Below, one piece after another: positions 1 through 39,987 of a DNA stretch of 39,987 nt. A model generated the notes under the pieces. That model ran no database searches. It saw nothing but the letters and a program-made list of their open reading frames with translations, and was not told the DNA's origin. The position numbers and the translations under genes are program-made. Source of the DNA: Geodermatophilus sp. DF01-2 (GTDB lineage Bacteria; Actinomycetota; Actinomycetes; Mycobacteriales; Geodermatophilaceae); contig NZ_SPQN01000033.1 in NCBI RefSeq assembly GCF_004571065.1, positions 1 through 39,987 of the forward strand. Direction: 5' to 3'. Within the stretch, counting starts at the first letter, position 1; the number at the start of each line of letters is the position of its first letter.

Positions 1-858
1 ACGGGCGCCGGCGGGCTCGGCGACCTGTTCGGCGGCCTGTTCGGCGGCGGAGGAGGCGCCGGCTCCGCCCGGGCGCGCAGCCAGGCGGCGTCGGGGCCCG
101 CGCGCGGCCAGGACGTCGAGACCGAGGCGACCCTCTCCTTCGAGGAGGCCGTCCTGGGGGTGACGGTGCCGCTGCGCATGCAGAGCCCGGGCACCTGCCC
201 GACCTGTTCCGGCTCCGGTACCCGGCCGGGGACGAGCCCGCACACCTGCCCGGTGTGCCAGGGCGCCGGCGTGACGAGCCGCAGCCAGGGGGCGTTCGCC
301 TTCTCCGAGCCCTGCCGCAACTGCCGCGGCACCGGCCAGGTCGTCGACGACCCCTGCTCGACCTGTGTGGGCAACGGCGTCACCACCCAGACCCGCACGA
401 TCACGGTGCGCATCCCGGCCGGCGTCAAGGACGGCCAGCGCATCCGGTTGGCCGGCAAGGGCGCGCCCGGACGGCGTGGCGGCCCGGCGGGCGACCTGTT
501 CGTCGTCGTCCACGTGTCCGACCACGAGCTGTTCGGCCGCACGGGCGACGACCTCACGCTGACCGTGCCGATCACCTTCGCCGAGGCCACCCTCGGGGCG
601 ACGCTGACCGTGCCCACGCTGGACGCCAACGTCACGCTCAAGGTCCCCGCGGGGACGGCGAGCGGCCAGACGCTGCGGGTCCGCGGGCGCGGCGTCCCGG
701 GCAAGGGCCGGGCCGGGGACCTGCTGGTCACCGTCGAGGTGGCGGTGCCCAAGCGGCTCTCGCCCGCCGCGGAGGAGGCGGTCAAGGTGCTCGACGCCGA
801 GCTCGGTGACCCGCGGCCGCGGATCACCGCCGCGGTACAGCAGGGGGGTGCCCGGTGA
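1..858 (+). CDS. dnaJ: Chaperone DnaJ, C-terminal part (5' end outside window)
   Basis: J-domain co-chaperone that delivers substrates to DnaK and stimulates its ATPase; cytosolic. The reading frame is open from base 1, so the J domain lies upstream of the window. What is visible is the end of the Gly/Phe-rich linker (GDLFGGLFGG), then the zinc-binding domain with four CxxCxGxG-type repeats (CPTCSGSG, CPVCQGAG, CRNCRGTG, CSTCVGNG), so all eight zinc cysteines are present. The two C-terminal beta-sandwich substrate-binding domains follow (GDLFVVVHVSDHELFGR, then the PAGTASGQTLRVRGRGVP region). The stop overlaps the GTG start of hspR by 4 bases (GTGA), which is the end of the classical actinobacterial dnaK-grpE-dnaJ-hspR operon. 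The last Zn repeat has Asn instead of Gly (CVGN), which is a minor variation. Confidence 0.97.
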   Translation, partial: TGAGGLGDLFGGLFGGGGGAGSARARSQAASGPARGQDVETEATLSFEEAVLGVTVPLRMQSPGTCPTCSGSGTRPGTSPHTCPVCQGAGVTSRSQGAFAFSEPCRNCRGTGQVVDDPCSTCVGNGVTTQTRTITVRIPAGVKDGQRIRLAGKGAPGRRGGPAGDLFVVVHVSDHELFGRTGDDLTLTVPITFAEATLGATLTVPTLDANVTLKVPAGTASGQTLRVRGRGVPGKGRAGDLLVTVEVAVPKRLSPAAEEAVKVLDAELGDPRPRITAAVQQGGAR

Positions 859-1313
859 GTGTTCCCATCGACGGCGGTCGCGAACAGCACGACGTCGGCC
901 GCGCCGTCGCCGAGGACGCGCCGGTCTTCGTCATCTCGGTCGCGGCCGAGCTCGCCGGCATGCATGCACAGACGCTGCGCCAGTACGACCGGCTCGGACT
1001 GGTCAGCCCCGGGCGTACCCGGGGCGGCGGCCGGCGGTACAGCCCACGGGACGTCGCGCTGCTGCGCGAGGTGCAGCGGCTGTCCCAGGAGGACGGCGTC
1101 AACCTGGCCGGCATCAAGCGGATCATCGACCTGGAGTCGCAGGTGGAGGCCCTGCAGCAGCGGGTGCAGGAGCTGATCACCGAGCTGGAGCTCGCCGAGA
1201 GCCGGCGGATCGCCACCGAGTCCGCGGTCCGGGCCGGCTACGGGCGCGACCTCGTGCCGCTGCGGCCCCCCACCTCGGCGCTGGTCGTCTGGCGGCCCCG
1301 GGACGAGAGGTGA
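855..1313 (+). CDS. hspR: Heat-shock repressor HspR (MerR family)
   Basis: Transcriptional repressor of the dnaK operon and clpB in actinobacteria; DnaK is its known co-repressor. The 152-residue protein has an N-terminal MerR-type winged helix: FVISVAAELAGMHAQTLRQY is the helix-turn-helix, followed by DRLGLVSPGRTRGGGRRYS, typical of HspR rather than metal-sensing MerR proteins. A predicted coiled coil follows (about residues 95-120, LESQVEALQQRVQELITELE). There is no cysteine-rich metal loop. It starts with GTG inside the dnaJ stop (GTGA overlap), so translation is coupled. Its own stop is likewise GTGA and begins the 77-bp repeat array. A matching operator lies upstream of clpB at 5902-5924. 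The assignment rests on sequence similarity plus position after dnaJ. Confidence 0.96.
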   Translation: MSVPIDGGREQHDVGRAVAEDAPVFVISVAAELAGMHAQTLRQYDRLGLVSPGRTRGGGRRYSPRDVALLREVQRLSQEDGVNLAGIKRIIDLESQVEALQQRVQELITELELAESRRIATESAVRAGYGRDLVPLRPPTSALVVWRPRDER

Positions 1314-1390
1314 CCGAGCGTGCGAGGTCACCCATGGGCAGAGCACCTCTCGGCACGGCACCGACGAGCGCTAGCGAGGAGGCGCCGTGA
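1310..1390 (+). CDS. Repeat-encoded micro-ORF 1 (26 aa, expression unproven)
   Basis: A GTG-started 26-codon frame coincides with repeat unit 1. Its start overlaps the hspR stop by 4 bases, and its TGA overlaps the GTG of the next micro-ORF in the same way. The peptide begins MTERARSPMGRAPLG and ends TSASEEAP. No signal peptide or known domain is visible. The coupling geometry is seen directly; whether the peptide is made is unknown. The frame could exist only to carry terminating ribosomes forward to marR. Confidence 0.35.
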   Translation: MTERARSPMGRAPLGTAPTSASEEAP

Positions 1391-1467
1391 CCGAGCGTGC
1401 GAGGTCACCCATGAGCAGAGCACCTCTCGGCACGGCACCGACGAGCGCCAGCGAGGAGGCGCCGTGA
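1387..1467 (+). CDS. Repeat-encoded micro-ORF 2 (26 aa, expression unproven)
   Basis: Second copy, in a different reading frame from the first because the 77-base period is not a multiple of three. It begins MTERARSPMSRAPLG and ends TSASEEAP. The start is preceded by GAGGAGG about 4 bases upstream, and the stop overlaps the third micro-ORF start (GTGA). It is identical to copy 3 at the DNA level, which suggests recent duplication or homogenisation. Confidence 0.35.
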   Translation: MTERARSPMSRAPLGTAPTSASEEAP

Positions 1468-1544
1468 CCGAGCGTGCGAGGTCACCCATGAGCAGAGCAC
1501 CTCTCGGCACGGCACCGACGAGCGCCAGCGAGGAGGCGCCGTGA
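1464..1544 (+). CDS. Repeat-encoded micro-ORF 3 (26 aa, expression unproven)
   Basis: Third copy, identical to copy 2. Its TGA (1542-1544) overlaps the GTG start of the marR gene at 1541, so marR would be translated by re-initiation after this peptide. The GAGGAGG that ends the repeat is also the only obvious ribosome binding site for marR. Confidence 0.35.
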   Translation: MTERARSPMSRAPLGTAPTSASEEAP

Positions 1545-2053
1545 CGCAGGTCGACGCCCACGAGGCCTACGTACGGGTGGAGCGGGAGATCGGCCTGCTG
1601 CTGCGTCGCTCCCGCGCCATCTCCGCTCGCCTGTCCCGCGAGCTGCACCCCGACCTGGACGGCGCGGCCTACGGCCTGCTGGCGCTGCTGCAGGACGCCG
1701 GCCCGCTGCGTGCGAGCGACCTGGTGGCCCGACTGGGCCTGGACAAGAGCACGGTGAGCCGCCAGGTCTCCTCGCTGGTCGCGCTCGGGCTCGTCACCCG
1801 TGCGGCCGACCCCGGTGACGGCCGCGCCCAGGTGCTGCGCACGTCCGAGGAGGGCGCTGCCCGGTTGGCCCGCATCCGGGAGGCCCGGCGGGCCCGCTGG
1901 GAGGCCGACCTCGCCGACTGGCCGCCCGAGGACGTCGCCACGCTGGGCGAGCTGCTGGCGCGGTTGAACCGCCTCGGCGAAGCCCGGGAGACGGCTCTGT
2001 CCGGCGGCGCCGACCAGGCGGACCCCGGCACGGAGCCGCGCGGCGCTGGGTGA
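1541..2053 (+). CDS. MarR-family transcriptional regulator
   Basis: DNA-binding repressor or activator of unknown target, 170 residues. The winged helix-turn-helix is clear: LRASDLVARLGLDKSTVSRQ (about residues 55-75) is the recognition region, followed by the wing with DPGDGRAQVLRTSEEG, characteristic of MarR. Flanking helices (N-terminal about 10-45, C-terminal about 105-150) would form the dimer interface. It lacks the N-terminal redox cysteine found in the OhrR-type protein at 5353-5796, so it is probably ligand- rather than peroxide-responsive. The start at GTG 1541 is fixed by the repeat junction and overlaps the last micro-ORF stop. It may be transcribed with hspR. The Gly/Pro-rich C-terminal tail looks disordered. 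Confidence 0.88.
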   Translation: MTQVDAHEAYVRVEREIGLLLRRSRAISARLSRELHPDLDGAAYGLLALLQDAGPLRASDLVARLGLDKSTVSRQVSSLVALGLVTRAADPGDGRAQVLRTSEEGAARLARIREARRARWEADLADWPPEDVATLGELLARLNRLGEARETALSGGADQADPGTEPRGAG

Positions 2054-2104
2054 GCCCTCCGGTAGCGGCGCGGCGGGGGGCGCGGCATTCTGGAGGAACT
2101 ACAT

Positions 2105-2158
2105 CGGTGTCCGAGCCGAGGTTTCGGAAGTGTCGGCAGATCGTCATCTCGGACACCG
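2105..2158. repeat. 11-bp inverted repeat in the leader of the CHRD-like gene
   Basis: CGGTGTCCGAG (2105-2115) is repeated exactly in inverted form as CTCGGACACCG (2148-2158), with 32 bases between. It lies about 110 bases before the CHRD-like gene and 50 bases after marR. It could be a terminator of marR, an mRNA leader hairpin, or a pair of half-sites for a regulator; no T-run follows. Confidence 0.6.
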
Positions 2159-2266
2159 CTTCTTCATGTCCCGGCGTGTCTTCATCGGTTTTCGCCGTCC
2201 TGACCAGGGCATCTGCTCGTCGGGCGGGCCGGACCTGGGCCCGGTGACCACGATGGAGACCATCTG

Positions 2267-3037
2267 ATGCAACGCAAGAAGACCCTCGCCGCCGCGGCCT
2301 TCGGCCTGCCGCTGGCGCTGTTCGTGGCGACCCCGGCCGCCGCCGCGGAGTCGGCCACCGTGCAACTGCAGCCCCTCAACGGCAGCGGTGCGAGCGGCAC
2401 CGCCGAACTGCGCCTCGACGAGGAGGCCAACACGCTGACGATCAACATCGACACCATGGGTGTGGTGCCGGGGCTGCCGCACGCCCAGCACGTGCACATC
2501 GGCGGGCAGAACGTCTGCCCCTCGATGACCGCGGACACCAATGGTGACGGCATCGTCAGCACCGTCGAGGGCCAGCCCGCCTACGGCGCGATCCAGCTCT
2601 CGATCACCACCGAGGGGGACTTCGGCCCGGAGTCCGCGCTGGCGGTCGAGCGGTTCCCGGTGGCCAGCCCCGAGGGCGAGGTCAGCTACGAGCGGACCTT
2701 CGACCTGACCCAGATCGAGGGCGAGATCATGCTCGAGGATGTCGTGATCGTCCAGCACGGCATCGACTCGATCAGCCCGAACGGCCAGTACGGCCCGCCG
2801 CCGCCGGCCAGCGAGCTGAACCCGGACCTGCCGCTGGAGGCGACCGCGCCGGCGCTCTGCGGCGCGGTCATGCCGGCCGGCGGCCAGATGGACCAGACGC
2901 CCACCGGCGGCGTGCAGGCCGGCGGCGGTGACACGGCCGGCATCGAGAACGAGGCCCTGTTCGCCCTCGGAGCCGCCGCTCTGGCCGGGGCCGGGGCGCT
3001 GGCCTACCGCCGTCGCAGCTCCCGGGGTTCCGCCTGA
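2267..3037 (+). CDS. Exported CHRD-like protein with C-terminal anchor
   Basis: 256-residue exported protein. The signal peptide is clear (MQRKK, hydrophobic stretch to about residue 22, cleavage probably near AAA-E at 25-28). The body has the CHRD-type pattern: an N-terminal beta segment (LNGSGASGTAELRLDEEANT) and the HAQHVHIGG histidine motif at 72-80. An EF-hand-like loop follows at 90-101 (D90, N92, D94, S98, E101), suggesting calcium binding. The C-terminus has a Thr-Pro-Thr-Gly-Gly segment, a linker, a hydrophobic segment (about 228-246) and a YRRRSS tail, the layout of a sortase substrate or a simple membrane anchor. The next gene is a sortase whose probable start overlaps this stop. 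A Shine-Dalgarno GGAG precedes ATG 2267. Function is unknown; CHRD assignment is by motif. Confidence 0.82.
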   Translation: MQRKKTLAAAAFGLPLALFVATPAAAAESATVQLQPLNGSGASGTAELRLDEEANTLTINIDTMGVVPGLPHAQHVHIGGQNVCPSMTADTNGDGIVSTVEGQPAYGAIQLSITTEGDFGPESALAVERFPVASPEGEVSYERTFDLTQIEGEIMLEDVVIVQHGIDSISPNGQYGPPPPASELNPDLPLEATAPALCGAVMPAGGQMDQTPTGGVQAGGGDTAGIENEALFALGAAALAGAGALAYRRRSSRGSA

Positions 3038-3804
3038 GCAAGCACCGGGCACCGGTCGGTGGCCGCCGTCGTCTGACGACGGCGGCTACCGCCGTACTCG
3101 CCGCCACCGGCGCCGGACTTATCGGCCTCGGGGTGGCGAGTCAGCAGGCGCCGCCCTCGCTGGCCGGCGGGCTGCGCGCGGCTGCGGTCGCCGAGCCGCC
3201 CACCGGCGCGGGGCAGGCCGGCGGCACGGGGGAGGGGGGCGCACCGGCCTTCGCGTCCGGGGCGGGCGCGCCGGGGCAGCCGGAGTCGGTGGCGAGTGCT
3301 CCCGTCCCCGAGGAACCCTCCCCGCCGATCTCCGGTCCGCTCCTGGGCGAGGCCGAGCCGACGGCGCTGGAGGTTCCCTCGATCGGACTCCGGACGGACG
3401 GACTGGTGCCCCTCGGCCTGATGTCCGATGGCTCCATGGAGGTGCCGGCGGACTACGACCGGGCCGGTTGGTACCGGCACGGTCCCACCCCGGGGGAGCT
3501 CGGGCCGGCAGTGCTGGCCGGGCACGTCGACTCGGCGGCCGAGGGACCGGCCGTCTTCTTCCGGCTGGCGGAGCTGTCGCCGGGCGCGGAGGTGCTGGTG
3601 ACCCGGGCGGACGGGCAGACGGCTGTCTTCGCCGTCGAGCGCGTCGAGCAGTACCCCAAGGACGAGTTCCCGACCCAGCGGGTCTACGGGGACATCGACC
3701 ACGCGGGCCTGCGGCTCATTACCTGCGGCGGCGCGTTCGACCCGGCGACCGGCCACTACCGCGACAACATCGTCGTCTACGCCCGGCTGGCCGACGTTCG
3801 GTGA
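3034..3804 (+). CDS. Class F-type sortase, probable CTG start
   Basis: Membrane-anchored transpeptidase of the sortase fold. Catalytic residues are visible: His in LAGHVDS (about 164), Cys in LITCGG (about 231) and Arg in YRDNIVVY (about 243). The first conventional start, GTG 3133, would delete the signal anchor. Reading back in frame gives SKHRAPVGGRRRL and the hydrophobic stretch TAATAVLAATGAGLIGLGVA, and the only start-like codon before the in-frame stop at 2929 is CTG 3034. That CTG overlaps the upstream TGA as CTGA, mimicking the ATGA/GTGA couplings elsewhere. I therefore place the start there (256 aa). A Pro/Gly-rich linker separates anchor and catalytic domain. Its likely substrate is the adjacent CHRD-like protein (inference from position). 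Confidence 0.85.
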   Translation: MSKHRAPVGGRRRLTTAATAVLAATGAGLIGLGVASQQAPPSLAGGLRAAAVAEPPTGAGQAGGTGEGGAPAFASGAGAPGQPESVASAPVPEEPSPPISGPLLGEAEPTALEVPSIGLRTDGLVPLGLMSDGSMEVPADYDRAGWYRHGPTPGELGPAVLAGHVDSAAEGPAVFFRLAELSPGAEVLVTRADGQTAVFAVERVEQYPKDEFPTQRVYGDIDHAGLRLITCGGAFDPATGHYRDNIVVYARLADVR

Positions 3805-3898
3805 GCTGCGTGTCCGGTCGGGACGCGGCGCGCCCCGCGCCGTGCGACCGTGTCCCGGCACCGGACCCTCTGGTGTGGCACCGGGGCAGGGAGGTCGG

Positions 3899-4819
3899 GT
3901 GGGCGACACCGCGGGGCTGCTGGTGGTCGTCAACCGGAGCGCCGGGTCGGCCGAGGACGAGGTCGACGCCGCGCTGACCGAACTGCAGGCGGCGGCGGAG
4001 GTGACCGTCGTGGCCACGGCCGACGCCGCGGAGCTGGAGGCGGCGCTCGCCGGCCGGGACGGACGTCGCCTCGTCGTGCTGGGCGGGGACGGCTCGGTGC
4101 ACGCCGTGGCGCGAGCCCTGGACCGGGCGGGCGAGCTGGACCCGGCCGAGCCCGTGGGCATCGTCGCCTGCGGGACGGGCAACGACCTCGCACGGACCCT
4201 CCGGCTGCCCCTGGACCCGGTGCAGGGGGCGGCGGCCGTCCTCGCCGGGCGGCCACGCCCGCTCGACTTGCTCGACGACGACGCCGGTGGGCTCGTGGTG
4301 AACGCGGTGCACGCCGGGGTGGGCGCGCGCGCCGGGGCGCAGGCCGACCGGCTCAAGGAGCGGATCGGGGTGGCCGCCTACCCCGTGGGCGCGGCGCTGG
4401 CGGGGGTGAGCAGTCCCGGGTGGCCGCTGCGGGTCGAGGTGGACGGTCGCGTCGCTGCACACCCGGCGGAGGGCTGGGTCGCCGACGGCACGCGGGACCT
4501 GCTCATGCTCGGCGTCTGCACGGGGCGCTCCATCGGCGGCGGGACCCCGCTGGCCCCGCACGCCGAGCCGGACGACGGGCTGGCCGACGTGGTCGTCTCG
4601 GTCGCGACTGGCCCGGTCGCCCGCGCCGCGTTCGCCGCAGCGCTGACGTCCGGGACGCACGTCGACCGGCCCGACGTCCTCGTGCTGCGCGGCCGTCAGG
4701 TGTCGGTCACCGGCGGTCCGGTCGACCTCGACGCGGACGGCGAGGTCGAGGAGGGCGTGCCGCAACGGACCTGGCGGGTGCGGCGGCACGGCTGGTCGGT
4801 GCTCGTGCCGCCGCACTGA
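3899..4819 (+). CDS. Diacylglycerol/lipid kinase family protein
   Basis: Probable lipid kinase (DAGK catalytic domain, YegS/DgkB-like) that phosphorylates diacylglycerol or a related lipid at the membrane using ATP. It is 306 residues from GTG 3899, chosen because GGGAGGT lies just upstream; an earlier in-frame GTG at 3842 adds an unlikely Pro/Gly-rich extension. The nucleotide-binding motif GGDGS is at about residues 62-66, and the second conserved motif CGTGNDLART follows. The C-terminal half has the family beta-sandwich with VDLDADGE, where D and E residues usually bind metal. There is no transmembrane segment. It could be a phosphatidylinositol- or sphingoid-type kinase; the sequence does not decide the substrate. 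Confidence 0.88.
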   Translation: MGDTAGLLVVVNRSAGSAEDEVDAALTELQAAAEVTVVATADAAELEAALAGRDGRRLVVLGGDGSVHAVARALDRAGELDPAEPVGIVACGTGNDLARTLRLPLDPVQGAAAVLAGRPRPLDLLDDDAGGLVVNAVHAGVGARAGAQADRLKERIGVAAYPVGAALAGVSSPGWPLRVEVDGRVAAHPAEGWVADGTRDLLMLGVCTGRSIGGGTPLAPHAEPDDGLADVVVSVATGPVARAAFAAALTSGTHVDRPDVLVLRGRQVSVTGGPVDLDADGEVEEGVPQRTWRVRRHGWSVLVPPH

Positions 4820-4842
4820 GCCAGGCGGGGGCAGGAGGGTCC

Positions 4843-5280
4843 TTACCCCAGGGCGGCGTCCAGGCTGATCTCGTCGACGCCGGTCAGCGCCTTGCTCACC
4901 GGGCAGCCGGCCTTGGCCGCCTGGGCGGCCTGCTCGAACCCTGCGGCGTCGAGCCCCTCGACCTCGCCGCGGACGGTCAGCTTGATCGCCGTGATGTGCG
5001 GGCCGCCGTCCTTCTGGCCGAGCGTGACGTCGGTGGAGACCTCGAGCGCCTGCGGCGTGCCGCCGGCCTTGGCGATCTCGTTGGACAGCGCCATGGCGAA
5101 GCACGACGAGTGCGCGGCCGCGATGAGCTCCTCGGGGCTGGTCGTCCCGTCGGCGTCCTCGGCCGCGCGCTTGGGGAACGACACCTCGTAGGTGCCGACC
5201 TTCGAGCTGGACAGTTCGACCTGGCCGGAGCCCTCCTGCAAGGTGCCGTTCCAGGCGGTGCGGGCGGTACGGGTGGGCAT
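4843..5280 (-). CDS. osmC: OsmC-family peroxiredoxin
   Basis: Thiol peroxidase that reduces organic hydroperoxides in the cytosol. The 145-residue protein has the two catalytic cysteines, C60 in AAAHSSCFAMAL and C126 in KAGCPVSKAL, and the SPEELIAAAHSSC signature, which marks OsmC rather than Ohr. It starts at ATG 5280 with GGAGGA 7 bases upstream. The gene directly upstream on the same strand is an OhrR-type peroxide sensor, 72 bases away, so the two probably form an operon regulated by organic peroxides. The pairing of OhrR with an OsmC protein rather than a true Ohr is slightly unusual. The stop is 23 bases from the convergent lipid kinase gene. Confidence 0.95.
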   Translation of the reverse strand: MPTRTARTAWNGTLQEGSGQVELSSSKVGTYEVSFPKRAAEDADGTTSPEELIAAAHSSCFAMALSNEIAKAGGTPQALEVSTDVTLGQKDGGPHITAIKLTVRGEVEGLDAAGFEQAAQAAKAGCPVSKALTGVDEISLDAALG

Positions 5281-5352
5281 GAATCCTCCTCCGCGGACTG
5301 GGTGTCAGGCGGTGCGCCTACCCCGGTCGGTCGTGGGCAACCCAGCGTCGGG

Positions 5353-5796
5353 TCAGTGGGTGGTGACCCGCTCGGTGACCAGGTTCAGCTTGGCCTTGAG
5401 GTCGGCGAACTCCGCGCGGTCGAGGTCGAGCGCGCAGATGATCTCCTCGGAGATCGCATCGGCCTTCTCGCGCAGCGCCCGGCCGGCGTCGGTCAGGACG
5501 ATGGCGACGGAGCGCTCGTCCTCCACCCGGCGGTGACGGGTGACCAGACCGGCGGTGGTGAGCCGCTTGAGCAACGGGGAGAGCGTGCCGCTGTCCAGCG
5601 AGAGGCGGGCTCCCAGTTGGCCGACCGTCTGGTTGTCGGTCTCCCACAGCAGCATCATCACCAGGTACTGCGGATAGGTGAGCCCGATGGCGTCGAGGAG
5701 GGGTCGGTAGCGCGCCGTCATCGCCCTGGAGGCGGCGTAGAGCGCGAAGCACAGCTGGTCCTCGAGGACCGCGCTCGGTGCCGGGAGACGCGTCAT
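5353..5796 (-). CDS. ohrR: OhrR-type MarR-family organic peroxide sensor
   Basis: Redox-sensing repressor, 147 residues. The N-terminal sensor cysteine C16 sits in [17 protein letters not shown], the hallmark of OhrR, with the conserved tyrosines downstream (Y30 and Y41/Y44). A second cysteine, C121 in EEIICALD, matches the position of the resolving cysteine of two-cysteine OhrR proteins such as Xanthomonas OhrR. The winged helix covers roughly residues 57-100 ([20 protein letters not shown], then RVEDERSV). Start ATG 5796 has no Shine-Dalgarno but has TAGACT 7 bases upstream, so the message is probably leaderless. It controls the adjacent osmC by context. Confidence 0.93.
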
Positions 5797-5803
5797 CTTC
5801 AGA

Positions 5804-5809
5804 AGTCTA
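5804..5809 (-). promoter_or_regulatory. -10 box (TAGACT) for leaderless ohrR
   Basis: TAGACT on the minus strand lies 7 bases before the ohrR ATG, with no ribosome binding site between. The spacing fits the TANNNT boxes of leaderless actinobacterial transcripts. A small dyad (CTTC-T-GAAG) lies between the box and the start and could be part of an autoregulatory operator. Confidence 0.6.
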
Positions 5810-5901
5810 GGGGGCCGGTTTCCGGTGCTACCGGAGGTCGCACCCGGGACGTCGCACCCAGCGGCGGTCCGGCCCGCCCCGGCACGGAGTGGACGCACTG
5901 A

Positions 5902-5924
5902 GGTTGAGTGGAACAGACTCAACC
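5902..5924. promoter_or_regulatory. HAIR element: HspR operator upstream of clpB
   Basis: GGTTGAGT (5902-5909), a 7-base spacer, then the exact inverted copy ACTCAACC (5917-5924). The known HspR-associated inverted repeat is CTTGAGT-N7-ACTCAAG. The core TTGAGT-N7-ACTCAA is perfect here with the right spacer, 74 bases before the clpB ATG. With hspR in the same window, this is a well-supported operator. Confidence 0.9.
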
Positions 5925-5998
5925 CCGAGCTCGTTGGACTGCTCGACAGCACTGGCCGGTGAGTCCGGCCCATCCCGAGAGGACCGTCCCCACAGACC

Positions 5999-8584
<2,586 letters not shown>

Positions 8585-8602
8585 GCGACACGCCGACGCA
8601 CA

Positions 8603-8631
8603 GGCCCCGCCGTCTCGTGGGACGGCGGGCC
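8603..8631 (+). terminator. Terminator-like hairpin after clpB
   Basis: GGCCCCGCCGTC, a 5-base loop, then GACGGCGGGCC: an 11-bp GC-rich stem with one bulged C, 18 bases after the clpB stop. It lacks a T-run, as is usual in high-GC actinobacteria. Confidence 0.7.
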
Positions 8632-8920
8632 CTCGCGCGCTCGGGGCGTTGGCGTTCCCGCGGGAACACCGACGTACGAGGCTGCGACCTGGGCTGGGCC
8701 CGCCCGGGGAGGCCTCCTGCGTCCCGGGCACCGAGATGCGTCCCGTGGTGGTTCCCCCTGTCCCCGTGGCAGCCATCGGCCGCATGTCGGCACGGACGGT
8801 CGGCGCCCCGCGACTGGGGCCCCGCACCGATCGGGTCTCGATCGACCTCCTGCTCTGGTCCGCCGCCGGAGGGTGGGTGATCATCGCGGGCAGGACCGAC
8901 GAGCGACCAGGGAGCGCGCG
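8632..8920. other. Intergenic region, no gene recognised
   Basis: Frames on both strands here look like shadows and show no recognisable protein. The region must hold the promoter of the membrane protein gene at 8921, but I could not pick a convincing -10/-35 pair. The end carries the ribosome binding site CAGGGAG. Confidence 0.6.
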
Positions 8921-9604
8921 ATGACGTCAGGGCAGAGTGGCCAGGACCCGCAGCAGGGGTGGCGGCCGCCGCAGGACCAGCCGGGCTGGCAGGCGCCGCC
9001 CTCGCAACAGGGCTGGCAGAACCCGCCGCCCCAGCAGGGTTGGCACGACCCGCAGCAGGGCTGGCAGGCGCCCCCGCCGTACGGCTACGCCAACGCCCCG
9101 TCGGCGCCGGGCGGCCACTTCCCGCCGGAGCCTCCGGAGCGGCCCACGACCGTGCGCGTCGGGATCGGGGCCTTCCTCGCCACGCTGATCCTGGGCGTCA
9201 TCGCCTCGCTGGTGCAGTTCTCCGACATCGACGGCCTGGTCGCCGAGGCGGTGGCCGTCGCGGGTGACCCGGCGGTCACCGAGGACATCATCCGTACGGG
9301 CCTGGTGGTCGGCGCGGTGATCGGTCTGCTGCTGGTCGCTCTCGAGGCGCTGTTCATCTGGTTCGCCTGGAAGGGGCGCAACTGGGCGCGCATCGTGTTG
9401 TGCGTGCTCGGGGGCATCAACGTGGTCTTCGGCCTCGGCGCCCTGGGTGGAGCTGCCGGAGGCGTGGCGAGCTCCGGGTTCCTGGACTCCCTGTCGGTCT
9501 TCTCGCTGGTGCTGACGCTCGTGGGGGTCGTCGCGCTCCTGCTCAGGCCGTCCACCGAGTGGTACCGGGCGATGACCGCCCGCCGGCAGGCCGGACTGCG
9601 CTGA
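8921..9604 (+). CDS. Membrane protein with Q/G/W-rich cytoplasmic-type N-terminus
   Basis: 227-residue membrane protein of unknown function. The first 70 residues are low-complexity and contain repeated QQGW/PGW-PP units (for example QQGWQNPPPQQGW), ending in PPYGYANAP. Four hydrophobic segments follow: about 77-97 (GAFLATLILGVIASLVQF), 125-152 (TGLVVGAVIGLLLVALEALF and on), 160-182 (IVLCVLGGINVVFGLG) and 195-212 (SLVLTLVGVVALLL). This layout, a disordered Gln/Pro-rich tail before four helices, is common in actinobacterial envelope or division-associated membrane proteins. ATG 8921 is chosen over GTG 8873 because CAGGGAG precedes it by about 7 bases and the tail starts cleanly there. Downstream, 66 bases separate it from a decayed gene. 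Confidence 0.82.
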   Translation: MTSGQSGQDPQQGWRPPQDQPGWQAPPSQQGWQNPPPQQGWHDPQQGWQAPPPYGYANAPSAPGGHFPPEPPERPTTVRVGIGAFLATLILGVIASLVQFSDIDGLVAEAVAVAGDPAVTEDIIRTGLVVGAVIGLLLVALEALFIWFAWKGRNWARIVLCVLGGINVVFGLGALGGAAGGVASSGFLDSLSVFSLVLTLVGVVALLLRPSTEWYRAMTARRQAGLR

Positions 9605-9670
9605 CCCTCCGATACGGATCTCGCTACTGATGTGCTGAACCCGTAGCGCGGCTGGTCGCGAAGACCGGCC

Positions 9671-10146
9671 GTGACCCCCACCGAGCAGGCCACGGCGAGC
9701 GGGCCGGACGGGCAGGGCGGCGGGCGGCTGCACGGCCGGCGCCGCCGGTCCGCTGCCGTGGCCGGGCTGCTGTCCGCGGCCGTGGCGCCCGGGGTGGCCG
9801 AGTTCGTCACCGGGCTGGTTCGGCCCGCAGTCCTGGCCGGCCGTGGCCGTGAGCGACACGGTCATCGCCCTCGTCCCGGAGCCGGTCGAGGCCTTCGCGA
9901 TCGAGACCTTCGGCGGGGACGACATGATCGCTCTCGTCGTCGGCACGCTGGTCGTCGTCGCTCTGCACGCCATCGTCCTCGACGTCGTCGCGCTCCGGCG
10001 CCGCGCCGTAGGGGTGGCTGGCATCGCGCTCTTCGGCGTCGTCGGGGCCGCCGCAGCGGTCCCCGGGCCCGCAGACCGCCGAACGGGCCAGCCCGTTCCT
10101 CTCCGGGGCGACCGGACTGCACTCTGTCCGGGTGGTCGCCAGCTGA
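9671..10146 (+). pseudogene. Remnant of a membrane-anchored molybdopterin-dependent oxidoreductase
   Basis: The N-terminal membrane region survives in two frames. GTG 9671 gives MTPTEQATASG and RRRRSAAVAGLLSAAV. After a one-base shift near 9830 the reading continues as VAVSDTVIALVPEPVEAF, then TM segments (MIALVVGTLVVVALHAIVL and AVGVAGIALFGVVGAAAAV). Near 10068 the sequence jumps directly to what looks like the last 25 codons of the same family (QTAERASPFLSGATGLH, VRVVAS, stop at 10144-10146). The whole catalytic domain, several hundred codons, is missing. I recognise the family from the sulfite-oxidase-like actinobacterial enzymes with this N-terminal anchor; the identification of the two ends is by memory of the pattern. 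Such genes often neighbour fasciclin genes, as here. Confidence 0.7.
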
Positions 10147-10272
10147 CCCCCAGGGAGGACCGGCGACGGTCCGCCCCCCGAACTCGTCTCGGCCGCCGGC
10201 CGCAGGCGCGATCCCCGGCCCCACGCCCCCGGGCCGGGGGCAGGAGCCCCGCACGACCACAAGGAGATCCCC

Positions 10273-11013
10273 GTGCAGCGCACCCCGACCCGCAGCGTTC
10301 TGCTGGCCGCCACCTCCAGCCTGGCCATCACGCTCGGCGCCTGCGGCTCCGCCGACACCGCGTCGGACAGCGCGGCCACCGACACCGGTGCCGGCACCTC
10401 GTCGTCCGGCCCGGAGACCAGCCCGGAGACCGGCCCGGAGACCAGCCCGGAGACCAGCCCGGAGACCAGCCCGGAGACCAGCCCGGAGACCAGCATGGAC
10501 AGCGGCACGGACATGGCCTCCGACGAGCCCTTCGGCGAGTCCTGTGCCCAGGTCCCCGCCGACGGGGAGGGCAGCTTCACCGGCATGACCGACGACCCGG
10601 TGGCCACCGCGGCCAGCAACAACCCGGTGCTGTCCACGCTGGTGCAGGCCGTCATGCAGGCGGGCCTGGTCGACACGCTCAACAGCGCCCAGGACGTCAC
10701 CGTGATCGCCCCGGCGAACCCGGCGTTCGAGGCCGTCCCCGCCGACCGGCTGCAGGCGGCCCTGGCCGACCGGGCCCAGCTCACCGCGATCCTGACCCAC
10801 CACGTCATCGACGGTCGTCTTGCCCCCGACGAGCTGGTCGGCACGCACACCACGCTCGCCGGCGAGGAGGTCACCATCGAGGGCTCCGGTGAGACGTTCA
10901 CCATCGACGGCACCGTCACCGGCGAACCGGCGTCGGTGATCTGCGGCGACGTGCAGACGGCGAACGCCACCGTCTACATCGTCGACCAGGTGCTCGCCCC
11001 GACGGCTCCCTGA
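10273..11013 (+). CDS. Fasciclin-domain lipoprotein
   Basis: Exported lipoprotein with one fasciclin (FAS1) domain, related in type to mycobacterial MPT70/MPT83. The lipobox is LGAC (SLAITLGACGS), so the mature protein starts at Cys about 24. A linker with seven 4-residue repeats (SPET/GPET) spans about residues 46-73. The FAS1 domain begins near residue 90 (DDPVATAASNNPVLSTLV) and contains the two conserved blocks, VTVIAPANPAFEAVP and LTHHVIDGRL, ending NATVYIVDQVLAP. GTG 10273 follows AAGGAGAT. Only one FAS1 domain is present (246 aa). It probably acts in cell-surface adhesion or envelope stress; in mycobacteria homologues are controlled by SigK/RskA, which are not seen in this window. Confidence 0.93.
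   Translation: MQRTPTRSVLLAATSSLAITLGACGSADTASDSAATDTGAGTSSSGPETSPETGPETSPETSPETSPETSPETSMDSGTDMASDEPFGESCAQVPADGEGSFTGMTDDPVATAASNNPVLSTLVQAVMQAGLVDTLNSAQDVTVIAPANPAFEAVPADRLQAALADRAQLTAILTHHVIDGRLAPDELVGTHTTLAGEEVTIEGSGETFTIDGTVTGEPASVICGDVQTANATVYIVDQVLAPTAP
10408..10491 (+). repeat. Seven 12-bp tandem repeats inside the fasciclin lipoprotein gene
   Basis: Unit (A/G)GCCCGGAGACC, seven copies, coding (S/G)PET. Length changes by one unit would keep the frame and alter only the stalk between the lipid anchor and the FAS1 domain. Confidence 0.95.
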
Positions 11014-11070
11014 CGAAGGACCCGCTCCTCGGCGCCGTCGCAGGCTCCGGGAGGCCAGGGAGGGGACCTC
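11014..11070. repeat. Dispersed intergenic repeat, degenerate copy
   Basis: Begins directly after the fasciclin stop with GAAGGACCCGCTCCT, has the core GTCGCAGGCTCC and closes with AGGGAGGGGACC. Resembles the other copies listed (18561, 21946, 23986, 37205, 37698) but with several changes. Confidence 0.5.
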
Positions 11071-11072
11071 GC

Positions 11073-11100
11073 GGGCCGTCGTCCGACCGGACGGCGGCCC
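11073..11100 (+). terminator. Terminator-like hairpin between the two fasciclin genes
   Basis: GGGCCGTC, loop, GACGG-C-GGCCC: a GC-rich stem with one bulge, 60 bases past the first fasciclin stop. No T-run. Confidence 0.6.
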
Positions 11101-11228
11101 GTGGTGCTGCGGTTCCGGCCTTTCCCTTCCCGACGGCCCAGTGCACGCCGTCCCTCGTGCCGTTCCCGGCCACGGCGGGCCGGGCCGGAGATGATGGCGG
11201 GCGCCCCGGACCAAGGAGCTCCCGCCCC

Positions 11229-11884
11229 GTGGCGCGCACCCCGATCCGCCGCGCCCTGCTCACCGCCACCGCACTGGTTGTGCCACTGGCCGGTTGCGGC
11301 TCCGGTGAGCCCGCGGTCGACGCCGCCGCGGTGGGCCGCGCTCCCGTGACGGCCCCCGCACCGTCGGCCTCCTCGCCGGCCCCGGCCGGGCCGTTCGGCC
11401 CCGGCTGTGCCGCGTTGCCGGCCGAGGGCGAGGGCAGTCCGGCCGGCATGGCCGACGACCCCCTGGCCACCGCGCTTACCAACAACCCCTCGCTCTCCAG
11501 AACGGCGGTCGCCGTGCACGCGGCCACGCTCGTCGACTCGCTCGACGTGACCGAGGACCTCACCGTGCTCGCCCCGACGAACGAGGCGTTCGCGGCGGTC
11601 CCGCCGGGGACCTTCGAGCCGCTGTTGGCCGACACCCCGCGGCTGACCTCGCTGGTCACCCACCACGTGGTCGCCGGACGGCTGACGCCGGCGGAGCTGG
11701 CCGGCACGCACACACCCTCAACGGTGACCTGGTCACCATCGAGGGCTCGGGGGAGAGCTTCACGATCAGCGCCGACCAGACCCTCCTGGGCGCCGCTGAC
11801 GCGTCGGTCACCTGCGGCAACCTCCGGACGAGCAACGCGACCGTGTACGTCGTCGACCAGGTGCTCACCCCGCCGGCCGGCTGA
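11229..11884 (+). pseudogene. Second fasciclin lipoprotein gene, frameshifted
   Basis: Paralogue of the gene at 10273. GTG 11229 (AAGGAG at 11213-11218) encodes a lipoprotein signal (RRALLTATALVVPLAGCGS) and the FAS1 domain through VTHHVVAGRLTPAELAGTHT. At about 11712 the frame breaks: the paralogue reads CAC-ACC-ACG here, while this gene is short by one base. Reading resumed one frame over gives LNGDLVTIEGSGESFTISAD and onward to VDQVLTPPAG with stop 11882-11884, exactly the expected end. Without correction the frame runs on to 11990, into the pyrE start. The linker lacks the SPET repeats. A sequencing error cannot be excluded, since everything outside the single missing base looks intact. 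Confidence 0.85.
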
Positions 11885-11885
11885 T

Positions 11886-11936
11886 GGAGGATCCCCTCCT
11901 GGTCGGAGGACCGCCTCCTGCGCCAAGGAGGGGGCC
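11886..11936. repeat. GGAGG/CCTCC-rich inverted repeats before pyrE
   Basis: GGAGG-atcc-CCTCC and GGAGGACCGCCTCC followed by AAGGAGGGGGCC. Related to the GGACCCC(T)CC arms of the dispersed repeat but lacking the CTCGCAAGC core. Possibly acts as a terminator for the fasciclin gene. Confidence 0.45.
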
Positions 11937-11973
11937 ACGCTCGGGGACGCCACGGTGGAACCGGGCCCGTCAG

Positions 11974-11979
11974 TAGGGT
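11974..11979 (+). promoter_or_regulatory. -10 box (TAGGGT) for leaderless pyrE
   Basis: TAGGGT ends 7 bases before the pyrE ATG at 11987 with no Shine-Dalgarno between, the geometry of a leaderless transcript. Confidence 0.6.
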
Positions 11980-11986
11980 CGGCGGC

Positions 11987-12541
11987 ATGACGGCCTCCGC
12001 CCCCCTGCTCGACCGTGACCGGCTGCTCGAGCTCGTCGTCGACCTCGCCGTCGTGCGCGGGCGGGTGACCCTCTCCTCGGGGCAGGAGGCCGACTGGTAC
12101 ATCGACCTGCGCCGGCTGACCCTCCACCACGAGGGGGCGCCCCTGGTGGGCCGGGTCATGCGGCAGCTGACCGGAGACCTGCGCTACGACGTCGTCGGCG
12201 GGCTCACCCTGGGCGCGGACCCCGTGGCGACGGCGATGCTGCACGCGGCGGCCGCGGGGGAGGGCTTCCTGGACGCGTGCGTCGTCCGCAAGGCCGGCAA
12301 GGCGCACGGCCTGCAGCGGCGGATCGAGGGGCCGGACGTCGCCGGGCGCAGCGTGCTCGTCGTCGAGGACGTCTCCACCACCGGCTCCAGCCCGCTGACC
12401 GCCGTCGAGGCGCTGCGGGAGGCCGGTGCCGAGCCGATCGCCGTGGCGGTCGTCGTGGACCGGGGCGGGCGGGCCGCGGTCGAGGCGGCGGGCCTGGAGT
12501 ACCGCGCCGCGTTCACCCTCGCCGACCTCGGCCTGGAGTGA
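11987..12541 (+). CDS. pyrE: Orotate phosphoribosyltransferase
   Basis: Converts orotate and PRPP to orotidine 5'-monophosphate, the fifth step of pyrimidine synthesis; cytosolic dimer. The 184-residue length fits the family. Motifs visible: SSGQEADWYIDLRR near the N-terminus (substrate loop), VRKAGKAHGLQRRIEG (flexible catalytic loop) and the PRPP-binding signature VVEDVSTTGSS at about 125-135. The gene stands apart from the other pyrimidine genes, as is common in actinobacteria. It is bounded downstream by a very long hairpin that starts 2 bases after the stop, so it is probably a single-gene transcript. Confidence 0.96.
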   Translation: MTASAPLLDRDRLLELVVDLAVVRGRVTLSSGQEADWYIDLRRLTLHHEGAPLVGRVMRQLTGDLRYDVVGGLTLGADPVATAMLHAAAAGEGFLDACVVRKAGKAHGLQRRIEGPDVAGRSVLVVEDVSTTGSSPLTAVEALREAGAEPIAVAVVVDRGGRAAVEAAGLEYRAAFTLADLGLE

Positions 12542-12542
12542 A

Positions 12543-12608
12543 CCCGCGAGATCTGCACACTCGGGGTCATCAGGCTGCTGAAGGCCCCGAGTGTGCAGAT
12601 CTCGCGGG
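12543..12608. terminator. 24-bp perfect hairpin between pyrE and the FAD oxidase gene
   Basis: Arms 12543-12566 and 12585-12608 are exact inverted copies (they begin CCCGCGAGATCTGCACACTC), with an 18-base loop that can itself pair partly (TCA...TGA). It starts 2 bases after the pyrE stop and ends 14 bases before the -10 box of the next gene. It is much longer than a terminator needs to be. Confidence 0.9.
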
Positions 12609-12621
12609 GCCGCACCCGTCG

Positions 12622-12627
12622 TACGGT
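12622..12627 (+). promoter_or_regulatory. -10 box (TACGGT) for leaderless FAD oxidase gene
   Basis: TACGGT lies 6 bases before GTG 12634. Three in-frame GTG codons (12628, 12634, 12643) are possible; the promoter spacing favours 12634. Confidence 0.5.
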
Positions 12628-12633
12628 GTGACG

Positions 12634-14055
12634 GTGACCACCGTGACGACGGCTCTCCCCTCGACGGCGTGGGCGGCCGAGCTGGCCGACGCCCTGGGGG
12701 CCGACAGCGTCCTGACCGACCCCGACGTCACCGCGTCCTACGCGCGCGACCAGGCGATGCTCGCCGAGGCCGGGACGCCGGCGGCGGTGGTGTTCCCGCG
12801 CAGCACCGCCGAGGTGGTTGCGGTGATGCAGGTGGCCTCGCGGCACGGGGTCCCGGTGGTGCCGCGCGGCGCGGGCTCGGGGCTGGCCGGCTCCAGCAAC
12901 GCCGTCGACGGCGCGATCACCCTCGTCATGACCCGCATGGACACCGTCCTCGAGGTCTCCCCGGCCGACCGGCTGGCCGTCGTCCAGCCCGGTGTCGTGA
13001 ACAAGGCACTGCGCGACGCCGTCGCCCGCGCCGGGCTGTTCTACCCGCCGGACCCGTCCAGCTACGACTGGTGCACCATCGGCGGCAACCTGTCGACCAA
13101 CTCCGGTGGGCTGTGCTGCGTCAAGTACGGCGTCACCACCGACTACGTCCTCGGCCTCGAGGTCGTGCTCGCCGACGGGCGGGTGCTGCGCACCGGGCGG
13201 CGCACCGTCAAGGGCGTCGCCGGCTACGACCTGGCCCGGCTGTTCGTCGGCTCGGAGGGCACCCTCGGCGTCATCACCGAGGCCACTCTCGCGCTGCGAC
13301 CAGCGCCGCAGCGGCCGGTCACCCTGGCGGCGACGTTCGCCACGACCGCGCAGACCGGCGAGGTGGTCGAGCGGGTGGTCACCTCCGGTCTGGTGCCCAG
13401 CCTGCTCGAGGTCATGGACAACACCTGCATCCGCGCCGTCGACGACCTGCTGCACGCCGACCTCGACCGCGACGCGCACGCGCTGCTGGTCGCCCAGTCC
13501 GACACCGGCGGGGAGGCGGCTGTCCGCGAGGTCGAGGCGCTGGCCCGGCTGTGCCGGGACGCCGGCGCGGACCTGGTGCACACCACCGACGACCCCGCCG
13601 AGGGCGACCTGCTGCTGCAGGCCCGCCGGGTGGCGCTGCCGGCCCTGGAGCAGCTGGGCAGCACGCTCATCGACGACGTCGCCGTCCCCCGCTCGCGGAT
13701 CGCGGAGTTCCTCGACGGCTGCGACGGCGTCGCCGCCGCTCAGGGGCTGACCATCGGCGTCGTCGGCCACGCCGGCGACGGCAACATGCACCCGACGATC
13801 GTCTTCGACCCGGCCGACGCCGACCAGCGCGACCGGGCGTTCGCCGCGTTCGACGACATCCTCGGGTTGGGCCTCTCCCTCGGTGGGACGATCACCGGCG
13901 AGCACGGCGTCGGTTCGATCAAGGTCGGCTGGCTCGAGCGCGAGGTGGGCCCGGTGTCGCTGGAGGTGCACCGGTCGATCAAGGACGCGCTCGACCCGTC
14001 CGGCCTGCTCAACCCCGGCAAGGTGCTGCGGAGGCGTGACACCCTGACCCCATGA
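12634..14055 (+). CDS. FAD-linked oxidase (glycolate oxidase GlcD / D-lactate dehydrogenase type)
   Basis: Flavoprotein that oxidises a 2-hydroxy acid such as glycolate or D-lactate. 473 residues. The N-terminal PCMH-type FAD domain (about 20-240) carries VVPRGAGSGLAGSSNA, PPDPSSYDWCTIGGNLSTNS and GLCCVKYGVTTDYVLGLEVV. The C-terminal cap (about 245-470) has VVGHAGDGNMHPTI, with the conserved HxGDGN-type motif, and ends GEHGVGSIKVGWL and DPSGLLNPGKVL, typical of GlcD/DLD. There is no Fe-S domain, so it is not a GlcD-GlcF fusion, and no glcE/glcF genes are adjacent. The start choice is discussed under the promoter entry. Its stop overlaps the next gene by 4 bases (ATGA), so the oxidase is co-translated with a thiol flavoenzyme and a pentapeptide protein. 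Substrate cannot be decided from sequence. Confidence 0.9.
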   Translation: MTTVTTALPSTAWAAELADALGADSVLTDPDVTASYARDQAMLAEAGTPAAVVFPRSTAEVVAVMQVASRHGVPVVPRGAGSGLAGSSNAVDGAITLVMTRMDTVLEVSPADRLAVVQPGVVNKALRDAVARAGLFYPPDPSSYDWCTIGGNLSTNSGGLCCVKYGVTTDYVLGLEVVLADGRVLRTGRRTVKGVAGYDLARLFVGSEGTLGVITEATLALRPAPQRPVTLAATFATTAQTGEVVERVVTSGLVPSLLEVMDNTCIRAVDDLLHADLDRDAHALLVAQSDTGGEAAVREVEALARLCRDAGADLVHTTDDPAEGDLLLQARRVALPALEQLGSTLIDDVAVPRSRIAEFLDGCDGVAAAQGLTIGVVGHAGDGNMHPTIVFDPADADQRDRAFAAFDDILGLGLSLGGTITGEHGVGSIKVGWLEREVGPVSLEVHRSIKDALDPSGLLNPGKVLRRRDTLTP

Positions 14056-15404
14056 GCGCAGACCGGCTGATCGTCGTCGGGGGGGACGCCGCGGGCATGT
14101 CCGCGGCCACCGCGGCCCGGCGGCTGCGCGGCGCCTCCGACCTGGCGATCACCGTCCTCGAACAGGGCCCGGAGGTCTCCTTCTCCGCCTGCGGCATCCC
14201 CTACTGGGTCGGCGACGTGGTCGAGGACCGCGACCGGCTGATCGCCCGCACGCCGCGGGAGTTCGCGGCGCACGACATCGACGTCCGCACCAGGACCCGG
14301 GCCGAGGAGGTCGACCTCGACGCCGGCACGGTGCGCACCAGCGCCGGCGAGACCCTCGGCTTCGACCGGCTGGTGGTCGCCACCGGCGGCCGGCCGCTGC
14401 GACCGGACGTGCCGGGACTGGACGCCGCGGGCGTCCACGGGGTGCACCGGCTCGCCGACGGCGCCGGGATCCGCGCCGCGGTCGCCGCGGGAGCGCGCCG
14501 CGCGGTGGTCCTCGGCGGCGGCTACATCGGCCTGGAGATAGCCGACGTGCTGCACGCCCGCGGACTCTCGGTCACCGTCGTCCTCGCCGACGCGCTGCCC
14601 ATGGCCCAGCTGGACGCCGACATGGGCGAGCGGATCTGCAAGGCGATCGGCGACCTGGGCATCGAGGTGCAGCCCGACCAGCCGGTCCGGGCGGTCGAGA
14701 CCGACGCCGACGGCCGGGTGCGGGCGGTCACCACCGACGCCGGCAGCTACCCCTGCGACCTCGTCGTCCTCGGGCTGGGCATGGGCCCGGAGGTCGAGCT
14801 CGCCCGCGCCGCGGGGCTGCGGATCGGCGAGACCGGCGCGATCGAGGTCGACCGGACCCAGCGCAGTCGCTCGCACCCCGAGGTCTTCGCCGCCGGTGAC
14901 TGCAGCCAGACGTTCCACCGGTTGACCGGCGAGGCGGTGCACGTCGCGCTGGGCACGCACGCCAACAAGCAGGGCCGGGTCGCGGGCTCGGTGATCGGCG
15001 GCCGGGCCGCCCGCTTCGCCGGCGTCCTGGGTACCGCGCTGACGACGATCGGACAGCTGGAGATCGGCCGGACCGGCCTGTGCAGCGGGCAGGCGGAGGC
15101 GGCCGGCTACGACTTCCGCACCGAGACGATCGAGGGGACGACGCGCGCCGGCTACTACCCCGGCGCGGAGCCGATCGCGGTGAAAATCGTCAGCGACCGC
15201 GGCTCCGGGCAGCTGCTCGGCGGTCAGGTGGTCGGCGGGCCGGGCGCCGGCAAGCGGATCGACGTCCTGGCCACCGCCATCTGGGCCGGACTGACCGCCG
15301 AGGAGTTCGCCGGGTCCGACCTCTCCTACGCGCCGCCGTTCTCCCCGGTCTACGACCCGGTGGTGGTCGCCGCGCGGGTCGCCAGCCGGGTGGAGCAGGG
15401 GTGA
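14052..15404 (+). CDS. FAD/NAD(P)-dependent disulfide or persulfide reductase, CoADR-like
   Basis: Pyridine nucleotide-disulfide oxidoreductase of the CoA-disulfide reductase / NADH oxidase type. 450 residues. The FAD-binding motif is VVGGDAAGMSAATAARR at 8-24. The single redox cysteine C47 lies in SFSACGIPYW, the hallmark of the one-cysteine (CoADR/Nox) branch rather than the two-cysteine glutathione reductases. The NAD(P)-binding motif VVLGGGYIGLEIADVL and the second FAD motif VFAAGDCSQT follow. The C-terminal dimerisation domain ends with the YAPPFSPVYDP segment, which in CoADR contributes the tyrosines near the active site. It starts within the upstream stop (ATGA) and its stop overlaps the next start (GTGA). 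Reduction of CoA disulfide, persulfide or a mycothiol species are all possible. Confidence 0.88.
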   Translation: MSADRLIVVGGDAAGMSAATAARRLRGASDLAITVLEQGPEVSFSACGIPYWVGDVVEDRDRLIARTPREFAAHDIDVRTRTRAEEVDLDAGTVRTSAGETLGFDRLVVATGGRPLRPDVPGLDAAGVHGVHRLADGAGIRAAVAAGARRAVVLGGGYIGLEIADVLHARGLSVTVVLADALPMAQLDADMGERICKAIGDLGIEVQPDQPVRAVETDADGRVRAVTTDAGSYPCDLVVLGLGMGPEVELARAAGLRIGETGAIEVDRTQRSRSHPEVFAAGDCSQTFHRLTGEAVHVALGTHANKQGRVAGSVIGGRAARFAGVLGTALTTIGQLEIGRTGLCSGQAEAAGYDFRTETIEGTTRAGYYPGAEPIAVKIVSDRGSGQLLGGQVVGGPGAGKRIDVLATAIWAGLTAEEFAGSDLSYAPPFSPVYDPVVVAARVASRVEQG

Positions 15405-15982
15405 GCGGCACCGACGTCCGCGACGAGGACTGGTACGGCGACGACCTCTCCGGTCAGGAGCACACCGGGGTCGCCTTCAGCGGGGTGGACCTGTCCGAGA
15501 CCACGGACGACGGCGCGGTCTTCACCGACTGCGTCTTCCGGGACTGCCGGTTCACCTCCTCGCAGCACACCGACGCCGCCTTCCTGAACTGCACCTTCAC
15601 CGGCTGCTCGTTCGCCCAGGCGACCTTCACCGACTGCAAACTGGTCGGCAGCAGCTTCGACCGGTGCAGGTTCGACATGGTGACCGTCGAGGGCGGCGAC
15701 TGGTCCTTCGTCGTCCTGCGCGGCGCGGACCTGTCCCGGGCCAGGCTCACCGGCGCGCGGATGCGCGAGGCCGACCTCACCGGGGTCACGGCGGCGGGCG
15801 CCACGCTGCGGCACCTCGACCTGTCCGGGGCGCAGCTGGCCGGCGCCGACCTCTCCGAGGCCGACCTGCGCGGCAGCGACCTGTCCGCTCTCGATCCGCG
15901 CACGGTGGAACTCGCCGGCGCGCAGGTCGACGGCGGACAGGCGGTGGTGCTGGTGACCGCCCTCGGCCTGCGGGTGGGCTGA
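15401..15982 (+). CDS. Pentapeptide-repeat protein (Qnr/MfpA-like)
   Basis: 193-residue protein made almost entirely of A(D/N)LXX-type pentapeptides, which fold as a right-handed quadrilateral beta-helix. Examples are FTDCVFRDCRFTSS, FLNCTFTGCSFAQATFTDC and ADLSEADLRGSDLSAL. Many units have Phe at the inward position as in Qnr. The C-terminal segment (SALDPRTVELAGAQVDGGQAV) resembles the conserved tail of Qnr-type proteins. Qnr and MfpA mimic DNA and bind gyrase, protecting it from quinolones; whether this one does is inference. It is the third gene of the overlapping operon after the FAD oxidase and CoADR-like enzyme. GTG 15401 overlaps the upstream TGA. There is no signal peptide. Confidence 0.88.
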   Translation: MSGTDVRDEDWYGDDLSGQEHTGVAFSGVDLSETTDDGAVFTDCVFRDCRFTSSQHTDAAFLNCTFTGCSFAQATFTDCKLVGSSFDRCRFDMVTVEGGDWSFVVLRGADLSRARLTGARMREADLTGVTAAGATLRHLDLSGAQLAGADLSEADLRGSDLSALDPRTVELAGAQVDGGQAVVLVTALGLRVG

Positions 15983-16063
15983 CGGCGGGTGTCGCGGGCC
16001 GCGGGCCCGGCGGGATACTGACGCGCGAACGAGCGCCGTCCCCGACGCAAAGGAGTCCCCCAC

Positions 16064-17098
16064 ATGCCCATCGCGACCCCCGAGGTCTACGCCGACATGA
16101 TCGCCCGGGCCAAGGAAGGCGGCTTCGCGTACCCGGCTATCAACTGCACGTCGTCGGAGACGGTCAACGCCGCCCTGCGCGGGTTCGCCGACGCCGGCAG
16201 CGACGGCATCATCCAGTTCTCCACCGGCGGCGCGGAGTTCGCTTCCGGCACCAAGGTCAAGGACATGGTCACCGGCGCGGTGGCGCTCGCCGAGTTCGCG
16301 CACGTCGTGGCCGAGAGGTACCCGGTCAACGTCGCGCTGCACACCGACCACTGCCCCAAGGACAAGCTGGACTCCTACGTCCGCCCGCTGATCGCCTTCT
16401 CCCAGGACCGCGTGGACGCCGGCCAGGAGCCGCTCTTCCAGTCGCACATGTGGGACGGGTCGGCCGTCGAGCTCACCGAGAACCTGGAGATCGCCGAGGA
16501 GCTGATGGAGAAGTCCGCCGCCGCCAGGATCGTGCTCGAGCTGGAGATCGGCATCGTCGGCGGCGAGGAGGACGGCGTCGTCGCCGAGATCAACGAGAAG
16601 CTCTACACCGCCGACGGGGACTTCCTGCGCACGGCGCAGGCACTCGGGCTGGGCGAGCGCGGCGTCTACCTGCTCGCCGCGACCTTCGGCAACGTGCACG
16701 GCGTCTACAAGCCCGGCAACGTGAAGCTGCGGCCCGACGTGCTCGAGCGCGGGCAGGCCATCGTGGCCAAGGAGTTCAACCTCGGGGACGGCGCCAAGCC
16801 GTTCAACCTGGTGTTCCACGGCGGTTCGGGCTCGGCGCTGGAGGAAATCCGCGAGGCGCTGTCCTACGGCGTGGTGAAGATGAACGTCGACACCGACACC
16901 CAGTACGCCTTCACCCGACCCGTCGCCGGCCACATGTTCACCAACTACGACGGCGTCCTGAAGGTCGACGGCGAGGTCGGCAACAAGAAGACCTACGACC
17001 CGCGCAGCTACCTCAAGGCCGCCGAGACCAGCATGGCTGCCCGCGTCGTCGAGGCGTGCGAGGACCTGCTGTCGGCCGGCCAGTCCCAGGGCGCCTGA
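16064..17098 (+). CDS. fba: Class II fructose-bisphosphate aldolase
   Basis: Cleaves fructose 1,6-bisphosphate to glyceraldehyde 3-phosphate and dihydroxyacetone phosphate (and the reverse), zinc dependent. 344 residues. The zinc/active-site motif is HTDHC at about 93-97. GGEEDGV is the class IIA glycine/glutamate region. FGNVHGVYKPGNV holds a zinc-ligand His, FHGGSGS holds another and the phosphate-binding loop, and NVDTDTQYAF is the second phosphate-binding segment. ATG 16064 follows AAAGGAG at 16049-16055 with good spacing. A GATACT-like -10 element lies about 50 bases upstream. The DUF3151 gene follows directly with a one-base overlap, an arrangement common in actinobacteria. Confidence 0.97.
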   Translation: MPIATPEVYADMIARAKEGGFAYPAINCTSSETVNAALRGFADAGSDGIIQFSTGGAEFASGTKVKDMVTGAVALAEFAHVVAERYPVNVALHTDHCPKDKLDSYVRPLIAFSQDRVDAGQEPLFQSHMWDGSAVELTENLEIAEELMEKSAAARIVLELEIGIVGGEEDGVVAEINEKLYTADGDFLRTAQALGLGERGVYLLAATFGNVHGVYKPGNVKLRPDVLERGQAIVAKEFNLGDGAKPFNLVFHGGSGSALEEIREALSYGVVKMNVDTDTQYAFTRPVAGHMFTNYDGVLKVDGEVGNKKTYDPRSYLKAAETSMAARVVEACEDLLSAGQSQGA

Positions 17099-17520
17099 TG
17101 GGACACCCGCACTACAACCTGCTCGGCGAGCCGCCGGCCACCCTGCTGCCGGGCCATCCGGAGGCCGACGCCGAGCTCGCGGCGGGCGACCCGCCGGCCG
17201 AGGTCGCCGCGCACCACCCGACGGTGAGCGCGGCCTGGGCGGCGCTGGCCGAGGAGGCGATCGGCCGGCCCGAGCGGGGGCTCACCGACACGATCGAGGC
17301 ATACGCCTACGCCCGCACCGGCTACCACCGCGGGCTGGACGCGCTGCGCCGCAGCGGCTGGAAGGGCTACGGCCCCGTGCCGTGGTCGCACGAGCCCAAC
17401 CGGGGCTTCCTGCGCTGCGTCACGGTGCTGGCCCGCGCAGCGGAGGCGATCGGCGAGACCGACGAGCAGGAGCGCTGCACCCAGCTGCTGCGCGACTGCG
17501 ACCCCTCGCTGGCGCCGTGA
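17098..17520 (+). CDS. DUF3151 protein
   Basis: 140-residue actinobacterial protein of unknown function, recognised from the start HYNLLGEPPATLLPG and the central AYARTGYHRGLDALRRSGWKGYGPVPW, WSHEPNRGFLRCV pattern. No signal peptide or membrane segment. The middle part is helical and resembles a TPR-like helical pair (AAWAALAEEAI, TIEAYAYARTGYHRGL). ATG 17098 overlaps the fba stop (TGATG), so expression is linked to aldolase. The persistent pairing with fba suggests a role near glycolysis, but this is only association. Confidence 0.88.
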   Translation: MGHPHYNLLGEPPATLLPGHPEADAELAAGDPPAEVAAHHPTVSAAWAALAEEAIGRPERGLTDTIEAYAYARTGYHRGLDALRRSGWKGYGPVPWSHEPNRGFLRCVTVLARAAEAIGETDEQERCTQLLRDCDPSLAP

Positions 17521-17618
17521 ACGACGGCGGATCCTCGGCGAGGCCGTGACCCCCGCCCGCGTCGGGCCGCCCGCGTGGTGGGCCCATGACGAGCAGCGGG
17601 CTGGGTGCACGATGTCGA

Positions 17619-17978
17619 TCAGGTCCGCGACGGCGCCGAGGGATCTCGCCCCGTCCTGTGGAGCCACGAGACCATTGCGGCGAGCAGCAGCAGGAACGAC
17701 GGCACCACGAAGACGAGACCGATCCCCAAGGCCGTGAGCAGCGACCACGAGAACGAGACCACCGCGAGGGCGGCGACGACCGCAGGAGCCAGCATCGTCC
17801 TGCTCGTGCGTTCGGCCCACAGGGCGGCGGCCGTGCACACCATCGGTATGCCGAACAAGACGAAGAAGAAGGAGCCGCTGTCCGCCCACACCCATCGCCC
17901 GTACCAGGCCGCGAAGCCGAGGACGCACAGGAGCGCGACGACGATCAGCCCTTGGGCCCGTCGTGAAGAGGACGCCAT
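17619..17978 (-). CDS. Small integral membrane protein, unrecognised
   Basis: 119-residue protein with four hydrophobic segments: about 10-27 (LIVVALLCVLGFAAWYG), 33-52 (GSFFFVLFGIPMVCTAAALW), 60-78 (TMLAPAVVAALAVVSFSWSLL) and 79-105 (GIGLVFVVPSFLLLLAAMVSWL). The N-terminus is MASSSRRAQG and the tail is basic (HRTGRDPSAPSRT), which would place both ends in the cytoplasm. No family was recognised. It is transcribed toward fba/DUF3151. Base composition is a little lower in GC than its neighbours, as expected for a membrane protein. A possible remnant lies upstream on the same strand (see 17990-18330). Confidence 0.7.
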   Translation of the reverse strand: MASSSRRAQGLIVVALLCVLGFAAWYGRWVWADSGSFFFVLFGIPMVCTAAALWAERTSRTMLAPAVVAALAVVSFSWSLLTALGIGLVFVVPSFLLLLAAMVSWLHRTGRDPSAPSRT

Positions 17979-17989
17979 GCTCGGTCACC

Positions 17990-18330
17990 TCTCGAGCGGA
18001 GGTCGAACCGTTCGATGTTCTCCTCGTGCACGACCACGGGCCACCGCACCTCGAGTGACGAGGTCGACGAGGAGATCAGTTCCGGCTCGGCGGACCACGT
18101 CGTCGCTGGTCGTAGCCGATGACTCCCCGGCGCATGGCGGGCGGGCGCGATTCGCTCGATCACGAGCGGCACCCCTCGGAGTCCTCCGGTGGGCCGTCCG
18201 TCCACCGAGGACCGCCGAGTACCGAGCGGTCGGCGCGCAGCATCCGTCCGGCCTCCAGGACGACGTCGGGCCGGGCCGGCAGCAGCAGAGCATCACCCTC
18301 CGTGATGGGAGGGCGGAAGACCCGCAGTTC
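17990..18330 (-). pseudogene. Possible frameshifted remnant, unrecognised
   Basis: Two adjacent minus-strand frames look coding by third-position GC and join near 18180. One reads ITEGDALLLPARPDVVLEAG and onward to WTDGPPEDSEG; the other continues VPLVIERIAPARHAPGSHRL to SLEVRWPVVVHEENIERFDL. Neither has a good start, and I recognise no family. This could be chance in high-GC DNA. Otherwise the 17979-18396 interval shows no gene. Confidence 0.25.
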
Positions 18331-18396
18331 GGGCCAGGGATCGGTTACCGTCCGTCCCCGGCGTCCGGTCCGGACGCCCGTTCCCGGAGGTGTTGC

Positions 18397-18537
18397 ATGG
18401 CCACGCTGCTCTGGATCCTCGCCGTCGTCCTCGTCGTCGCCGGCATCGTCGCGATCGTCCGCAAGCAGATCGTCTGGGGCATCGTGCTGATCGTGGGCCT
18501 GCTCGTCGGCCCGGGCGGGGTCAGCGTCTTCACCTGA
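18397..18537 (+). CDS. GPGG-motif small membrane protein
   Basis: 46-residue single- or double-pass membrane peptide: MATLLWILAVVLVVAGIVAI, a short basic turn (VRKQ), then IVWGIVLIVGLLVGPGGVSVFT. The invariant-looking GPGG near the end marks a family of tiny actinobacterial membrane proteins of unknown function. ATG 18397 has GGAGG (18386-18390) at ideal spacing. The hydrophobic hairpin layout resembles stress-induced Pmp3/YqaE-like peptides in size only. A short perfect palindrome, CCGCCTGCAGGCGG (18549-18562), just after the stop may help terminate it. Confidence 0.85.
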   Translation: MATLLWILAVVLVVAGIVAIVRKQIVWGIVLIVGLLVGPGGVSVFT

Positions 18538-18560
18538 TCCCCCACGGCCCGCCTGCAGGC

Positions 18561-18692
18561 GGAAGGACCCCCTCCTCCCCACCGTGGAAGGACCCCGTCC
18601 TCTTCATCCCTCGCAAGCGTGGTGAGGTGCTGGAACGGCCCCTCTGCAGGGTCCCGCGCCGAGCTTGCGAGGCGTGGGGGCAGAGGGGTCCC
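18561..18692. repeat. Dispersed hairpin repeat, two copies head to head
   Basis: Contains GGAAGGACCCCCTCCTCC and GGAAGGACCCCGTCC, the core CTCGCAAGC (18610-18618), then the same elements inverted: GAGCTTGCGAG (18661-18671) and GCAGAGGGGTCC. It fills the gap between two convergent genes, where it could terminate transcription in both directions. Confidence 0.75.
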
Positions 18693-18695
18693 TCA

Positions 18696-20670
<1,975 letters not shown>

Positions 20671-20713
20671 GCGGAGTCGCTGGGTGACGGTTTCCGTCAT
20701 CCAGCGACTCCGC
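20671..20713. terminator. 20-bp hairpin exactly between convergent purA and glycerophosphodiesterase stops
   Basis: GCGGAGTCGCTGGGTGACGG, loop TTT, then CCGTCATCCAGCGACTCCGC: a 20-bp stem with one G-T wobble. It starts on the base after the purA stop and ends one base before the opposing stop, so it can serve as a bidirectional terminator with no spare sequence. Confidence 0.9.
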
Positions 20714-20714
20714 A

Positions 20715-21737
20715 TCAGGCGGGGACGAGCGCGGCGCGGGCGCGGACGGCGATCTCGGGGGCGTCGGTGATGAGGCCGTCGACGCCGAGGGCCAGCAGCA
20801 GCCGGGCCTCGGTCTGCATGTCGCCGGTGCCTCCCGCGGCCCCGCCGCGGCGCAGGTGCCGGGGGAGGAAGGCGTTCTCCGGGCGCAGTGTCCACGGGAC
20901 GACGAGCAGCCCGGCACGGTGGGCCTGGGCGATGAGGTCGGAGACGCCGGTCAGCGCCTGGTCGGCGTCGCGCAGCAGGATGCGGTGTCGGCTGGGCGCG
21001 ATGCCCTGTGCGTAGGTGCTGACCTCGCGCAGCCCGGCCGGGGTGACCAGGTGGTCGTCCGCACCGGCGTCGTCGACCAGCTGCAGCATCGTCGGCCCGC
21101 CGGGTCCGAGGTCGGCTCGCAGCTGCCGCAGGGCGGCGGCGTCGAAGGACTGCACGACCACGGTTCCGTCGGGGGTGGCCGACCCGAGGCGGCGCAGCTC
21201 GGCGGCGACGAGCTCGTTCATCGGGACGCCCGCCTCGTCGTCGAACCAGCTGGGCTTCTTCAGCTCGGCCAGCACGCGGACCTGCCGGTCGGGGATGGAG
21301 CGGCGGCGGGCGATCTCGACGACCTCGGCGAGCGTGAGGATGCCCGAGCGTCCGTCGTAGGTGGTGTTCAGCGGGCGCAGCGCCGGCATCCGCTCGACGG
21401 CGCGCAGCGTGCGCAGCTCGGCGAGGGTGAAGTCCTCGGTGAACCAGCCGGTGCGCTCCCGGCCGTCGACGACGCGGGTGGTCCGCCGGGCGGCGAACTC
21501 CGGCCGGCCGGCGACGTCGGTCGTGTGGGAGAGCTCGTTCTCGTGCCGGACGACGAGGGCGCCGTCGCGGCTGACCACGACGTCGGGCTCGATGAGGTCG
21601 GCGCCGAGGTCGACGGCCAGCTCGAAGCCGGCGGCGGTGTGCTCGGGGCGGTACGCCGAGGCCCCGCGGTGGCCCACCACGACGGGGCGGGACGGACGCC
21701 GAGGAGCGAGTGCGGCCGGCGTCTCGGTCGCGTGCAT
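20715..21737 (-). CDS. Glycerophosphodiester phosphodiesterase
   Basis: Hydrolyses glycerophosphodiesters to glycerol 3-phosphate and an alcohol. 340 residues, GDPD TIM-barrel. The active-site residues are visible: H23 and R24 in VVGHRGASAYRPEHT, E50 and D52 in DLIEPDVVV, and the second catalytic His H65 in VVRHENEL. No clear signal peptide is present, so it is probably cytosolic, although many homologues are exported. The C-terminal part (ARLLLALGVDGLITDAPEI) is the conserved end of the barrel. It starts at ATG 21737 with AGAGGA 5 bases upstream. It is convergent with purA. Confidence 0.95.
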   Translation of the reverse strand: MHATETPAALAPRRPSRPVVVGHRGASAYRPEHTAAGFELAVDLGADLIEPDVVVSRDGALVVRHENELSHTTDVAGRPEFAARRTTRVVDGRERTGWFTEDFTLAELRTLRAVERMPALRPLNTTYDGRSGILTLAEVVEIARRRSIPDRQVRVLAELKKPSWFDDEAGVPMNELVAAELRRLGSATPDGTVVVQSFDAAALRQLRADLGPGGPTMLQLVDDAGADDHLVTPAGLREVSTYAQGIAPSRHRILLRDADQALTGVSDLIAQAHRAGLLVVPWTLRPENAFLPRHLRRGGAAGGTGDMQTEARLLLALGVDGLITDAPEIAVRARAALVPA

Positions 21738-21842
21738 GTCCTCTAGAACACCCGAGGAAGGTGTCGGGATGCTGAATGCGCGCCGTCGGCCGGGTCACAG
21801 GATGGCGCGCGACGCGCTGACCTGCGCGGGACCATCCGGGGC

Positions 21843-22703
21843 GTGACGGATCTCTCACTCCTGGGCTGGACGACGGACCGGGACGCGGGGCTGCCCGCAG
21901 GCTGCCGGGCGGGCCGGGTCGCGCAGGTCGACCGCGGGTGGCTGTGAGAGGACCCCGTCCTACCCAGCCCTCGCAGGCTCGCGGTGAGCCGCTGGACGGG
22001 GCCTGCCCTGGACGGGGCCGACCAGGGATGCGGCGCGGTGGCCCTGCGCGGCGAGCTGGCGGTGGCGGTGCTACCCCGGCGGACGGCGTTCACCCGGGTC
22101 GTGGCCGGCCGGTCGTCGGCCGAGCAGGTGGTTGCCGAGAACCTCGAGGTCGTGCTCGTGGTCGACGCGCTCACCACCGCCCCGCGGCTGCACCGGGTCG
22201 AGCGCTACCTGGCCGTCGCCCGGGCAGCGGTGCGACGCCGGTCGTCGTCCTCACCAAGGCCGACCTGTGCGACGACGTCCCCGCGGCGCTGTTGGCGGTG
22301 GCCGAGGACGCCGTGGGCGTCGACGTCCTGCCGGTCAGCTCGGTGACGGGGGAGGGGCTGGACGCCGTCCGGGCGCTGCTCGGCCCCCGGGGCGGACGGC
22401 GGCCATGGTCGGCCCGTCCGGCGTCAGCACGTCCAGCCTGGCCAACGCGCCGGCCGGGACGGCCGTGGCGGCCACCCGCGAGACCCGCGACGGCGACGGC
22501 CGCGGCCGGCACACCACGACCGCGCGCGAGCTGCACCCGCCGCCCGACGGCGGCCTGCTCGTCGACACCCCCGGCATGCGCGAGCTCGGGCCGAGGCACA
22601 CCGTCAGGCCCTGCGCTCCGACGCCCGCGCCCGGGCCGCCGAGCACGCTCGCGCCCGTGCCTTCGCCCGCGCCGTACGGTCCCGGCCGAACCGGCTGCGC
22701 TGA
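21843..22703 (+). pseudogene. rsgA: Decayed ribosome small-subunit GTPase RsgA
   Basis: RsgA is a GTPase that helps mature the 30S subunit. Pieces of it lie in three frames. GTG 21843 gives MTDLSLLGWTTDRDAGLPAG and RVAQVDRGWL, then a stop. A copy of the dispersed hairpin repeat intervenes (21946-22010). The OB/G domain resumes with AVLPRRTAFTRVVAGRSSAE, then LEVVLVVDALTTAPRLHRVE. After a shift near 22230 it continues VVVLTKADLCDDVPAALLAV; after another near 22395, MVGPSGVSTSSLANAP and RGRHTTTARELHPPPDGGLL. The Walker A has lost its lysine (GVSTSS instead of GxGKSS). The zinc-knuckle region is deleted, and the end reads LRSDARARAAEHARARAFAR to stop 22701-22703. It is clearly non-functional. 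Confidence 0.85.
21946..22010. repeat. Dispersed hairpin repeat inside the rsgA remnant
   Basis: GAGAGGACCCCGTCC (21946-21960), core CCCTCGCAGGCTCGCGG (21968-21984), closing arm GGACGGGGCC (21994-22003). Arms pair over about 10 bases. It separates the first coding block of rsgA from the rest. Confidence 0.75.
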
Positions 22704-22714
22704 CCCGACGTCGG

Positions 22715-22720
22715 TAGGGT
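22715..22720 (+). promoter_or_regulatory. -10 box (TAGGGT) for leaderless purD
   Basis: TAGGGT ends 8 bases before GTG 22729. No Shine-Dalgarno is visible. The same hexamer precedes pyrE. Confidence 0.55.
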
Positions 22721-22728
22721 CGCCGTCC

Positions 22729-23985
22729 GTGCGCGTGCTCGTCATCGGCTCCGGTGCCCGGGAGCACGCCCTGTGCGTCGCTCTGCACGACGACCCCGCG
22801 GTGACCGCGCTGGCCTGCGCCCCGGGCAACGCCGGCACCCGGGCGATCGCCGAGCCGGCGTCCGTCGATGCCACTGACCCGGTGGCCGTCGCGGCGCTGG
22901 CCTCCGGCTGGGCCGCCGACCTGGTGGTCATCGGCCCGGAGGTGCCGCTGGTCGCCGGGGCCGCCGACGCCGTCCGCGACGCCGGCATCGCCTGCTTCGG
23001 CCCGTCGGCGCAGGCCGCGCAGATCGAGGGCAGCAAGTCCTTCGCCAAGCACGTGATGGCCGCCGCCGGCGTCCCGACCGCCCGGTCCTGGCCGGTCGGG
23101 GGCGTCGCCGAGCTGGAGACCGCGCTCGACGAGGCCGGCGCTCCGTACGTCGTGAAGGACGACGGCCTGGCCGCCGGCAAGGGCGTCGTCGTCACGACCG
23201 ACCGGGACGCCGCCGTGGCGCACGGGCACCGCGTGATCGAGGCCGGAAGGGCGGTGCTGGTCGAGGAGTACCTCGACGGCCCGGAGGTCTCCCTGTTCGC
23301 CGTCACCGACGGGACGACGGTGCTGCCGCTGGTGCCCGCGCAGGACGCCAAGCGCCGCGACGACGGCGACGGCGGGCCCAACACCGGCGGCATGGGGGCC
23401 TACACCCCACTGCCCTGGGCCCCGCCCGGCCTGGTCGACGAGGTGCTGGCCACCGTGCTGCAGCCGACCGTCGAGGAGATGGCCCGCCGGGGGGAGCCGT
23501 TCGCCGGGCTGCTCTACGCCGGTCTGGCGCTCACCTCCCGTGGCCCGCGGGTGGTGGAGTTCAACGCCCGCTTCGGCGACCCGGAGACCCAGGTGGTGCT
23601 GCCGCTGCTGGAGACCCCGCTGGCCGGCCTGCTGCACGCCGCGGCCACCGGCACGCTCGCCGGCCACCCTCCGCTGCGCTGGCGGCCCGGCGCGGCGGTC
23701 ACCGTCGTCGTCGCCGCGCCCGGCTACCCCGAGCGGCCGCGGACCGGCGACCCGGTCACCGGCGCCGACGGCGAGGGCGTGCTGCACGCGGGCACCACCG
23801 TGGACGCCGACGGGACGGTCCGCTCCTCGGGCGGCCGGGTGCTCGCGGTGACCGCCGTCGGGAACGACCTCGCCGCGGCCCGGCAGCGGGTCTACGAGCG
23901 GGTCGCCGGGGTGCGGCTGGCCGACGCGCACTGGCGCACCGACATCGCGCTGGCGGCGGTGGAGGGGCGGATCACCGTCGGGTGA
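22729..23985 (+). CDS. purD: Phosphoribosylamine-glycine ligase (GAR synthetase)
   Basis: Second step of purine synthesis: phosphoribosylamine plus glycine plus ATP to GAR. 418 residues, ATP-grasp enzyme. N-terminal domain VLVIGSGAREHALCVAL, then DLVVIGPEVPLVAG. The ATP-grasp core has SKSFAKHVMAAAGVPTA, YVVKDDGLAAGKGVVV and VEEYLDGPEVSLF. The metal-binding segment is EFNARFGDPETQVVLP. The C-terminal domain ends normally. GTG 22729 is chosen because MRVLVIGSGAREHA is the standard start. It follows the rsgA remnant by 25 bases and is separated from purB by a hairpin repeat, so the two may be transcribed separately. Confidence 0.97.
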   Translation: MRVLVIGSGAREHALCVALHDDPAVTALACAPGNAGTRAIAEPASVDATDPVAVAALASGWAADLVVIGPEVPLVAGAADAVRDAGIACFGPSAQAAQIEGSKSFAKHVMAAAGVPTARSWPVGGVAELETALDEAGAPYVVKDDGLAAGKGVVVTTDRDAAVAHGHRVIEAGRAVLVEEYLDGPEVSLFAVTDGTTVLPLVPAQDAKRRDDGDGGPNTGGMGAYTPLPWAPPGLVDEVLATVLQPTVEEMARRGEPFAGLLYAGLALTSRGPRVVEFNARFGDPETQVVLPLLETPLAGLLHAAATGTLAGHPPLRWRPGAAVTVVVAAPGYPERPRTGDPVTGADGEGVLHAGTTVDADGTVRSSGGRVLAVTAVGNDLAAARQRVYERVAGVRLADAHWRTDIALAAVEGRITVG

Positions 23986-24042
23986 GGAGGGAACCCCTCC
24001 TCCCGCCCCTCGCGAGCTGGGGGCGATGCCCGGGAGGGGGCC
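23986..24042. repeat. Dispersed hairpin repeat between purD and purB
   Basis: GGAGGGAACCCCTCC starts at the purD stop, core CCCTCGCGAGCTGGGGG, closing GGGAGGGGGCC. Orientation as in the copies at 21946 and 37205. Confidence 0.65.
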
Positions 24043-24109
24043 GAAGGCGGTCGTCGGCCGTGCCGGCGCTGCGGGAGACTGGACCCGTGGTCCGACGAGG
24101 GGACGAGCT

Positions 24110-25413
24110 GTGATCGAGCGGTACACCCTGCCCGAGATGGGGCGGGTCTGGAGCGACCAGCACAAGTACGAGCTGTGGTGCCGGGTCGAGACCCTCGTCC
24201 TCGAGGTGCACGCCGCGGCCGGCCGGGTGCCCGCCGACGTCGTCGAGCCGGTGCGCAACGCCCCGCCGCCCACGCCTGCGCGGGTCGCCGAGATCGAGGA
24301 GACGACGCAGCACGACGTCATCGCCTTCCTCACCGCCTGGGCCGACAACACCGAGCCCCGGTCGGCCGCCGCCTACGTGCACCACGGCATGACGTCGTCC
24401 GACCTGCTCGACACCGCGCTCGCCGTCCAGCTCACGGAGGCGACCGACCTGCTGCTGGCCCGGCTCGACCGGCTGGTGGCGGTGCTGCGCGACCACGCCC
24501 TGGCCCATCGCGACACGATCAAGGTCGGCCGCACCCACGGCGTGCACGCCGAGCCCGACGTGTGGGGTCACCGGGTCGCCGATGTCGCCTTCGCCGCGGC
24601 CCGGTCGCGGGACCGGCTGCGGGCGGCACGCGAGCGGGTCGGCGTCGTCGCCATCTCCGGGGCGGTCGGCACGTACTCGCTCATCGATCCCTCGGTCGAG
24701 GTCGCCGTCGCCGAGGCGCTGGGCCTGCGGCCGGCCGACGCCTCCACCCAGGTGGTCATCCGCGACTCGGTCAGCGAGTGGGTCGCCTGCCTGGCGATCA
24801 TCGCGACGGTCTGCGAGACCGTGGCGCTGGAGGTGCGGCACGGCCAGCGCACCGAGGTGCGGGAGCTCTCCGAGGCGTTCGGCTCGGGCCAGAAGGGCTC
24901 GAGCGCGATGCCGCACAAGAAGAACCCGATCCGCTCCGAGCGGATCGCCGGCCTGGCCCGCGTGGTGCGCGCCGCCGTCGTCCCGGTGATGGAGGGCATC
25001 CCGCTCTGGCACGAGCGCGACATCTCGCACTCCTCCACCGAGCGGGTGTTCCTGCCCGACGCCGCGGTCACCACCGACTACCTGCTCCACCTGACCACCG
25101 GGCTGGTGGAGAACCTCGTGGTGGACGCCGACCGGATGCGGGCCAACCTCGAGTCCACCGGCGGGCTCATCTACACCTCCTCGGTGCTGCTCGAGCTGGT
25201 CGAGGGCGGGGCCTCGCGGGAGGACGCGTACGCGCTGGTGCAGTCGGCGGCGATGGAGACCTGGAACAGCGGGACGCCGTTCCGCGAGACGCTGCGGAAG
25301 CGGGCGGCCGACTCCGGTGCGGAGCTGGACGAGGCGCGGCTGGACGAGATCTGCCGGCCCGAGCGGTACGTGGCGAACCTGGGGCCGCTGTTCGACCGGC
25401 TGGCTGCCCTGTC

Positions 25414-25417
<4 letters not shown>
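24110..25417 (+). CDS. purB: Adenylosuccinate lyase
   Basis: Catalyses two steps: SAICAR to AICAR and adenylosuccinate to AMP, releasing fumarate each time. 435 residues. The fumarase/aspartase superfamily signature [11 protein letters not shown] is at 263-273, with the catalytic serine in the first SS. The upstream motifs are THGVHAEP (catalytic His) and [16 protein letters not shown] 24110 is preferred over 24026 because GAGGGG precedes it and [20 protein letters not shown] is the standard start. The stop overlaps purC by 4 bases (GTGA), so the consecutive enzymes PurC and PurB are co-translated. Confidence 0.97.
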
Positions 25418-26271
<854 letters not shown>

Positions 26272-26280
26272 TCCCCGCGC

Positions 26281-26340
26281 CGAGCGCTGCGAACTCGTGG
26301 CCATCACGGCCTGATCGCCACGAGTTCGCAGCACTCGACG
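26281..26340. repeat. 60-bp palindromic repeat, left copy
   Basis: Arms 26286-26301 and 26317-26332 pair perfectly (GCTGCGAACTCGTGGC with GCCACGAGTTCGCAGC). Pairing extends inward (ATCA/TGAT) and outward (CGAG/CTCG) past single mismatches, leaving a 5-base loop. It lies 9 bases after purC, where it could terminate transcription, but a 56/60 identical copy lies at 27281 on the other side of the next gene. Confidence 0.95.
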
Positions 26341-26392
26341 GACCTGTGGACGACGCCAGCGAGCCGACGCCGTTCCGGGGCAGGCTCCGCCG

Positions 26393-27274
26393 GTGCCCAC
26401 GCCTCCGGTCCCGCCCCGTGTCACCCGGCCCACCGACCGGCGCCGAGCGCGCCGGGAGGGGGTGAGCGACTGGCACCTGCGGCACCGTGGGGTGGTCCGC
26501 ATGTCGCGCGACACCTATCTGCCGCGGGCGTCCGTGGACGATGTCCGGTCCCGCGTGGCCGCCGTGCTCCTCGGCGCCCCTGCGTCGGCCGTCGTCAGCC
26601 ACCTGACCGCGGCCTCTCTGTGGGGCTTCGAGGTGCCGCTCGTCCGGAACGACCCCCGGGTCCACCTGACTGTGCCGCCGGGGGTGGGCATCCGGCACCG
26701 CGCCGACCGGCGGGTGCACCGGGCCGCGCTGGCCGACTGGCAGATCGCTCGCCGGGCCGGGTTCCGGGTCACCTCGCCGGGGCGCACGTGGCTCGACCTG
26801 GCGGCCTCCCTCCCGCCGGCGGCCCTGCTGGCGGCCACCGACCAGATGCTGGCCCGCCGGTATCCGCGGGTGGCGTTCGAGCGGCTGCTGGAGGCCCGGC
26901 GTGGCGCCCGCGGTGTCCGTACGGCCCGACGGGTGCTCCCGGTGGCGGACCGGCGGGCGGGGTCGCCGATGGAGTCCGTGCTCCGCTGGTTCGTCCACGA
27001 GGCCGGGCTCCCCGCGCCGGACCTGCAGTACGTGGTGCGGGACGCCGCGGGCGCCTTCCTCGGGAAGGTGGACATGGCCTGGCCGGAGCAGCGGGTGCTG
27101 GTGGAGTTCGACGGCGACGTCCACCGAGAGCGGCGCGTCTTCGTCGAGGACGTCCGGCGGCAGAACGGCCTCGTGCTCACCGGCTGGACCGTTCTCCGGT
27201 TCACCTCGGCTGACGTGCTGGGGCGCCCCGAGCGGGTGCTGGAGGTGCTCCGGACGGCGCTGGCCGCCGGCTGA
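26393..27274 (+). CDS. AbiEi-like N-terminus with PD-(D/E)XK-type (DUF559-like) nuclease C-terminus
   Basis: 293-residue protein. The N-terminal half is a winged-helix/AbiEi-like region (WHLRHRGVVRMSRDTYLPRA, AVVSHLTAASLWGFEVPL, GRTWLDLAASLPPAALLAAT). The C-terminal half (about 205-293) has the pattern of a Vsr/DUF559-type endonuclease: SPMESVLRWFVHEAGLP, then KVDMAWPEQRVLVEFDGDVH, then RRQNGLVLTGWTVLRFTSAD. The Glu, Asp and Glu-x-Asp residues are candidate metal ligands. Such proteins are numerous and scattered in actinobacteria; activity is mostly unproven. It interrupts the purC-purS junction and is bracketed by two palindromes. Start GTG 26393 is chosen because the usual N-terminal extension precedes the DWHLRHRG motif; GTG 26462 is possible. 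No cognate toxin gene is adjacent. Confidence 0.8.
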   Translation: MPTPPVPPRVTRPTDRRRARREGVSDWHLRHRGVVRMSRDTYLPRASVDDVRSRVAAVLLGAPASAVVSHLTAASLWGFEVPLVRNDPRVHLTVPPGVGIRHRADRRVHRAALADWQIARRAGFRVTSPGRTWLDLAASLPPAALLAATDQMLARRYPRVAFERLLEARRGARGVRTARRVLPVADRRAGSPMESVLRWFVHEAGLPAPDLQYVVRDAAGAFLGKVDMAWPEQRVLVEFDGDVHRERRVFVEDVRRQNGLVLTGWTVLRFTSADVLGRPERVLEVLRTALAAG

Positions 27275-27280
27275 GGACAC

Positions 27281-27340
27281 CGAGTGCTGCGAACTCGTGG
27301 CCATCACGGCCTGATCGCCACGACTTCGCAGCGTTCGACG
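27281..27340. repeat. 60-bp palindromic repeat, right copy
   Basis: Matches the copy at 26281 in 56 of 60 bases, in the same register. Changes at positions 5, 53 and 54 keep the outer stem pairing through G-T wobbles, while the change at position 44 introduces one mismatch. It starts 7 bases after the nuclease-like gene and ends 49 bases before the purS -10 box. Confidence 0.95.
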
Positions 27341-27388
27341 TCGCCGAGGAGGGCAGCCGCGCGCGGGGAGTGGGCCGTGCCAGCCCGG

Positions 27389-27394
27389 TACCCT
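27389..27394 (+). promoter_or_regulatory. -10 box (TACCCT) for leaderless purS
   Basis: TACCCT ends 7 bases before GTG 27402, with no Shine-Dalgarno. It gives purSQL its own promoter downstream of the inserted gene. Confidence 0.6.
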
Positions 27395-27401
27395 CGTCCG
27401 C

Positions 27402-27641
27402 GTGCCCCGGGTGGTCGTCGACGTCGTGCTGAAGCCGGAGATCTCCGACCCCCAGGGGCAGGCGGTGCTGGGGGCGCTGGGCCGGCTCGGCCACGACAGC
27501 GTCCGCAGCGTGCGCCAGGGCAAGCACTTCGTCCTCGAGGTCGACGGCACCCCCGACGCGGCCGAGCTGAAGCAGATCGCCGAGACGCTGCTGGCCAACC
27601 CGGTCATCGAGGACGTCGAGCTCCACCTCCCGACCGACTGA
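27402..27641 (+). CDS. purS: FGAM synthetase subunit PurS
   Basis: Small bridging subunit of the three-part formylglycinamidine synthetase (PurS, PurQ, PurL) of Gram-positive type. 79 residues, the family's usual length. Recognised from [34 protein letters not shown] and a C-terminal [14 protein letters not shown]. It dimerises and helps pass ammonia from PurQ to PurL. It is the first gene of purS-purQ-purL, 14 bases before purQ. Confidence 0.97.
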
Positions 27642-27655
27642 GGAGAACCCCCTCC

Positions 27656-28327
27656 GTGCGCATCGGTGTCATCACCTTTCCGGGCTCCCTCGACGACGTC
27701 GATGCCGCACGCGCGGTCCGGCTGGCCGGGGCCGAGCCGGTCGCGCTCTGGCACGCGTCGCACGATCTCGAGGACGTCGATGCCGTCGTCCTGCCCGGTG
27801 GCTTCTCCTACGGCGACTACCTGCGGGCCGGCGCCATCGCCGCCCGCGCGCCCCTGGTGCAGGACGTCGTCGACCGGGCACGCCAGGGCATGCCGGTGCT
27901 GGGCATCTGCAACGGCTTCCAGGTGCTGTGCGAGGCGGGCCTGCTGCCCGGTGCGCTCACCCGCAACGGCCACCTGCACTTCCGCAACCGCGACCAGGCG
28001 CTGCGCATCGAGCGCGCCGACACCGCGTGGACGGCGAGCTACGAGGCCAGGCAGCGGATCGTCGTCCCCGTGAAGAACGGCGAGGGCCGCTACGTCGCCG
28101 CGCCGGCGGACCTCGACCGCATCGAGGGCGAGGGCCGGGTCGCCGTCCGCTACGTGGAGGGCAACCCCAACGGCTCGATGCGCGACATCGCCGGGGTGAC
28201 CAGCGAGGACGGCCGCGTCGTCGGGCTCATGCCGCATCCGGAGCACGCCGTCGAGGACCTCACCGGGCCGAGCACCGACGGGCTGGGCTTCTTCACCTCG
28301 ATCCTCGAGGCAGCTGTGAGTGCATGA
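27656..28327 (+). CDS. purQ: FGAM synthetase glutaminase subunit PurQ
   Basis: Class I glutamine amidotransferase that hydrolyses glutamine and supplies ammonia to PurL. 223 residues. Nucleophile C85 in [10 protein letters not shown]; catalytic His and Glu in [11 protein letters not shown]. Other conserved parts: [14 protein letters not shown] at the N-terminus and [14 protein letters not shown] (oxyanion region). GTG 27656 is preceded by AGGAG, which overlaps the purS stop. Its stop overlaps the purL ATG by 4 bases, so glutaminase and synthetase are co-translated. Confidence 0.98.
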
Positions 28328-30609
28328 TCGACACCGTCGAGCACGCCGCGAAGACCCCTGACGAGGCGCAGCCCTACAGCGAGCTGGGCCTCGAGTCGGA
28401 CGAGTACCACCGCATCCGCGACATCCTCGGCCGCCGGCCGACCACCGCCGAGCTGGCGATGTACTCGGTCATGTGGAGCGAGCACTGCTCCTACAAGTCG
28501 TCGAAGGTGCACCTCCGCCGGTTCGGCGACCTGCCGCGCAGCGAGGCGCTGCTGGTCGGCATCGGCGAGAACGCCGGCGTGGTCGACGTCGGCGACGGCT
28601 ACGCGGTCACCTTCAAGGTCGAGTCGCACAACCATCCCAGCTACGTCGAGCCCTACCAGGGCGCGGCCACCGGGGTCGGCGGCATCGTCCGCGACATCCT
28701 CACCATGGGCGCCCGCCCGGTCGCGGTCATGGACTCCCTCCGCTTCGGCCGCGCCGATGCCCCCGACACCGCCCGCGTACTGCCCGGCGTCGTCGCCGGC
28801 GTCGGCGGCTACGGCAACTGCCTGGGCCTGCCCAACATCGGCGGCGAGCTGCTCTTCGACGAGTGCTACGCCGGCAACCCGCTGGTCAACGCGCTGTGCG
28901 TCGGCGTGATGCGGCACGAGGACGTCCACCTGGCCAAGGCCGAGGGCGTCGGCAACAAGGTGGTCCTCTTCGGCGCCCGCACCGGCGGCGACGGGATCGG
29001 CGGGGTGTCGGTCCTCGCCTCCGAGACCTTCGACGACGCCGGAGGCCCGGCCAAGCGGCCCAGTGTGCAGGTGGGCGACCCGTTCACCGAGAAGCTGCTC
29101 ATCGAGGCCTGCCTCGAGCTCTTCGGCCAGGACCTGGTCACCGGCATCCAGGACCTCGGCGGCGCCGGGCTGTCCTGTGCCACCTCCGAGCTGGCCAGCG
29201 CGGGCGCCGGCGGCATGCACGTCGACCTCGATCGCGTCCCGCTGCGCGACTCCACGCTCACCCCGGCCGAGATCCTGATGAGCGAGTCGCAGGAGCGCAT
29301 GTGCGCGATCGTCGAGCCGGACAAGGTCGAGCGCTTCCTCGCCGTCTGCGCGAAGTGGGACGTGCTGGCCACCGTCATCGGGGAGGTCACCGACGGCGAC
29401 CGGCTCACCGTCGACTGGCACGGCGAGCGCATCGTCGACGTCCCCCCGCGCACGGTCGCCCACGAGGGCCCGGTCTACGACCGGCCGATGCAGCGCCCGG
29501 CCGACCTCGACGACCTCCAGGCCGACGACCCGGTGCGGCTGCCCCGGCCCAGGACGCCGGAGGAGCTGGCCGCGCACTGGCTGGCCGTCGTCGCCAGCCC
29601 GGACGGCGCGGACAAGACCTGGGTCACCGAGCAGTACGACCGCTACGTCCGGGGCAACACCGTGCTCGCGCAGCCGGACGACGCCGGCGTCGTCCGCATC
29701 GACGAGGCGACCTCCCGCGGCATCGCGCTCGCCCTCGACGGCAACGCCCGCTACGCCCGGCTCGACCCGTACGCCGGGGCGCAGCTCAACCTCGCCGAGG
29801 CTTACCGCAACGTCGCCGTCTCGGGTGCGCGGCCGCTCGCGGTCACCAACTGCCTGAACTTCGGCTCCCCCGAGGAGCCCGAGGTCATGTGGCAGTTCGC
29901 CGAGGCCGTGCGCGGGCTGGCCGACGCCTGCCGCGATCTGGGCCTGCCGGTCACCGGCGGCAACGTGAGCCTCTACAACCAGACCGGCGACGTCGCCATC
30001 AACCCGACGCCGGTCATCGGCGTTCTCGGGGTGCACGACGACGTCCGGAGGCGGGTGCCCACCGGCTGGCGGACGGCCGGGGAGACCGTGCTGCTGCTCG
30101 GCGTCACCCGCTCCGAGTTCGGCGGTTGCGCGTGGGCGTCGGTGGTGCACGGCCACCTCGGCGGTCGGCCGCCGGCGGTCGACCTCGAGGCGGAGCGGAA
30201 GCTGGGCGAGCTGCTCGCCGCGCTCGGTCGCGAGGGACTGGTCACCTCCGCGCACGACCTGGCCGACGGCGGCCTGGCCCAGACGCTGGCCGAGTCGGCG
30301 CTGCGCCACGGCCTCGGTGCCCGGCTGGACCTGCCGGGCGACGCGTTCACCGCACTGTTCAGCGAGTCGGCCGCGCGCGCCGTGATCACGACGACCGACC
30401 CCGGCGGGGTCAAGACGACGGCACGGTGGGCCGGGGTGGCGGTCACCGAGTTGGGCGTCACCGGTGGTGACGTGCTCGCGGTCGACGGCGTCGCCGACCT
30501 CCCGCTGGCCGAGGTGCGGGCCGCCTGGACCGCCACCCTGCCGGCGCTGTTCGGCACCCCGGAGGCGACCGTGGGCGCCGTCCCCGCGGGGACCGTCCCG
30601 ACCAGCTGA
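28324..30609 (+). CDS. purL: FGAM synthetase large subunit PurL (small type)
   Basis: Converts FGAR to FGAM with ATP and ammonia from PurQ. 761 residues, the length of the small-type enzyme that needs separate PurS and PurQ, both present upstream. Motifs: [12 protein letters not shown] near residue 55 (ATP site), [21 protein letters not shown] (signature), [11 protein letters not shown] and [11 protein letters not shown]. The second half-repeat has [31 protein letters not shown] and [22 protein letters not shown] 28324 is fixed by the overlap with the purQ stop. It is followed with a one-base overlap by an SCP-like gene. Confidence 0.98.
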
Positions 30610-30998
30610 TGCCGGCCGCTCCCATCCCCGCCGAGGACCTGCGGGCCGCGGTCGAGCCGGTACGGGCCTGGCTGGCCGGGGAGGCCCAGCAGCCGCCGCG
30701 TGCCGCGCTGGGTACGGCGGTGAAGACGACGGCGCGCTGGCTGGCCCAGCAGGTGCCCGGCCGGTCGGTCGAGCTGCGCGTGCCCCCGCACGTCGCCGTC
30801 CAGCTGGTGCCGGGGCCGCGGCACACCCGTGGGACGCCGCCGAACGTCGTCGAGACCGACGCCGCCACCTGGCTGCGGCTGGCGACCGGGCAGCTGCGGT
30901 GGGACGACGCCGTCGCGGAGGGGCGGGTCAGCGCCAGCGGCAACCGCGCCGACCTCTCCGCCCACCTGCCGCTCTCGCCGCTGCGCCGCGGCACCTGA
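30609..30998 (+). CDS. Sterol-carrier-family (SCP2-like) small protein
   Basis: 129 residues, cytosolic. It belongs to the small actinobacterial sterol-carrier-like group often found after purL, recognised from the two-part layout. An N-terminal helix ([40 protein letters not shown]) is followed by the core [20 protein letters not shown] and [19 protein letters not shown]. It ends [18 protein letters not shown], the typical SCP fold terminus. It would bind a hydrophobic ligand, but its target and the reason for linkage to purine synthesis are unknown. ATG 30609 shares one base with the purL stop. A strong terminator hairpin follows at 31027. Confidence 0.82.
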
Positions 30999-31026
30999 CG
31001 GGTCCGGTAGGACCACGAACGACGCA

Positions 31027-31061
31027 GCGCGCCCCCGTCCGGACGTCGGACGGGGGCGCGC
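31027..31061. terminator. 15-bp perfect hairpin, bidirectional terminator
   Basis: GCGCGCCCCCGTCCG (31027-31041), 5-base loop, CGGACGGGGGCGCGC (31047-31061). It lies between the convergent SCP-like gene and the MFS small-subunit gene and probably serves both. Confidence 0.85.
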
Positions 31062-31082
31062 TCTCGTCGGTGCAGGCTTCGC

Positions 31083-31229
31083 TCAGCCCTCGGTGAACAG
31101 CGGGATCGCGGCGATCACGGTGTTGTAGAGGCCGTACAGCAACGGGATGCCGACCAGCAGCCAGGCGAAGACGATCAACGCCATGGGCGTGTGCACGGGC
31201 GGGCGGCCTTCGGTCTCCAGGGTGCTCAT
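31083..31229 (-). CDS. MFS transporter small subunit (48 aa)
   Basis: Tiny membrane protein: MSTLETEGRPPVHTP, then one hydrophobic helix (MALIVFAWLLVGIPLLYGLY), then NTVIAAIPLFTEG. The same kind of peptide is found next to OFA-type major facilitator transporters, and its start overlaps the transporter stop by 4 bases on the minus strand (ATGA), so the two are co-translated in this order. It is short enough to be missed by most gene callers. The role as a transporter subunit is inferred from this conserved linkage. Confidence 0.85.
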   Translation of the reverse strand: MSTLETEGRPPVHTPMALIVFAWLLVGIPLLYGLYNTVIAAIPLFTEG

Positions 31230-32644
31230 CGGGTCAGGCTCCGATCTCCGGTCGTGGACGCCGCGGTCGGGCGGTCGGTCTCCTTGGGCTCGAACCACTT
31301 GCTGGCCACCGGCTTGATCATCAGGTTCGCGACGAACCCGATGACCAGCAGGCCGACCATGATGAACAGCGCCGGCCGGTAGTTCGCCGCGACCAGTTCG
31401 CCGGGGGTGCCCTGGGTGTCCAGGACGCCGTTGATGATCAGCGGGCCGGCGATGCCGGCGGCCGCCCAGGCGGTCAGCAGCCGGCCGTGGATGGCGCCGA
31501 CCTGGTAGGTGCCGAACAGGTCGCGCAGGTAGGCCGGCACCGTGGCGAAGCCACCTCCGTAGAAGCTGATGATCACCGCGGCGAGCAGCACGAACAGCCA
31601 GGTGGCACTGCTGCCGACGGTGGCCAGCAGGACGTAGAGGACCGCGCCGACGCCCAGGTAGACCATGTAGATCGGCTTGCGGCCGATGTAGTCCGACGTC
31701 GAGGACCACACGAACCGGCCGCCCATGTTGAACAGCGAGAGCAGCCCGACGAACCCGGCCGCGGCGGCCGCGGCGACCGCGGAGACCTCGCCGTCCCGGA
31801 AGAAGTCCTGGATCATCGGCGCGGCCTGCTCGAGGATGCCGATGCCCGCGGTCACGTTGCAGAACAGCACCGTCCACAACAGCCAGAACTGCGGCGTCCT
31901 GATCGCGTTGTTGGCCGAGACGTTCTCGGTGGTGACCAGCGCCTTCTGCTTGACCGTGGCGGGGTCGAAGCCGTGCGGCCGCCAGTCCGGCGCCGGCACC
32001 CGGATGATGAAGGCGCCGAACATCATGAAGACCAGGTAGACCAGGCCCAGGGTCAGGAACAGCATCGCGACCGCGTTGCCGTCGGGCACCGTGCCGACGG
32101 TGCCGTCGTAGTCCGGGTCGTACCAGTTCAGCAGCTGCCGGGACAGCGGCGAGGCGATGAGCGCTCCGCCACCGAAGCCCATGATCGCCATGCCGGTGGC
32201 CAGGCCCGGCCGGTCGGGGAACCACTTGATCAGCGTGGAGACCGGCGAGATGTAGCCGATGCCCAGTCCGATGCCGCCGAGGACGCCGTAGCCCAGGTAC
32301 AGCAGCCACAGCTGCCCGGTGGCGATGCCCAGGGAGCCGACGAGGAAGCCGGACACCCAGAACACGGCCGAGGTGAACATCGCCGCCCGGGGGCCGTTCT
32401 TGTCGACCCAGGTGCCGAAGAGGGCGGCGGAGACGCCGAGCATGACGATCGCGAGCGAGAAGATGATCCCGATCGCGGTGAGGCTCGCGTCGAAGTGCTC
32501 GACCAGCGCCGTCTTGTACACGCTGGTGGCGTACGCCTGCCCGATGGAGAGATGGACGGCGAGCGCGGCCGGCGGGATCAACCAGCGGTTGAAGCCGGGG
32601 CGGGCCACGATGCGTTCCCGGGCCAGGAAACTCGGTACTGCCAC
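31226..32644 (-). CDS. OFA-family MFS transporter (oxalate/formate antiporter type)
   Basis: 472-residue, 12-helix major facilitator of the oxalate:formate antiporter (OFA) family. Recognised from RWLIPPAALAVHLSIGQAYA in TM1, GTWVDKNGPRAAMF in loop 2-3 (the MFS GxxxDxxGxR motif), and GGIGLGIGYISPVSTLIKWF with FPDRPGLATGMAIMGFGGGA. The second half repeats the pattern (NMGGRFVWSSTSDYIGRKPI). The real substrate may be oxalate, formate or another small carboxylate. Start GTG 32644 follows GGAGG on the minus strand. It is divergent from the mycothiol-dependent formaldehyde dehydrogenase with 200 bases between, and its small subunit follows. Confidence 0.9.
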   Translation of the reverse strand: MAVPSFLARERIVARPGFNRWLIPPAALAVHLSIGQAYATSVYKTALVEHFDASLTAIGIIFSLAIVMLGVSAALFGTWVDKNGPRAAMFTSAVFWVSGFLVGSLGIATGQLWLLYLGYGVLGGIGLGIGYISPVSTLIKWFPDRPGLATGMAIMGFGGGALIASPLSRQLLNWYDPDYDGTVGTVPDGNAVAMLFLTLGLVYLVFMMFGAFIIRVPAPDWRPHGFDPATVKQKALVTTENVSANNAIRTPQFWLLWTVLFCNVTAGIGILEQAAPMIQDFFRDGEVSAVAAAAAAGFVGLLSLFNMGGRFVWSSTSDYIGRKPIYMVYLGVGAVLYVLLATVGSSATWLFVLLAAVIISFYGGGFATVPAYLRDLFGTYQVGAIHGRLLTAWAAAGIAGPLIINGVLDTQGTPGELVAANYRPALFIMVGLLVIGFVANLMIKPVASKWFEPKETDRPTAASTTGDRSLTR

Positions 32645-32832
32645 GGATGGACCTCCGGTGACGATGATCGGGGGCTCCCCCGGCGGACAGGTCTGTGCTC
32701 CAGGTCACGGACCCGCGGGAACGCTACGTCGTCCTCGTTCGTACCGCGAAAGGAGGGGTGCGGACGGCGACGCGTCGGGACCGGGTCGTTGCGGGGTCAA
32801 CCACCGCGGCGAGCGCCGTCCGGAGCTCGGCA

Positions 32833-32838
32833 TAGGCT
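32833..32838 (+). promoter_or_regulatory. -10 box (TAGGCT) for leaderless mscR
   Basis: TAGGCT ends 6 bases before ATG 32845. No Shine-Dalgarno is visible. Confidence 0.6.
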
Positions 32839-32844
32839 CCGCGC

Positions 32845-33930
32845 ATGGTCTACGAGGTGAAGGGCGTCGTCGCCCGTAGCAAGGGAGCCCCGGTCACGGT
32901 CGAGACGGTGACCGTGCCCGACCCCGGTCCGGGTGAGGCGGTCGTCGACGTCCAGGCCTGCGGCGTGTGCCACACCGACCTGCACTACCGCGACGGCGGC
33001 ATCAACGACGACTACCCCTTCCTCCTCGGCCACGAGGCCGCGGGAGTGGTCTCCGCGGTCGGTGAAGGCGTGACCAACGTCGCGGTCGGGGACTTCGTCG
33101 TCCTCAACTGGCGGGCCGTGTGCGGGCAGTGCCGCGCCTGTCTCAAGGGCGAGCTGCAGTACTGCTTCGCCACGCACAACGCCGCGCGGAAGATGACGCT
33201 GGCCGACGGCACCGAGCTGTCCCCGGCGCTGGGCATCGGCGCGTTTGTGGAGAAGACGCTGGTGCACTCGGGCCAGTGCACCAAGGTCGACCCGGCCGCC
33301 CCGGCCACCGCTGCGGGCCTGCTCGGCTGCGGCGTGATGGCCGGTGTCGGCGCCGCCATCAACACCGGCGGGGTGCGCCGCGGTGAGTCCGTGGCGGTGT
33401 TCGGCTGCGGCGGCGTCGGGGACGCCGCGATCGCCGGGGCCAAGCTGGCCGGGGCGACGACGATCGTCGCCGTCGACATCGACGACCGGAAGCTGGCGTG
33501 GGCCGAGCGGTTCGGCGCCACCCACACGGTCAACTCGAGGCAGACCGACGCGGTCGAGGCGATCAAGGGATGCACGGACGGCTTCGGGGTGGACGTCGCC
33601 ATCGACGCCGTCGGCCACCCGGCGGTGTTCGAGCAGGCCTTCTACGCCCGCGACCTGGCCGGCCGGGTCGTGCTGGTCGGCGTTCCGACGCCGGACATGC
33701 GGATCACCCTGCCGCTGATCGAGGTCTTCGGCCGTGGCGGGGCGATCAGGTCCTCCTGGTACGGCGACTGCCTGCCCTCACGCGACTTCCCGATGCTGGT
33801 CGACCTCTACCGGCAGGGCCGCTTCCCGCTGGAGGACTTCGTCAGCGAGACGATCGGCATCGACGACGTCGAGTCCGCGTTCGAGAAGATGCACTCCGGC
33901 GACGTGCTGCGCAGCGTGGTCGTCCTCTGA
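32845..33930 (+). CDS. mscR: S-(hydroxymethyl)mycothiol dehydrogenase
   Basis: Zinc-dependent medium-chain alcohol dehydrogenase that oxidises the formaldehyde-mycothiol adduct with NAD; homologues also reduce S-nitrosomycothiol. 361 residues. Catalytic zinc ligands: Cys in [16 protein letters not shown] and His in [10 protein letters not shown]. The structural zinc lobe has [15 protein letters not shown]. The Rossmann motif is [19 protein letters not shown]. The pattern [13 protein letters not shown] and the following metallo-hydrolase support the mycothiol assignment over a generic alcohol dehydrogenase. ATG 32845 is the only good start. Its stop overlaps the downstream gene by one base (TGATG). 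Confidence 0.92.
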
Positions 33931-34535
33931 TGGCCCGCATCGACAAGGCGGTCGTCTCCGGCGTCTTCAGCCTCGACGGGGCCGACTTCGACGTCGACAA
34001 CAACGTCTGGCTGGTGGGCGACGACGACGAGGTGCTCGTCATCGACGCCCCGCACGACGCCGCTCCGATCATCGATGCCGTCGGCGGTCGCCGGGTCGGC
34101 GCCATCGTGCTGACCCACGGGCACAACGACCACATCACCGCCGCCGTCGACCTGCGGTCAGCCACCGGCGCGCCGATCTGGCTCCACCCGGCCGACCGGA
34201 TGCTGTGGGACACGGTCCACGGGGAGGCCGCGCCCGACCGGGAGCTCACCGAGGGCACCCGGTTCGAGATCGCCGGGACGACGCTGATCGCGCTGCACAC
34301 CCCGGGACACTCGCCGGGCAGCACCTGCCTGCACGCTCCCGACCTGGCCACGGTGTTCACCGGCGACACGCTGTTCTGCGGCGGCCCCGGCGCGACCGGG
34401 CGCTCCTACAGCGACGAGCCGACCATCCTGAGGTCGATCCGCAGCAGGCTGCTCACCCTGCACGGCGACACGGTCGTCAGGACGGGCCACGGCGAGGACA
34501 CCACCATCGCCGCCGAACTCGGCAACGTGCGCTGA
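33930..34535 (+). CDS. Metallo-beta-lactamase-fold hydrolase, likely S-formylmycothiol hydrolase
   Basis: 201-residue hydrolase. The metal-binding motif is LTHGHNDHITAA (HxHxDH), with later ligands in LHTPGHSPGSTC and FTGDTLFCGGPGATGR. The end RTGHGEDTTI gives the last His. The same pairing, a mycothiol-dependent formaldehyde dehydrogenase followed by an MBL-fold protein, occurs in other actinobacteria. The likely role is cleaving S-formylmycothiol to formate plus mycothiol. That is inference from position, since the fold also covers glyoxalase II and others. ATG 33930 overlaps the upstream stop. Confidence 0.85.
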   Translation: MARIDKAVVSGVFSLDGADFDVDNNVWLVGDDDEVLVIDAPHDAAPIIDAVGGRRVGAIVLTHGHNDHITAAVDLRSATGAPIWLHPADRMLWDTVHGEAAPDRELTEGTRFEIAGTTLIALHTPGHSPGSTCLHAPDLATVFTGDTLFCGGPGATGRSYSDEPTILRSIRSRLLTLHGDTVVRTGHGEDTTIAAELGNVR

Positions 34536-34601
34536 GCGGTGCCGGGCCGCGCAGGACGGTGTGATCCCCCTCGCCCGGCCCGGCAGCCGGCGCAGGCCCG
34601 G

Positions 34602-34607
34602 TAGTCT
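34602..34607 (+). promoter_or_regulatory. -10 box (TAGTCT) for leaderless purF
   Basis: TAGTCT ends 6 bases before GTG 34614. No Shine-Dalgarno is present. Confidence 0.6.
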
Positions 34608-34613
34608 CGACCG

Positions 34614-36152
34614 GTGCCTCGCGGTGACGGACGGCTGACGCACGACCTCGACCCCTCTTCCCCCGGACCGCAGGACGCCTGCGGTGTCTTCGGGGTCTGG
34701 GCGCCGGGGGAGGAGGTCGCCAAGCTGACCTACTTCGGTCTCTACGCCCTGCAGCACCGCGGTCAGGAGGCGGCGGGCATCGCCGTCTCCGACGGCGCCT
34801 CGGTGGTGGTCTACAAGGACCTCGGGCTGGTCAGCCAGGTCTTCGACGAGGCCACGCTGGGCAGCCTGCGTGGCCATCTCGCCGTCGGGCACACCCGCTA
34901 CTCCACCACCGGTGCCTCCACGTGGGAGAACGCCCAGCCGACCTTCCGGACGACGGACGCCGGCACCGGGCTGGCGCTGTGCCACAACGGCAACCTGGTG
35001 AACACCGCCGAGCTGGCCACGAGGGCCGCGGACGCCGGTGTGCCGGGGGCCTTCGCCTCCACCACCGACTCCGACCTGGTGACCGCGCTCATCGCCGCCC
35101 GGCCGGACCTCTCGGTCGAGGCCGCCGCCATGGAGGTGCTGCCGCAGCTGCGCGGCGCCTTCAGCTTCACCTTCATGGACGAGACCACCCTCTACGCCGC
35201 CCGCGATCCGCAGGGCGTGCGCCCGCTGGTGCTCGGCCGGCTGGAGCGCGGCTGGGTGGTGGCCAGCGAGACCGCGGCGCTCGACATCGTCGGCGCCTCC
35301 GTCGTCCGCGAGGTGGAGCCCGGCGAGCTGATCGCCGTCGACGAGGACGGCCTGCGCAGCCAGCACTTCGCGCACAGCGAGCCCAAGGGCTGCGTGTTCG
35401 AGTACGTCTACCTGGCCCGCCCCGACACCACCATCGGCGGCCGCGGCGTGCACGCCGCCCGGGTCGAGATCGGCCGGCGGCTGGCCCGGGAGCACCCCGC
35501 CGACGCCGACCTGGTCATCCCGGTGCCCGAGTCCGGCACCCCGGCGGCGGTCGGGTACGCCGAGGCCTCCGGCATCCCCTACGGCCTGGGCCTGGTCAAG
35601 AACTCCTACGTCGGCCGCACGTTCATCCAGCCGTCGCAGACGATCCGGCAGCTGGGCATCCGGCTCAAGCTCAACCCGCTGCGCGACGTCATCCGCGGCA
35701 AGCGGCTGGTCGTCGTCGACGACTCGATCGTGCGCGGCAACACCCAGCGTGCGCTGATCCGGATGCTGCGCGAGGCCGGGGCGGTCGAGGTGCACGTGCG
35801 CATCTCCTCGCCGCCGGTGAAGTGGCCCTGCTTCTACGGCATCGACTTCGCCAGCCGCGCCGAGCTGATCGCCAACGGCCTCGACGTCGACGGCGTGCGC
35901 GCGTCGATCAACGCCGACTCGCTGGGCTACGTCTCCGAGCAGGGCCTGATCGCCGCCACCGAGCAGCCGGTGAACCGGCTGTGCACCGCCTGCTTCACCG
36001 GGCGGTACCCGATCCCGCTGGCGGAGAGCGAGCTGCTCGGCAAGCACCTGCTCGAGGGGATCGAGCGACGCGCAGTCACCGGCTGGACCGGTCGGCAGGC
36101 CGGCAGCGCCACCGTGCCGGGCGGGGCGGACGACGCGCTGACCCGCCCGTGA
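34614..36152 (+). CDS. purF: Amidophosphoribosyltransferase
   Basis: First committed step of purine synthesis: PRPP plus glutamine to phosphoribosylamine. 512 residues. The N-terminal nucleophile is C23 in DACGVFGVW after a 22-residue propeptide that is normally removed. Glutaminase residues include HRGQEAAGIAV and GHTRYSTTG. The PRPP signature is VVVDDSIVRGNT. Cysteines typical of the Bacillus-type Fe-S enzyme are present (KGCVFEYVY, KWPCFYGID, RLCTACF), so an oxygen-sensitive 4Fe-4S cluster is expected. GTG 34614 is supported by the promoter spacing and propeptide length. The stop overlaps purM by 4 bases (GTGA). Confidence 0.98.
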   Translation: MPRGDGRLTHDLDPSSPGPQDACGVFGVWAPGEEVAKLTYFGLYALQHRGQEAAGIAVSDGASVVVYKDLGLVSQVFDEATLGSLRGHLAVGHTRYSTTGASTWENAQPTFRTTDAGTGLALCHNGNLVNTAELATRAADAGVPGAFASTTDSDLVTALIAARPDLSVEAAAMEVLPQLRGAFSFTFMDETTLYAARDPQGVRPLVLGRLERGWVVASETAALDIVGASVVREVEPGELIAVDEDGLRSQHFAHSEPKGCVFEYVYLARPDTTIGGRGVHAARVEIGRRLAREHPADADLVIPVPESGTPAAVGYAEASGIPYGLGLVKNSYVGRTFIQPSQTIRQLGIRLKLNPLRDVIRGKRLVVVDDSIVRGNTQRALIRMLREAGAVEVHVRISSPPVKWPCFYGIDFASRAELIANGLDVDGVRASINADSLGYVSEQGLIAATEQPVNRLCTACFTGRYPIPLAESELLGKHLLEGIERRAVTGWTGRQAGSATVPGGADDALTRP

Positions 36153-37204
36153 GCGAAGAGTTCACCTACGCCGCCTCCGGCGTCGACATCGACGCCGGGG
36201 AGCGGGCCGTCACCCTGATGCGGACGGCGGTCGAGAGGGCCAACCGTCCGGAGGTCGTCGGCGGCCTCGGCGGCTTCGCCGGGTTGTTCGCGCTCGACAC
36301 GGCGAGGTACCGCAAGCCGCTGCTGGCCTCCTCCACCGACGGCGTGGGTACCAAGATCGCCCTGGCCCGAGCGCTGGACCGGCACGACACCGTCGGCATC
36401 GACCTGGTGGCGATGGTCGTCGACGACCTGGTCGCCTGCGGCGCCGAGCCGCTGTTCCTGCAGGACTACGTCGCGTGCGGCCGCGTCGTCCCCGAGCGGA
36501 TCGCCGCGATCGTCACCGGCATCGCCGCCGGGTGCACGCTGGCCGGTGCCGCGCTGGTCGGCGGGGAGACCGCCGAACACGGGGACCTCATGGCCCCCGA
36601 CGACTACGACCTGGCCGCCACCGCCGTGGGCGTCGTGGAGGCCGACGCGGTGCTGGGGCCCGAGCGGGTCCGGGACGACGACGTCGTGGTCGCGATGGCC
36701 TCGAGCGGCTTCCACTCCAACGGCTACTCGCTGGTGCGCCGCGTCGTCGCCGCCGCGGGCCTCGACCTCGCCGCCACTCCGGCCGGGCTGGACCGCCCGC
36801 TGGGCGAGGTGCTGCTCGAGCCCACCCGCATCTACGCGCTGGACTGCCTGGCGCTGGTGCAGCGGTTCGGCGTCGAGGGCGTGCACGCCTACGCGCACAT
36901 CACCGGCGGCGGTCTGGCCGGCAACACCGCCCGCGTCGTCCCCGACGGGCTGGAGGCCGTGCTCGACCGCGGCACCTGGGCGCTCCCGGCCGCGGTCTCG
37001 CTGCTCGAGGAGCACGGCGTGCCGCGCGAGGAGTCGGAGCGGGCGTTCAACTGCGGCGTCGGCATGGTCGCCGCGGTCGCCCCGGACGTCGCCGACGACG
37101 TGGTGTCCCTGCTCGGCGAGCGTGGTGTGCCCGCCTGGGTCGCCGGCACCGTGGGTGACCGGACGGGCGCCGTCGCCGCGCGCCTGGTCGGCAGCTACCG
37201 CTGA
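36149..37204 (+). CDS. purM: AIR synthetase
   Basis: Closes the imidazole ring: FGAM plus ATP to AIR. 351 residues. Motifs: YAASGVDIDAGERAV at the N-terminus, LLASSTDGVGTKIALA (ATP-binding), DDLVACGAEPLFLQDYVACG, GGETAEHGDLM and SGFHSNGYSLVRRV. The C-terminal ITGGGLAGNTARVVPDGL is the substrate-side signature. GTG 36149 lies in the purF stop, so PurF and PurM are co-translated. A hairpin repeat starts immediately after the stop. Confidence 0.98.
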   Translation: MSEEFTYAASGVDIDAGERAVTLMRTAVERANRPEVVGGLGGFAGLFALDTARYRKPLLASSTDGVGTKIALARALDRHDTVGIDLVAMVVDDLVACGAEPLFLQDYVACGRVVPERIAAIVTGIAAGCTLAGAALVGGETAEHGDLMAPDDYDLAATAVGVVEADAVLGPERVRDDDVVVAMASSGFHSNGYSLVRRVVAAAGLDLAATPAGLDRPLGEVLLEPTRIYALDCLALVQRFGVEGVHAYAHITGGGLAGNTARVVPDGLEAVLDRGTWALPAAVSLLEEHGVPREESERAFNCGVGMVAAVAPDVADDVVSLLGERGVPAWVAGTVGDRTGAVAARLVGSYR

Positions 37205-37265
37205 GAGAGGACCCCGCTGCCCCCCGCCACTCGCAAGCTCGCGGCGGGACCGTGCAGCGGGGCCG
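37205..37265. repeat. Dispersed hairpin repeat between purM and DUF3073
   Basis: Best-preserved copy. GGACCCCGCTGC (37209-37220) pairs with GCAGCGGGGCC (37254-37264). The interior has CCCGCC...GGCGGG and the core CTCGCAAGCTCGC. It lies between two convergent genes, so it can terminate both. Confidence 0.8.
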
Positions 37266-37297
37266 CTGTGCGCGTAGGCGGCGGCGCGCGTCCTCGT

Positions 37298-37522
37298 TCA
37301 GCGACTGGCGGCCCAGTCGTCGTCCGTGTCGTCGTCCGCCCAGCGGTCGGTGTACTCGTCGTCCTCGCCGTCGCCGTCCGTGCTCGCCCGGGAGGGCGCG
37401 GTGTACGACGACGGTGATCCGGCCAGTTCGCGCTGCAGCGCGGAGAGGTCGGTGTTCGGTGAGCTGTACTTGAGCTCACGGGCCACGCGTGTCTGCTTGG
37501 CCTTCGCTCGGCCGCGCCCCAT
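37298..37522 (-). CDS. DUF3073 protein
   Basis: 74-residue actinobacterial protein of unknown function. The N-terminus MGRGRAKAKQTRVARELKYS is highly basic and typical of DUF3073. The C-terminus is strongly acidic (DGDGEDDEYTDRWADDDTDD). The split charge suggests nucleic-acid or ribosome association, but this is speculation. It is commonly found next to purM, as here. Start ATG 37522 has GAGGGGG about 8 bases upstream on the minus strand. Confidence 0.9.
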   Translation of the reverse strand: MGRGRAKAKQTRVARELKYSSPNTDLSALQRELAGSPSSYTAPSRASTDGDGEDDEYTDRWADDDTDDDWAASR

Positions 37523-37697
37523 CGGCTCGACCCCCTCGTTACGGAGTACGGGAGCCCAGCTCCGGGCTGGACGGCCCGCGTGGCGACCCCGACTGAGTGT
37601 CTCTGTCTCGACCGAGCTTACGACACGGATCGGCGACCGGCACGGGTCTCCCCCCGCTGTCGCCCGACCGGGGCCCGGCCCGTCCAGGTCACCGCCG

Positions 37698-37782
37698 GCC
37701 CCGTGCAGGGTCCCGTCGCGAGCTTGCGAGTGGCGGGGGGCAGGGGGTTCTCCTACGAGGGGTGGGGAGGACGGGGTCCTTC
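37698..37782. repeat. Dispersed hairpin repeat, inverted copy, between DUF3073 and the dehydrogenase
   Basis: Inverted orientation: CCCCGTGCAGGGTCCCG, core GCGAGCTTGCGAG, then GGCGGGGGGCAGGGGG, followed by a second partial arm GGACGGGGTCCTTCTTC (37768-37784). It sits just past the stop of the dehydrogenase gene (minus strand). Confidence 0.7.
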
Positions 37783-37783
37783 T

Positions 37784-38848
37784 TCAGTGCGGCAGCCGGA
37801 TCGTGGCCAGCCGGCCCACCGTCGCCATCCGCTTCTCGGCCAGCCGGTCGGCGGCCACGGCGGGGGAGACGCCGTCGGCCTCCGCGGCCTGGAACACCCG
37901 CAGCGCGACGTCGAAGATGCCGGCTGCCTTGGCCTCGGCGCGGTCGAAGGAGAACCCGTGCCGCTCGTCCTCGACCTGGATCACCCCGCCGGCGTTGACC
38001 AGGTAGTCGGGCGCGTAGAGGATGCCGCGGCGCATGAGCTCTCCGGCGATCCCCTCGTGGGCCAGCTGGTTGTTGGCCCCGCCGCAGACGATCTCGGCCT
38101 CCAGCACCGACACCGTCTCGTCGTCCAGTGCCCCGCCGAGCGCGCAGGGGGCGTAGACGTCGGTCGGCGTCCGGACCAGCGTCGCGGTGTCGGCAACGGC
38201 GTCCACGGCGGGGTGGCGGACCCGTAGCCGCTCGACCGCGCTGGCGTCGACGTCGGTGACGACCACGTCGGCGCCGTCCTCCACCAGCCGGTCGACCAGC
38301 CAGCTGCCCACCTTGCCGACGCCGGCGACGCCGACGGTGCGCCCGGCGAGCGACGGCTTGCCCCAGCGGTGCTGCGCGGCCGCGCGCATCCCCTGGAACA
38401 CGCCGTAGGCGGTGAGCACCGAGGAGTCCCCGCAGCCGCCGTAGGCCACCGACCGGCCGTGCGCGAAGCGGGTCTCCCGGGCCACGACGTCGAGGTCGGC
38501 GTTGGACGTGCCGACGTCGCAGGCGGTGAGGTAGCGGCCGCCCAGGGACTCCACGAACCGGCCGTAGGCGCGCAGCAGCGCCTCGGTCTTGTCGGTCTGC
38601 GGGTCGCCGATGACGACCGCCTTGCCGCCGCCGAGGTCGAGGCCGGCCAGGCTGTTCTTGTAGGCCATGGCCCGGGACAGGGCGAGGACGTCGGCGACCG
38701 CGGCCTCCTCGCCGGCGTAGGGGTAGAACCGGGTGCCGCCCAGCGCCGGCCCGAGGGCGGTGGAGTAGATCGCGATGACCGCCCGCAGCCCGGAGGCCGG
38801 GTCGGAGCAGAAGACGACCTGTTCGTGACCGGAGCCGAGTACGTCCAC
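37784..38848 (-). CDS. Leucine/valine (branched-chain amino acid) dehydrogenase
   Basis: NAD-dependent oxidative deamination of a branched-chain amino acid, Glu/Leu/Phe/Val dehydrogenase family. 354 residues. The substrate site has [15 protein letters not shown] and [20 protein letters not shown], which holds the two catalytic lysines. The acidic catalytic region is [17 protein letters not shown]. The nucleotide motif [33 protein letters not shown] and NQLAHEG complete the pattern. Length and motifs fit valine/leucine dehydrogenase better than glutamate dehydrogenase (about 450 aa). GTG 38848 has TAGGCT 6 bases upstream, a leaderless start. It could supply branched-chain keto acids for fatty acid synthesis. 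Confidence 0.93.
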
Positions 38849-38854
38849 GGAGGC

Positions 38855-38860
38855 AGCCTA
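38855..38860 (-). promoter_or_regulatory. -10 box (TAGGCT) for leaderless branched-chain dehydrogenase
   Basis: TAGGCT on the minus strand, 6 bases before GTG 38848; same hexamer and spacing as mscR. Confidence 0.6.
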
Positions 38861-38882
38861 GGACTCCGGCGGTCGCCCGACC

Positions 38883-38918
38883 GGGTCCCCGGAGCGGGTC
38901 CCCGGAGCGGGTCCGCGA
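38883..38918. repeat. 13-bp direct repeat in the divergent promoter region
   Basis: GGTCCCCGGAGCG occurs twice in tandem, with a partial third copy (GGGTCC). It lies just behind the dehydrogenase -10 box. It could bind a regulator or be a slippage product. Confidence 0.5.
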
Positions 38919-38990
38919 ACGGCGAGGTCGGCGTCGGGGAGCTCAGCCGGTTCATCGTCGCCGGCAGAAAGGACACGGCCAGCCCTCAAG

Positions 38991-39008
38991 GTCACCCGTG
39001 CGGGTGAC
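38991..39008. promoter_or_regulatory. Perfect 18-bp dyad upstream of the cell-wall hydrolase gene
   Basis: GTCACCCG, two bases, CGGGTGAC: an exact palindrome 109 bases before ATG 39117. It has the size of a dimeric repressor site. The regulator is unknown. A riboswitch was considered for this leader and not supported. Confidence 0.5.
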
Positions 39009-39116
39009 GAGAACAGAAGGGACAGGAGTGGGCCGGGTGCCGCATGAGCACGGTGGAACAGCTGTGACGACGCGCGACGACCGCCCCCTACGCACCCCTC
39101 TTCCCCAGGGAGCGAC

Positions 39117-39987
39117 ATGCTGCACAGCCGTCCTCGCCGGCGCGCGCCCGAGACCTCACCGGTCGGGGCGCACCGCTCGCGGACGCGCGCCGGTGTGGTG
39201 CGGAGCCTGCTCGTCGGCGTCGTGACCGGCGCGGTCGTGCTGACCGGCGTGGGCCCGGCCGGCGCCGCCCCCGCACCGCCCAACCCCACCGACGAGGAGA
39301 TCGGCCACGCCCGGTCCGCCCAGGACGCCGCCGCGGCCGAGGTCGGCCGGATCGCCGCCCTCGTCGCGCAGGCCGAGTCGGAGCTCGAGCGCTACGCCGT
39401 CCAGGCTGAGGCCGCCGGCGCGGCCTACCTCGCCGCCGAGGAGGCGTTGGCGCTCGCGCAGGCGGAGGCCGCGCGGACGGCGGCACAGCTGCAGGCCGCC
39501 GCGGTGGCCGTGGACGCGGCCACCGCGCGCATCGCCGGCTTCTCCCGCGACAGCTACATGAGCGGCAACACCCTCTCCACCGCAGCGGTGCTGCTGGACG
39601 CCGAGGGTCCGGCCGAGCTGATCCAGCGCGCCGCGATGCTCGACTACGTCTCGGCCAACCACCTCGACGTCCTCGGCCAGCTCGAGGTGGCCCGCGTGCA
39701 GCAGGCCAACGCCGACTCCGCTGCCCGCGCCGCCCGTGACAGGACGGCCGAGGCCGAGGCCGTGGCCGCCGCCGCCAAGGCCACCGCGGACGGCCAACTG
39801 GCCGCCCAACGGGCCGCCTACGACCAGGTCGCCGCGCAGAAGGCCGCCTACGACCAGCAGCTGCAGGCCGCCCAGATCGAGCTGCTGCGGCTGCAGGGCG
39901 CCCGGGACGCCTTCCAGGCGTGGCAGCAGCAGAAGGCCGCCGAGGAGGCCGCCGCCGCCGAGGCCGCCCGCCGCGCCGAGGCCGAGG
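39117..39987 (+). CDS. Exported coiled-coil protein, probable NlpC/P60-type peptidoglycan hydrolase (3' end outside window)
   Basis: Only the first 290 codons are visible. The N-terminus is a long signal peptide: a basic region (LHSRPRRRAPE...HRSRTRAG), then VVRSLLVGVVTGAVVLTGVG and cleavage near AGAAPAPP at about residues 55-60. A long Ala/Glu/Gln-rich coiled coil follows (AQDAAAAEVGRIAALVAQAE, EALALAQAEAARTAAQLQAA). An interruption GFSRDSYMSGNTLSTAAVLL and the helix AELIQRAAMLDYVSANHLDV come next, then a second coiled coil to the window end. This layout is that of RipA/PcsB-like hydrolases, whose catalytic NlpC/P60 or similar domain would lie beyond the window; that domain is inference. ATG 39117 has AGGGAG 6 bases upstream. 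Confidence 0.82.
   Translation, partial: MLHSRPRRRAPETSPVGAHRSRTRAGVVRSLLVGVVTGAVVLTGVGPAGAAPAPPNPTDEEIGHARSAQDAAAAEVGRIAALVAQAESELERYAVQAEAAGAAYLAAEEALALAQAEAARTAAQLQAAAVAVDAATARIAGFSRDSYMSGNTLSTAAVLLDAEGPAELIQRAAMLDYVSANHLDVLGQLEVARVQQANADSAARAARDRTAEAEAVAAAAKATADGQLAAQRAAYDQVAAQKAAYDQQLQAAQIELLRLQGARDAFQAWQQQKAAEEAAAAEAARRAEAE

Follow-up and report, generated by a model that had tools for sequence, protein, structure and literature searches.

The window analysed here is the whole stretch of 39,987 nucleotides from Geodermatophilus sp. DF01-2 (contig NZ_SPQN01000033.1). As the original prediction had placed it, a nuclease-like gene lies in the window between purC (SAICAR_synt, 1.6e-72) and purS (PurS, 1.9e-24), both assigned by Pfam, and it is bracketed by two palindromes. 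The features referred to below are:

12543 to 12608, no strand: single dispersed palindrome, type a, immediately following a phosphoribosyltransferase-domain gene.
26278 to 26340, no strand: upstream palindrome, type d, with two inverted half-sites of about 26-28 bp, CGAGYGCTGCGAACTCGTGGCSATCA.
26344 to 26351, plus strand: CTGTGGAC motif, in the gap that separates the gene from the upstream palindrome.
26381 to 26386, plus strand: CAGGCT, 6 nt 5' of the GTG start and possibly the -10 box of a leaderless promoter.
26393 to 27274, plus strand: AbiEi-like / DUF559 (Vsr-like) nuclease gene, 293 aa.
26411 to 26950, plus strand: part with the AbiEi-antitoxin fold, residues 7-186, predicted DNA reader.
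26963 to 27271, plus strand: nuclease domain with the Vsr/I-Bth0305I fold, residues 191-293, with conserved E194, R198, D227, E238, H244, D253 and R256.
27280 to 27340, no strand: downstream palindrome, type d, starting about 5 nt past the stop codon.

The two palindromes keep the same register at a spacing of 1000 bp, and 56 of 60 letters agree between 26281-26340 and 27281-27340. The up/down flank similarity score of the gene was 52.2, compared to a mean of 15.6, a 99% point of 25.4 and a maximum of 35 for the same geometry elsewhere in the window (n = 898). The matched pair that had been predicted was thus borne out. Both copies were among the top three by score of the window palindromes longer than 55 bp. 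The best (26.5) was the palindrome at 12543-12608, and its type is the family that brackets a homologue on contig C142 of the same genome. Shorter hairpins were seen at 20671-20713, 31026-31062 and 3057-3091, with no link to the nuclease-associated palindromes.

Of 75 homologues, 69 have a CTGTGGAC-like motif, on either strand, close to their start; none of 75 control windows has one. Exact CTGTGGAC was found near 0 of 30 dispersed palindromes. We take the motif to resemble part of a high-GC DnaA box, or a promoter element. CAGGNT-like boxes before a GTG recur, by eye, in many homologue upstream regions, a recurrence suggesting that the CAGGCT box is a possible promoter. The predicted separate promoter for purSQL did not appear in a sigma-70 scan, though a TACNNT-like box recurs before purS in five gene-less congeners with a purS leader that were compared. 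A TACCCT box at 27389-27394, 5' of purS, is consistent with such a promoter.

The two-part protein that had been predicted was recovered with profile models. AbiEi models matched residues 32-157 (2.4e-13) and 28-166 (3.8e-13), the DUF559 model matched with an E-value of 9e-9, and the best folds were AbiEi and Vsr/I-Bth0305I. Of the solved structures, the homing enzyme I-Bth0305I matched the nuclease domain best, tied with 3hrl. Among 22 family members, Pfam found DUF559 in 16 and MTES_1575 in 15; together with the window protein the matches comprised DUF559, MTES_1575, AbiEi_1, AbiEi_4 and one DUF2726. No transposase domain was found by Pfam in any of these proteins, in agreement with the prediction. 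E194, R198, D227 and R256 were invariant in 74 proteins, E238 was conserved in 99%, and H244 and D253 each in 93%. We equate the set E194/D227/H244/D253, presumably, with the letters of EDxHD.

Homologues were present in 99 of 118 genomes sampled from the class, the window's own genome included. Twelve homologues were studied in the own genome; another count gives 13 matches, and at least one homologue may therefore be absent from the 12. Close relatives occurred once in 72,556 plasmid records, in none of 50,697 phage records and in no viral contigs, searches that miss distant relatives. We rejected phage or plasmid cargo as an explanation because close relatives are almost absent from those records. 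In genome G013 (contig C14, 629130-629606), two adjacent partial matches in different frames lie beside a type-b palindrome and are probably a broken homologue.

The bracketing extends well beyond the window. In the own genome, 8 of the 12 homologues lie between matched flanking repeats, every pair different (7 of 11 scored together, plus the homologue on contig C132, scored separately); the remaining homologues have a palindrome on one side only, two unlike palindromes or none that is clear. Across the genus, 47 of 75 homologue loci in 24 genomes scored above 25.4, the 99% point of the window null, compared to 2 of 107 control genes taken from the same fetched loci (Fisher 2.5e-21), and 28 scored below it. 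These 75 loci come from 24 of 26 genomes, are a subset of the matches listed, and include orthologues, so they are not independent. The starting set held 84 loci, from which nine without a tblastn match were removed, namely seven junctions that lack the gene, L176 and L060, the last of which is a homologue and was bracketed on later scoring. One of the two control genes above the threshold was a missed homologue; the other, at 10273-11013 of the window, had coding and leader similarity and no palindrome. Palindromes were found on both sides of 36 of the 47 passing loci, on one side of 10 and on neither side of 1.

Similar results were obtained in 19 other actinobacterial families, for which the null was built from cross-locus comparisons (n = 3204, 99% point 19.4): 45 of 60 loci exceeded that point, and at least one passing locus was found in 16 of the 19 families. 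The maximum of this null, 78, came from loci of different families with a common palindrome. By other cut-offs, 38 of the 60 loci scored above 25.4, 31 scored at least 30, and 15 did not exceed their own 99% point. The passing 45 had palindromes on both sides in 23 cases, on one side in 13 and on neither in 9. Nine of an initial 69 loci had been dropped as too short, and some gene starts were estimated. Where flank similarity was seen and no palindrome detected (1 of 47 and 9 of 45 loci), the palindromic nature of the flanks is presumed and not proved. Chance bracketing was rejected by the window null, the cross-locus null and the control genes; the bracketing of AbiEi/Vsr-like nuclease genes by their own palindromes is the rule and not an accident. 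The single case first described is therefore real, but the pattern is family-wide, and other DUF559 genes proved to be bracketed as well, though diverged ones by different palindromes of their own. At L051 (own contig C101, 47146-47212), a third palindrome of the C101 type sits some 500 bp further out than the upstream one, making three near the gene.

The palindromes vary with the protein. At 18 purC-purS loci the up/down score was 34.2 within a locus and 14.4 across loci (0 of 10,000 permutations), although upstream copies of related species can exceed the up/down likeness within a locus, partly via a common leader. For 46 bracketed loci, palindrome similarity correlated with protein identity (Mantel rho 0.37, 0 of 2000). 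Among pairs of proteins with 75-100% identity (38 pairs), 92% had a palindrome in common, compared to 21% of 136 pairs at 60-75%, 2% of 97 pairs at 45-60% and 0 of 764 pairs below 45%. The two flanking copies thus change in step with the diverging protein. Around most genes of the P0001 group, four half-sites of about 26 bp are readable, and among 22 proteins of this group half-site similarity correlated best with the winged-helix part (0.67), followed by the AbiEi-like part (0.61) and the nuclease domain (0.45); this order, like the coupling itself, is confounded by common descent. At L125, L127, L136 and L137, type-c half-sites enclose a nested palindrome, e.g. CGAGATCACGTGATCTCG, and by eye outer and inner arm modules appear to have been swapped between palindrome families.

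The palindromes might be no more than terminators that chance has placed on either side of the gene, a view favoured by the position of most dispersed copies at gene ends (see below). The controls contradict it, as do the match from flank to flank, the specificity for the gene and the coupling to protein sequence. Neither was a terminator with a T-tract found around the window gene, nor were G-U pairs in excess. The original prediction had read G-T wobbles as a sign of selection on structure, and this did not hold: stem mispairs of the G-T and A-C kinds were about equally frequent in five sets (18 v 24, 23 v 16, 25 v 23, 28 v 19 and 11 v 10; p 0.24 to 1). Among 51 type-a copies, the pairs 11/42 and 13/40 covaried beyond every shuffle and the other varying inner positions did not. 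This set was drawn from four genomes, with three copies of another length excluded, and its outer 10 bp are uninformative as they were fixed by the search pattern. A terminator-only function was rejected on the T-tract and G-U results, as was RNA-hairpin selection on the mispairs and the covariation at two pairs only, and a known Rfam family on four matches that all lay below gathering scores. We regard chance terminators as highly improbable.

The arms look instead like two half-sites read on duplex DNA, for a dimer. This reading agrees with AbiEi and Rv2827c, which PMC7319586 describes as binding 23-bp inverted repeats in their own promoters, and with I-Bth0305I, which according to PMC3943268 forms a dimer on a target almost 60 bp long. 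The same AbiEi and Rv2827c precedent would also suit a regulator, whose AbiEi-like domain controls its own gene through the upstream palindrome, the other copies being extra operators or 3' elements and the role of the nuclease being unrelated. In the window protein's gene and those of many close relatives, the upstream palindrome does lie about 115-55 bp 5' of the start. However, a second matched palindrome lies 3' of the stop codon, the upstream copy falls outside the promoter if our leaderless guess holds, and 26 of 30 dispersed copies are downstream of at least one gene and 4 between divergent genes, which is unlike a promoter regulon. An operator role is on this balance unlikely.

These 30 dispersed copies, from four families, were all intergenic, 19 of them between tandem, 7 between convergent and 4 between divergent genes. 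Genes for this placement, and the control genes above, were called with a codon-usage finder, and "intergenic" tolerates an overlap of up to 25 bp. The palindrome of the window gene also stands alone in the genome: it was found at 15 sites of the own genome by similarity, the two brackets included (exact core at 8). Hundreds of copies with no link to DUF559 genes, the outcome that would have reduced the palindrome to a terminator family, were not what was found: there are these 15 sites, and other DUF559 genes have palindromes of their own. Exact-pattern copies per genome numbered 0-8 for type d, 0-17 for type a and 0-12 for type b, and 0 for reversed-pattern controls. The counts are lower bounds; with 40 of 151 candidates scored, there were 75 matches and none on 12 reversed decoys.

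Gene presence went with palindrome abundance in types a and b; for type d the link was not clear. All 5 genomes with a type-a gene have at least four type-a copies away from it, as do 2 of the 21 that lack the gene (p 3e-4); for type b, at least two copies are present in 9 of 9 and 2 of 17 genomes, respectively (p 2e-5). Both cut-offs were picked after the counts were seen. Exact type-d copies away from the gene numbered 7 in G000, 2 in G023, 1 in G012 and 0 in G016, all of which have the gene, and 2-3 in four of 22 genomes without it. This amounts to 3 of 4 versus 4 of 22 genomes for at least one copy (p 0.047) and 2 of 4 versus 4 of 22 for at least two (p 0.22). Exceptions without a matching gene were G018 (14 type-a copies), G012 (six type-a) and G005 (eleven type-b), suggesting that palindromes outlast the gene or do without it; the copies in these genomes and in G023 may be relics or borrowed families.

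Few copies, an active site that is conserved and AbiEi homology to antitoxins would also suit a harmful or defensive enzyme that is restrained by its dispersed palindromes, which would serve as DNA decoys or as allosteric regulators and be kept as protection. Against such a role, the palindromes of five own homologues (on contigs C128, C117, C95, C136 and C11) had no detected dispersed copy, again as a lower bound. We consider it distinctly improbable.

All site comparisons were made between species, not strains. A purC gene was identified in 25 of the 26 genomes. Among 24 congeners, 17 have the gene between purC and purS and 7 lack it there; it occupies this site also in Blastococcus tunisiensis. 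From this distribution the nuclease gene is probably old at the junction. The window protein is 57-68% identical to the 17 congener proteins, compared to 87-96% for PurQ at the same place, indicating that the nuclease protein is evolving fast relative to PurQ. Empty sites with a single palindrome had been anticipated, and 3 of the 7 gene-less junctions (G018, G019 and G020) do hold one palindrome from a family linked to DUF559, and on both sides of it the sequence is like that flanking filled sites. The other four hold no palindrome of such a family. In some species (tested in G018), an alpha/beta-hydrolase gene lies between purC and the junction. The single-palindrome sites fit precise loss by direct-repeat recombination and insertion equally well.

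Among the matches listed, the closest genus relative of the window protein (71% identity, G023) lies outside purC-purS, at the 3' end of a T2SSF-family (tadC-like) gene and between two type-d palindromes. This junction was compared in 25 genomes (L187-L211). The nuclease gene is present in one. In 9 others there is one palindrome that belongs to a linked family or looks like one, of type a in 5 and of other families in G005, G020, G017 and G025. The rest have other hairpins or none. Four genomes have short GCGGCCGCGCACCC-like hairpins here, to which no known gene is linked. One spot thus holds different palindrome families in different species.

Such sites invite comparison with a homing cassette, in which the nuclease cuts the single palindrome of a gene-less allele and repair copies palindrome, gene and palindrome in. 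The palindromes would then be target and homology arm, and the dispersal of single copies would need another cause. The structural match to I-Bth0305I, with its long target, favours this scheme, as does the T2SSF site, where the place taken by the relative is occupied in other species by one palindrome, by a different hairpin or by neither. A homing gene normally splits its target, but here both flanking palindromes are intact, and the near absence of close relatives from plasmids, phages and viral contigs also speaks against it. If the palindrome is the target, the gene does not interrupt it, since whole palindromes stand on both sides in the window and at 36 of 47 passing genus loci. Because the flanking palindromes are intact this is not a usual homing gene, and we find a homing cassette rather improbable. 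The original suggestion of a mobile unit was supported in part. Its pairing of nuclease and palindrome and its likeness in idea to REP/RAYT stood, but there was no target-site duplication, the single sites could equally be deletions, and the gene is probably old at this place. For 23 dispersed copies, the duplication test at k = 4 gave 4 of 23 (null mean 2.1, maximum 7), i.e. no signal.

We propose that gene and palindromes form a cognate pair, which we hold to be very probable. What is observed is the bracketing, the gene-specific sequence, the co-variation of protein and palindrome, a tie between gene presence and copy number in two of the three families tested, the intergenic location, the conserved active site and the palindrome-only sites. 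The nuclease would bind the 60-bp palindrome as a dimer, with one AbiEi-like winged-helix domain on each arm of about 26 bp; such direct recognition is probable. The Vsr/homing-type domain would nick or cut at or near the palindrome under some condition, and host repair of the break would then copy or delete palindromes. Over evolutionary time this would leave a few single intergenic copies per genome and the gene kept between two, an action like that of a REP/RAYT system with an unrelated enzyme. As the best single mechanism, spread through cutting and repair has about an even chance. The proposal taken whole, from cognate pair and dimer binding to cutting and copying or deletion by repair, with binding, cutting and spread as the parts that we infer, strikes us as somewhat favoured. 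More tentatively, and a little short of even, the family may be a self-maintaining repeat system across the Actinomycetes, in which a homing-type nuclease with an antitoxin-fold reader propagates and overwrites its own 60-bp palindromes and each enzyme lineage invents a new palindrome with its genomic population; this would be a second, non-transposase origin of REP-like DNA.

Several known systems resemble parts of this arrangement. A classical transposon or IS differs in that the gene has no transposase match and the 23 dispersed copies lack a duplication signal, and an intrinsic terminator or RNA hairpin differs in G-U tolerance and T-tract. The AbiEi and Rv2827c type IV antitoxins lack the fused nuclease domain and the palindromes on both sides and dispersed; at the window locus no DUF1814 toxin partner, as in the AbiE type IV toxin-antitoxin system, stands beside the gene, whose neighbours are purC and purS. 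The Pfam families DUF559 and MTES_1575 (REase-like) have a similar C-terminal domain, but are defined by the nuclease domain alone, and the descriptions compared state no association with palindromes. I-Bth0305I (EDxHD) shares the Vsr-like core with its conserved acidic and His residues; in contrast, the proteins described here have an N-terminal AbiEi fold, are chromosomal, and have a putative target that is scattered and on both sides and not split by the gene.

In the open-access literature, no link of DUF559 or AbiEi proteins to dispersed palindromes appeared among the matches listed, subscription papers and preprints being mostly outside this search. Within that limited search, what is new is an unrelated enzyme class for a REP/RAYT-like layout. 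A whole bacterial class would then hold a nuclease unrelated to RAYT with cognate palindromes. This gives AbiEi-DUF559 proteins a testable function and could account for part of the palindromic repeats of high-GC genomes. Proteins and their 26-bp half-sites also diverge as natural pairs, which should be useful for learning how a nuclease changes its long target.

The layout matches that of RAYT (TnpA-REP) genes with their REP or REPIN palindromes, for which PMC2817692 gives as recognition criteria flanking REPs, coevolution, fast evolution and an abundance linked to presence. Alike here are an enzyme gene between two cognate palindromes, co-variation of protein and palindrome, fast evolution of the gene relative to its neighbours, intergenic copies and, in two of the three families tested, gene presence with palindrome abundance. 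Unlike RAYT, the enzyme is an AbiEi/Vsr-like nuclease with no match to an HUH-tyrosine transposase, and the two copies stand in direct register, whereas that of RAYT is inverted. The palindromes, mostly about 45-90 bp, are unrelated once the proteins of two genes drop below about 45% identity, and number 0-17 exact copies per genome (a lower bound), compared to usually more than 100 for RAYT. Given the lack of a RAYT transposase domain and the lower copy number, the nuclease-palindrome system is not a RAYT, but it works like one.
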